Positions 1-64,000 of a DNA stretch of 64,000 bases are shown here, in pieces. The first letter of the stretch is position 1; each line of letters begins with the position of its first letter. Source of the stretch: Rhizophagus irregularis. Taxonomy: Eukaryota > Glomeromycota > Glomeromycetes > Glomerales > Glomeraceae. Where the stretch lies: the NCBI RefSeq assembly GCF_026210795.1, contig NC_089429.1, positions 7,411,001-7,475,000 of the forward strand, written 5' to 3'. The notes under the pieces are model-generated. The model worked only from the letters and a program-made list of their open reading frames with translations, made no database searches and was not told the origin of the DNA. Both the position numbers and the translations under genes were made by a program.

Positions 1-1343
1 AGTGGCGTAAAAATATTTCAATTAAACCGATAATCTCATTACAATTTCTCGTAAGGGCAAAAGGTATTATTATCCAAAGTTAGAGTTTTGTATCGCTATG
101 ATTTGTTGAGAATTGTTCAACTACCTTATTTTTTAATACAAAGGAAAAAAAAAATAAATAGAGGGGCAAAAGAAATATGGCAATATTTTTAGAGATTACA
201 CTACCGAAATTCAGAAGTTAAAAACGTGGGATTAAATGACACAAATGTCACGGGAGCGAATTTTGACTAACGGAGGTCTCATTCAAAGCATCAAATTCCG
301 CTAAGCCAACCGTTTATTGTAAAATAGATGAAAAACAGGTTTCTTTTTTCAAAATAAAAAATCCAAATTTGATAAATTTGATTCTTTATTTTATAATAGA
401 TTTATTTTAAATAGTAATTATCCGGAATTATACGTTTCTCGTCTAATTCATAGTTTACGAATTAAATATTAAAAAATGTATTGAATAAATGTAACTAAAG
501 TTGAATAAAAATATAATTAAACAGAGAAAGTGATAAAAATTCAAAAGTTTTGAAATTATCCATAATGATCAGTTGGGTTCGTAGTTAGTTGTATTTTCAT
601 TTCTATGAATTTGAATAATTATGAAACATATGAGCAGATACAAGCGACAAATAAGTACATGATTGCGGAAAATTGAAAAAAAATTGTAATTTTTTTTATT
701 TGATAATTATATTTCGATGATAAATTATTAAAATTTTGATTCGATTCAACCAGCAAATCAGGAGGTAAAGTAAAAAAACACCAACATATTCTGATGATTC
801 AGCTAATAATTCCATTACTTTGCATCAGGCCTTTTTAATTGATCAGAATCCCAACATTGTTATTTTTTTTAAAAAAAAAATTATCTAAACTTTATATTTT
901 ATTTTTAAGAACTCCGTGAAATGATCGAAATAGTTTAATAGTTTGTCAGTATATCGTTATTAGATAACTAGTCATATATCTTCCCCATCTCCTTGCTTAG
1001 TCTCGATCTTTCTTTACGTCTCGCCAATATATGTTTACAACAAGGAAACATCCCTAATGAATGGCGGAATGCCATATACCCCGCATGATTTCGATGCTCT
1101 ATTAGTTAATACTCGCCCGATCACTCTTCAAATACAAATAATAATTCTCGTTACGCAGAATAAAAAGTTGACAAGCGATTTACTAATTTTCACCCCAAGT
1201 CATTTCACAACATCCTATGACAATATCCACAATAGGTTATTTACTAACAATAACATCAACCCTTCCTGAATATATATATATACTGTATATAATATGTTTT
1301 ACTGTGCCGCATTTCTTTATTAGTGATTTTTGTTAATTCCGCT
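1..1343. other. Gene-free AT-rich stretch
   Basis: I see no convincing coding region or structured repeat here. A 70-codon open frame at 1057-1269 has no recognisable motif and no codon structure that sets it apart from its surroundings. Poly-A and poly-T runs are common. Confidence 0.5.
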
Positions 1344-1906
1344 TTAATATCCATTATTATCCATATTTTGTTTATCATGCATTGATCCTCCTTTAGATGT
1401 ACCGTTATTGATACATTTCTTCCTTGTCCTAAATTTTGTAATATGAATTTCCACTTTACAGGGACCTAATTTAACTTTTTCATTTTCAGCACGTAATTTT
1501 TCTATTTCCAACTTAATCTTTTCTAACTCGTATTGTTGAGTTAATTTTTTTTCTTCTAATTCAAACATTCTTTGACATTCATGTTCTTCTAAAGTTAATT
1601 TTTTTTCATAAAACCTATTAGGTATAATATTTCATTGATAATTAAATAGAATATTGTAATGGATATGCTGCTGTATAAATTTCAGAGCATCCACCTTTGA
1701 CCATCTTGTGATAAATATTGGAAGGTGAATGGTTCAGATTGGAGATGGTAAGGATGGCATTTATCAAGAGGAATATTATTAAAAGGAGCATTGATGAAAT
1801 TTGCACCCATTTGGTAAGACATTTTGAAGATTTTGATAATATTTGAAAAAATTTGATTTTGTCTGAAAATTTGACGTTTGTCCTTAAGATTTTCCTTTTC
1901 ACTCAT
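1344..1906 (-). pseudogene. Decayed coiled-coil protein gene fragment
   Basis: On the minus strand two open pieces read as parts of one protein. The upstream piece (1906 to about 1682) begins MSEKENLKDK and ends at a stop. Shifting frame at about 1690 continues with VDALKFIQQH and then another stop. From about 1600 to 1344 a heptad-like, charged helix follows (EEKKLTQQYELEKIKLEIEK at its core), then a basic tail with KFRTRKKC. The helix is clearly coiled-coil in character. The frameshift and stop suggest a broken gene; an intron between the pieces is an alternative. I do not recognise the family, and no function can be assigned. Confidence 0.4.
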
Positions 1907-3195
1907 CTTACGTCTTAGAAGAAATCAAAGTCGAAAAATGATCATTTATCAGAGCTTTTTCCAAAAAATTTTTCACAAGGATGTAAGTCAATATTTGAAA
2001 AGATTAAAATTTAATTATCTACTATCGACTTGAAGAATAGATTTATAAATATTTTTTTTTAAAAAAAAAAATTACGATTTTACCCTCTCTATCATACGCA
2101 AATTGAACCATTTTCAGCGAGTTAATAGTTAATATTACCTGTTAAGGTTTCGCTCTGTAATACAATCATACGAGTACATAAATAATAAGGTTTGCCCCAT
2201 AAAATTTTTAGACGGAATTTATACGGAATTTCTAATTTTAAATATGTTCCCGCGTACAGCCTCGTTTTTATGTGGCGATGCTTCTATGATTTAAGGAGTT
2301 TATCAAGATCACATCATTGATATGGTCATATGGGGTGGTGTGTAAATGGGATTTTTTTTAATAATAGAAGAATTAATGAATTTTTCTTATTTCAGTTCCG
2401 TTTTTTTACATACCCTTACTTTGCTGTAAGCCCTCCCAGTATTCAATTGAACATTTCCACGACCAACAAGATAACTATTAGTGTAGAGTTACTTTTAACA
2501 ATGACTTAATTAGCGAACTAACGTAATATTTTATATGAAGTATATTATTTATTGATCAAATTTACGTTCGTTTTATTAACAACACAACTAGAAAAACGAA
2601 ATTATGAACTTACTATGGTATAATTTCAAATGTATATAATAGTTTTTAAAAGCAATATATTTATTAACAACTATTGAGGATTGAACAACAACGAAGGAAA
2701 TATACATTCACAAGAAAATAGTTCACTTTAGTCTTTTAGTGCTATGAGGATAATGGTGCGAAGTTACTGGATTAGGGTGGATACAATTATATAAAGTAAT
2801 AGCCAATTTTTTACCGATTGAATCAGAAAACCTTTTAATCAAAAAATAATATCATATTGCCTTCATATAAATTACCGAGAAAACCAACATTTGAACATTC
2901 GAATTTCATAGAAGAGAATATCGTAGGAGAGAATAACGATTAAGAAGAAGCATTATAGACCAGGCTCCGCGCATATAAAACAAGAAGACATTTTCGCGAA
3001 TTTCAAAGATTATATTAACAAAAACAAAGCCAAAAATGAAGATGAGAAATACATGAATTATTTTACTCAAATCACGCCATATTGGATTATAGACATGGTG
3101 CAACTTTTTATTAAAGAAGATTATTAGAAGACAATTAAATATCATCCTTCCGGAACCAACTATTACAACAGAACATGTAAATATTGTTAAGAAGT

Positions 3196-3271
3196 ACTAT
3201 AATGAAGAAATAGTAGAAAGTTCGAATCTTTCTACTATAATGAAGAAATAGTAGAAAGTTCAAATCTTTCT
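3196..3271. repeat. Two tandem copies of a 38-bp unit
   Basis: The unit starting actataatgaagaaatag occurs at 3196 and again at 3234, differing at one position (ttcgaatc versus ttcaaatc). It is a simple local tandem duplication. Confidence 0.8.
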
Positions 3272-3654
3272 TTTAAATTCTCATTTTGGAAGAATACGAT
3301 TGGCTAAACGAAAACACATACCATTGTGATAGATAATGAAAGACCTATAATATAATTGATTATAGAGGGTACCTTACTAGTAGTACCGATATTTAACTGA
3401 GAGGCTGCAAGGACTAATTAATTAAATCACGAATTAAAGATCATTGGAGAATTGTGATTGAAATTTTCTAATTCTGTATCAGAGAAAAACAAGATAAGGC
3501 CCAAGGGAAGGGAGGGAAAGGCCAAAGAAACGCCCTTCCAAAACCGAATTCCCGTTATGCTTCTCAAGCTGCGATACAAATTTCCTCTAATCGTTATGAT
3601 GCGGTTACCGTTCCGACAACGGCGAGAAATATTAAAATTGTTGAGTGTAATGAT

Positions 3655-4300
3655 GGCTTAGAACATCTTCCTTGAATAACATTTTTTTTTTTATCATTAT
3701 AACCATAATACTTGCATATATTACTTTCAAATCTACTACTTCTACACACGTCAATCAATACGACTTTTTTTTGCATATATTACTTTCATATCTACTACTT
3801 TTACACCACGTCAATAGGCTTTTTTTTTTATCGAACACGAAAATTTGATTTATCTTAACCCTTGCAGTAAATGAACTCATTTAAAATACTTAATATACTC
3901 TATTTTTTTTTATTGTTTATTATTTTTTATTGTTTATTTACCGTTTCTTTAATACCATATAAATAAATAATAAAATAACTAAATATTACTATGACTAAAT
4001 ATTATGACTATCCCTACTACACATCCCCCTTAATTCTTCGGCAAAGATGGCGACAGTCTGCATGGTCTTGAGGTTCTATAAACGTATAGAAAGATCTTTA
4101 CTCGCTGAGAAGAGTAAAGATAGCTTAGAACATCTTCCTTGAATAACATTTTTTTTTGCATGTATTACTTTCAATACTTAATATACTCTATTTTTTTATT
4201 TCTTATTTACCATTTCTTTAATACCATATAAATAAATAATAAAATATAACTAAAGATTACTATAACTAAATATTATGTTTATCCTACTCATCCCCCCCTC
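3655..4300. repeat. Dispersed direct duplication, possibly LTR-like
   Basis: The segment beginning gcttagaacatcttccttga at about 3657 recurs at about 4123. Both copies lead through an ataccatataaataaataat motif to a pyrimidine-rich block (catccccc). A short unique segment at 4033-4119 (about 90 bp) separates them. This could be a tandemly duplicated terminal region of a retroelement, but no coding or primer-binding site supports that, so only the duplication is claimed. Confidence 0.5.
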
Positions 4301-4353
4301 CTCCCTCCCCTAAAGACAAAGCTTATTTGTTTTTAAAAGCACTCATAAATTTT

Positions 4354-4428
4354 TTTCGCTTTCTTACTTTGTGAAAATAAAAAATGACATTTTGAAATTT
4401 TTTATTTTCACAAAATAAGAAAGCGAAA
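4354..4428. repeat. Long hairpin, 32-bp arms
   Basis: The left arm (4354-4385, starting tttcgctttcttactttgtg) is complementary to the right arm (4397-4428) at 31 of 32 positions, with an 11-nt loop. It is the size of a very small foldback element. No clear target duplication is seen. Confidence 0.75.
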
Positions 4429-6050
4429 CAGTAATGCTGTTTTCACTTTGTTCTTTGGAAGTTCGTGGCCCTATTTAATTTATATATTAATAAAATTAAT
4501 GTTGCAAAAAAAAAAAAGATTAATAATAAATAATGAAATTTAAGAACATTTACCAATTGGTATTTTCTCCCGCATTACGTTTTCATTCCAAAAAAAATCT
4601 GACATGATCAATTTTCACAAAAATTTTTTATAGGGATTCCGAGAAGTAAAATGTTTATTTTATAGAAGAAGATATTGGAAGATACTTTATTTGGTTTTTG
4701 AAATTTTTTTTTTTTTTTTTTTGGAGAAAAGATAGCAAAAAATCACATTATTTATACCCCTTGATTTTGTAAATTCACGTTTTTTTCCATTGATTAAATT
4801 CTCATTGTAAATATGTGATTACGCAATAATATGTATTAAAGAAGCTAAACCATTTTTGTATTTAATAAAGTAATCGAATAAAATTACATAAATATTTAAA
4901 ATAACGAAAATAACGATAAGGGAATACGATAATTTCGACGAAAAAAAAAAATTTTCGGATAGTGCGCGTAAATGAATGTTTGAAGATTTTAAGATTTTAC
5001 GAAAAAAAAAAAAAAAGAATTTTATAAGAATTAAATAATAAAAAAAAATCGTGTTATTAATGATGTCGCAAGGAATGCATTTATTCGTAACATGTCAATC
5101 GATCAATTAATCGATCATAAAATAAAAATACATAAAACATTTTTCTGAAAAATTTTTTATAGGGGTGATAATAAGAGGGCATATATATATATGGACCATG
5201 TGTCCAGATGATTCGTCAATTACTTCTTCTTTGAATGCCGTAAGGGAGTAAACAGACGAATCTTCCTTTTAATAACAAACATTGTGTTGTTATCTTGTTT
5301 CTCTCACAATCACTTCCGTATATATGTCCCTCTTTCTGACCCTACCAAGGTGATTCCAAACTCGGGAAGAAATGTCATTCCACTAATTATTAAAATTGTA
5401 AATTGTTAATACATGTAATATATTCTTAACTTTTGTCAATAATACCTTGTTGTTGTCTTGATTAATCTCCCAAGATAATGGGGAGAATATATGTATTTCT
5501 TTTCTTGACTCTTGATATATCCCCAGTTTGGACTTCATGGGAAGGGTTAGTTTCTCCAATTAATTGGAGTTCGGATTTGATGTTAGATATTATGGAGTTT
5601 TTAAATTTTTATTAGCAACACTTTTTTAGCGAACAATCGTTTTTTTTTAAGAACTCTATTTATACCTTTTAATGTTTCTGATAAATAAAGTTGGATTACA
5701 TGGAATAAATGTTACTGGTCCTAAATAATTAAAAACAAAATTATTAAAACGTTGCAATTAATTTAATGACTTATCGGAAGTTCGCGCCGAATGATTTCGA
5801 AAGAAAATTCTCACTGAATTGTTTTTATTTACATGTTCTATGATCAAAATAAATATATTTGGATAATCAATTGACTAATTCTATCTCATTGCTTCATGGA
5901 TTCATGTTCTTCTATATTTGGAATCATATTACTTTTATTGTATTAATTGTATTGAAATAAAGTTTATTTTTTTCAGATTTTCGTAAGATAATCAATATTT
6001 GATTTATTTAACTAAAACTGAAAAGTTATATACATGAACGTGATTATCAG

Positions 6051-6203
6051 ATGTGCGAAAACGATATTTTATCTGATATCATGCTTTTTTTAAATGTATC
6101 TATGCATGTAGATCTATTGTTATTTGTATGCCGATACCATGATCGGAATGATATTTCAATGCATCAATTACAAGAGAAATTACACGATATTTTAAAAAAG
6201 TAA
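6051..6203 (+). CDS. Possible small ORF or exon (50 codons)
   Basis: A 50-codon frame begins MCENDILSDIMLFLNVSM and ends HQLQEKLHDILKK before TAA. Its residue mix (Cys, His, Asp, Arg, Gln) is more protein-like than the poly-Lys/Asn/Phe frames typical of this AT-rich DNA, so it could be a small gene or an exon. No family is recognised, and no intron boundaries could be established. Confidence 0.2.
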   Translation: MCENDILSDIMLFLNVSMHVDLLLFVCRYHDRNDISMHQLQEKLHDILKK

Positions 6204-8237
6204 TAATTTATCTATTTTTATTGGTCATTCATTCATTTGATAAGAAATTACTTTACTTTGGGCCAAAATTAAAAAAATAAATAAATAATAAATAATAAAA
6301 ATAAAAAATTCATTCGAATTTTTTTTTGAAATAACGCCAATCGCCAATATGCATTCATTGAATGTATATTAATAAATTATCATTCGGAACTAGTAAAAAA
6401 AAAAAGATTTTTCAAGAATTCCCATCATCCATGCAATTTTTTTTTTTTTGTGTGTGTGTGAAATAATTTGTAAAATTATGCGATGCATTTTCCTGTAATG
6501 TTTCACATACGTTTGCATCAATTTAATTGATTTTTAAAAAATATATATTTATTTTTTGTTCTTTTTCTTTTACGGAATTTTATTATCGTAATGAATTGCA
6601 TATGATATCAACTGAACCTCCCTTGCATATTTGCGTAATTGTTTATAGACGCCTAGTACAAATTTATGGAATCTCCTTGTTATATCCTCAAGAATTTGAA
6701 TTTTTTTGGTCTACATAATTTATGATCTTGGGCGGAATTATAAAGGTTTATTACAATAAAATTTTTTTTAATTTATTTTTAGTTCCCTGAATTTTCTGAT
6801 CTTTAAAATTAGATATATTGTCACATTATAAAAAAAAAATTACAACAATCAACATATGAAATTTAAAATAATTCGTCCAAAAAGGAATAAATCGCGGGAA
6901 AAAACGTTTCACAATAAATCAAATAAAATATTTTTTCAATATATTATTTACAGTAAGTTGATAACAAAAAAAATGATTGCACACTTGTATCACAATTCAC
7001 GGAACGAAAGAATTTTCAAGGTTTTTTTCGGCTGCATAATATTGAAATGATAACCATTTTTTGCCTCTAATCAAATTTTTTTTTTTACAGTTTTTATTAT
7101 ACAAATTTTAAGTCACAAATGAATGAATAGAATGAAAATGCAAAAATTAAAAAAATAAATTTTGTATTTCCGTTAATAGATAACTTTATTAAATTTTATC
7201 ACCAAGTTCTTGGAAATTTTTTTAAAAAAAGCAAACAAAACAATCTCAATTCTTCTAACACATAAACCACCTAAAGATCGAAGATTATTCCTAGTTGAAA
7301 TTATTAATTTCATCATAACATGCAATTAAAAGCGAGAGCTATATCAAACTCCATTCAATCTTACGACCTTTCATAAAGTTCTAGCAGAGTTTTTTTAATG
7401 AATTTTATATAATAATATTTTTGATAAATCATCTTTTATGTCATTCAATTAGAGTGTAGGCCAAAATCTTCATAATTCTACCCAAATATGAACGAAATTG
7501 AAGAAAGGAAAAGTTTTATTTTTTAATATAAATGGAAGGAACGTTTAATTAAAAGAACCATCCTATCAATAGCAAGTCATGAGTAAAATAATTTGAATAA
7601 TAAGAATTTCATTTCGAGACAATAATGAATGTTTGTGTGAATTTCTATAAAAAAAAAAAATTGTTGATCTGCGGTTATAATATTCGCGAAAATTTTCAAT
7701 AAAATTTTTGTAAATTGAATTTTTTTTTTTGCAGATAATGAAAGTTTGAATTCAATGTAGAAAAGGGAATTTTAGCCTAGTTATTGTATGAATTTTCGTA
7801 TTAACAATTTTTCTCTAGAAAGATTTATGTCTAATCATAAAACGCGTAATTGTCGAATCAAAATATAGAGAGATCATCGTGAGAAATAAAAATAATGTTT
7901 TTGAAAAAAAAAATCTTTTATAAATGCTTAAAGATAATTAAAATTTATGAACAAAAACTTCAGATTAAAAATTCTGGACAAATTTTCTTAATTGAAATGT
8001 GCCATTCTTTTTTTTTTTTAAAAAAAAAAACCAGTAATAGAAGCTATACATGTTGAATATGACGAACTATGCCTCAGCTGGCATTATGTGATGCAGAAAG
8101 TCACCCTTTTTTAAAATTATTTTAAAACATTTGTGCGATATATGATCAAATTAGCCTAATTAAGATCTTAAAGCCGTGTAGTTTATACATAAAATATTGT
8201 TGGAATCCCCTGTTATTGTACGCCTCAGAAACAATAA
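6204..8237. other. Gene-free AT-rich stretch
   Basis: No supported gene. A frame at 6590-6718 (HMISTEPPLHICVIVYRRLV) is mildly protein-like but isolated. Homopolymer A and T runs are frequent. Confidence 0.4.
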
Positions 8238-8549
8238 ATGCATGTTTTCTTAAATGTTAGGGAAGCCTACATCGGGTTATATAATTTAATGAACAATGTC
8301 CAGCATGTTATTAATATAAACTTATTAATATTAGTCAACCAATTCCTCAGAGGATTGATTGAAGAGAACAGCATCGAATATGAGAGGATCGGTATCGAAC
8401 GAGATATTGAGGAACTGGTAAACCTGTTGGAACATGTCGAAAAAGAAAGAACGAACTGCGCCGCGGCAAGGAGATCCTTGCAGAATCACCAAGACCGTTA
8501 TCAAGCCTATACAATTGCCGTCAGTTACTACAAGAACCGGTTATCTTGA
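8238..8549 (+). CDS. Hypothetical helical protein or exon
   Basis: This 103-codon frame has clearly higher GC and balanced codon use compared with its surroundings, especially from 8340 on. The second half is strongly helical and charged (IEYERIGIERDIEELVNLLE, then HVEKERTNCAAARRSLQ), consistent with a coiled coil or helical bundle. The first ATG lies just before a TTAG|GG that would make a good 3' splice site at about 8259, so this may be the last exon of a larger gene with 5' exons not identified. No family is recognised. Composition and the absence of stops are the only support. Confidence 0.35.
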   Translation: MHVFLNVREAYIGLYNLMNNVQHVININLLILVNQFLRGLIEENSIEYERIGIERDIEELVNLLEHVEKERTNCAAARRSLQNHQDRYQAYTIAVSYYKNRLS

Positions 8550-9785
8550 AGTCAATATCTAAGCACGCAGTCACACAGGAGGATATGGATTGCCTGTCTC
8601 TGCGATCAAATAACCTTTGATTTTATTTTTTCAAATTTTCAAATTTTCGTAAAATTTCAATATTTTTTTCAAGGCAAATTTTTTATGAAAAATCCCAGTA
8701 TTAATCATTTATAATTATTATTTATGTAACCGCATTATCATTTTACCATTCTTATCATTAAGCGAACCATATTACAATATTAATATAGAATACAGGTAAA
8801 TACCGTTAAATTGATTCATTATTTACATATCATTAGTTGTGATATCTAATTTAAGGTAATAATTTCCATGAAATATTTTACAAATAAAATTGGATACTAT
8901 GAAAATACACTTTAGGAGGTTTTATCAGATAAGAAAACTTTATTTTTCAGAATAGGAATGTTAATGACCGAGAAGTAACGAAGTACAAATTTGAACGATA
9001 ATTATTAATGAGGTAACACTGCATATTATGAACAATATTAATTTCAATTTTCAACGCGAAAACTGGTTATATTGATTAATTTAAATTAAACTCTTTCATT
9101 AATCAAAGTTTTATCGGAGTATCGGAAATCAAATTTTTTCCTAAGATTTTAAATTCCGTAATGAAATTTAAATAAGGATAATGATTATTGAAATTACTGA
9201 CAAATCGTTTTTTGTGAAAATGTTGATCAGTGGTATCGTCCCATCTGACTGTGAAAGATTCGTGGAATTAAAAATTTATTTCGTACAAATGCCAATGTAA
9301 CGATTGTAACATGTCATATTCTAAATTAGTCAATTTATTGTGTCCGAACTAGGAATAATCCTAATAAATTAGATAAGCTTCATGTTACTTGAAATGATAT
9401 TTTCAATAAAACAGATTATATTACGATTAATGTATATAATATTACAAAACTTATTAAATTATAAATACATGTTTTCAATTAAAAAACCAATCATTATTAA
9501 AGCTGAATCAAACTTTATTGATAATTTTTAAAGAATTTTAGAAACAGTAATCAATAATAACACTATTTTTAAAGAATTCTAGATTTATTTTAAGACAAAA
9601 ATTTGAATTTACATGATTAGATATATTTTAAGACAAATATTTAAATTTACATGATTAGATATATTTTAAGACAAATATTTAAATTTACATGATTAGATAC
9701 AACTATTTAAATTGAAGTGATGGACCAAAAAAATTTAAGATTATCCCCAATCTTAAATCCACCCCCGTATATTTCTCCATAATCA
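8550..9785. other. Gene-free AT-rich stretch
   Basis: No gene seen. It ends with three tandem 38-bp units (listed separately) just before a GC-rich palindrome cluster. Confidence 0.5.
9581..9694. repeat. Three tandem copies of a 38-bp unit
   Basis: Units begin at 9581, 9619 and 9657 and share the core ttttaagacaaatatttaaa followed by tttacatgatt. Copies 2 and 3 are nearly identical; copy 1 has a few changes. Confidence 0.85.
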
Positions 9786-9932
9786 AGTCACGGGCCGTTT
9801 ACTTATAACGCGCATATTGAACGGCCCGTGACTTTACTTATAACGCGCGTCTCCCCGCGTCTTCTCCCCACCGCTTTTTCTTGGGGATAATATTTTAAAT
9901 ATGACACGGCACGCTATATGTCGCGTGCCGTG
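9786..9932. repeat. GC-rich palindrome cluster
   Basis: Two perfect inverted repeats sit in otherwise AT-rich DNA. Arms 9786-9799 (agtcacgggccgtt) and 9820-9833 pair over 14 bp with a 20-nt loop. Arms 9905-9914 (cacggcacgc) and 9923-9932 pair over 10 bp with an 8-nt loop. Between them ttacttataacgcgc occurs twice as a direct repeat (about 9799 and 9834), and cytosine-rich sequence follows. CpG density is high compared with the flanks. It could be a transposon terminus, a protein-binding array or a structured RNA; nothing here decides which. Confidence 0.75.
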
Positions 9933-11904
9933 CCCCAATTATCCACGAATTTAGTGTATGTCGTTTCATGTTGCCTTCTTGAGGACGTTTTTTGTCAGTG
10001 ATTAAAGAAGGAGGTTTATAAAATGTAATGATTTTAATGATTTTGTTAATCATTGGTTTTAGTGATTTAATAATTTGATGATTTTTAATATTTTTAATAT
10101 TTATTTTTGTCAATTTTATAGAAATCCACAAAGAAATTTTTTCATGGTTTATATATCTTAAATTTACTTATAATTTCATGTTGTTACCAAATTTAATTAA
10201 TTAATATAATTACATTACCCCTTTAAACAAACCAGCGAGGGGTTATTTAGGTTTCGAATTTAAAGTACAATAGATATTATCTTTCATTACAGGGACTATA
10301 AAGGAAATTATCAATCAAAATAGTAACGTAATAAATTTAATCATTTAAGTTACATATTTCAATAAATTATTATAACTGATAATCGCTAAATAAAATAAAG
10401 AATTCCTTTAATTCATCACAATCGGAATTACCGCGTTATTTTAAAAAATTATTCCAAATATAGATCACAAGAAGAATGAAGTATATATTAATTAACCGAA
10501 TTCAGCAGCAATTCATCTAAATGGATTCGTGTACTTCGAAATTCATATGGTGAAACATTTATTATATTCAATAACGAAATGGACCAGTTATAGTATGAAT
10601 AGTATGAATAAGCATTCAAGATTCATATTTCTAGGCCAAAAATATCATCATTAACTAAACAAAATAATATGAGTCATTCAAATATAGATAATCAATAGGT
10701 AGGTTATAAGCTTATATCATATGTTTATCTCACAAAAATCGGAAAGTCTATTATTTCTGACAATTCCGATAATCCCAAAAATAGGTTACAGGATCGGGAA
10801 TTTATTAAACAAGAAGAATTTCAAATTTCTGGACCAGTCGTATTTCCTACAGTACAGTATGGATATGCATAATCTTTTATCATTCATACAAAATTACAAT
10901 CAGGATTCAGGAATTTTTCGGGACTGATCCGATATACGAGATAGATTATCTAGAATAAATTTTTAGACGACAACCCATAAAAATAAATTTTATGAACAAA
11001 AAGGAGAAATTAAATTAGCCGAATGCCATCACTATTGTCCAATCATCAATCCATTTGAATGGAAGATCATATTGTATTTGTACTATCTGACTATCTCACA
11101 AAGTTTAAACTTTAATACATTTATGATGAAAGTTTATTAAACAAGGTATTTCTTTCAAATGCAACTTTCATTGGTATGAGTCTTTTATTGTTTCGGTTTA
11201 AAATTTCAAACCTTTTTAATCAATGAAACTAAAGAACGTCATAAAATTAGTGTTACAAATATCAATAAAATTTGTCATCTCATCGAGGATTTAACTTATA
11301 CGAAAATCCTTGTAAATAAATACAAAGAAAATTTAAACCAATAGATTTTTATGATAAATCAGGAGTAATGTACACTAAAAAATTGCTAAATGCATCACTG
11401 TGCATCCCACGTGAAATACAAATCATATGACATACAAATACGAATTTTTGATTGGCTCATCTTTTAATTTTATTATAAGAAAAAGAAATTTTTTTTTAGA
11501 ATGAATATAATTGATGAGGTTAAGGGTAAATTACATCCCAACACTACCAAAAATGAATAGAATTAACAAATAAAGCAAGACTATAGATAATGATATCGAT
11601 TACATATCAAATAAAATAACATCTAAGCAGATTAATGAAAATAAAACAAGAATAAGATAGCCATTAACATTTTGTTTCTGAAGATTTTAAGGTATCATTC
11701 CTACAAAAAAAAAAGAATAAAAGAACGTTAGTACATGCTCCTGAACAAAGGAAGTAAAAAAAAAAATAAAAAGTTCTATTTTACTATTTTTGCTATAAAA
11801 AATACTGATAATTAACATTTATCATCTTAAACTACTTTATTAAGTTAATAAATGGCCTTATAAGGCTGCACCAATTCAATTTTTCATTTAATATAACCCC
11901 CCTC
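9933..11904. other. Gene-free AT-rich stretch
   Basis: No supported gene. Open frames of about 70 codons at 9895-10131 (minus) and 10721-10927 (plus) have no motif. Confidence 0.5.
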
Positions 11905-12259
11905 TAGGGATTGGAATTGATTCCCATTATTGGAATCGATTTTAAAATCGATTAATCACGATTAATCGTTTCACAAATATCGATTTTAAGATTCGATTTT
12001 CAATTTTTGATAATCAAAACTAATCGAATTTATATTTCACAAAAAATACAAATTACGGTGCAAATTTATAATTATACTTAAAAGATTATTTATAATAATA
12101 GAATTTTTATATTTTAATGAATTTATTCAATTAAAAGTAATATAATTTGAGAATGTCAAATTCACCGATCACACCCATGTTTTTGATTGGTTACGCGATT
12201 ACGCTATCATCAATAAATGTTTATTTGTTTATTATTTCTAGTACTTTCCCAACTTTAAA

Positions 12260-13190
12260 CCCTTTGCTCAGCTGGTATGTTTTTCTTTTTTTTTCTTTTA
12301 TTGTTTTTATATTTTATTTCTTGCTAACTTTATTTTATTCTCTTTAAGTTCTTACTCCTTTCAGTCTTTTGCTCTTTGCAATTAAGGTGTGTTTAGTATT
12401 ACATAGTCACGATTTTTTGAAGTTTTTGTTTTTTTTTTATTTTGTCTCTTACACTTCGTTTCTTATATTTTGTTCCTTACATTTCCTTTTTAACTTTATT
12501 TTGTTTTCTTTTAGGTCCTTAGTTCTTCTCGGTGTGTTCTTTCTTTTTTTATTTTTTTTATTATTTTTTTTATTTTGTCTATCATATTTTATTTATTTTA
12601 TGGTTTTTATTTGGTCAGTTGGTTTCCTTCATTTTTTTATTCCCTACTATTTTTTTATCTTTTGTTTCCATTGTTACTTTTATTTCCTTAATTTTTCATT
12701 TCTTTTTCACTCCACTTCATTTTTTTTCGTTCCTTTTCGCTCGTCTCTCGTTTCTTTCACTCCTTTTCACTCCCCGTGTTTTATATCGTGTATGCAAATG
12801 ATTAGAAATTGACAGAGAAGTTGGCAAATTTTTTTCTGTCTTTAAGTGGACTGAAAATATGTTATAAAGGCCTTCATTTTCTTTTATTCCTTTCGTTTCC
12901 CTTCGTTTTTTTCATTCCTTTTCACTCCTTCATTTTTTTCGTTCCTTTTTATCCCCTTTGTTTTTTTTATTCCTTTTTCACCTCTCTTTTGCTTCTTTCA
13001 TTTTTTTTTACTCCACCTTTGTTTCTTTCATTACTTTTTATTCCTCTTCATTTATTTTCGTCTTCTTCCCTTCACTTCTTTTGTTGATCTTTATTCATTA
13101 TTTTTTTCATTATATTTTGTTTCTTACTCTTCTTTTTGTTATTGCACATTCTCTTCATTTTATTTTCATTATTTCTGTTATTTCCATAAA
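12260..13190. repeat. Pyrimidine-rich strand-asymmetric tract
   Basis: For about 900 bp the plus strand is dominated by T and C in degenerate TTTCNTT/TTCCTTTT patterns (for example cctttcgtttcccttcg). Open frames here translate to almost pure Phe/Ser/Leu and I treat them as low-complexity artefacts. The mirror strand is purine-rich. Confidence 0.8.
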
Positions 13191-13480
13191 TAAATAAATA
13201 AATAAAAATTGTTAATATTTATATTTTTAATCAATAAAATGTATCTTTAATTAATAAATTATTATTATTATCATTATAAATGTGTAAGCATTTAGTTTGC
13301 AAATAAAAATTTCATTACATTTTAAAAGTTACTTTAAAAAAAATTTTTGATATTTTGATTACAAATGATATAATACATATTATTCTAACAAAGAGTTCAT
13401 CTGCTTCATCACGTAATGACATAATACTTCCTTGTTTAATACTGCAAAATGCTAACTTGTATCATTAATAAACATTTATT

Positions 13481-13960
13481 AACTACCCCAGTGGCACCGA
13501 CAAATTTTAGCGGTCACGTGATCGATTTTTTGATGATCATCTCCAAAAATGGCAAGCATATTTAACGAAAAAAAATTTTCTTTTTATTTTTGAAATAAAA
13601 CTTAACCCAGACATTATGTCATTTTAAAACTCACACACTATATCTAATTTTTCTCGTTCTGCAAGTTTACTTAGGCAATAAAGGTAGGTTTTGGATACAG
13701 ATTTTTGTAAAATTAATTATTTACGAATCATCATATAAAAAGTCAAAATCCATATCCGAACCCTACTTTTATCACCTAGGTAAACTTGTAGAGTGGGCAA
13801 AAATACACATTTCTTGTAAGTTTAAAAAATGTATGATATTTGTTATCAAGTTTTATTTTTATTTTTTATTTTTTCGTTAAAATTAACTTATCCATTTTAG
13901 GAATGATCTGCGAAATCGATCACGTGATCGCTAAAATTTGTCGGTGCCACTGGGGTAGTT
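13481..13960. mobile_element. 480-bp MITE with 9-bp TSD, CCCCAG family
   Basis: The terminal inverted repeats begin AACTACCCCAGTGGCACCGA and continue through acaaattttagcg to a cacgtgatcg palindrome; the right end mirrors them over about 45 bp. The flanks acatttatt (13472-13480 and 13961-13969) are identical 9-bp target duplications. No coding capacity. The ends share AACTACCCCAGT and a CACGTG block with elements A (24068) and C (31890), which suggests mobilisation by an A-type transposase. Confidence 0.9.
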
Positions 13961-14082
13961 ACATTTATTAACGATACTGCGCCACAATAAATAGATTTGA
14001 TTTTTATTTGATAATTGATTTAAAATCGATTCTTGTCAATTTTCAATAGATACGATTTTAATCGAATCTTTTCCAATTCCTA

Positions 14083-17000
14083 TCTCCCTCCCCTGTTTTT
14101 AGATTTTTTATATAAAAAAAATACATGTAATTTAGGCTGAAATTAGATAAATCTTTAAGTCTTGACCAGAATTATCATCCAAAATTTTTGCTCTTTCTTT
14201 TGATCAAAATTTTGGCCAAAATTAATGGTAATTCTGGCTATGTATTTTATTTTATATATTATTTTTTGTCCTCTTTCTTCCTAAATTGAGACTCCTATAT
14301 TATGTTAAATAAAGAATTAGCTTGAAGTGGTCTAAGCGTACTATATAGAATAAATCTAATAATACTAAATTTTATGGCCCTATAAAAAATATTGTCCAAA
14401 TATTATTCAGTTTTTTGTTCAAAAAATTGACCTGTTCTGAACATTTATTACTTGACACTTATTGGACATTCATCATAATATTGTACGTTTTTTATATGGT
14501 CAAAAATTCTCAATCTTCGCATCTTATATTAAATTGTAACAAATATTGTATAATAGCGTGCAAGTATCCAGAAAATTAGCTCTATTCTGATTTCTAAATA
14601 TTTATCAGACAAACATTTTTTATAAGGTGAAAAAAAAAGTGGATTGATGTAAATATATTTAAATACCAGAAATAATATATGGTTCATTTTAAATAAACCA
14701 AAAATGTTTCAAATTTTTCATCCCTAATTGTTTTTTAAAATCTGTTAATTTGTATTTATACTTAAATAAACATTTTAAATTGACTCAACAAATTATAATC
14801 CAGTGATTATTAGCCCATTATGTATTTTTTTAATTAACTGTTTAATTTATTCATTTACCTCACCCTCAAAAAATTATAAAAATATGATACAAATGAATAA
14901 ACAATTTATGTAAATTTTGCTGTTATATCAAAATATTTTTAAAAACTATAAAATAAGGGCAAAAATTTAAATATTAATTAATATACGAACTAATTAAATA
15001 AATTAATTAAAACTAAAAACTAAATAAATTTAGAATATTTACAATAAAAAAAAAGATGAATTAATTAAAATAAAATTATTGATATAATATCAATCCTTCC
15101 ATTGATTCTAAATATTAACAACCCTTTAAAACATTGAGGTTAATAGTTATGCAGAATTACTGAATCTGGCTTAGTTTTAAAAAAAAAAATTAGAATTATA
15201 AATAAAGCACTGTAATTATATTTAGTACTAAAATATACTGAAATTCTATTAAATTAATAATATATATAATAATGGTAATTCTTAACAATTAAATAAAATA
15301 AATAAATTAGGTTTAATTTTAAAAAATATAATTAATTTATCTATTATCTGGTATTAATATAAAATAATTCTTTCTAATATTATTCTTATTTTCTGATAAA
15401 TCAATATTTTTATTATTTTATTCAATTGGCTAAAAAATTAAGAATTTTAAGTTTAAAAAATTTTTTTTAAAAAAATTTCTTTAATATCTTGTATATTTAA
15501 AAGTTCTAACCAATTTTTTCTTTTTTAAGTCCCAACTTTATCTTAACTGTTGCTAAATATAAATAATCATCAACTATTATAAGTTAGCTTCAATTTCAGT
15601 TTTTTGTTTCCTATAAAACTCTTAGCAATCATCCTTCCTATAAAAAATTTTATCTATTATTTCTGTAAAAACTCTGTAAAAATAAGCCTTTTATAAATCC
15701 ATTCATGGAAAATACAAATAATTTGATAAATTCTGTTATTAATTCCAAAAATATAAGCCTTTTACAGAAAAAAAATGGAATAAAAAAAAATGGATTGATT
15801 TTTTTTACAAAGTCCACTTAAATTATTTTATTTACATAATATTTCAATATAGTTTCACAACTAAACAATTAATTAAAATTGATTCTTCATAAGTAAAATT
15901 TGACTTTTTTTCAATAAATCCTATATATATTAATTATATATATTATATAATCATCAGCTGATTAGCATCAGAAATTAACATCCATCTGAAATAAAATTCA
16001 ATTAACTTATTATTTTCCAATATTTCTGAAAATTATATATGTATATAAAATTCTTTCTCTATATTCTATACTTTTATTATACTATTAAGTACTATCAGCT
16101 AATTCTATTATAACTGATTAATTAACATTTATTATAATAATTATAGATGTCATAGATGTTTCATATGTCTAATCATCCTATATAAAATATAAGTTAAATA
16201 GTAATTCCTATAAAAAGTCTTTATACTTAAAATATACTTAAAATTTTATTAAAATATACTTAAAATAAATATCAATTTTAATTTGTGATATACTTATAAT
16301 ATATCTAAAATATGCTTAAAACACTCTTAAAATATACTTTTAATATATATTTTTTGCTCAAATAGGCAAATACTTAAATTATACTTAAAATATACTTAAA
16401 TTAGAATTTAAATATAATATAAAATTATCATAAATGCAAAAAAAAATATTCAATTACTATACAAATTCATTCAATTGGAATAATAGTTTTATTAAATAGC
16501 TATTATTGTTTATCTGGCTAATTTTAATATTAAGTTTAGTATAGCTTCACTTTTTAATTTATTTATTTAAAAATATGTTAACTAATTTTCTTACTATTTT
16601 TTTATTGTAGTTTTAGGATTATTGGTATATTGGATGAATGGAAAATTAAAATAATTGTAGATTTATTTTAATTAAGGTTTTGGATTTGATGGTAAATTTT
16701 AGATATTTATTTGTTTTATTTTATTTTTATTTTTTTATTAATTTTAATTTTTTCTACTTATTCATATAGATTTGTTAAATTTATTAATTTTTTCCTTTTT
16801 TTTTTATAAGTTCTGGTAATTTGAAATTTGAAATTTGAAATGATAAGTTTTATTACAAAAATTTTGATTTTTTATTTATTTTTTTTTATTTGATTGAAAC
16901 ATTTTATTATTTTTTTTGTAGGCTTTGGATCAGATATTTGAAAGATCAGATCAGATTATTATTACAAAACTTATTTTATTTTTTTTTATATTATTTTTTT

Positions 17001-17996
17001 TTGTAGGCTATAGTTTGTACTTTGTAAATTTAGATCTTTAAAGTTTTTAGAATCGAAAGGATAAGTTTCATAATTTTTACTATAAAACTTTCAATTTATT
17101 ATTATTGGGAATATTTTACTAACATTTTTTCTTTTCTTATAAATTTGGAACTTTAAGATTAAATTATAACTGATTTAGTATTAGTATTATTTATATGTTA
17201 GATAATTGCAATATTATGTTTACTGATTAAAAAATACCATTACTATATGCATTTATTTTTAATATCAATATACTGTAGTATTATATAATGAAGGTCACAG
17301 TATCCTGAGAATGATACAGATTTCAGAGGTTTTAACCTTATACTTTCACCATTATGTGAGTTTTTATTATTAGTAGATATATATAAAACATATAATAATT
17401 AGGTATTTATCATATATAATACCTAGATATTTATTAAATTATTTTAAATAATATAATTGGTAAAAAATGGAAGTTCTTTTGTGTAGGATACTGTGCATAG
17501 AAAGTACTATGGTCACAAAATACAGTACACATTTTTATACACTATATACAAGCATAGCAAACATTACTATTTTATCATTTTAACAATTTTAATAATCATT
17601 TATCGATCAATTATTCAATTTATCACTTTACTATAATAAATTAGCTAAAATCTTACATAATAATATGTGCTCAAATAGCCAACATTTATTTAAATTTACT
17701 GCATATTAAATTTTATTAAGATTGCATTATTATTGAATAACTTCTACTAGTAGTAACTTTTTGAATTTTAATAAAATATTGTTTTATTAAGTTAATTGGA
17801 AATTTTATACATTAGTATTGAGCTTAATGATAAAACTCACTGCAAGTTAATAAATTCTATTAGAATTGCATTATTATTAAATAAAACTTTTTAGTAGTGA
17901 CTTCAAGTTTTAATAAAAATGTATAAACTTACTTTTATTTAAATAAATTATAAATTTTTATAATTTGACTATTGTTAATATAAAATTTCAAATTGA
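14083..17996. other. Extremely AT-rich gene-free stretch
   Basis: No gene is visible. It contains simple tacttaaaata-type tandem sequence at about 16210-16400 and T-tract/TAG modules at 16600-17165 that resemble a decayed version of the mini-exon array at 63.2 kb. A short inverted pair, cacagtatcct at about 17296 and its complement at about 17484, bounds some 200 bp without a clear target duplication. Confidence 0.5.
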
Positions 17997-18308
17997 TTAT
18001 CTATATTTTGTTCTAAAGTACTTGTATATTTTCATCATTACTTTCACCTTTGTTTTCTTTTCAACTAAAGATATTTCATTATCTTTTAATGGAGTAGTTA
18101 ATTTTGCTATTAAGACACTAATATTTTTTTGAACTCCAAATGATAAATAATTAAAACAATTATTATATTTACCATTGCATAAAGCTAAACATTCTTTATG
18201 AAAACTATACCTACAAATCAAAACAATACCATTAAATGAATCTATATTATTAAGTAATAAACAATTTTTTGCATCACAAAATTTATTATTAGCAGGTTTA
18301 TGTACCAC
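17997..18308 (-). pseudogene. 3' fragment of RING-type transposase (third copy)
   Basis: The minus-strand frame contains NKFCDAKNCLLLNN, then ICRYSFHKECLALC and NNCFNYLS, then PLKDNEIS. The element B protein has matching DKICDAENCLSSNS, ICGHSYHKECL, YCFNYLSESI and PLKDNEISEF. So this is the RING-like finger and the start of the tail of a third member of the A/B transposase family. The usual ICGH is ICRY here and one zinc-binding Cys (GKCK/EKCK region) has become GKYNN, so the finger is probably non-functional. The upstream part of the gene is missing; the sequence joins amidohydrolase remnants at about 18309. No terminal repeats were found, so this is a truncated relic. Confidence 0.75.
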
Positions 18309-20110
18309 TTATTACAGCTGATGATAATGGAGCTGTAATAGAAGTAAGTACATCAGCTTTATAAGTAACATTTAAAGGTTTACTATCAAGTTTTAGTACA
18401 TCTATAGCTTTATTACTCTATGTTTACTGTCTAAATTAACTATAATTGGAGCAAATCCATCTGACGTTATCGCTTTTTGATCAATTTCAACTAAGTACCA
18501 ACTGCTATCATTCCTGGAAGTATATATCCTCAATTTAAGCTAATAACTTCTGTGCAATTAGTGCCAATGAACTCTAAGTCTCTACCAAACCATCTTTAAT
18601 ATTATGCTAATATTAATATTTTTACCATTCAACGATGAATTAGATTCAATAATAGTATCTACATCTATAAAGACTTTTTCAATATTCTTTATAATATAAA
18701 CAGATGATGCTGTTCTTTCCAGTGTTGTCAAATGACACAGAAATGACATTGAAATGATATTAAATGACATCGATTTTACTATGAAAATGTATGAGAAATG
18801 ACAAATGTCATTTGAAAAATGGGCAAATGATATGGCAATTTAACAACACTGGTTCTTTCCCCTGTATTATCATTCTTCATAGAAAAATGATCCTTTTAGT
18901 AGAATTTGTAAAAACAGAAACAGGAGTAGTATCAAATTGGGGAATACCGTCGATATAAACTTCTAATGGGGTAGCCCTCAAATCAAGTAGGTGAGAATCC
19001 CACACAACAATAAACTGATGCTATGGCTAATTTCTCATCAAGTTATAATGATGTGCTTTTGCTGCTTCAAATGCTAAATATTGTGCATTTGTTACAAGAT
19101 GATCTGACTTACTGCTACAGGTATACCAGCGTCTGCTAATATTTTTGGTGAACGCGTACTTGCTTGAAATGCTTCTTTTTTATATCCCCATAAATCTGAA
19201 AATGTTGCTGTAGTAATCTGTGAACTTGCTCTTTTTATTACGTCTGGAATACGATATGCATCTAATGCATGGTGCTGTTATTGTAAAATTAAATTCTAAT
19301 GAATTCTTATCATAGTTTCGGTATCAAACGTCTAAAATCAAAAGGGAACAAAATTTTTTAGCAACTTCACACAATATTTACACGATAAAAAAAAAGTTCA
19401 CACATAAATCACCTCATAGCAATTATAGCATCTAAATAAAGCAATTAGACTGTCATATTATAAATCTTCGGGAAATGGGTTATTTAATTGTTCATTAGTA
19501 GAAATTTTAACCATCTCCATTCCTTTTCTTCTTCGGGATTAATACCATAATTTATTCCCATATCTTCTACTGATAATGTTGTAACTGGTCGCATTTTTAT
19601 TACATATCCACTCTCCCCCCCATTAAATTTCAACATTGATGATGTTGTTATTTCCACTAATTGCTATACCACATGGAAAAGTTAATAATATGAATGTATT
19701 TTAGATAAAGAAAAAAACACTATTAAAGTAACTTTACCAGGGTCACTTGGATTTATCGCATCCTTCGCACGAACCTATTTAAAATAAAAAATTCGGATCA
19801 ATTTTTGTTTTTTTTAAAAAAAAAATAAGAAAAATAATTTAATTTAAAAAAAGAAATAATTTAATTTAATACTAATAAGTGGATCTGTTTCTTCGTTACC
19901 ATCATCTGTATCTCTTAAATTTGGCCATGACAGTATCACCAGTTACATTAATCCTTCGCTTAATCTCTTTCAAACTTAGAATAATACCATCTTTTAATAT
20001 TAGATCACCGATAAAATCTCCACCAATGCCATCCAATATTCTAGCATTTTTTAGTAAAACATTTTTAGTTCCAGGAACAAATCTAGGATTTCCTATTCTG
20101 GATATGATTG
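18309..20110 (-). pseudogene. Amidohydrolase-family pseudogene
   Basis: Reading the minus strand from about 20110 down, fragments in consistent order recall fungal two-part amidohydrolases (imidazolonepropionase-like, metal-dependent hydrolase fold): NPRFVPGTKNVLLKNARILD with GIGGDFIGDLILKDGI; DGNEETDPLIS, an intron-like gap, VRAKDAINPSDPGK; EEEKEW; HALDAYRIPDVIKRASSQ; SPKILADAGIPVAV and SDHLVTNAQYLAFEAAKAHH; VVWDSHLLDL with LEVYIDGIPQFDTTP; then a second-half region with KNIEKVFIDVDTI, LEFIGTNCTEVISLN, GYILPGMIAVGT and TSDGFAPIIVNLD. Many frameshifts and stops break the frame, and the metal-binding His-X-His segment was not found. A 132-bp hAT MITE interrupts it at 18720-18851. The family assignment is from memory of conserved motifs, not a search. 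Confidence 0.8.
18720..18851. mobile_element. 132-bp hAT MITE with 8-bp TSD
   Basis: The left end is CAGTGTTGTCAAATGACA and the right end, reverse-complemented, CAGTGTTGTTAAATTGCCA. The 8-bp target duplication gttctttc is exact (18712-18719 and 18852-18859). The interior consists of aatgacat-type repeats. It sits inside the amidohydrolase pseudogene and splits it between the IPQFDTTP region and the KNIEKVF region. Confidence 0.92.
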
Positions 20111-21099
20111 TTATCGGGTTTAATCCTTTTTATTTCTTCACATTTTGATATCCCATATTTATACGTTTCGTATGATATACCACTTGAATATTGTGCAGAT
20201 TTATGTGAAAACGAAGTATAATGAATTATATATTGTATATAATAAATCAAATATTATGAATGCTAAAAATGGTAGAATATTTTTTCAGATTTGGTATTTT
20301 TTTTATTAAAATCATTTTTAACTTGTTGGTTAACATTATTATATTTTGTCATTATCTCAAATTTTTTTAAACGAAAGGATATTTTTTTTTTCATCTTGAT
20401 TCAAAGATAAAACTGATCTTAAATTATAAAGTCTGTACCATATATGAATTATATGATGTATATCCGATATGCATTTATTTTAATCTTTGATCTTTTTTAT
20501 TTAATATTTTGTGATCCACAATTTATATTATTCAATTATGAATTGTATTATGAATTGTTATTAATGCAAGTAGTTAATAATAATAATTAATAAAGAAATA
20601 CCACTATACTGTCAACGCTCGTTATAGTGAAGCTCGTTATAGTAAATTTGGCTTATAGTGAACTTTTTTTATTCCCCCAGTTCACTTGCTAATAAATCTT
20701 ATAAAATCTCGATATTAGATGTAGTAAACTTTTTAAAAATTTTATATATTTATTTATTTTATTTATTTTATTTCAAGAGTGGTAATTAAAGTCTATTACA
20801 AATAACATGTATTTAGCACCAGAGTACTTAATTAAACAGTCTATATGTGTAGATCTCTAACTTTCATCCCATCTAAGCAGGACCACACCCTTCGTTCGGA
20901 ATTATTTAAGAAAGTAGGACTACGCTAGTTAATCAAATTAAAAAAAAGAAAAATAACCCGGAAGCCATACAAAAGAAAAAGAGAGAACAACCACCCTACA
21001 AAAAAAGAAGGATCCGTATTTTGCTTTCGGCACAAGGTCGCCACTTATCAATACTGTCAGAAGTGGAATGGTTCACACTATTCTAAATTGTTTGTAATG
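20111..21099. other. Gene-free stretch with a transposon-end-like segment
   Basis: No supported gene. The segment 20609-20664 has cgctcgttatagtgaagctc followed by gttatagtaaa and a further ttatagtgaac, the style of termini typical of pogo/Tigger-type Tc1/mariner elements. No partner end was found. Confidence 0.4.
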
Positions 21100-21996
21100 C
21101 TAATGATGTAGTGTAAAAAGGAGTATTCTAATTACTACTAGGTAAAAAAATAAATGTTTCGGCTCTAAATTAATTTTCTTTAGTAAAAACGAGAGCATTT
21201 CCAACTGAGAGCCAGTAAAAAATTCTGTCGAAGGGCGTGCTTTCTTGTCCGGGTGGACGATTTTATGCGAATCTAAATTGGTGGACTTATCCACATTTCG
21301 TTTGCGTGGGCGTTTCTCAAGTTCTTTTGCTTCTTCCGAAGTAGAACCTTTGCAGCGATAATGAGCTTCATTGGCGTCAAAATGGAAAAATAATCCAATT
21401 TAAAATTTTGTATTGTGACTCTAATTCCGCCAGTTTCGCGGGTAATTTTGTTACGTTGTTCGTAGTATGAAGTCATCTTGATATGTTGTTAGATCACGTG
21501 CCATAGCTGCACGTAGATCGGATCTTTTGACGGAGGTGCCGAGTAAAGCTGCTTTTCTCTTTTCTAATCGATCAATATTTTCACGTCGTCGTGGGAATCT
21601 CTTAGTCTGCGTAACTCGGCATACCATTGTTTACTATCAGGTTCTAAGAGAATTCTTTTTTTTCGACTTTTCTTGAGATATAGTTGACCATCAGCTGGTA
21701 TAAAAGGCTTTAGGTCCCCTGGAATATCGAAATCAGGAGCGGGGTTTACTTCACTTGTAGGTTCAACAGGAGTGTTCTGAAAAGGTATTTGGTCGTAAGT
21801 AAAGACCGGAGTTTGTGTATCTAATGGTTGAGGTGCTAGAATACTAGCAGAAGTTTGTTCTTGATTGAATGTAGTTTCTAGATAATTTGAACTTGTAAAC
21901 CTCCTCACGAGGAAGAGTGTCGGATTTTTTGTATTTAAGATGAGTGATGGATTTGTTGATAATTTGTGAATTTAAAAAAAGGAAACGATGTTTCTT
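21100..21996 (-). pseudogene. Decayed gene of unknown function
   Basis: The minus strand keeps a coherent, higher-complexity protein over shifting frames: MAKKHRFLFLNSQIINK (from 21996), a frameshift to RRFTSSNYLETTFNQEQ, a proline-rich section (PVFTYDQIPFQNTPVEPTSE, PAPDFDIPGDLKPFIPADG), a basic motif LKKSRKKRILLEP, KQWYAELRRLRD, a frameshift to RRENIDRLEKRKAALLG with SDLRAAMARDL, further stops, then EEAKELEKRPRKRNVDKS and ARPSTEFFTGSQLEML. At least three frame changes indicate decay, although some could be introns. GC is higher than in neighbouring DNA. I do not recognise the family. The KKSRKK and KRPRKR clusters could be nuclear-localisation or nucleic-acid-binding segments. Confidence 0.45.
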
Positions 21997-23242
21997 GGCC
22001 ATAGCCGGTTTGTGTTCTACCTGGGATTTTTAAGTATTGTAGGTTGACTAAGGAAAATACGTATACAACGTCTTTCAAATCTAACGCGTTGTCTTTTCAC
22101 GAATGACGAAGTTCACCAAATCTTTTACGATAAATATAACGTTTGTTGTGATTAAAAAAGAATTGACGTCCATTAGCCTGATATTTGACTACATGCGACG
22201 TCGAGAGTAGACGGTTTTAACGGGATTCACCGCCCATCTTTGATGTAGTGGGTTAGCATGGGAGATTTTATCATTGCCGTGATGATAAAGGTGATGGTAT
22301 TGTGCAATCACAAGGAATAGTCAGAGTCTTAGAAGTTAAAGCATATTACATGGAACAAAAATTCCAGAATAAAATCGATACGTGAAGTTAAAAAAGGTTT
22401 TTGATAATTTGTTGTTCCGTGGAGAATTTTCGTTGGTTGATTATCGTAATTTCGACCTGATCATGTCGTAATATTTACTTTGTATTCGTCGTGAAAGTCG
22501 TGAAGCACTTTTGAAAGGAAAAAAATGCGTGAACATTTTGCTGATTTGGAATTTTATGTTGGGGAGTCTGCTCGTTGATTTGTACCGGATTGGGGAAGTG
22601 TTAATGTGATAATCATTTGTGTGTATCATATTCTCAAATGAATATCATTAGTGACTTAGTGTTTGAAGAAGGATCGGCTAGTTCAAAAAAGAAAGATCTT
22701 GATCTTATCTACTGGTTTCGTCACGTGAAGTTTTTTCAGGGAGGCCAGGAAGGAGTTTTTTGAAGGAGGAAAGTGACGGGTTTTGAGAAAGACATTATAT
22801 TGTAAAGAAGGTTGTAATAATATTAAAATTTAATAAAATTTTAAGGTGTTCAAGAATATAAGATATGAGTCGTCACAAAGCAACTGTTAACGTAAAAATG
22901 TCATACTAATACACACGGTAAGACTTTAAAATAGCAAAAAGGACAAAAAGAAAAAAAAAATATTTTTATAAGCTGACAAGTATGAAAATCATCTATGTTA
23001 TTCATGTTTATTTGTTACCTAATCATATGGTAGATTTGGCGCTACTGAAGATAGTTTTATATTCTCTTTTAAGAGTAAGGAAATATTAAAAATTATATTA
23101 TAAGTCGAATGTCAATATTTCTTGGAGATTATGCTATATACAATCACATTGATTACCATGATATCATTTCCTTCATTTTCATCACTATTATAATATTATT
23201 AAAAAGTAACTGATCTTTCGTGGTTCGTGGATTCTTTTTTTT
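21997..23242. other. No clear gene
   Basis: The first 800 bp keep the higher complexity and GC of the decayed gene at 21.1-22.0 kb and may hold more of it, but no continuous frame was found on either strand. 22.8-23.2 kb is plain AT-rich sequence downstream of the SRPBCC gene. Confidence 0.35.
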
Positions 23243-23912
23243 TCAGCTTCTTGTTTCATCCGTAATTATTACTTGTTGTTCAAATTTTGCACCAAGATCC
23301 GTAAGAAATAGATCAATTGTTTGATTATATCCTGTAATCAATCCCATTACTCCGTATAAAACATTATGAACACTAGTTTTTTCAGTAATGGTAACTCTCG
23401 TAGAGTTTTCGCTTATCTCTTCAAGTTCAATCGTCCAACTGCCGCAATGAACACCTTTCTCGCGTACAATCTAATTAACAATTATAAAAAAAAAATAGTT
23501 CGAGTTAATGAAAAATAAAAAAGATCGATCAAAATTACAACAGTACCTCTCTCTTTAATAATTTGTTTTCCCAACGTTCTACAATACGAAACTTTATGTT
23601 TCCGAGTGGTGTAAATTCCCTAAACCACTCAAAACCATCGGGTGGAATATGTCCCGGTTGGTTAATTTCAACCTTTATAACGTTGGATCTCCATTGTGGG
23701 TAGGATCCAAATTTTATTAGTGTATTCCAAATTTTTTTCTGCGGCTGGGAATATACCGCGGTTCGACTACACACACGATCTTTAGGTATCAGAAAAATAC
23801 CTAAAATAATTATTACAAGAGTAGTAACTACACCCGTTAAAAATAAAAGGACTAAAGATATGGATAAAGTGTCGGGAATACGAGTAGTTGGAAAATTTAA
23901 GAATGAAATCAT
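23243..23912 (-). CDS. Membrane-anchored SRPBCC (START/Bet v1-like) protein
   Basis: There are two exons, 23912-23547 and 23470-23243, joined across a 76-nt GT-AG intron in phase 0, giving about 197 residues with no internal stop. Residues about 17-41 (LSISLVLLFLTGVVTTLVII) form one transmembrane segment near the N terminus. The rest matches a polyketide cyclase/START-like lipid-binding fold: QKKIWNTLIKFGSYPQWRSN, GFEWFREFTPLGNIKFRIVE, then in exon 2 GSWTIELEEISENSTRVTIT and the C-terminal helix GLITGYNQTIDLFLTDLGAK. Proteins of this family bind hydrophobic ligands in a cavity; the ligand here is unknown. The frame is intact and the splice sites canonical (GTACTG...TTAG), so this is the most credible functional gene of the window. 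Its upstream region is cut by transposon A starting 156 bp before the ATG. Confidence 0.85.
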
Positions 23913-24191
23913 TTTTACGTGTAAACTAGAAATAAAATGACGCGAAAATACATATGAAAGAAAGAATTTGAAGAATTTGAAAAAGTAACTGAAACCGTGA
24001 CCGTGATACTTTCACTCGGAAAATCTTACCACCCTACCCTGTGATGTTTTTGGGGGACGTCTAAAGCATTTACCCCAGTATCACCGACACTTTTATAATT
24101 AAAATTCCACCCCCACGTGTCCGGTGACATTTAAAGGGAAGTGAAAAAATAATTTTGTGAGGCAAAAAAAAACTGTCCCTCAGATAAATAT

Positions 24192-27100
24192 AACAGGGCG
24201 GACATGCTAAATATCACATTGCCGATCATTTGCCGATCATATATATATTGATTATCCCATTTTTTTGAGGCTTCGGGCAAAGCCATATTTGCTCAAAAAA
24301 ATTACACTAATTATTTTATTTGGTAGTTTAGGTTATCAAAAATATACTATAAAAATTTTGTGGCAAAAAAAAATGTAATGCCAAAGTTAGCTTTGAGCCA
24401 AAATTTTCAATAATTATAGTATTTACCAATCATATGCCGATCATCTGCTAATTTGACTTTGAAGCTTCGGGCGAAGCCACAGATGTTCGGGCGAAACTTG
24501 AAACTTTTATAGTATATTATTTAGGTATTCAAGAATCTGTAGCTAAAATAAACCTGGATAATTTTTGATAACCCAGAAGTTATTGTTAAATAAATACTTG
24601 CAATTATTTAAGGTTAATAAGACTAATTTTTGGTATAGTTTTTATGAACTGTTTTAAGGGTTAATTCATTTATAATAAATAGAGAATAAAGTAAAATAAT
24701 TGAATTTTATATATATTGTTCATTTTTTTATAAATAGTTTTTAAAATTTACAGAAAATACTTATAAAAATTGTATCAATTTTAATATAAAATATTATTAT
24801 CTAATTTAAATATAATATAAAACAGCATTATTTTTTTTTAACTTAATAAAAAACAACACTTTTTTTGAATTTAATATAAAAGTTTTGAATAAATTATTCA
24901 ATAAAATGTCAACAGATTCTACTTGCAGTTTTAATTCAACTGATTGCAAAGGAGCAATTAAGCAAATTACTAATAATACAAAAATTCCAATAACAAATAA
25001 AGAAATTATTTTAGTTGGCATGAAACTATGTCAAACTCACTATAATAAATTTATTATTAATGAAGCTCATAACCTTAAACATAATGAAACTTGCTCTCAT
25101 CCAAAGCATGATGAATATAAAAGTCAATCAAAAAATACAAATAAAAGATCAAAAAACCTTAATCTTGAAAAGGTTCCAAAGAGATTGATGTTAATTTTAA
25201 ATTTAGATGAGACTGCTAAAATTTGTAGCTTATGCAGAAAAAGGACAGATAAAGATCCTGATTATAATATATTAGAAGAATATAATGCACCAATTTCTAA
25301 AAAAGAAAATGATAATAATATATTAAATATAGGAAATCATGCTTATTCATTTAGAAAAGATGTTTTATACAGTGGAGATGAATTAAAGCAGTTTGAATCA
25401 GATTATCAAGAGATTATAACACAATTAACAATTTCAAATGAAATTAGTTTAAGTGATAAAATTAAAAAAATGTCTAACATTCTTTATAAAAATCAAAGAA
25501 AGTATTAAAACAAAAAACAATTTATGATCCTGATGAATTTAAAATTATGTTAGAAGAAGCAGATACAGATTTAATTGGATTTTTTGATGAATTATATAAG
25601 GGAACTAATCCTAATACAAAATCTGATAAAACAAATAATAATAATAAGAAAAAACTAGTTTCTTTATGTTATTTTTTAGCTAGTATTAATAACAAATATA
25701 TAAATGGAATTAAAGCAGATATTGGATCATATTTAGAAACTTCTGGAGCATCAGCTTCTTCTATTGATACACTTGCAAATATAGGATTATCAGTATCTCG
25801 AAGAACAGTAAATCGACAAAAAACTTATATTTCAGAAGATCATCAGTATACTGTAAATGACTATTGTTTACAAAACATTGAAAATATGTTTATACTTAAT
25901 ATTGATGATTATCATAATATTCATAGAAGAAATCAACCAACTCTATTAAAAACACATGACATTAATCACTTTGTAACAATTTTATTAAATTCAAATTCTA
26001 ATATTCCTAAAATACCTTATTACTCATTAAACAGAATTCCAATTCATAATCCTAAAGGTGTTGATTTTAAATTAATTATAGATTATATTGATGTTAGCTT
26101 CATGAGTAAATTAGGAAAAAGTTATTATCAACAAAATGAAATGTGGAAGCAATATTTATCTGATGATTCTTATGAAAATAAATTGGAATTTCTTACTGTT
26201 CATAATTATGATGGACGTGTTCAAAATCAACAAGAACTAAGATCAATGAAAAATAGTAAGTTGGTGGATTTTATTTTACATCCTTTGCACAATACAAAGG
26301 ATTATATTGAATCTTCAAATATTTTATTTAAAGTATTTGAAAAAATAGAACAAGAGGATTATTTAAATAATTTTGTAATACCTACAATTTGTGATTGGCC
26401 TGGTCAAGTAAATTTAAGAAGAGCTATTACATTAAGACTTAATAAAAAAGAAAATTCTGGAATTTCACCTCAAATATTAAGTATAATTCCTATGATTGGT
26501 CCACTACATATTTCTTTAAATAGCAGAGAAACATTATTTCAACAATATCATTTCTTTTTTGAAATGATATATCATGATCTCTTTGGAGCTAACAAGATTT
26601 TAGCACAAAAACCAAAGCCAAGACTTATTAATCTTATATTAAATTTAACATTTTATGGATGGAAAAATATTCGCAATTTAATTATTAATCGTTTTGGAAA
26701 TATAAAAGATGTTGAATATTTAATGATGATAGATTTATTAGACAATTCTTTACCACTTACTTTAGATATATATACTAAACTTTTTAGATGTGGATTTTTT
26801 GAAGGATATTTAGAAAGTATTATAAAAATTTGGATTTTATTTCAAAGATTGCATAGACATAATTATAATAAAGCACCACTTATATTTTTAAGTGATGTGT
26901 TTTATTGGACATTAAATGATCATCCAATACTAGATGTTTTAAAAAATAATTTACCAATTTTTAATGATTATTTTGTTGAAAATTTTCATAGTTCTCTTAG
27001 ATATCAAACAGCTGAATCAAATATTGATAAACAAATTATACAAAAAGCAAAAACTATTGATATTGAAAGAAATGATGATGGATTTAAAAATACTTTTATT

Positions 27101-27969
27101 AACACAAGAAATACAAATATTTCAAAGGTTAAATTAATATCTTTAGAAAAGAAAGTTTCATTATTCTTATTATCTCTTTTTGATATAATTTATCATAATA
27201 TTGGAAAATCAAGTAATAATAACAATAATAATATGTTTGAACTTCCAAGTTTTAATAATAGAAATGTAAATGTTAAGCTTTTTCCTTTAGCTTGGAGTAC
27301 TTCAAATATACCTGATAATGATAAAATTTGTGATGCAGAAAATTGTCTATCATCAAATTCATAATAAATTATTTTAATATGTGGCCATAGCTATCATAAA
27401 GAATGCTTAAGTCTACTTGATGAAAAGTGTAAATATTGCTTTAATTATTTATCAGAAAGCATTAAAACAAATATTACTAGTTTGAATAAAAGATTATTTA
27501 AACCATTAAAAGATAATGAAATATCTGAATTTACAGAAGATAAAGGTTTAGATGAAGATTATGATGATGAAAATATTGATAGTCTTTTAGAACAAGAAGA
27601 ATATAATATAAATAATCAATATGAAATTCAATATAATATATGGTTAAACTATAATAATATGTAAATGATAGATAAAAATCCTTTATTTTATTTTAATTTT
27701 AATAAAAATACTTATTTTCATTAAATTATAAAAAGTTTCCATTAGTAAAATTGCTTAATAATATTCTGATTTAGGTAAAAATTAATATACTATAATTCTG
27801 AAGTAAAATTAAGCTATTCTTAAAATTTTAGTATACATTAATATGTAAATTTTGCAAAAAATAACTGATAACAGTATTTTTCTTATGTGATATGATTGAA
27901 TAAATGATCGACAAATGATCGGCAAAATGATCGGCAAAATCGTGATAAAATAGAGATGTCCGCCCTGTT
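24192..27969. mobile_element. TIR transposon B nested in A
   Basis: The ends are AACAGGGCGGACATG and the complement of AACAGGGCGGACATC. Subterminal copies of tgccgatcat follow on the left and tgatcggcaaaa on the right. The flanks gataaatat (24183-24191 and 27970-27978) are an exact 9-bp target duplication. The 3778-bp element holds a single plus-strand gene related to that of A but better preserved and more AT-rich. The terminal sequence differs from A's, so B is a sister family, inserted 115 bp inside A's left end. Confidence 0.92.
24885..27661 (+). pseudogene. RING-type transposase of element B (few lesions)
   Basis: The frame runs from 24885 to 25508 and, after a single-nucleotide frameshift at about 25498, from about 25500 to 27364; two adjacent TAA codons (27362-27367) are followed by more coding sequence to 27661. 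The N-terminal Cys/His segment (CSFNSTDCKG and KLCQTHYNKFI) looks zinc-binding. In the central part (residues counted from 25547) NIDDYHNIH (about 118-126), ICDWPGQ (about 281-287), IGPLHISLNSRE and VENFHSSLR (about 477-485) are conserved in element A. A D-D-E triad from the first, second and last of these is my inference. After the stops comes a RING-like finger (CDAENC, CGHSYHKEC, CKYC) and an acidic tail (EDKGLDEDYDDENID). The location inside a complete TIR element argues for transposase. I cannot name the superfamily. Confidence 0.8.
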
Positions 27970-27978
27970 GATAAATAT

Positions 27979-28222
27979 AGCATAGGTAAAGATCCGTGTT
28001 ATTGGCTGATTTATCAGTCATGTGATTCAATTTATGTGATCGACAAATATATGTAACGCGTTACTTTAAAAAAAGGAGTAAAAGACTCATATAAAAGTGG
28101 TGATACACTACATAACAATATACATCCAAAATTTACATGAGAGTTTAACAGCTCTTTCTCAACCAAGATCCGGTTTTAGCTTAAACAGATCCGACTTTAG
28201 GTTAGACTTCTCTTAATAGCAA
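27979..28222 (+). promoter_or_regulatory. Probable promoter of element A gene
   Basis: A TATAAAA box at 28090-28096 lies about 130 bp before the ATG at 28223, within A's left arm just inside the B insertion. B's insertion separates this region from A's left terminus by 3.8 kb but leaves the box intact. Confidence 0.4.
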
Positions 28223-31200
28223 ATGACAAGAGGTTTTTGCAAGCGAAATAACGGACCCTGTGCTGTTTGTGGACTGCAAAATTCCAATGAAAAGTTTCGA
28301 AAATTAACTTTAGAAGCACTTACAAAAGTGCAAAACAGTCCTACAGTGTCTTTATTGACAGTTCAATTGCAAGTGGATGATCAACTTTGTATAAAACACT
28401 ACAATGAACTTATTTCCTATAAACGAAACATATCAAAATACAGTAAAAAAAGTGCTGATAAAGATTTATCATACAAAGGAGCAAAAAGAATTTGTTTAAG
28501 AGAAGAAGTGTATCATGATTTGCTAGATAATACACACAATCTAGAAGTTTTAGAGCAACGTGTTAAAGGGACAATTAGAATTGGGAGAATATATAACTAA
28601 ATTAAAGGAGTCTTCAACTAATGGTAATGTTAAATACGAGAATTGGTATATAACATTATTATTAATAACATTAAATATAAATAGAGCCCGTAAGATTTTC
28701 ACAGTTCTTTGGTGATCAAGTAGCTCGTATGACCAATATACTTTATCAACACCAAAAGGGAGGCAATTTACCTATTTTTGATCCAATAAAGTTTGTGGCG
28801 TTAATTGAAAGTCGGGATATCAATTTGCGTGGATTTTTTGATATTTTGTTTCAATCTATGAATCCAACACAAAAAAACCATGCAACAAAACAAATGCTTA
28901 AACAAAAAGTGATGATGTTATGCTATCAAATGGCAGCGTTACGTAATAAGCAAGTTAGTGGGACGAAAACGGTGATAGGACTTCTTATGGTAGGATCTGG
29001 AACCTCAAAAAATGGCATCAACACTTTAGCCAATATGGGAATGAGTTCAACGTATCAAACTGTTTATAATATGTTAAAAAAAAATGCAGATGATCATAAA
29101 TCTAGTGTTCGCACATATATTAACAGTCATGTAAGTTTATTCTCGAATTAAAATTATTTTTTTTAAAAAAAAAATTGCGATTTTAACATAATTTTATTAT
29201 ATATATAGTCTAACAGTCTTCTTATCGGTTGCATTGATGATTACCATAACCTTCATGGTACACGAATCCCATCTGTAACGTCAATTTCCCAAATTTCACA
29301 TATGGCGACCATATTATTCAATAATGTTAAAATAACTCCTATTCCCTATATTTCTTCAAGTAATACTTCTATACATAATCCTAATGGGGTTGATGCTTCT
29401 ATTTTGAAGATAACACTTTGGGAAAATTATATGATTTCATTTGCCATGAGCTACAATTCATTGAAAACCCATTGGGCTCAATTTCAAGACATTACTACTG
29501 CGAATGAGTCAAGTCTTTTGGAATCATTAATAGTACATTCATATGATGCTGATCTCTTCGAAAGATATGGACGCAAGTTTACTGAAATAAAACCTGTTGA
29601 TCTTATCGAATTAAATCTTAAAAACACAAAAGACTACCTTCAAGCTATAAAGAGCTTTATTGAGTTAGTCTAAATGCATTTGGTTAAATTAAAAATAAAA
29701 TTTAACTAACATTAATGTATTTAAAATGCATAATAGATTACCTGAAATACAAACGTATTTGAATAATTATGTTATTCCTATTCCTGCAGATTTTCCCGGT
29801 CAGCTCTATATTAGAAAAGCCATTGTAAAAAAATTAGAATCGGATAACTCCAGCATCCCAAGAGAGATTACTCATCTGCTCCCATTTTTGGGACCTTTGC
29901 TTCTATCACTTAACACTAGAGAATCTGTTTTCTTAGTGTTTTAGGGGTTCTTTGATTTAATGTATAGAAGGGTGTTTGGAATGAAAAAAAAGTTGGCTGC
30001 GAAACCCAAGCCATGGAGAATAAATTTACTATTATATTTGGCGCATGCAGGCTGGCAACTAATTAGAAAATATGTAAAAGAACGTTTTAAATTATCAAAG
30101 GCCGTAGGATATCTAACATTCCTTGATCTTCTTGATAATTTAATACCTTCTTCTTTAGATATTTACGCCACTTTGTTTCGAGGAAACCATTTTGAAGAGT
30201 ACATTTCTACAGCATTTCATTTGTGGACTGTAATGAGAGATTTAATCGGCATAATTATGATAAAATCTTACTGGCATTTCTATCAGACATTCATTATTGG
30301 AAACAAACATAGCATCCTATTATTGATACGTTGAAAAATAGTTTGAATAAATTTGATGAATATGCTGTAGAAAATTTCCATAGCTTACTACGACGACATA
30401 CAAATGCAAAAGTATCAACAGCCGATTCACTGAGGCGTGATGCTTTATTTTTGGATCATTTCCGGCATGATAATCTATTTAACACTTCTTTTGCACCAAA
30501 GCGTGACTATCCATATAAAAAAAAAGATCTGGACAATTTAGTAAAAAAAACTGCCCTTTTTCTTTTAGATTTTTTTGATGGAATATGGCAGAATAATGGT
30601 CAAATAGAAAAAAAATGGAGGGTAAAGTTAATAAAAAAACTTATTATTATTTTTCGTACATAATAGAATCTCGATTTTCTGCTGGTGTATTACCTATTGG
30701 ATATCATTCAACAGTACCACCAAGTATCAATAAGTTTTGTGATCATGTTAACTGTGCCAATTTTACAGATGAACATGGAGAAGTATTAATATGCGGCCAT
30801 GCATATCATGAAGAATGCTTTCAAAAACTAGGTCTTCGATGTCACCATTGTTATTCTTAGGGGAGTTACACATATCACGTAATATTCATTTTCTTATAAA
30901 CCTTACCCCCCCCCCCCCCTGTTAGATTTCATAACCAATCAAATTATAATATTTATAAATCATATGATTTAAATAAGTGTAACGTAAAATTTTAACTACC
31001 CCCCTCCCCCCCTATAATAATTACATAATATGTGTAAGCTCCCTTATCTAGCTACTTCTATTGATGAATTAACACAGTCATATAACAATCGGTTGCATAT
31101 GGATGAAGATATAAATAATGAATTTGATATAAAGAACGAGAAACAGTCCGAAGACTGTGAATTTGATAATGCAGAAACAATAAATATTCATAAAACAATT

Positions 31201-31405
31201 GATATTGAATTGAGTGAAAAAATATTAGGTATCTTCTGTAAAGTTTTAAAATTTGAAATTTTATTAAAATTTACACTAATAATAAAATAGCCTTTGCAGA
31301 AAATAGGATTCAAATACCTCCTATGCAACAGCCATTATATGATATTTCAAATTGTTATCAACAATCTGGATCACTTCATAATGTAGAGGAAAATTTACTA
31401 GCATG
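28223..31405 (+). pseudogene. RING-type transposase of element A (decayed)
   Basis: This is a homologue of the element B gene. The N terminus has CAVCGLQNSNEK and LCIKHYNELI (zinc-binding-like). Next come MTNILYQHQK and GFFDILFQSMNP, an intron 29131-29208 (GTAAGT...ATAG), then GCIDDYHNLHG, a probable second intron at about 29650-29725, and IPADFPGQLYIRKAI. After that come FLGPLLLSLNTRES, AVENFHSLLRRHTN, and a RING-like finger NKFCDHVNCANF, LICGHAYHEEC, CHHC ending at 30860. Acidic tail exons (MDEDINNEFDI) follow, and a last exon runs to about 31405. An intron after the finger contains a 15-nt poly-C. Lesions: an in-frame TAG at about 29942, frame changes near 30240 and 30630, and a stop near 30310. 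Codon use is less AT-biased than B's, so A is older or of different origin. Confidence 0.8.
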
Positions 31406-31889
31406 ATTTGTATCAACTGAAATTGATAATACTCAAAGTACATTAGAATTTTTCTTTTAATAGGCGTAATGGTAAAAATTGCAAGTATTTTTTTGACATT
31501 TTGTAGTTATTGTATAGGTTATTATATAGGTTATTGTATAGTTATTCCTGTATTATATGGATTATTATATAGGTTATTACATAATTAAAGATTCTTAAAA
31601 AGTATTTTCACAGGTTGAACACGAAAATAAAAGTTTGCTTTATCAATTATGCGTAATTTCAGCAATATTATAAATAAGGGTTATTAAATTTTGTGGTAAC
31701 GTGAAAGCAAAATTATTGGCTAACAGGGTGTTGATCATCACGTGAAAATTAACCAATAGATGGATTTTTACCTATGCTGATAAATATAAACAGTGAAAAC
31801 GCGGTGGGGTGTGATGCCGGCGATGAATATTACAAAATCACGTGGGGGTGGAAAAAGTGTCGGTGATACTGGGGAAGATCGTCTAAAGC

Positions 31890-32869
31890 AACTACCCCAG
31901 TATCGCCATAAAATTTTTCCACCCCCACGTGATTTTGTGGCGTCTGAATTTTAATTGGCGCAATGTTTATTTCGCATGTATTATTACGTTTATCATAGGA
32001 AAAAAAAATCGAAAAAAAAGTTGAAAAATTCAAAAAAAAAGAAAAACTGATATTTTTCCTTTAACATATTAATCATTTTATTACTTTTACAATAAATACA
32101 TTTGAAAATAATTCTTCTCACTTTATTAAATTTAATTTTAATAAACAAATAAATATTTATTGGTATTTAGAGTCAAGTACATTATTCCATAAATATTAAA
32201 GCTAATTTAATAAAAATCAATATTTAAGTAATCCTACATCTGCTAATACTTTACTTAATCTCTAAAGGCTTGTTTCATATAACAGAAGTACCAAAATTAC
32301 GCTGTAAAGTGAAAAAAATCAACCGCGTGTGGCACAGTAGTTTCCATACAAAAAATATTCATATTGTTGCAAATATTATATTTGAGTGGTTCCATACCTG
32401 CTAAACAACTTAGTCTAAGCTACCTAAACCTATAACATTTAACTAAAGTCCTGAAATTACACTACAAAATAAAAAACAAATACAACTCAGTAATTTCTTT
32501 TAAAAAACACCAATATTTTCACAAAAACAATATACATACTTGTTAAATAACTTTCTTTAAGCGCTAAAACCTTGTTTTATTTAGCTAAAATATTCACAAA
32601 ATCTACAAAAAAACGCGTCTATTGTAAATAAAATTAACTATAGCTTTATAACAATATTCTACACTCTAGCTTTTAAATTTTTTATTGTTTAATAGATTTT
32701 TTAAAGAATATTTTAACGTGAAAAAAGTGGGGAGAAAAAAAAGAAAAAAGGGGGAGAGAAATAGTTTTGTTGTAACGAATAAACAATAAACAAATATAAA
32801 CTGATTGTGCCACCGCGCCACCCAAGTCACGTGGGGGTGAAAAAATTTTATGGCGATACTGGGGAAGAT
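31890..32869. mobile_element. Non-autonomous TIR element C abutting A
   Basis: The ends are AACTACCCCAGTATCGCC and the complement of ATCTTCCCCAGTATCGCC. Both continue with ataaaattttt and the CACCCCCACGTG block over more than 50 bp. The flanking 9-mer gtctaaagc (31881-31889 and 32870-32878) is the target duplication, and the left copy is also the right duplication of element A. At 980 bp there is no transposase; the interior is AT-rich without coding features. By its ends it belongs to A's family. Confidence 0.92.
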
Positions 32870-32878
32870 GTCTAAAGC

Positions 32879-34377
32879 GGAGTAGTCACGTGACTTTAAG
32901 GAAAACCCCATTTTTTCAAAATATAACTTTTTAAAATATGTATAGCCTTTAATTAAGCCTATAATAGGTGCATTTTGGCCTGCTTCGCAAGTTTAAATTT
33001 AAATTGAACTTTCCAAATTTTTCCAAGAGTTATATTATGTTTGTTTGTTTATTGTAAACCCCCTCCCTCAAACTCTTTATAAATTCTGGATATTAAACAA
33101 TCAATCAAATTGAAATAACTTTATATATACAATTAGATAAATTTTTTTATAAAAAAGTCAAATAACTCAAAAACGGTATTTAAAGCCTTATTTTGTACTC
33201 TAAGTAGAGGGAGGTATTTAAATATATTTATTATTATATGTATAATAGAATATACTAATCCTATGTGTAAATTGACTTCAGTATTAGTTTTTATATTAAA
33301 AATAAAAATAAAAATAAATATGTTTAATAGAATCCAGATTTTTGGAAAAATAGAGGAGAGAAGTAGAGAACAGCCTAATGTTAAAAATCATATGATTACT
33401 TCACTTTAAATGTCTCCTATTTTTGTTATATTATTACATAATGACTTGTTTGTGTTTTTATTATTATATTTTTGAGAAGTGCCTTATATCATAGTCTAGA
33501 TACTTATTCTAAACTATCAAATTGATTAGATGGAAATTGTTTTAAATAATATTTGTATTAAAAAAAATTTTGCAATGTTATTTTTTTAAAAAAAATAAAG
33601 AAAATAAAATTTAACTTCTTAAAGTAATTTTTTTTGAACTTAATTTACCAATCCAGATGTTTATTCTATGCATTTATTATAAAAAAAATAAAGTTTTAAT
33701 ATATAAAATAATTTGTTTTATATAAAATACATTTAAGCTGATTGTTAAAAATCTTTAATAATTTTTTTTTTAAACATAATATTTTTAAAAGAAATAATTT
33801 ATTTATCGCACGTGCGATGCAAATTTTTATGTTTATCATTGCCATTTTAAGGGGGGTGGCGATGTATAAGCAGGTTGATCAACATAAATAATTTACAAAA
33901 AAGGAAAGTGGCGATGCATCGCACGTGCGATGAATAAATTTACTCTTTTTAAAAAATAAAAAATAAAAATAAAGAAAAAAAAGTAAAAAAAAGTACTAAG
34001 ATTTGAGAAAAGTATTGCAATATTATATTATTATTCTGTCAATGATTTAAAGTGACTGAAAAACTTTAATGCTTTAACAGGTTAACTAGAGTTTAACTTA
34101 ATAGGAGAGTCTTAAGTTGATCACAAATAATCATGTAAATAATATTGGATGTTCAATTAAAGAAAATAGGTTTTTATTAAATAATATAAAACTTTGAATA
34201 CAATAAAAAATATAAATAATCTTTTGTTTATAAAATTAACTATCTTGAATTATATTACTGAAAATAATACTCTTTTCGTATAATTTGAAAATTACAATAC
34301 AATTCTTAACTACCAAACTATCTGTCTTTTAACTAAGTAAAATCCTTATATTAATTATAATAAAATTTAAAAATGAA
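32879..34377. other. Gene-free AT-rich stretch
   Basis: No supported gene. It contains a small palindromic element at about 33794-33942 (listed separately). The 5' sequence immediately after element C (ggagtagtcacgtgac) is the other side of the interrupted SRPBCC upstream region. Confidence 0.5.
33794..33942. mobile_element. Small foldback element with self-palindromic ends
   Basis: Both ends carry the perfect 14-bp palindrome ATCGCACGTGCGAT (33805-33818 and 33918-33931) followed inwards by GCA. Including the adjoining aatttatt-type sequence, the inverted arms are about 27 bp. The interior has an aaggggggtggcgatg segment. No convincing target duplication. Confidence 0.6.
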
Positions 34378-34404
34378 AATAATTGATAAAATAAATATAA
34401 TAAA

Positions 34405-34535
34405 TAAATAAAATAAAATAATTATAACAAATAAAAATAAAATAATTATAACAAATAAAAATAAAATAATTATAACAAATAAAAATAAAATAATTATAAC
34501 AAATAAAAATAAAATAATTATAACAAATAAAAATA
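34405..34535. repeat. Tandem 24-bp AT-rich repeat
   Basis: The unit aaataaaataattataacaa(ataa) is repeated about 5.5 times with almost no divergence, a minisatellite just upstream of the LINE fragment. Confidence 0.85.
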
Positions 34536-34639
34536 AGAGAGTTTTTTTTTAGCCAGTTTAAACAAAAAATAATGAAAGTTACACAAGATGATAAATGAAG
34601 TTACATGCATGGTAAGAATGGAAGGGAGGGAAAAATGCC

Positions 34640-34997
34640 AAGATCTGGGCAATCTTCACAAAAATAATCAGGACAACAATATGTCCTCAATACAACACAT
34701 AAATGACGGACGGTCATAACAACAAAAACAAAAAGGATATTTAGTAGGTGGTGAAGCAGATAAAGAAGATATACACCCAGAAACAAATAAACTAACGTTT
34801 GAAAAGGGGGACTTTTAAAGGATCAAGACAACATAGAAGAAGTAGTCAAATCCTTGATAAACAAAGAAAGTATTAACGCATTCTTAGCAAAACAAAGGCT
34901 AAGATTTGTTAAGGGGAAATTGAATGATCAAGAGATGAAAAATTCAATGTTTTTAGAAATGCACATTGCAGCACATAATATAGATGGGATTGCTAGT
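34640..34997 (+). pseudogene. LINE ORF fragment 1 (start of endonuclease domain)
   Basis: The frame from about 34816 reads KDQDNIEEVVKSLINKESIN, FLAKQRLRFVKGKLNDQEMK and then MHIAAHNIDGIAS, the HN(V/I)xG motif that opens AP-endonuclease domains of non-LTR retrotransposons. Upstream (34640-34815) a decayed stretch with stops reads GEADKEDIHPETNKLTFEKG. At 34997 the ORF is cut by element F and resumes at 47814 (GIAS|VLSIQKLHN). The downstream reverse transcriptase was not found in this window. Confidence 0.75.
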
Positions 34998-35244
34998 AGT
35001 GCTCCTAACAGATCAGATCAGATTAGATTTTACTTAGATTCAATCTAATCTGAAATTAATTAAATCTGATCTAATCTGATCTGATCTGAATCTGATCGGT
35101 TTAAATTTAATCTGAATCAGATCAGATTTAATTAGATTCAAATCTGATCTGATCTGATTCAAAACTAATTAAATCTAATATGATCTGAATATGATCTGAT
35201 TTGATTTGAATCTGATTTGAATCTGAATAAATGGGCATCTTTAA

Positions 35245-35379
35245 CTTACACATCATGTATACGATATTAATGTACGCACTGGCCAGAAGTTAAGTTTAAC
35301 GTTATCACGTGTAAATGCATAACTCCCAATCTTGGGCCAGTGCGTATATTAATATCATACACATGATGCGTACATTAAG
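35245..35379. repeat. 135-bp hairpin within F
   Basis: The left arm, with tacgatattaatgtacgcac then tggcc, is complementary to the right arm, with ggccagtgcgtatattaata then tcatac. Arms are about 40 bp with a few mismatches, and the central loop has a gttatcacgtgtaa segment. It is probably a foldback MITE, but a clear target duplication is not visible. Confidence 0.65.
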
Positions 35380-35758
35380 GAACCTCCTGAATAAATATGT
35401 TACGGTGCAGAACTTCTATAATAGGAACTTAAAAAAATTTAAATAAAATTTGATTCTATGATTGAATTTTAATTTTATAAAAAGAATTAAACTTTATTTG
35501 TTAAAAGGAATCGATTTAAAAAATAAAAAAAGTCTCAATTTTTTTAGATTATGTAAGCATCACGTGATACATATATTAGCCAATCAGAAATTAGGATTTT
35601 ATTAATTATATGATATGGTGCGTAACACCTAAACTCATCAAACAGTCTGAAATTTCTAAAATGATATTTCACGTGACTTATCACGTGTAATTGATTTTAT
35701 TGGGTAAAATTTAATTTTATTGATTTTAACGGCTTGAAAAAATTTTGATAAAATTTAT

Positions 35759-36729
35759 TCATTCTAACTTATTTAATTCCTCCAAAACATCCTCTGGTAT
35801 TCTCCTGTGAGATTTATATTTTTTTACCGCATATTCCACTAATTTTCCGTCAATACCTTTCCTATAAAGGTCCATATAGCGCCAACATTTTCTTGAAAAC
35901 TTTCTAATAGTAATTAAAGTTACTGAATCAAGACTTTCAGGAACCATTTTTTGCAATCCCTCCCATGAATAATCACAGTTTTCACGAGAATACCTTTTGG
36001 CAGCACCCCAATATCTTTCAATGAAATTTAATTTGCAATAAAATTTAGGGAAAAAAATGCATTTATGTCTTGCATTTTCAATTAATTCTTCAATAGCACC
36101 TTTTTGAGCAAGAAAATCGGGTTCTAAGGATATTACTCGACGTGCACAGCAGGAAGTTCTTGAGCTATCCTGACACTTTTCTTTGCATTTGCTACATTCT
36201 AATACCAATCCTCTGGGTGGCCATTTTCCACATTCCATTAACACTTGTTTAATTCCTTTGGGCTTACCTCGAAGTTTCTCATCATAATGTGTTGTTGGAA
36301 ACACCATTGACTGTAGCTGATTATTTGGCCCAAAGTAAGTATTCCGCATGACTGGTTGTTTACCACCTGGGTTTAAGTTCATTCGACTTGCAACTAAAGC
36401 ATCTTTGCTAAATGCAGCATGATTAGAGCTATTATCAAAAGCAAATACTGCTACACAATCTGGATATAAAGCCTCAAAAATAGGAATTGCTTTATATTCA
36501 ATTTGTTCCAGAAGATGTTCTGCTGTCCAATATCCCTCTTGATTTGTGCCAGGTTTTAAGTAACATCGTGCTGCTTTGGGTACATGAGGATGTTTTTCTA
36601 TATCAGCTTGCTGCAAACGCAGATGTCCATCAACTTCGGTTAGAAATTCACTAACCATAATTGATCTTCCATTTCCTTTTTTTCGTAATGGCATCTCCCC
36701 ATTCCTAGTCCACAATCTGCATTTTCTAT
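35759..36729 (-). pseudogene. D transposase, C-terminal half
   Basis: Directly inside the E insertion the frame continues from RKCRLWTRNGEMPLRKKGNG and SIMVSEFLTEVDG to the stop at 35759. Motifs: PGTNQEGYWT; second acidic residue in VFAFDNSSNHAAF; NTYFGPNNQLQSMVFP; a Cys-rich insert (LECSKCKEKCQDSSRTSCCA); and FFPKFYCKLNFIERYWGAAK with the third acidic residue in the IS630/Tc1-style position, followed by RYSRENCDYSWEGL. This is a large fungal DDE transposase type that resembles IS630/Tc1. No stop interrupts this half. The first acidic residue lies in the other half (45033-46411), severed by the CACTA element. Confidence 0.85.
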
Positions 36730-36949
36730 CACAGGTCGAACAGATGTCATTGTCGCAAAATTTGCCTGGAATTTTTCTGGCAAATTGAGAATTATCCCGG
36801 TGAATTGGGGTAAATTGTGTTACAATTTTGGGATAATGGAGGTCTTACAATTTGGCAAATTTTGTCAAAATGGCAGAATTCTTACAGAATTCCTAATTCA
36901 AATGTTGAGAAATTTTTCAGTAAATTATCATTAAATTGTGGGAAATTTT

Positions 36950-37695
36950 AGGCAAATTTTTAGTAATGTTATGCAAACGAAGTGTAAATTGTGGTGAATT
37001 TAGTCAAATTTTTAGTAAATTTATGCAAATGTAATGTAAATTGTGGTGAATTTTAGGCAAATTTTTAGTAATTTTATGCAAACGTAATGCAAATTGTAGT
37101 GAATTTAGTTAAATTTTTAGTAATTTTATGTAAACGTAATGCAAATTGTGGTGAATTTAGTTAAATTTTTAGTAATGTTATGTAAACGAAGTGCAAATTG
37201 TGGTGAATTTAGTCAAATTTTTAGTAATGTTATGTAAACGAAGTGCAAATTGTGGTGAATTTAGTCAAATTTTTAGTAATTTTATGCAAACGTAATGCAA
37301 ATTGTGGTGAATTTAGTTAAATTTTTAGTAATGTTATGTAAACGTAATGCAAATTGTGGTGAATTTAGTTAAATTTTTAGTAATGTTATGTAAACGAAGT
37401 GCAAATTGTGGTGAATTTAGTCAAATTTTTAGTAATGTTATGTAAACGAAGTGCAAATTGTGGTGAATTTAGTCAAATTTTTAGTAATGTTATGTAAACG
37501 TAATGCAAATTGTGGTGAATTTAGTTAAATTTTTAGTAATGTTATGTAAACGAAGTGCAAATTGTGGTGAATTTAGTCAAATTTTTAGTAATGTTATGTA
37601 AACGAAGTGCAAATTGTGGTGAATTTAGTCAAATTTTTAGTAATTTTATGCAAACGTAATGCAAATTGTGGTGAATTTAGTTAAATTTTTAGTAA
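36950..37695. repeat. Left subterminal array of E, 52-bp units
   Basis: About 14 copies of a 52-bp unit with the core gcaaattgtggtgaatttag, then tcaaatttttagtaatgtta. Two variants alternate (aaacgaagtg and aaacgtaatg; tcaaa and ttaaa) in blocks, suggesting expansion of higher-order units. In CACTA elements such arrays bind the element's own DNA-binding protein. Confidence 0.9.
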
Positions 37696-38088
37696 TGACG
37701 CCAAATTTACCAAATTTGAAATAAAAATTGTCAAAAATATTACATATATTTTGATATTTATTATATAATCCATTAATATCCCTACATATTCTTCCTACAC
37801 CCTTACTGTTCTTTTTCTTTTTCTTTTGAGGTTCTCTTAGGAACATTATCATGAATATGTTCCTGTTCTTGGGACGATGGTTTGGATGATGATTTTTTAT
37901 TTGTTTTTTTCGATTGATCACGTATGTTGTCAATAACTTCCTGCAATTCATCAAGTGCTTCGTTGTTTTTGTTTGTGGATTTTTTATTTTTTGAAATTCT
38001 TTTTGATGATCATGTTTGTTGAGAAGTTTTCCGTGATGATGAGTGGTAATGATGGGGTTTTGGAGGATTGTTTAGATCGTTTGTTTGA

Positions 38089-39931
38089 TCATCGTCCCGA
38101 TGTCTGTGATAATGACGTTTCCTCTTGCTCCAGCTCGTTTACCTCATCCTCACCCTCTTCTTCTTCATCAGATTCAGCATTTATATCTAATTTATCGACG
38201 TTGAGACCTTAAAAGAAAAATTTAAAAAATTTTCTAAAAATTCCGTTCCATAAAAAAAAAAGAGAACGGTAATACTCAATTACCATAACTTTGTTGACTT
38301 TGTTGACTTTGTTGACTTTGTTCCTCCTCTTCGCTCTCCGATTCCGACTCATCATCTGATTCTTCGTCAATAGATTTATGGACTGAGGGAGATTCTCGCT
38401 TTCCGTCTTTAAGTGTCCACCAAATTAAATTTGGTGGTGCTTTCTTATTTTCCAAAATTCATCTTTAAGGATACGAGGACGTACTCTCTTATTTTCTGGA
38501 AAATATTTTTCCACGTACTCGTCAATTGAATGTAGAAGGTTCGTTAACTAAAAATAAACATGTATTAGAAATAGATAAACTTCTGTTGTTTTTGAGGTTT
38601 GGCATTTTTCCAAAATTCGAAAGCATGCAAGGAAATTGATATGTCGAGATTTGGCGAAACCAGAAGTACCAATCACGTATTGATAAAGACATTTTAGTGT
38701 CACTGCGCATAAACAAAATGAATTGTCTGACTTACTTCATCAGATCTCCATGATAATTTGTAAACAAAAAGGTTTTTGCGGTCTGTGGATGCGTTTGGAT
38801 CATTCTCTGGATCACTCTCTTCAGGAGAGTGGTATTCGTTCTTGTTTAATATTTCATTAATATCCTTGATCCCGCGTTTTTTAAAAGATTTTCGATAATC
38901 AGGGTGATTCTTCATGGCTAATGCGCCCTTCATCCTTCGTTCCCGTTTCTGAAATTAAAATAACTATTAGTAATTTTCAATATTACCTAAAAATTTGGAA
39001 CTTGATTAACTTACTTCTGATAAACGGTTGATTATATGGCTCATTATTTTTTTTTGTTTTATTTCTGCCTCGTTAAGCTGGCTTTCTTTCTATTTACGTC
39101 GGCCATTTTTATGCAAATCCGAGAATACATCCCGAACTATACTTAATGTTGCACGAATACCACGTTATTCAAGAAGTGATTGGATACGGGGGATCAGATC
39201 CTTTTCCAATTGTGGTGCAATCTCGCCGAACTTCTTCGTATAATCGATGGGAATTTCATCGATTTTTGCGCTACGAATTAGAATTTTAATTTCGTTCTAT
39301 AAAATGAAAATTGATAAAATTAATGAGTTTAAACGTCACATAAATAATAAAAATATACCAAAACAAACTTTTATTTCTTTTCGATGCTTCTTATTATATT
39401 GTTTTTGTGCTGTCTCTTGCAACGAATGTAGATCTTTTTCAGGAATATATTCCTCATTGTCTTGTTTATCAAGTTCATCTTCGTCATCGTCATCATCAAC
39501 CTGAATATATTCTATTTGTCGATTTTGTCGTGAACGTTTTTGTGAGTTCAGAGAACGCTCCAGCATTCTCGTTATTTGCCCGAACCCAGTGGACATTTGT
39601 TCTTGAATTGACGACATTCCCCGTTCAAGTCGTGAAATACGTTCTTAATGTACAAAAAAATAGTAATTTTTAAATTAAGTTTGCTATTTAATCAAAATTT
39701 CGAATGATCTGCCAAATTATTCGCCAAAACGTAAATTATACCTTTAGTATCCAGACTTGATGACCTATTTAATCGATTATGATTGTGTATTTGGTCGATA
39801 GATTCAGCTGAATTTAAGTGTGATAAAGAGCGAACTGTCCGAATGCCCTGTCCATCATGAGAAGCGTCGATGGATAAAGGAGAATGTAGTGTACGAGTAC
39901 GACGCATTAACAAACTTCTTTTTTTGGTCAT
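38089..39931 (-). pseudogene. Second CACTA gene (TnpA-like accessory protein)
   Basis: A multi-exon minus-strand gene starts MTKKRSLLMRRTRTLHSPLS at 39931. Exon 1 ends at 39742; exon 2 starts at 39643 (RISRLERGMSSIQEQ; an acidic VDDDDDEDELDKQ tract); exon 3 has IRSAKIDEIPIDYTKKFGEI; exon 4 has NHPDYRKSFKKRGIKDINEI. Later exons have [34 protein letters not shown], an acidic/Gln tract, and LNVDKLDINAESDEEEEGED with a stop at 38089. Exon 3 contains two in-frame stops (after SLLE and after GRRK) and the later part needs one frame change, so it is probably inactive. By position and divergent orientation it is analogous to the DNA-binding accessory protein of CACTA elements; no domain was recognised. 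Confidence 0.6.
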
Positions 39932-40631
39932 TATCAGAAAAGAAATGAAGTAAAAGCTAGAAATGTGAAAGGAACGAACGTAAAATTGAAGAAACGTAAA
40001 GTAAAAAAAGAGTTGAGTAAAAAAAAAATTAGAAAGGAACAAAAATAAAATAATTTGAAAATTGTAAAGACGATTTTAATGTAAAGGAACAAAAATTGCA
40101 AAATCGACGTTTGTATTGTAAAAAAAAAATCACTCTTTATATATTTATTCCAATTAAATGTTTTCTTCGCGTAATTGTTTGAAATAATTAAATAATTTTT
40201 GAATTGTTCTATTTTGGTCATCGCTGATTTTGGAAAATAGTTAAATAGTTAAATGATTTGAATTATTCTATTTTGGTCATCGCTAATTTTGGAATTAGTT
40301 AGCCAATCGCTAAGTATATTAAGAATATAATTAAGAATAATTTGGAATTTAATATATAAATTTAGTCAAACAAGGTTACGAGGAGTATACTGAAAGTTAA
40401 ATTTATTGTTATCGCTGATATATTTAAGTATATAATTAAGAATAATTTGGCTATAAAAAGTTAAACAAGGAGTATACTGAAAGTTAAATTTTATTGTAGA
40501 TCTGTTAAAATGTAACATATTCACTTTCGATTATGTATTGATCTACAATTGATGTATTGATGTTCGAAAAAAATATACAATTGATGTATTGAAGCTCGAA
40601 AAAAAATAAAAATGTATATACAATTGATGTA
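39932..40631. promoter_or_regulatory. Divergent intergenic region of E with repeats
   Basis: This 700-bp region between the two divergent CACTA genes must hold both promoters. It contains paired repeats: attctattttggtcatcgct at about 40206 and 40264, ggagtatactgaaagttaaa twice, and acaattgatgtattga about three times just before the transposase start. No exact TATA box could be fixed. Confidence 0.45.
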
Positions 40632-43600
40632 TTGATGTTCGAAAAAAATAAAAATGTATCGTCTGATTATTTATTACAGCGAAATGCTGGTATTTTAATT
40701 AAATTCACATTTTGTAAAATTAAATCAAAATTTGAAAAAATGATGAATGTTAATGAAAGACGCGTTAAAACAAGAACTAAAGAAAAATGTTATTGTAATA
40801 AATGCAACGGAAAGTATGTTGATCCAAGAACCAAACAAAAACATTCAATGAGTCTAAGTCTTGATGATGCAACTACTTCAAATGACCCAATGAGTATTGG
40901 ATCGTCATTCGTTAATGAAGAAATCTCTATCGACCCTCAAGAAAGCACATCATCATCAGAAAATTTGTCAACATTTTCTTCGAAAAGGAGAAAACGAAGC
41001 AGGTATAATACTTATTTGGAGCGTGACACTCAAATGCAAAATATAAATGACAGTGATGATAACAATGACAGTAACGAAGAAACTGATAATTATGGCGATA
41101 GCGATGATGAGGATGATAGCGATGATAACGATGATGGGGATGATGGGGATGATAACGATGATGGGGATGATAGCGATGATGGGGATGATAACGATGATGG
41201 GGATGATAACGATGATGGGGATGATAGCGATAATGGGGATGATGGGGATGATGATGGTGAAGAAACCAACATTTTTGAAGATTACTCTCCACCGAATTAT
41301 GATTTTCCAAACAATATTAATGAAAATCTGCAAAATATTGAAGATTGGATAATTGTGTTTGTTTTGAGGTATCAAACTAGGTTTCGGCTAGCAGATACCG
41401 CAATCGATACATTAATTAAATTCATCAAACATATTTTAACAAATTTTAATTACGATCGTTTTAAAGATTTTCCTACTTCGTTGTATATTGCAAGAAAGAA
41501 ATTAGGATTGAAGCATCAATTTGTCAAATTTTCTGTATGTCCTTCATGTCACAAATTACATAATATAGATGATGTTAAACAACACACAATCCAACAACAC
41601 AAAGCAATAAAAAAATGTGGTCATGTACAATTTCCAAATCATCGTTCACTTCGACAATGCAATGCTCCATTATCAGAACAAAAAGAACTAGACAATGGTA
41701 AAGTCGTTAATGTGCCATTATTAATTTATCCGATGCCCAGTATAAAAGAGCAACTTTTACAAATGTATCAAAGGCCAAACTTTGAAAAAAAATCTTAAAT
41801 TATGGGCCGATAGAAGCGTCAACGACCGAGTCTTATGTGATGTATATGATGGTGAAATTTGGAAGAATTTCTCAAATAGTGGAATAATAGTGGATGATGA
41901 ATCTGACGAACAAAGATTTTTCAATAAAGAACATGCGGATGATCATTTGGGTATTATGATTAACGTCGATTGGTTTCAGCCATTTGAAAGGACAATTCAT
42001 AGTTCTGGTGCTATATATGGAGCTATTTGCAATCTCCCAAGAGAATTGCGCTTTAAACCCGAAAATATGCTCATTTTAGGATTAATGCCAGCCCTAATGA
42101 ACCAAGCCTACATCAGATAAATCATTACTTGGCGCCAATTGTTGATCAATTTCAAACTTTTTGGGAAGGAGTGGGATTAGACAGAACTTCTGAACATTTA
42201 TCCGGAAGATTGATAAAATGCGCAGTAATTGCTTGTTGCTGCGATATACCAGCTGCTAGAAAATTATGTGGCCATTATTCAGCCAATGTAAGCTGTCACA
42301 GATGCTTAAAGGTTGCAAGAAATAGAAATTTTAGTGGCATGGATGATATTGACGAATGGTTTGTTGCTAAAAGCGCGAATAGTCATCGAGAAATGGCTTT
42401 GGAATGGAGAAAATGTAAAAGCAACGAAGCTAGAAAAAGACATGCGAAGCAATATCACGCGAGATGGTCAGAAATGCTCCGTTTGTCTTATTTCGATCCA
42501 ATACGATTTTTACCTGTGGACCCGATGCATAATTTATTTATAGGAATTGCATCATTTATCGTAAAACAGCTTTGGTTAGGACATGGTAAAATAAATATGG
42601 ATGATCTGACGAAAATTCAAAAAAACATGAACAATATTCATCCACCATCAGAAATCGGTCGAATTCCTCATAAAATAGATATTGGGGAAGGATTTTCCAA
42701 TTTAACGGCTAACGAATGGAAAAATTTTTTCCTGATTTATGCCAGAGTCGTTCTTTGGGATTTTTTGGACCAAGAAGATCGGAAAATCTTAGTACATTTC
42801 AGCCAAGCTTATTCTATATTAGTCCGAAGGATTGTTACAATCAAAAATTTAGATAACGCATATGAACATTTAATTGAAATTTTGAAACTTATCGAAACGA
42901 ATTACGGAGAAGTTTCAATAACACCAAATTTACATCTTTCATTACACTTGAACAAATGTTGTAAAGATTACGGTCCTCTTTACTCATTTTGGTGTTTCTC
43001 CTTTGAAAGGATGAATGGAATTCTTGGTTGGTATTTACAATAATATTATTCAAATTATTCAGAATTATTACTTACGATTTTACAATTATACAGGGAGTTT
43101 ACCTAATAGTAGACGAAAAATTAAACCGGAAATTATGCGATTTATGATGCAGAGTTCTCAAATTGAACGAAGATTCAATATATTGGCTCTAAATCATCAG
43201 GCCATTTTTCAAATACTTGATTTAAATGATGATACAACTGACGATAATGAAAATGAATCTCTCGAAAGTGAGGAATTACAGGCATTTTTAGACATATCTG
43301 AAAAGCTGGTTTCTGGCGGGGCAACAGGAACGGAGGAATATCCTGGAGAACTTTTAAGTCCGATAAAATTGAATGTCATATTACCGGATGATATTTTGGA
43401 TTTACTAGTTGATTACTACAATCGCGCTTATGAAGAATATAATTTTAGCCGACCATGGTTAGATCCTTCTTCATCAACCGAAAATTACATTGCTGTAACT
43501 GGAAATATCACACAATGTGGCAGATTGCGCATCGGTGCAGAATATTTTGGGTCAATATTATCCAAAAGGTATATTAGAAGCTCTTATATTTTAGCACGTT

Positions 43601-43944
43601 TTATAGAACAACGTGGAAATGATATAGACACATATCCCGGCCAGGTACAATTCTATTTCAAACATACAGTTCATCTTCTGAATGGTCTGACGGAACATTA
43701 TTTGGCTTTTGTGAATTGGTATAAACCCGCTGCGACCGCAAACATCAGATTTTTTTTTTCCAGCGAAGATTCTGATGATTTTACGAATGATCCGGAACTT
43801 TGGAAAAAGGAGTTTTTTAATTCTTCAGTTGATAGTATAATTCCGGTTCATCACATATTAGGTAGATTTGTTCCAGCAAAATTTAAATACAAACGTACTG
43901 AATACTTGGCCATTTTGCCGTTAAATAGAAGATTTCACATTTAA
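40632..43944 (+). pseudogene. CACTA Tnp2-type transposase (three single-base indels)
   Basis: Family Transposase_21 (Tnp2) by motif: N-terminal zinc-like motif CYCNKCNGKYVDPRTKQKH; an acidic repeat region (Asp/Ser/Asn/Gly, 41050-41270); a second Cys/His segment (CPSCHKLHN, KKCGHVQFPNH); then catalytic-domain motifs MINVDWFQPFERT, YGAICNLPRELRFK, SCHRCLK, LSYFDPIRFLPVDPMHNLFI and SFERMNGILG. The last motifs give Asp, Asp and Glu in typical positions (inference). Start codons at 40632 or 40740 are both in frame; 40740 is closer to the first motif. The frame breaks three times by single bases: in the A8 run at about 41787, at about 42087 (a G missing from the expected PGPNEPS motif), and at about 43030. 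Apart from these the gene is continuous. Confidence 0.9.
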
Positions 43945-44149
43945 ATTTACCATAATAAATAATTTTTTTTTTTTGCGAAATTATCCGATTATTATATCAA
44001 ATTATTCAATATTCAGTAAATAATGTCGCATTTTTTTAGTAAATGATCTAATTTTTCGATAAAATGTTACATCTTTCTAGAAAATGTCAACAAATGTACA
44101 TTTTGCAAAAAAAAGTGTCAAAAAAAATAACATTCTAACGAAAAATGTA

Positions 44150-44790
44150 ACATTTGACCAAAAAAACATGAAATTTGCATGAAATTTGCTAAAAAATGCG
44201 GAATTTTCATAAAAAATGTACCATTTGGCAGAAAATCGGAATATTTGACAAAAAAAAAGCAAAATTTGATTTTAATTGACAATGTTATAACAATGTTATG
44301 AAATGTTGTTACAATGATATTACATTGGTGGCAAAATGTGGAATTTTCATAAAAATGTACCATTTGGCAGAAAATCGGAATATTTGACAAAAAAAAAGCA
44401 AAATTTGATTTTAATTGACAATGTTATAACAATGTTATGAAATGTTGTTACAATGATATTACATTGGTGGCAAAATGTGGAATTTTCATAAAAATGTACC
44501 ATTTGGCAGAAAATCGGAATATTTGACAAAAAAAAAGCAAAATTTGATTTTAATTGACAATGTTATAACAATGTTATGAAATGTTGTTACAATAATATTA
44601 CATTGGTGGCAAAATGTGGAATTTTCATAAAAATGTACCATTTGGCAGAAAATCGGAATATTTGACAAAAAAAAAGCAAAATTTGATTTTAATTGACAAT
44701 GTTATAACAATGTTATGAAATGTTGTTACAATGATATTACATTGGTGGCAAAATGCAGAATTTTCATAAAAATGCACCATTTGACAAAAA
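44150..44790. repeat. Right subterminal array of E, 139-bp units
   Basis: About 4.5 near-identical 139-bp units with the core atttggcagaaaatcggaat, then caatgttataacaatgttat, are followed by diverged copies out to 44900. The open frames that recur every 139 bp on the minus strand are artefacts of this array. Confidence 0.92.
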
Positions 44791-45032
44791 AAAGCAAAAT
44801 TTGATTTAATTGACAATGTTATAACAATGTTACGAAATGTTACATTTGAGGTGTAATGTAGCATTTTCCCAAAATTTCATAAGATTTGCTAAATCGGACA
44901 ATGTTGTAACAATGCTATTCCAAAAAATTGCTCAGCGTAATGTAGCATTTTCCACAATTTCTCACCATTTTCCAGAAAAATGGGGAATTTGCATTTTTTG
45001 AATTTTGGACAATAGTGCCCCTTCGACCTGTG

Positions 45033-46411
45033 TATCATTTGAATAAAAAATGCATTCATCATGAATTACCAGGATTCTCTCTTTCTCTCCTTCAGGTAAG
45101 TTAGGATGTATTTGATCCATAGATTCACCTTTATATTTGGACATATATTTTTCATGTTCAAACATTTTTTCTAAGAATTCTTTTCGATATTGTAAAACAT
45201 CATCTCTTTCATGCCCATCATAATATATTCCACGACGATATTGTTGAAATGAATAACCAAGAACGTTAAGCCCTTTATTTAATATATATAATAAATATAA
45301 TAATTAATATTTGGGTTTATTAAAGAAAATTTAGTTTAAATTCTTCACTTACATCTTGCTGCAGTCATTAAAGCAATGGATTTTTCTCTAGTGATTCCAA
45401 TGCTAGGAAATAATTCAGTTTCAATGAATTTTTTAAATAAAGCTGGTGTGGCTTTGAAATCTTGTTTTCGAATCCAAATATGACATCTTTCTGCAACATC
45501 TTCATCATCAATTATTCTAATTGTTTTTTGATGTTTTCCACATCTAGATTCTGGGAGTTTATTATTCAGTAACCAATATTTTGTAAGATATCGGATTTTT
45601 TATGCTTTCCATACACCACCATCAATAAAAATTTTTTGGGCAACTTCCAAACTAATATCAATTTTTCTGTGTCCATTATTATTATTTAACAAGGTTAGAT
45701 ATTCAAATATTGCTCTTTTATAATTATACTCAGCAACTGTTAATTGATTATGTTGTTTCTCTAACTGTTTTTTTAGATTCTTTATTTTTTCAGTTATTTT
45801 GTAAATATATGGGTTAACAACTTCACTTTCTGAATCACTTGAAAAAACTTCTAGTGTATCAGCTCTAGATAATTGTGGATTAGTAACTTGGGTACTACTA
45901 ATCTTAAAAAAATTTGTAATTTTTTCAGTGCCGGCTGCAGCTTTAGTTAACGTACCATTTGGACCATATTTGTCATAATATGTTGATTTTGGTGTTTTTC
46001 CTGTTTTATATGACCCTCACTTCATTTTTTCTAGTTAATTATCATCTTTCCATACTAAATCGAAATTTTTAATCTTTGGTGGAGTTTGATTTCAGCTTCC
46101 ATTTCCTCTGGTTCGTCCCATCCACTATCATCATCATCACCCCACGCTTCATCATCAAAGAATTCAAAATTAATATCATCAGCTGGTATATCATCAACAA
46201 AACTTGAAGAATCGCCACCATTATCATCAAAAGAATCAGTGTCATTATTAAAATAGCATGAACCATCATCGAAAAAATTATTATCATTGTAAGATACTTC
46301 AAGTATCAAAGAGTCCCAGCCATCTTTACATGTTATTTTAGTATTATACTTACCGCCTACTGTACGTGGTTGTTCTTTTGATTTTCTTTTTTGTTTAGAA
46401 GGAAGCGGCAT
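45033..46411 (-). pseudogene. D transposase, N-terminal half
   Basis: The start is MPLPSKQKRKSKEQPRTVGG at 46411, followed by an acidic region (FDDNGGDSSSFVDD, EEMEAEI). A frameshift near 46080 and stops near 46044 and 46023 follow, then YYDKYGPNGTLTKAAAGTEK, a coiled coil (EKIKNLKKQLEKQHNQL), a stop near 45601, and RYLTKYWLLNNKLPESRCGK and FKKFIETELFPSIGI. An 80-nt intron (45352-45273) joins MTAAR to WLNVLGYSFQQYRRGIYYDG. Next are QIHPNLPEGEKERILVIHDE and CIFYSND, whose Asp-Glu is the probable first catalytic acid, cut by the CACTA element at 45032. The other half resumes at 36729. Confidence 0.82.
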
Positions 46412-47813
46412 TTTTTTTTTATTTTTATTTTGTATATTTTTGTATTAAAAAAGGAGAGCAACTAAAAATCAAAAGGCAACAAATTAACGATAGAAACAAT
46501 AGACAAAGTATATAATTGTTTAAATTATAATTGAGATTGTCACGTGATCTAAATCTCGCATTTTTATTGGCCGAAACCCCTGTAAATACCCCTGCAAAGT
46601 AAGTCTGAATCTGGCTACCTACTAATAAAATACTATATTTTTAAACACTGATAACTTTTTAAATAACTAAGCTAGTTCAAAAATATAAGCCGATTTTCTA
46701 AAAGAGTATGACTTAAACTACATAAAAATTGGTTTGATTTTTTAATAATATACAAATTGAAAAACTAGATATATTTAGAGTTTATGCTAAATTTTTGATG
46801 AGTTTAGGTGTTACGCACCATATAAAAATTTATATAATATATTTGTTTATTGTATTTCATTATAAACTAATGATTGATGAATCAGGTACATGATAATGAG
46901 ATTTATATTTTATTATATGCATTTTTTGATTAAATTAAAGTAAAATTACTTAATTTTTGAATTCTTTTGTTTATAAATTTATCATCTGAACTGTCTTTTA
47001 AATATCATTATTTATAATATTAAATTAACCTATACTTAAATAATTTTGTTTATTAATTTTTTTTTTTGCAATATTAGAACTTTTTTTTCTTCTTAGCATA
47101 TTGAAAAAAAAATCTGAAGTAAAATAATAATTAATATTACATTAAATGTGGCTAAAAAAGATCTGTAATGCAAAAATTAGACTAGTTTCAATTTTAACTA
47201 AATTTTGTCAGTATATTTAAATTATAGATTTTTAAACAGCTAAAACTTAGCCAAAATTTAATTTAGAAAAAAAATAACCGATAATTTTTAAAGCTAATGA
47301 TCATATCTATAAAAATTATCGGTTAAATTTTTTACTTCAATATAAAAAATTTTTTTTTAGAAATTTATAATTAATCAATTGTTACTATACATAAGTAGTT
47401 GAGTATAGAGGTTCTGCACTATATAAATTCAAAAGCTATAATTTGTAAATATGTAATTCGGCCAGAATTATGCACTTAACTCCGGCAGGAATTATGGAAT
47501 TTCCTAAAAAGGAAATTTAGGTTACACAAAATGCCCTATAAAATCGATTTTTGTTGAATGGCTATCTCCTAAAAAGGAAATGATCGATATATCAGTTTTG
47601 GCTGAAGTTTAAAATTATGAATTAATTCCAGCCAGTATTATGAATTCAGCTGAAATTATTAGTAAAATCAAATCTGAAATCTGAATCAAATCTGTCAGAT
47701 CTAATCTGATCAGATTCAGATTTTAAATAAGCCTAATCTGAATCTGATCTGATTTAATCTGATTTGATCTGAATCTGACAGATCAGATTTTTTTCGGAGT
47801 ACTAATTGCTAGT

Positions 47814-47914
47814 GTTCTGTCTATACAGAAACTTCATAATTTATTGGAATTTATTAAAGAAAATAATATCGATATTATAGCTATATTAAAAACCAATATA
47901 GATATCGTCAGGAC
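47814..47914 (+). pseudogene. LINE ORF fragment 2
   Basis: The sequence reads VLSIQKLHNLLEFIKENN and then IDIIAILKTNIDIV, the second block of the AP-endonuclease domain (usually ends in an ETN motif, here KTN). It is continuous with fragment 1 when element F and one TSD are removed, and is cut at 47914 by element I. Confidence 0.75.
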
Positions 47915-49616
47915 TAAGGTTGCTTATCTAAACCTTTTCAAAATCTTATGATTAGTTTCGTCAAAATTTTACTATAGATTTATTATAGTTTTGGCAGAGT
48001 TTTGGCAGTTTCGGCATTTATAATAAGTTTCGGCAGTTTCGCCTTTCTCCAAAGTTTTGCCAGTTTTTTAATATAACTTTAATATAGTCATATGTGCCAA
48101 TTTTTGGAATTAGTCTAAATTAAGATTTTTATAAAAATTTAATATTTTAGTAAGATTAACATTACACATATTTACGTAATTCAGATTTAATAAAAAATAA
48201 AAAAAATTTTTTTAATCAATATTCAAAAATAACGGTAATAACCACTTCTTTTTCCCATCACTTCCCATCACTTTTCCATCATTTTTCTATTCACTTTTAT
48301 TAAATATGACAAAAAAGTTTATAAGCAAATATAGCAGTTATTTTTAAGTGGTAAGTAAAAGAAAAAACTTAATATTTTATATACATAGATAAGACATATT
48401 TTTTCATAATTTTTAGCTTTAATTTATTGTTTTTTCTTTGCAAAAAATACATGCAAATAAAAAATAATTATGATGTAAAATAGTTGTAAAATGAATAATA
48501 AGATATTCTTTTTTTTTCAAAATAACTAATTATATATTTGTTTTTTATCTTTTAAAATTATTTTATTAGATTTATTCTACTAAAATCCTTAAATGGCAAA
48601 TAAAATCTTTTAAATAAAGTAAAAGAATTTGGGATTCTTTTATGAAAGCATTTTTTGGTAGGAAATAAAATTTTCAGATCGGACTTTATGCAGGTGACAA
48701 AATCGTTCATTATTATTCTTAGAGATATGCTAACGTCATCATTTTACATTCATTTGAAAGCTGAGAATTTGCTTTATCGTAAGAATCAAAGATTAGGAAA
48801 ATTGGATTACTGGATGAGGCGTAATTAACGATAAAAGTTAAATCAAATTTAAAAATTAAAAATAAATATATTAGACGTAATTATTCACAATCCAGTGATT
48901 CAATTCATTCGATTTTAGGCTTATTAGATAGACCTCAATTTTCTCTTTCAAATGAATATAATTTCATTCGTGTAGCTTGCATTTACAGGTATTTAATGAA
49001 TTTTTTTATATCAGATTTTATCAAACTTATAAAATTTTATATTAATAATATAATTGATGATTCCTAAACATCTACATATATTAAATGAATTATTTTAAAT
49101 TTATTTTAAAGATAAAAGTTGGCATCACCTTAGGGAGCAAAGATCATTCAAATTGAATCACTACATGTGAAGTAATTAATGATCAAATTTAGATAAAATT
49201 CAATAAATATACTGAACGTGATTACTGAACAACTAGTGATTCAATTCACTTGATTTTAGATTTATTAGATAGATCTCGATTTTCTCTTTCAAATGAATGT
49301 AAATTTATTTGTATAGCTTATTTCTACGAAGAATTATCAATGATTTTGTCATGAGAGTTATATTTGATCTTTTAAATTTTAATGATATCTTATATTAAAA
49401 AAAAATTAAAAATTATATAATTAATTAGTTTTTTTTGCATTATCTAGTATAAATTTATTATTCTTATATAAATGATAATTCATATTTGCTTTAATAAAAT
49501 TATTTTTGTGTAAAAAAATTAGATTCCAAGAATCGGCTCATATGGTTTTGGCAGAATTTCGCTTTTCGGCGAAATGCCATCTTGCCTAAACCCCTAGGTT
49601 TCAGCAAGCAACCTTA
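47915..49616. mobile_element. hAT-like non-autonomous element I (8-bp TSD)
   Basis: The ends are TAAGGTTGCTTATCTAAACC and the complement of TAAGGTTGCTTGCTGAAACC. The exact 8-bp duplication gtcaggac lies at 47907-47914 and 49617-49624. Subterminal ttttggcagtttcg-type repeats lie near the left end and ttttggcagaatttcgc at the right. It shares termini with element K (51474). No transposase; an internal repeat of about 330 bp is listed separately. Confidence 0.9.
48780..49330. repeat. Two tandem diverged copies within element I
   Basis: The segment containing agtgattcaattcattcgat and then attttctctttcaaatgaat (from about 48890) recurs about 330 bp later (from about 49222) with roughly 15 percent divergence. 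Frames through both copies carry stops; no protein could be recognised. Confidence 0.6.
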
Positions 49617-49624
49617 GTCAGGAC

Positions 49625-49870
49625 ATTAAGTCAAAGTCTATTTGATAATTTTCAGTGAAAAACTAAAGGACCGGGAATGGCACTTGTGATCTATAACAAA
49701 TGGATAAAACATTATTACTCAGTAGTACGCATATTCCCATATATTTTAGTAGTTAAATTTTTATTCATACAGAGAGAAATATAGGTCTAGTTAATATACG
49801 CCACTCCTAACAATCAAAACATAAGAAAAAATTTGATTGACGAATTGAAAATAGCTATGGAGGGACATGA
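49625..49870 (+). pseudogene. LINE ORF fragment 3
   Basis: It reads KTKGPGMALVIYNKWIKHYY, SVVRIFPYILVVKFLF, then after frame damage YATPNNQNIRKNLIDELK and IAMEGH: the middle of an AP-endonuclease domain (the GxGxAL...P-I-VV and I-Y-P-N region). A stop (FQ*KTKG) and small shifts show decay. It is cut at 49870 by element J. Confidence 0.75.
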
Positions 49871-51184
49871 GGATCCCAAATAATACTGATATAACTCACA
49901 AACGGGTTTGCGTAGAGTTTATATAAAATTACTTTTTAAACCCATAAATTGAGTTTGCGTAGATCGGTCAATTTTGGGATAACTCACATATCACGTTTGC
50001 GTAGAGTTTATAAATATATTGCATTATATGTTGATCAATTGTATAATATTGATAAAAATTGAGTTGCGCAAAACCATTAAGGATGGGTCCGTAATATATT
50101 TATGAAATTTGCAATATTACGGATTTTGGTAATTAATTGTATATAGTAACAAAAAGTAATGCATTTCGCATTATTTTAATATTTTTTAATAAAAAAAAAG
50201 TGCGAAATGCACTACTTTAACAAAAAATGGTGAATTTCGCACCATTTTATTAACATTTTAATAGAAAAAAGTGCGAAACGCACAATTTTAATAAATAATT
50301 GGTGAGTTTCGCACCATTTAATTAATATTTTAATATAAAAAAGTGCGAAATGTACCATTTTATTAATATTTTAATAGAAAAAGTGTGAAACACACCATTT
50401 TATTAATAATTTAATAGAAAAGTGACTAATAGTACTAGGGCCGGCTCTGGCCGGCCTTTTCTTTACATTATTATTGATAAAAAATGTTGCGAAACATTTT
50501 TTTCTAAGTGTTTTAATATATAAAAAACATTTTGCAAATATTTTATTTTGTTTTTAACGTGACAATCGTGACAAAACACACCATTTTAATAAAAAAATCG
50601 GGAGTTTCGCACATTTTATTAATATTTTAATATAAAAAAGTGCGAAACACACCATTTTAACAAAAAAATGGAGAGTTTCGCACCATTTTATTAATATTTT
50701 AATATAAAAAAGTGCGAAACGCATCATTTTATTAATATTTTAATATAAAAAAGTGCGAAATGCACCATTTTGACAAATAAATGGAGAGTTTCGCACCATT
50801 TTATTAATATTTTATTATAAAAAAGTGTGAAACGCACTATTTTAACAAATAAATGGTGAGTTTCGCATGATATTATTAATATTTTAATAGAAAAAGTGTG
50901 AAACGCACCATTTTAACAAATAAATGGTGATTTTCGCACCATTTTATTAATATTTTAATAGAAAAAAGTGCGAAACACACTATTTTAATATAAAATGGTA
51001 AGGTTTGCATGATTTTATTAATATTTAATAGAAAAAATGTGAAATGAATTATATTAGTAACAAAAATTTTTTTGAACTAAGATTTGGATTTGCGTAGCGT
51101 TACTATGAAAAAAAAGTTGCGTAGAGTTAATAGTAAATGCATGCCGATCATTTGTGAGTTATATTAGTATTATTCGGGATCCTA
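49871..51184. mobile_element. Element J (8-bp TSD) with palindromic repeat interior
   Basis: The left end GGATCCCAAATAATACTGAT, continuing ataactcacaaa, mirrors the right end tttgtgagttatattagtat, continuing tattcgggatcc. The 8-bp duplication ggacatga (49863-49870 and 51185-51192) is exact. Removing J and one duplication restores the LINE frame (MEGHDRSVHN). It is non-coding; the interior is a tandem array of palindromic units. Confidence 0.88.
50185..51040. repeat. Tandem palindromic array inside J
   Basis: Units of about 70-80 bp carry gtgcgaaacgcac(c)att and its mirror tggtgagtttcgcac, separated by attttattaatattttaata. There are roughly a dozen diverged copies. A CG-rich island with cggctctggccggcc at about 50445 interrupts the array. 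Confidence 0.85.
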
Positions 51185-51192
51185 GGACATGA

Positions 51193-51380
51193 CCGATCAG
51201 TTCACAATACCGTAGTACTGCATGTTGTATTAAGGGATTTTAATGACACAATTAATAATAGGATAGACCGATCGCCCAATACCGGAAACCAGGATCTCAA
51301 TTTCTAATACAACTATCACAGTTAGGTCTTTATGATGTGTGTAGAATTCTTTATCCAGATGTAGAATTATTCACTGAATA
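51193..51380 (+). pseudogene. LINE ORF fragment 4
   Basis: It reads LRDFNDTINNRIDRSPNT (the GDFN motif of AP endonucleases, with GD changed to RD), then after frame damage QLGLYDVCRILYPDVELFTE. After 51380 coding similarity ends, so the LINE is truncated or further decayed. Confidence 0.75.
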
Positions 51381-52360
51381 AAAATAAAAGTACTTTGCTG
51401 AAACCTCTAATTTTTTTAAAATATTTTTACAATATAGTTATATAATGGTATGATATAATAACAATATTGAAACTAGGGTTGCAGACATTTCTTTTGCCAA
51501 GGGTAGTTACCTTACGGCATACGTCACGTCAAGATACAACATATGCTGTAACACAAGAAAAAAAAAATTTTTCATATCAAACCTACTTAAACCTACTTGT
51601 AATGATCAATTACTACAGTAATTGCCATACTTAATTTTGGCTGAAAGTACAATTTGGCCAGAGTTAAAATTAAAATTACTACCTTACTACCCCATACGTC
51701 AATACGGCAAAATATTTGAAAAGTAGTATCTTCTTACTACATTGACGTATTGACGTATAAGGTAACTACCTTAAGATATGTCTGCAACCTTAATTGAAAC
51801 AATAAAAATAAAGATAATTTAAAAAACGGTGTCAAAATAAAATGCTTAAACAACATAAAAACAACATGATAAAAAGAATAATGAAAAAAATTATTATTTT
51901 ATATGAATTGCAATACTAATACAATACTAATATAATACTAATACAATACTTTTGTAAATACGTTATTTATAAAATATTGTAAAAATATATATATACTATT
52001 TTTTACAATATTTTTATAATATTATTTTATAATATTTTTTTTTGTCTGTCCAATTTTTTCTTAAGATCACACAGATCACAGATCAGTTACGAATAGTATT
52101 ATAAAAATAATTATCGTATGGGTATTATGTGATTTTTTTTTAAAAAAAATCAATAACAATTACCGCTTCCATATTTTTTTTTTAACTTTGTAAATTGTGG
52201 CAAATTCAGTATAATTAATCTTGAAGGCAAAATATTATTACTTGGACAAAAAAACGGAATAAAAACTTTATTAAGGATGTTAATGATTTGAACCAATAAG
52301 TTAAAAGTCATTAAAGTTATTAATAAATTTACAAATTTATATTAATGAACTTTTCTTTAT
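51381..52360. other. AT-rich stretch without a gene
   Basis: Apart from hAT-like element K (51474-51792) I see only AT-rich sequence with tandem ctaatacaatact repeats at about 51910-51950. A frame at about 52197-52290 (CGKFSIINLEGKILLLGQKN) is mildly protein-like and could be an upstream exon of the candidate at 52361. Confidence 0.4.
51474..51792. mobile_element. 319-bp hAT-like MITE K
   Basis: The ends are TAGGGTTGCAGACAT and the complement of TAAGGTTGCAGACAT. The exact 8-bp duplication attgaaac lies at 51466-51473 and 51793-51800. Internal ggtagttaccttacg-type sequence is mirrored near the right end (ggtaactacctta). The termini resemble those of element I. Confidence 0.92.
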
Positions 52361-52829
52361 TACAAACGATCTTTGATACACAAAGTGTGAAGTATCCTGT
52401 AAAAAATGTTGTTATTCTATATTTTAAATTCCAAGGTACGTAATGAATGAATTTGTTTATTTCCATATTTTTTCTGTAATTGTATCATTTTCACTAAAAA
52501 TTTTTTATAGAGTGGTGACCACAATTGCAATTTATCTTTGTGAAAATTATAATTCTGAAGAAAAATTACCAAAGAATGATCCTAAATTGAAAAGTCAAGT
52601 TATTCAAATTATTCAATGGGTAAATATTTTATTCACACAAAAAATTTGATTAAAATGAGAAATAAACTATGGGCTTCTAACGAATGGAGAACCAAAATTC
52701 ATAAGAATTTTGGTTTTATTTATTTTTTTTTATTATTATGGAACGGTTTACTAACCGTTCCTTTCTTTTTTTACTATAGGTTCAGTATCTCAGAAAGACT
52801 TCTGAAGAATGGAAAAATATAAAGTTTCG
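52361..52829 (+). pseudogene. Candidate multi-exon gene remnant, unknown function
   Basis: Three short coding blocks join through splice-like sites in compatible phase. Block 1 (about 52361-52435) reads LQTIFDTQSVKYPVKNVVIL. A 77-nt intron follows (52436-52512, GTACGT...TAGAG). Block 2 (52513-52619) reads VVTTIAIYLCENYNSEEKLP then KNDPKLKSQVIQIIQW. Block 3 (from 52782, after CTATAG) reads VQYLRKTSEEWKNIKF. Between blocks 2 and 3 lies KLWASNEWRTKIHKN, possibly another exon, and a perfect hairpin ggaacggtt-tact-aaccgttcc that includes TACTAAC. No family recognised. The consistent phase is the main support. Confidence 0.35.
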
Positions 52830-53780
52830 TAAGTATGAGTACGAATCTTTTGGGGTTTTTTTTATTTTTAATATTATGAGAATATGTAAAAAATATAAAT
52901 TTCCCTTCATAAAAAATTTTTATTACATAAATAAGATTCTAATACTGTAATTGAGCGTTCTATATTGAAAAGCATTTGGAAGTGAAAGAATAAGATGGCT
53001 TGTCTTAAAGATTCCGAAGACTAATTAATTTGATTAAAATAGAAATTCGATTCATTTGTTTTTTATTTTATTTTTCTGTAATACTAAAATTTTTTATTTA
53101 TTTATTAATACTTAAAAAAAACTAAAATTGGATTTGCATTTTTACAATAAAATGTTGCAATTAGCAATAAAAATATTATTTTACTATTCTACTCTAAAAT
53201 ATATTACATTATTATTTACATTAAATTTTACATTAAAATATAAAAACATTTCCTATTTACTGTATTAAAAATAAACCAAAAATACTATGGCTCAACTTTG
53301 TACGTTTACTAGATGGACGGCTATTTGATTTTTCGCATTTTTATAAAAATTGGATTAAACTGAATTGAACTGCCAGTTTTTCAGTTCAGTTCTTACAGAT
53401 TTCAGCTCTAATCCGAACTGTCTATAATCCGGACTAAACTGACCCATTTAGAGCTTTACTATTAATACCCTTACATCTTATTTTTTTACCAGTACTATCA
53501 ACGGATGTCAAAATTTCAAAATCTGGCTCGAAATTGTAGTAAGTAATGAAATAATCTTATATAATGAGACGAACAACAGATACAAGCAATTTAAAATGTC
53601 TTCAGCATACGATCAGGTTCAAAGTATCAAATAAGCATGTGAGAACAATGGCGTTGAAATTCAACAGCCAAATGAGATGGATTTTAGTTTTGATTATTAA
53701 ACTGTTTCATAAATCTGTATTCCCCCCTCACAGCTTCATTATTAAGATATCAAACGTTGTATTTCTTTTAAAAAAACATA

Positions 53781-54025
53781 CTTTACAGAAACTTACCATT
53801 TTTAATCAATATAGAATCGATATCGTTAAGTTTATCTTAACGATATCATTTCGATATCATTTCAATATCATTTCAAAATATCGATTTAATATCGATATGA
53901 TATCGAAATAAAGTATTATCACTTCGATATCATTTCGATATTAAATCGATATTGAAATGATATCAAAATAATAATTAAAATGATATCGAAATGATATTAC
54001 TTGAAAACTTAAAGTTTCTGTAAAG
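53781..54025. mobile_element. Mariner-type MITE P (TA TSD)
   Basis: The ends CTTTACAGAAACTTACC and AAGTTTCTGTAAAG form 14-bp inverted repeats flanked by TA (53779-53780 and 54026-54027). The 245-bp interior is largely overlapping gatatcatttcgatatcatt palindromes in both orientations. Confidence 0.85.
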
Positions 54026-54027
54026 TA

Positions 54028-54870
54028 TATCATTAGATTCGTCTCAATGAGACGCGTCAAATGGTGGTAAGATTATGTCATTAGTATCGATAGATTACAA
54101 GTTAATCTTGCTAAATGATTTATCAATAATTGGAATTAGCAAGCCATCTATCGGTGCTAAAGACATGATCTTAGCACCATTCGACGTGTTTCAGTGAGAT
54201 GAATCCAATGAATATTAATTAGTCCATGTACGATCACTGGATGGTGAATAATGTCAAGTTTCGCATTTTTTTAAAATTTTTGAGTGTTAAAAATTAAAAA
54301 TTCTGATACATGAATTTATTCGTCATCCAATGGTTGTACAAATATGAATTAGGACTCATTAGATTCGTCTCGATGAGATGAGTCGAATGGTGGTGAGATC
54401 ATATCTCTAGCATCAATAGATCATAAGTTAATTCACGATAAATGATTTATAAAAATATGGCATTAGAAAGCTATCTATCGATGCTAGAGACATGATCTTA
54501 CCACCATTTGACTCATTTCATCGAGATGAATCTAATGAGTCCTACTTCATATTTGTATGACTATTGGACGATGAATAAATTCATGTATCAGAATTTCTAA
54601 TTTTTAACGCTTGAAAATTTCAAAAAAATGCGAAATTTGATATTATTTGCCATCCAGTGGTCATACACGAACGAATTTATATTCATTGGATTCGTCTCAC
54701 TGAGATGCGTCAAATGGTGCTAATATCATATCTCTAGCACTGATAGATAGCTTGCTAATTCCAATTATTTATAAATCATTTAGCGTGGGTTAACATGTGA
54801 TCTATCAATGCTAGAGATATGATCTTACCACCATTCGATGCGTCTCATTGAGACGAATCCAATGATATAT
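54028..54870. repeat. Three tandem palindromic units (~315-330 bp)
   Basis: Each unit has outer arms of the type attagattcgtctcaatgaga and cgcgtcaaatggtgg, mirrored about 170 bp later by accattcgacgtgtttcag, around a core with gctatctatcgatgctagag. Units start at about 54040, 54357 and 54690. Linkers contain tgaatttattcgtcatccaa and its mirror. The whole forms nested inverted repeats. Confidence 0.75.
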
Positions 54871-55347
54871 GGCTCGACTTTGTACGATCACTAGATGGAC
54901 GGCTATTTGATTTTTCGCATTTTTATAAAAAATTAGATTAAACTAAACCGAACCGCTGGTTTTTCGGTTCTAATATCTGAACCGAACCGAACTAAATTTT
55001 GAGCTGGTTTTGGATCAGTTTCCCGGTTTAGCCTGAACCGTTTGAAGCTTTAGTCAATAGCATCTAGCACGTTCCACTTAGTTCCAATGACGTTTAGAAC
55101 TCTTTGAATGCAAAATCCTCGTTGTAAATTTAATGTTAAATCCTTTTTATTTATCGTCATTTTCAAAATGGTGTGCACAGTCAATATGTGATATGAAAAT
55201 CGATTTCTGATTGTGAATATCAGAATGATCAACATTACATGATTAAAACAATGAGATCAACCAATTAAAAATTAACAATTTTAATAATCGAAAAATTTAA
55301 ACTTGCGTTTTATTCATTTATTTTAAAAAACGTGTCTCAATTTAACA

Positions 55348-57479
55348 ATGACTCATAATGAATACCTCTTTGGCACTTGCTTTAGCTGTAAAAAATGTCT
55401 CTATTGTGGAGCTGAACTTAGTATTTGGAAAAAAATGTGTTCATGTGATAAAATCATAAAACCACACAAAAATAACTGAACTGATAAAGTAAGAAATGTA
55501 TTCTCTTGAATTTTAAAACCTGACTTGCCACCTAAACAGCTTGAATATACTATTCAAGAGAAGATTAATTATTTCAAATATTCCATAGATTTTAACACAG
55601 AGTTTAAATTTTCTTTCTGCTCTGCCTGTAATAGTGCATTTCAAAGAAAAAAATTTAAAACTGCATTAAAAGCTTCTACTTCACATAATGTGGATATAGA
55701 ACTTGAAAACAATTTGGAAAATAATATTAGTATTGATTTGGATGAAAAATCAGAAGCAGAACAAATTATTTCATTCAATTTGATGATAAAATCCTTTACT
55801 GGTCCAACATTGCCATCTAAATGGGTAGAAATAGAAGCATCATCACTAGATAATGATATTCTTGCATGTGTGCATCAATACGTTGTAAAATTAACTGGTG
55901 ATAAAGAGATAATGCATTCAGATTATTTAATATCATATAAACCAGAAAAAGCTGGAGGAGTTGGAACGCAATTAATGGACGCACAAGATTATAAAAAATT
56001 TCTTTTAGATTACAAAAAATTGTTGGATAAAAAGAAAAATATAGTGATTTTAGTTATACATGAAGTCAAAATTAAAGCCCAAAAGTAGAAATATTTTGAC
56101 TTGGGAAGGTCAAAAGTCGAAATTAAAGTCAAAATGGTCGAAATTACATCATAGTCATGTGATTTTTATAATTATAATTTAATATAAAATTTTAAACGTG
56201 AATAACTCCGTCAATATTGATGCTACAGATATGAAATATATATCATTGGAATCCTCTCGATGAGCTGAATCCAACCGCGTAAAGATCATAAAACTCGAAT
56301 CACTGGATGCGGAGTTCGTTAACTTTGAATTTTAAAATTATTGTTTACTATAAGACTATTTAATACCAAATTTTAAACGTGAATAACTCCGTCAATATTG
56401 ATGCTACAAATATGAAATACATATCATTGGAATTCTCTCGATGAGCTGAATCCAACCGTGTAAAGATCATAAAAATCGAATCACTGGATGCGGAGTTCGT
56501 TAACTTTGAATTTTAATATTATTGTTTACTATAAAATCATATGACTATGACGTAATTTTAATCATTTCGACTTTTGGAGGGGTTCAAGTCAAAATCATTT
56601 CGACCATTTTGACCATTTTGGAGGTCAAAATTAACCAATTTTGGTTTCATGTATAATTTTAGTATCTTTAAAAAAGAAAAAGCAAAAGAAAAAGGTAATA
56701 TTTATATTCAATTTTATATACAAATAATTATTTTTAATTTTATTTATTTAATAGGAGATTTCAGATTCTGAAGAATCAAATGATAAAGAGGTCAGTGTAC
56801 GTAAAAGAAAAAAAGCAGTTCCAAAAGTAGATGATTTTTCTGCAATTTTACAATAAGAAGGACTTATAATTCGTGAATTAAAAGAGCAATACAAGTGTAA
56901 TCAACATGGTATGTCATGTTTTGTTGATAATGAAAGACATATAAAGCTTACTGCAATGCATTTTCAGTGCTGAACTAAGAAAATTGTAATCTTTATTTTT
57001 ATTTTATTGTATTATAATACCAATATAAAAATTGATCATCAGATTATTTTTAGATTCGAGATATTACAGATAATACTCAGGTGCCAAATTTACCAATTTT
57101 TTCACGATCTAACAGTGTTAAAGAAAAGCCCAAAGTATCAACACCTATGGTTTCCAATTTAGATCATAATACAGCGCCCATTTTTTTTGCTTTTCCATCA
57201 CAAATAATTCAATTATTTGCACAAAATTCAACTACAAGTAGTTTACCAAATAATGTATTATCATTTTCAAGACAACAACCAGTTCCATCTCTTGATGAGT
57301 TTTTTAATGAATTGTCAGGTAAAAATGGAGAACTTTTAAGATTTAAAAGTACTTTTGAAGATGAACAAATTACTGTAGATCAAATTTGTGATCTTACTGA
57401 TGCTGAATTTGATCAACTGGGTATAAATAAAATTGGATGGCGTAAAGCATTTAGAGCTGCAGCACAACGTTACCATTAA
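55348..57479 (+). pseudogene. SAM-domain family gene, disrupted
   Basis: The start MTHNEYLFGTCFSCKKCLYC, continuing GAELSIWKKMCSCDKI, is Cys-rich and zinc-ribbon-like. The same frame runs on through two stops to QLEYTIQEKINYFKYSIDFN, FSFCSACNSAFQRK, LPSKWVEIEASSLDND, SDYLISYKPEKAGGVGTQLM and KNIVILV. At 56055 element L interrupts. After it come KKKKQKKK, an intron (about 56696-56754), EISDSEESNDKEVSVRKRKK, a stop in SAILQ*EG, and an exon ending in a SAM-like domain: PSLDEFFNELSGKNGELLRF, ITVDQICDLTDAEFDQLGIN, KIGWRKAFRAAAQRYH. SAM domains mediate protein-protein contacts. I recall this architecture as common in Rhizophagus; its role is unknown. The stops and the MITE make a pseudogene likely. 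Confidence 0.8.
56055..56655. mobile_element. 601-bp MITE L inside the SAM gene (8-bp TSD)
   Basis: The ends are TATACATGAAGTCAAAATT and the complement of TATACATGAAACCAAAATT. The 8-bp duplication attttagt (56047-56054 and 56656-56663) is exact. Subterminal gtcaaaatggtcgaaat-type sequence is mirrored on the right. The core is two tandem 181-bp units (about 56188-56545) with acgtgaataactccgtcaat and tggatgcggagttcgttaac. Excision restores the SAM-gene frame (KNIVILVSLKKKKQ). Confidence 0.9.
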
Positions 57480-57630
57480 TAAATATAGCAATATAATAAA
57501 TTTATAAATTTATAATTAGCGTAAAAGTATGTAAAAATATAATAAATTTACAATTATAATGGTATAAAAATTTATTGAAATTGAATAAAGTTCTATTTGT
57601 AATTTATATAATTTTATGAAAAAATGTATT

Positions 57631-57943
57631 TGTAACAGCCTGTTACATATCTTATTTGTAACATCCTTTTTTTATTTTTTTTTAATAATAAATTTAATAT
57701 GTGTTTCACAAATAAAATTTTTATATGCAAAATTTAATTTGGAAAACTTTTACTTAATGTATTTAAGATAGTTTCATAGACAAAATTTTAAGTTATAAGC
57801 AGTTTCTTGAAATTTTTTAAAAAATTCTTTTGTCTTAGTTACATAACTGATCTTTTGTTTTTGTTTACATTACGCCTGATCTTAAATTTTAATTGGATAA
57901 AATTGGGGGTTATTACAAATAAGACGCGTAACAGGCTGTTACA
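57631..57943. mobile_element. 313-bp foldback element O
   Basis: The ends TGTAACAGCCTGTTAC and GTAACAGGCTGTTACA are inverted repeats that are also nearly self-palindromic. Similarity continues inwards through tcttatttgtaa over about 32 bp. No clear target duplication. Non-coding. Confidence 0.7.
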
Positions 57944-58936
57944 ATTAGATTTATCCTAATTTTATTTACATATAAATTGAATCTTTATAAAATTTTGCAG
58001 CCATTTGTGGAGTAATTTGGGAACATGCTATTAAAAGAGGATATTTAGCATCGGGAATTTTTTTGGGGAGCAGATCTGTACAGATTTTCAGAAATTATAT
58101 CTGCGCAGATCTTATATCCTGGCGCAAAATATTAAAGGAAAAATCCAATAAAAAACTGCGCAAATTTTATAAATAACAAAAGTTCTGCACAGATTTTTAA
58201 ATAAAAAACCTTCAAAATACTTCAGCAATTTTTTTTAGTAAAAATCTGCGTCACAATAATACAAATTAATTTATTGCATTAATTACTAATTTGTTTATAT
58301 AATCAAAATTACTTTTTTATTATATATTAACAAGTTTACAAATACAATCAATAAAAAAAACAGTTTTGCAACATTTTTTAATTGTTTTAATAGAAAACAT
58401 TGTGAAACTGTTTTTTTAATAATAATTTTATAAAAAAAATGGTTTTCACAAACATTTTTAATTATTTTAACAAAAAACGGTGCAAAAACATTTTTTATTA
58501 GGTCTATCATTCCTTTCGTCTTTCTTCAACTTTCCATTACTCCCTTTCGTCTCCCATCATTACTCTTTTTCATCATCCCATTACTCCTTTTTGTCTCCCA
58601 TCACTGGTCATTTTTTTTTTACAATAACTTCCACTTAAAAGATCTTTTAAAAGTATGTCAAGCTCCCCTATGAAAATGACATCTTGTTTATATAAATACA
58701 CAAACAAAAATTTTTTTTTGATGAAATTTCAGTTTTTTTTTCAATGTTTTATTAATTATCTTTCAATAGTATCTTTTTAATTTTTATTAAACTCAGTGTA
58801 TTATTTTTAATATAAAATTACTATATTATACATGTTTATTTTGTTAAATAAAATTACTGTAAATATGTTTTACTTTAAAATATAATTTCACTACTCACCA
58901 TTTTGGTTATATCAAATTATTTTTTATGCATAAGTA

Positions 58937-59400
58937 AGGTTGTTCAGCAAGTTAAATCTACTTGTATTTTAATTTTCATAAGGCTAAGTATGATATTTAT
59001 ATAGAAAAGCATATTTTTTATAACAGTAATAACTTTTAAATTTTTCACTTTTTCGTTTACAACTTCAGAGCGTAATTACACCACTTTTGTCAAATGAAAT
59101 CGACTTTCTAAATTAATTGAAAGTTGTTCAGCAAGGTCAAAACTACTTATATATTAATTTTTATGAGTGTGGGTATAATACTTATGGAGAAAAGTGCATT
59201 TTTTATAATGGTACTAACTTCTGAATTTTTCATTTTTCTATTTACAACTTTAGAGCGTAATTACACCCCTTTGGTCAAATGAAATCGACTTTTTAAATTA
59301 ATTGAAAATTGTTCAGCAAGGTCGAAACTACCTACATATTAATTTTTATGGGTATAAGTATAATACATATGGAGAAATTTACATTTTTGTAATGGTATTA
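58937..59400. repeat. Tandem ~185-bp repeat
   Basis: Units start at gttgttcagcaag (about 58939, 59126 and 59309). They share agcgtaattacacc, caaatgaaatcgactttcta and tttataatggtaataactt-type blocks. About 2.5 copies, 10-15 percent diverged. Confidence 0.8.
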
Positions 59401-59883
59401 ATTTCAGATTTTTCTTTTACTGTTTATTAACTTTATTAATTGAATATTGTTAATCTACTTGTATATTATGTTTAGTTTAGCTTCACAACATATTTAAAAT
59501 TGGATTTAATAAAATATATTAATTAATAAATATATTTTATAAATTATATGTGTTATAATAAAAATTTAATTAGGTTAGAAAATTGATTTGCTTATTTTTA
59601 TATAATTTTTAAGGTTAGATATTAACAATGCTTAGCGATCATAGTAAAAACCTATGCTTAGAGCTACTAATAAAAAAAATTTTTGGGACCTTACTAAGCA
59701 GCGTACAAAAAGTTTTTGTAAAAATTCCAGAAATTTTCTGGAGAAATTTAAAAATTCTGGAAATTCATTTTTTTTATCGGAATATGTGACTGGAATAAAA
59801 AAATTATACCAGAACTAATAAAATTTTTTTAGATTTTTTTTTTAGATTTGCTTGATCTTTTTTTTATTGATAATAATCCATCA

Positions 59884-62123
59884 TGTTTTTATTACAATAC
59901 AGCTTTAAACGTCAAAAAATTAATGACATTTTAACTCAAAAAGATGAATAGAATCCTAAAAATCCTCAAGTAGATTTAAAAAATTCCAATTCTAATAAAT
60001 CATTTAAAGTTATTATTTTGCTATACCTTTTGGATACTTTTATTCTTAATTTTAATTTTATTGATAATATAATATCTAATGTTTGATCGGACTGGCCTGG
60101 AGCTGGAAGTATCATTCATAGAATATTTGTGATTATTATATAGTCCAAATATATTCTAATAAAATGGTACATAATTCAACATTTAAAAAAAAAAAAAAAA
60201 TAAATCATTTAAAGTTAAATGGTTATCAGAATTTTCTTGGTTATGTTATGATAATGATAATAAAAAAATGTTTTGTGCAATTTGTATCAAACATAAGATG
60301 AAAAATGAATTTGCTACAGAAAGAGCAGTAAATATTTCAAAAAAATCTGCAGTTAAAGAACATGTAAAATGTAAAGATCACAGTGAAGCAGAAAAACTAG
60401 AAACAGCACGTATTCAAATGGAATCTTTACAAAATCAAATTTTTTTATCTGATGCAAATGTAAGACACATTATTGTTGTAATGCGAGCTATATATTTTTT
60501 ATCAAAAAATAATTTACCACTCCGACTTTTACCTTCTATTATTACAATGATGAAAAAATCAGAAATACCAAATATTTCTGATAGATCAATTACATATACA
60601 AATGAGATTTCAAAACATGAATTTCTAATAGCAATATCTAAAACTATTGAAAATGAAATTTGGAAAGAATTATCTGATGTTGTAGCATTTGGAATAATGA
60701 TTGATGAGAGTACAGACTGATATTATGACAACTAAACATTTAGATACATATGTTTCATATGTAGCTAAACGAGGAATAGTCAAAATCCATTTTTTATGTC
60801 TTATACCTTTGACTGAATGTGATGCAGAAAGTATTACTTGTGCAATAATTGATATTTTTGAAAGAAAAGGAGTTTTATCTAAGCTTGTAGTATTTGCTTC
60901 AGATGGTGCATCAGTTATGTTAGGAAAAAATGAAGGTGTAGCAGCAAAACTTTCTAGAGTATGCACTTATTCTTTAATTGTTAATCATTGTGTAGCTCAT
61001 AAATTAGCTTTGGCATGTAAAGATGCAAGAAAAGAAATTGAGTTTTATAAGGAAGCTGAATTATTAATTAAAAAATTTATGGTTATTTCAAAAATTCATG
61101 CTCACGTATTCAACAATTAAAAGAAATTCAAGATTTTTTGGATTGTCCTATTTTAAAAATAAAGAGATTATATGAAATATGTTGGCTTGCATGGTATAAA
61201 GCTATCAAAAATATTTGTAATTCAATTCCTGCATTACTTCAAGTTTTTAAAGAAGCAAAGAATAATGAAGGGCTAGAATTATATAATAAATTAACATCTT
61301 GGAGAATATTGGCGTTTTTATATTTTTTTTATAATATTTTAGATCATGTAACGCAATTGAGTAAATTTTTACAAAAAAGAAATTTGTGATTTTTGGATAT
61401 AGATTTAATGATACAAGCCACAATTAATTCTATTCAAAAGGAATATTCAATGAATGATCAATCACAAAAATTCGAATATAATGTTCAAAGATTTATTGAT
61501 AAAACTAACCCATTTGAAAATAGCTCAATTGAATATATGGGACATAATATTTCTTTTAATAGGCGGAATTATGATGAATTCTTAATGGATATATATAGTT
61601 ATTTAACAAGCATTATTTCTGAATTACAATAACGGTTTTCTAATAGATCACTATTTGTTTCTATGAAAATATTAAATCCACAAGAATGGTCCAAAAACTT
61701 TCAAGATTTATTATACTTTGGAGATAATGAATTAAAAGACTTATTAAAATATTATGAACATCCAAATATAATATTCAATCATCAGCACTCTTTGATATTA
61801 ATAAATGTAGACAAGAATGAACAGGATTTAAAATGATTATTAGTAATAATCGATCTTCTAAAGATATAGATACAATCCTTTCCTTACTAATTCAAGATTA
61901 TAATGATATTTTTCCAAATATTATCAAATTAGTTCAATTAATATATTGTATTCTCTTTTCAAGTGTAGAGTATGAATGTGGTTTTAGTAGACAGAATCAA
62001 ATTAAAACCAAAAACAGAAATTTATTAACGACAAATACATTAGATATGATGATATGTATCTCTTTAGAAGGACCAGAAAGTTCCAAGTTTGACTATAATC
62101 ATGCTTTACTATTTGGAAATTAG
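59884..62123 (+). pseudogene. hAT transposase (TTF/DUF4371-like), decayed
   Basis: The start is MFLLQYSFKRQKINDILTQK, a stop, then NPKNPQVDLKNSNSNKSFK. A 186-bp retroposon intervenes, then VKWLSEFSWLCYDNDNKKMF with CAICIKH (TTF-type zinc finger), SKKSAVKEHVKCKDHSEA, AFGIMIDESTD (first catalytic Asp) and a stop. The next pieces are SYVAKRGIVKIHFLCL, VFASDGASVMLGKNEGVAAK and NHCVAHKLALACKDA, then further broken pieces to a C-terminal hAT dimerisation region (LIYCILFSSVEYECGFSRQN then QIKTKNRNLLTTNTLDMMIC). At least five stops or frame changes (about 60718, 61118, 61387, 61630, 61833). The order and motifs match vertebrate ZNF862-like/hAT transposases. Diverged end-like sequences sharing GTACAAAA near 59700 and 62665 may be its termini (weak). 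Confidence 0.85.
60013..60198. mobile_element. Short retroposon with poly(A) and 19-bp TSD
   Basis: The 186-bp insert ends in an A-run of about 16 and is flanked by identical 19-bp direct repeats, aataaatcatttaaagtta (59994-60012 and 60199-60217). Removing it and one repeat joins NSNKSFK to VKWLSEF of the hAT gene in frame. The internal segment gatcggactggcctggagct is relatively GC-rich. Poly(A) plus a long target duplication is typical of LINE-mobilised insertions (a SINE or a 5'-truncated LINE). Orientation is plus. Confidence 0.85.
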
Positions 62124-62707
62124 AATAATCAAAAAAGACGTATTAATGTTAAAAAATAATCACATATTCCATTTTGTCAAATTTATTACTGAAATAAAAT
62201 ATTAAATCATTAAAACAATTTACTATAATGCTTTCATAATGTGTTTACTAAGCAGCCCGGTATATTCACCATTCCTTTTAAATCGAAATTACCTCAGAAA
62301 ATGTACCGTTCCTATAAAAAAATTTTAAAAAAGGTATATTATAAAATAAATATAACTATACAAGAGAAAAGAATACAAAATTTCGAAAATAAAGTTAAAC
62401 ATACCATATTTTTAAAAATTCAAAATAATTGTTCTGTCATAATATATTGTGGAGACTTACTTTTTTTGAAATTGCTTTTGCAGTTCTGCTTTTCGCATTT
62501 ATGTGGCTTAAGAAGTAAAAAAATATATATAATATATATATATATATAAATTCCGCATTTGTAAAATTTACCAGAAATCTGTTGCATCATGTCTGAAAAA
62601 TTTCTGAATTTAAAAAATATAACCAGATTTATTAGAAATCTTTCAGAAAATCTGGCAAATTTTGAATAGATTTTGTACACTAGACCTTACCTATATAAAT
62701 ATTTTCT
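62124..62707. other. AT-rich stretch without a gene
   Basis: A TA microsatellite lies at about 62520-62550, and agaaatct/aaatctgg-type subterminal-like sequence at 62570-62665. No supported coding region. Confidence 0.45.
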
Positions 62708-63163
62708 GGGATCCTAGTTGATGAATTTACTGCGGCTGATATAATGGAAGGTAGTTATGATAAAGATAGATTTTAAACCTTTATAATAACACAAGTGGTA
62801 ATTATTTATTTATAAAAATATTTATTGTATCTTTGTTAACATAAAAAAAAAATCAATTAATTGTTTATTTTTAAGTTACTACAAATGAATCCATATCCTG
62901 GTAAAAATAATGTACTTATTATGGATAATGCTCATATTCATTATGATGAAGATTTAGTAAAATCAGTTGAAGAATTTGGGTGTAGGATACTTTATTTACC
63001 ACCGTATTCACCCAATTTAAATCCAATAGAAACTGCATTTTCAGCATTAAAAAGTTGGCTAAAAAGATATAGAGATATTGTTAATAATTGTGATGACCCT
63101 ATTTATATACTTTTCATGGCATTATCTCAAACTACTCCCAATATGGCGAAACAATATTTTTAA
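62708..63163 (+). pseudogene. DDE_3 (IS630/Tc1-like) transposase C-terminal fragment
   Basis: Exon 1 (about 62708-62797) reads GILVDEFTAADIMEGSYDKD, with an in-frame stop in RF*TFIITQ. A 78-nt intron (62798-62875, GTAATT...TTAAG) follows. Exon 2 (62876-63163) reads LLQMNPYPGKNNVLIMDNAH, IHYDEDLVKSVEEFGCRILY and LPPYSPNLNPIETAFSALKS. MDNAH carries the second catalytic Asp and LNPIE the Glu of the IS630/Tc1 DDE domain. The N-terminal DNA-binding domain and first Asp are absent upstream, so this is truncated. It is followed at once by the mini-exon array (63206 on). Confidence 0.88.
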
Positions 63164-63205
63164 CAATCATTAATTAACATTTCATTTCATTTGTTTTTTT
63201 TTCAG

Positions 63206-63661
63206 GTCTATGGCTACTGGATGGGATCCTGTATAAAATTTCGAAGGTAAAACTTCAAAATTTCTTTATATTTTTTTTTTGGTTTTTAATTTAATAAAAC
63301 GTCTACTAGTAACGTTTGTTTTTTTTGTAGGGTTTTGGTTCGAAAGTAAACTTCAAAGAAAAATAAATTTTTATTTAACGAATGTTAACTAACGTTCATT
63401 TTTTTTTTATTGTAGGTTCAGGACGTTGTCAGACTCCATTTCAAAGGTAAAAAACCTTCAAAATATTTTTTTATTATTTTATTTAATGAACGTTACTAAT
63501 GCTAACATTCATTTTTTTACTTTTCGTAGATACAAGAAATCATCGAAAGGCAGGTTTCAGTTCCCTATTTCAAAGGTAAGGCTTTGAAATTTTTATTTTT
63601 TATTTTATTTTTCTTTTACTTCAATGAAACGTTTACTAACGTTTTAGCTTCTCTTTTGTAG
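63206..63661 (+). other. Array of mini-exon / short-intron-like units
   Basis: Four successive intron-like units lie at 63247-63330 (84 nt), 63346-63415 (70), 63447-63529 (83) and 63576-63661 (86). Each begins GTAA, contains a TACTAAC-like branch motif inside an inverted repeat such as aaacgtttactaacgttt, and ends with a T-tract and TAG. The intervening exon-like pieces are 41, 15, 31 and 46 nt, and several end in TTTCAAAG or TTTCGAAG. The units look like tandem duplications of one exon-intron module that diverged. Whether they are spliced cannot be told from DNA. Confidence 0.55.
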
Positions 63662-63675
63662 GACCACAGCTAAGG

Positions 63676-63896
63676 ATGGTACTGCAAATATGTAATTGCA
63701 GAATAATTGCGATTTACAGTATTGCGGAACATTACAGATTTTTAAATCTAAAAATCTGCAAATCTGCAAATCTGCAATTATACGCAAATCTGCAAATATT
63801 CTGCAAATTCGCAAATATTGCAAGTATCGCAATTCAATTGCGGAATATTTGCGGTACTTTGCGATATTTGCGGATTTGCAGAATGTCCGCAAAAAA
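63676..63896. repeat. TGCAAAT-rich self-complementary repeat
   Basis: The hexamer-like unit gcaaat(ct/at) recurs a dozen times, first as atctgcaaatctgcaaatct and later in the opposite sense (attgcggaatatttgcggta, then gatttgcagaatgtccgc), making the region a large imperfect hairpin. Open frames in both strands are by-products. Confidence 0.65.
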
Positions 63897-64000
63897 AACT
63901 ATTTTTTTTAATAAAATATAATTACTACTAAAAAAACATATTTCTATTTATTAATAATAATAAAAAAAATTATTTTATATAAAAAAAAATTAAAAGAAAA

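Follow-up and report, generated by a model that had tools for sequence, protein, structure and literature searches.

The AT-rich genome of Rhizophagus irregularis holds a family of TIR transposons, and our data support it as real, recently mobile and associated with 9-bp target duplications. It is probably an autonomous family of cut-and-paste DNA transposons, the single protein of which would be a DDE-type transposase carrying a RING-type finger as a structural or interaction module. The tests used here placed the family in no named superfamily. Two of its members, elements A and B, lie in the window, which is the whole stretch of DNA analysed (64,000 nucleotides; NC_089429.1, positions 7,411,001 to 7,475,000).

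Two elements nested in a third

Elements A and B had been predicted to be independently bounded by TIRs and exact duplications of 9-10 bp. Both are indeed TIR-bounded, each with an exact duplication of 9 bp, and the 10-bp duplication belongs to a third element that encloses them (Table 1). The range first noted, 24068-31879, gives the ends of this enclosing element, not those of A or B. A and B are arranged in tandem, and the middle GATAAATAT duplication serves both elements. Without A and B, the enclosing TIR element is 216 bp long, and in all seven other copies of it that were read, GATAAATAT was present only once, representing the empty site. As a chance control, equal 9-mer pairs were drawn at random places of the window in 72 of 1,938,029 draws. 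Tandem insertion into the same site was considered as a habit of the family and rejected: the end-N9-end pattern with AGCATAG ends was found at one place in the genome versus none for the control, indicating that such insertion is rare.

Table 1. Nested elements, their genes and the third relic in the window
Feature	Positions	Strand	Remark
10-bp target duplication CGTCTAAAGC, left of enclosing element	24058..24067	.	
Left TIR of enclosing element	24068..24094	+	host of A and B insertions
9-bp target duplication GATAAATAT, left of A	24183..24191	.	single in 7/7 empty sites
Element A	24192..27969	+	3778 bp, TIR AACAGGGCGGACAT
A gene, first part	24906..25508	+	N-terminal Cys/His finger and CxHPKH...CxxC cluster
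A gene, putative transposase core	25490..27364	+	IDDYHNIH, DWPGQ, GPLHISLN, VENFHSSLR
A gene, RING-type finger	27329..27439	+	stop codons inside in the A copy
9-bp target duplication GATAAATAT, between A and B	27970..27978	.	common to both
Element B	27979..31778	+	3800 bp, TIR AGCATAGGTAAA
B gene, first exon	28223..28600	+	C-x2-C...LC-x2-HY finger
B gene, core over several frames	28681..30624	+	IDDYHNLH, DFPGQ, GPLLLSLN, VENFHSLLR
B gene, RING-type finger	30738..30851	+	C-x4-C-x12-C-x-H-x2-H-x2-C-x7-C-x2-C
9-bp target duplication GATAAATAT, right of B	31779..31787	.	
Right TIR of enclosing element	31853..31879	-	
10-bp target duplication CGTCTAAAGC, right of enclosing element	31880-31889		
Relic of third copy, finger and tail	17997..18308	-	CGH changed to CRY

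The original prediction also gave each element one long gene. The listed motifs are common to the genes of A and B, and the core motifs recur in nearly all of 15 genome representatives, but both genes in the window are broken, intact ones being found elsewhere. The A gene has a frame change near 25490-25508 and stops within the finger, and its acidic tail runs from the finger to about 27664; introns and decay divide the B gene among several frames. Element A is 99.74% identical to another copy, L001, whose gene is intact. The third copy of the tail, predicted at 17997, was found as well, although in a form that has lost the CGH of the finger.

Copies across the genome

Duplication length was surveyed over the genomic copies, and gene copies lacking TIRs were sought. 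Among 37 coding copies examined, 22 had TIRs and an exact 9-bp duplication, and one further tandem pair (two more of the 37) was flanked by a single 9-bp duplication. Two copies (L004 and L021a) had both ends without a duplication. The remaining 11 showed no detectable pair of ends, which we read as truncation or decay. A family of non-autonomous derivatives of about 620 bp has the same ends as the coding elements, and 11 of the 12 sampled carried TIRs with an exact 9-bp duplication. The ends found in the family are of the types AGCATA..., AGCATG... or AACAGGG..., and the 14-mer end AGCATAGCGGACAT occurred 86+87 times genome-wide versus 0 for the reversed control. Copies L002, L003, L004 and L005 showed 99.87-99.93% identity over 4.55 kb (five of the six pairs compared), and the duplications of L002, L003 and L005 differed from one another. 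Copies that are about 99.9% identical yet have different flanks indicate recent movement. The constant-length duplications, together with the single-copy empty target site, are those of a cut-and-paste TIR transposon.

A host or passenger gene in an element mobilised by another transposase would be in keeping with the presence of MULE, Plavaka and KDZ families in this genome, and with a transposase fold that we infer rather than observe. However, one gene fills the full-length elements of three divergent subfamilies, which have related ends and 9-bp duplications, and neither the L002 nor the L006 element contains another frame of at least 150 aa. We regard such an origin as very improbable.

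The encoded protein and its C-terminal finger

Elsewhere in the genome, the gene is found intact as one open frame, 918-1054 aa long (918, 932 and 1054 aa). It encodes, in order, an N-terminal Cys/His finger, a core with conserved D...D...E, a C-terminal C3H2C3 RING-type finger and an acidic tail. Three subfamilies were distinguished, 33-40% identical to L001, and dN/dS between three intact genes was 0.36-0.44. In an alignment of 15 representatives, DDYH was present in 14, D496 in all 14 rows covering the position and E691 in all 15, while D435, D496, E541, D612, D620, D663 and E691 were invariant in the rows covering them. Candidates for the acidic triad in the L001 protein are D333 or D334, D496 and E691; D435 may be a rival triad residue, and several conserved acidic positions before E691 would compete for the role. 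No Pfam transposase model scored above its cut-off for the family and no solved structure was matched by sequence; we infer both this triad and an RNase H fold from conservation. In four of 13 members, the E691 region gave a sub-threshold, unexplained match to HEPN_RiboL-PSP (best E = 9.5e-5).

The N-terminal finger reads C-x2/4-C...LC-x2-HY in two subfamilies. THAP-type C2CH fingers follow the pattern C-x2-4-C-x35-50-C-x2-H; this spacing fits the B-like and the L009/L020-like N-termini, not the A-like ones, and Pfam THAP matches were obtained for none of five proteins.

The prediction of a C-terminal finger of RING type was borne out in all three subfamilies, with all eight ligands recovered by pattern in 28 of the 35 coding sequences searched. 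The full pattern was absent in seven (L008, L018, L025-L028 and the relic at 18 kb), and in element A itself stops interrupt the finger. The RING-H2 pattern is C-x2-C-x9-39-C-x1-3-H-x2-3-H-x2-C-x4-48-C-x2-C. Seven of the 28 loci with the looser pattern match it exactly (L009, L010, L016, L017, L019, L020 and L021), all of them in subfamily 2; the remaining loci have C-x4-C, which replaces C-x2-C in two of the three subfamilies. The best Pfam RING match per protein ranged from E = 0.00012 to 0.0063 (L001, L002, L006, L010, L011 and L023), all under the gathering scores, and the RINGs of Vps8 and Vps41 were among the best matches. A C-terminal piece of L008, in which one finger His is lost, gave no Pfam RING match. 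dN/dS of the finger was 0.18 and 0.23 in two pairs and 0.80 in a third with a gappy alignment.

Whether the finger could be an active RING-H2 E3 ubiquitin ligase, directed at host factors or serving turnover of its own transposase, was considered. A Trp in the central helix and a Pro after the seventh ligand matter for E2 binding; read from the alignment, the Trp is present in 0 of 15 representatives and the Pro in 2 of 15. Because these usual E2-binding residues are mostly missing, ligase activity is a minority reading, possible but less likely, and the C-x4-C spacing and the Vps8 and Vps41 matches also speak against it. The eight ligands in C3H2C3 order across three subfamilies and the ligase activity known for the RAG1 RING (PMC4411706) speak for it; on balance an active ligase seems quite unlikely.

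The DDE-type transposase with a structural or interaction finger is the reading we prefer. The N-terminal finger would bind the TIR, and the core (D333 or D334, D496, E691) would make cuts staggered by 9 bp. The C-terminal cross-brace finger may contact a DNA end, chromatin or a partner protein, by analogy with piggyBac, in which a C-terminal cross-brace finger binds transposon ends (PMC8086355). piggyBac and PiggyMac share with the family a C-terminal cross-brace zinc finger; however, the piggyBac finger is PHD-like (CxxC-CxxC-CxxH-CxxC) whereas that of the family is RING-like C3H2C3, with no sequence match between them.

Placement among known transposases

The only transposase-type Pfam matches were a DUF6589-type one (E = 0.31) and Transposase_24 (E = 0.14, on a tail). 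In hhalign, the subfamilies of the family matched each other with 100% probability, versus 0.2% for six aligned MULE ORFs of the same genome, at most 0.3% for three Plavaka ORFs (one locus) and four Kyakuja-Dileera-Zisupton (KDZ) ORFs (one locus, each alone), and 1.1% for the L014 ORF described below; these values are weak evidence of absence because the ORF sets are small. The same-genome MULE, Plavaka and KDZ samples look unrelated. The original prediction had likewise been unable to place the protein in any named superfamily.

A very divergent member of the described C/DxxH group (MULE, hAT, P, Kolobok, Dada), missed for lack of sensitivity alone, would share with the family TIRs, an xxxH after the second D and duplications of 9 bp, inside the 4-10 bp range of hAT, Kolobok, P and MuDR (PMC3706591). 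GPxH, conserved in 15 of 15 representatives, sits 35-38 residues past D496, where the group has C/DxxH. However, the motif has Gly where the group has Cys or Asp, and no sequence similarity to the group was detectable. No Pfam match to the MULE domain (PF10551) was found in the family, and the listed 150 MULE places (150 of 407 candidates scored), compared by eye with those of the family, had no place in common with them. We consider such membership unlikely.

KDZ and Plavaka are, like the family, fungal TIR transposons, and both occur in the same genome. Unlike the family, Zisupton has duplications of 8 bp and Plavaka of 2-3 bp (PMC12730594). Genome matches to PF18758 and PF18759 (KDZ and Plavaka; 26 and 123 listed) included none at the places of the family, as compared by eye.

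Chapaev, Transib and RAG1 resemble the family in that transposases, or proteins derived from them, carry a RING finger (PMC4411706), so that a RING-like finger is less unusual than predicted. The Chapaev RING, however, follows an N-terminal Chapa domain, and the C-terminal placement in a transposon family such as this appears to be new. Membership in Chapaev/CMC/Transib was not supported. In that group C(2)C and H(3-4)H motifs lie between the second D and the last E (PMC12730594), whereas the family, with its 9-bp duplications, lacks them as a conserved set: of five representatives checked, none had a CxxC there and two had an H3-4H, though not at the same place, and the 15-representative alignment has no conserved Cys within 496-691.

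A faint DUF6589 signal is the only lead. DUF6589 (PF20231) is a domain of unknown function with members in fungi, and its motif order is, we assume, similar to that of the family. L022, alone of 13 members, matched profile positions 293-328 (E = 0.31, 10.1 bits versus a cut-off of 27), a region also matched by L014, another uncharacterised ORF family of the genome (295-360, E = 0.00036, under the cut-off). The family could on this basis be a transposon form of DUF6589, itself an unrecognised transposase superfamily; yet the L022 match is not significant, the comparison with L014 gave no support, and no paper on DUF6589 was found in the open-licence literature, and we hold this reading to be doubtful as well. 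Searches for relatives gave 150 stretches of viral contigs fitting one peptide pattern and 124 pattern matches in prokaryote genomes, with none confirmed in either, and none in phage records. No published account of the family was found in the open-licence literature.

Before curation, some two thirds of R. irregularis TEs were unclassified, and the curated library retained DNA/TIR elements only where a transposon-domain model of a known superfamily was matched (PMC11075540). Such a rule could leave out a family of this kind. We tentatively suggest that it may represent an undescribed eukaryotic DDE-type superfamily, marked by 9-bp duplications, AGCATA-type ends and an N-terminal C2CH-like finger, in which a C-terminal RING became fixed outside the Chapaev/RAG1 lineage and possibly ubiquitinates either the transposase that carries it or a host factor involved in silencing or repair. 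Transposition can be tested with the near-identical intact copies. If the superfamily status is true, it would add one more transposase lineage and another RING finger on a transposase, and would bear on the origin of the RING of RAG1.

Tandem elements in the window

Elements A and B lie in tandem, in the order GATAAATAT-A-GATAAATAT-B-GATAAATAT, within a third TIR element. The original prediction had given A and B TIRs and target duplications of 9-10 bp. Both do carry them: the 9-bp GATAAATAT flanks each, and the 10-bp CGTCTAAAGC belongs to the enclosing element, whose ends are the coordinates predicted for the family. The enclosing element without A and B measures 216 bp. With its last 100 bases as query, the genome gave at least 43 matches, one of them in the window itself (40 of 102 candidates scored). 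GATAAATAT was single at the insertion place in all seven further copies read, this being the pre-insertion site; three of these (loci L034, L035 and L037) have the left end altered or missing and the junction intact. Equal 9-mers at two random window places occurred in 72 of 1,938,029 draws.

A fourth TIR element has the duplication GTCTAAAGC in common with the enclosing one, so that 9 kb hold two cases of tandem insertion at one site. C32:269061-269083 was the only genome place with end-N9-end of AGCATAG-type termini, and may be a further tandem insertion with one 9-mer in common. The window also holds an inverted repeat, a possible MITE, and an ORF that is perhaps a Tc1/mariner-like relic.

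Features in the window and their ends
Feature	Position	Ends or match	Duplication
Element A	24192-27969	TIR AACAGGGCGGACAT	GATAAATAT
Element B	27979-31778	TIR AGCATAGGTAAA	GATAAATAT
Enclosing TIR element	24068 and 31879 (ends)		CGTCTAAAGC, 10 bp
Fourth TIR element	31890-32869		GTCTAAAGC
Long inverted repeat	33763-33973	59-nt arms, 80%, around ATCGCACGTGCGAT	
361-aa ORF	35759-36844 (-)	DDE_3, weak, E = 0.0015, below cut-off	
Relic of finger and tail	17997-18308 (-)		

Copies in the genome

The genome (146.7 Mb, 32 contigs, probably Rhizophagus irregularis) was searched with protein queries. For the A core, where 71 of 206 candidates were scored, at least 87 stretches matched; part of B gave 63 and part of L011, another coding locus, gave 107. 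Thirty-seven coding copies were examined, 35 from fetched loci plus A and B. The original prediction took copies without TIRs to count against a transposon family. TIRs with an exact 9-bp duplication were found in 22/37 (L001, L002, L003, L005, L006, L009, L016, L017, L019, L020, L022, L023, L024, L029, A, B and L047-L052). One or no end was found in 11/37 (L007, L008, L011, L018, L021b, L025, L026, L027, L028, L053 and L054); the query was a sibling's TIR, with 3 mismatches allowed, or 2 in the case of L053 and L054. Two copies (L004 and L021a) have both ends and no duplication. The remaining two form one structure, L010, where near-identical copies about 3.24 kb apart stand in direct tandem within a single 9-bp duplication, AGTCAGTCT. 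Duplicated sequences vary between places, except that A and B share theirs.

The genome holds 86 forward and 87 reverse occurrences of the 14-mer AGCATAGCGGACAT (reversed control, 0), and many pairs among the places listed are ~620 bp apart. An exact 9-bp duplication was present in 11 of 12 such ~620-bp derivatives read, L066 being the one without. Identity over 4.55 kb is 99.87-99.93% among L002, L003, L004 and L005 (five pairs compared), and A is 99.74% identical to L001. Members of the family have transposed recently, as these near-identical copies show.

The protein and its C-terminal finger

Single open frames from the first Met encode 918 (L001), 1054 (L002) and 932 aa (L006), with dN/dS of 0.44 (L001-L006), 0.365 (L001-L002) and 0.36 (L006-L002). 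Three subfamilies were distinguished, 1 (A-like), 2 (L009/L020-like) and 3 (B-like), the latter two 33-40% identical to L001. Profile alignment gave 100% for 1 with 2 and for 2 with 3.

Conservation was read from 20 of 29 merged rows (L003, L004, L005, L007, L008, L010b, L021b, L029 and A dropped), leaving 15 representatives after removal of copies >90% identical. G-P-x-H, D612, D620, D663, NY and E691, inside VEN-HS--R, were kept in 15/15 (L001 numbering); D435, D496, inside D(W/F)PGQ, and E541 were kept in 14/14; DDYH was in 14/15 and not found in L027. Judged by conservation, D333/334, D496 and E691 are the likely candidates for the acidic triad, with the conserved D435 as rival candidate for the first place. 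The N-terminus reads C-x2/4-C then LC-x2-HY in the copies of subfamilies 2 and 3 that were read, and a related C-x6-C...LC-x2-HY in A-like copies, which have an extra CxHPKH...CxxC cluster, doubled in L002. No Pfam model accounted for this finger or cluster in five N-termini scanned.

The predicted RING-like finger was recovered across the family: eight ligands C-C-C-H-H-C-C-C with C-G-H were found by pattern search in 28/35 coding sequences, a set of 33 loci together with the A+B region and the 18-kb relic, and in all three subfamilies. The pattern was not found in L008, L018, L025-L028 or the relic, and only B matches in the A+B region because stops break A's finger. Pfam RING models matched below cut-off in the proteins scanned: zf-RING_5 (L002, 0.0027), zf_RING_Vps8 (L001, 0.0025; L023, 0.0015; L010, 0.002), zf-RING_Vps41 (L006, 0.00012) and zf_RING_Vps8_fungal (L011, 0.0063). 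The C-terminal piece of L008 had no RING match. The first ligand pair is canonical C-x2-C in subfamily 2 and C-x4-C in the others. The central Trp is absent in 15/15 representatives, and Pro follows the seventh ligand in 2/15. Finger dN/dS was 0.18, 0.23 and, from a gappy alignment, 0.80. Proteins of the family regularly carry the RING-type finger, a putative structural or interaction module.

The C-terminal cross-brace finger of piggyBac binds transposon ends, and no DNA binding was detected for that of PiggyMac (PMC8086355); the RAG1 RING has ligase activity (PMC4411706). The same 2015 source states that, besides Chapaev, RING is in no other known transposable elements, which is at odds with a 2013 report of RING fingers in LTR retrotransposons (PMC3630058).

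Superfamily placement

No Pfam transposase model rose above cut-off; Transposase_24 (0.14, on a tail) and DUF6589 (1/13 members, E = 0.31) left the only traces. Sampled KDZ, Plavaka and MULE sequences scored at most 0.3% in profile comparison. Both results are in line with the original view that the protein could not be placed in a named superfamily. CMC motifs are missing from the protein as a conserved set. A sub-threshold HEPN_RiboL-PSP match covers the E691 region. The genome matches listed for KDZ (26), Plavaka (at least 123; 123 of 180 candidates scored) and MULE (at least 150; 150 of 407) lie, compared by eye, at other places than the family's.

Another multicopy ORF family (L012-L015, up to 664 aa), possibly another unclassified transposase, matches DUF6589, sub-threshold, with E = 0.00036, at the region where the one A/B-family member matches it; it had no profile similarity to the A/B family (1.1%). 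DUF6589 is the only lead for placement; the family may be a new superfamily or a distant offshoot of one already described. A and B represent a real family of TIR transposons, unplaced by the tests run, whose protein carries a RING-type finger near its C-terminus.
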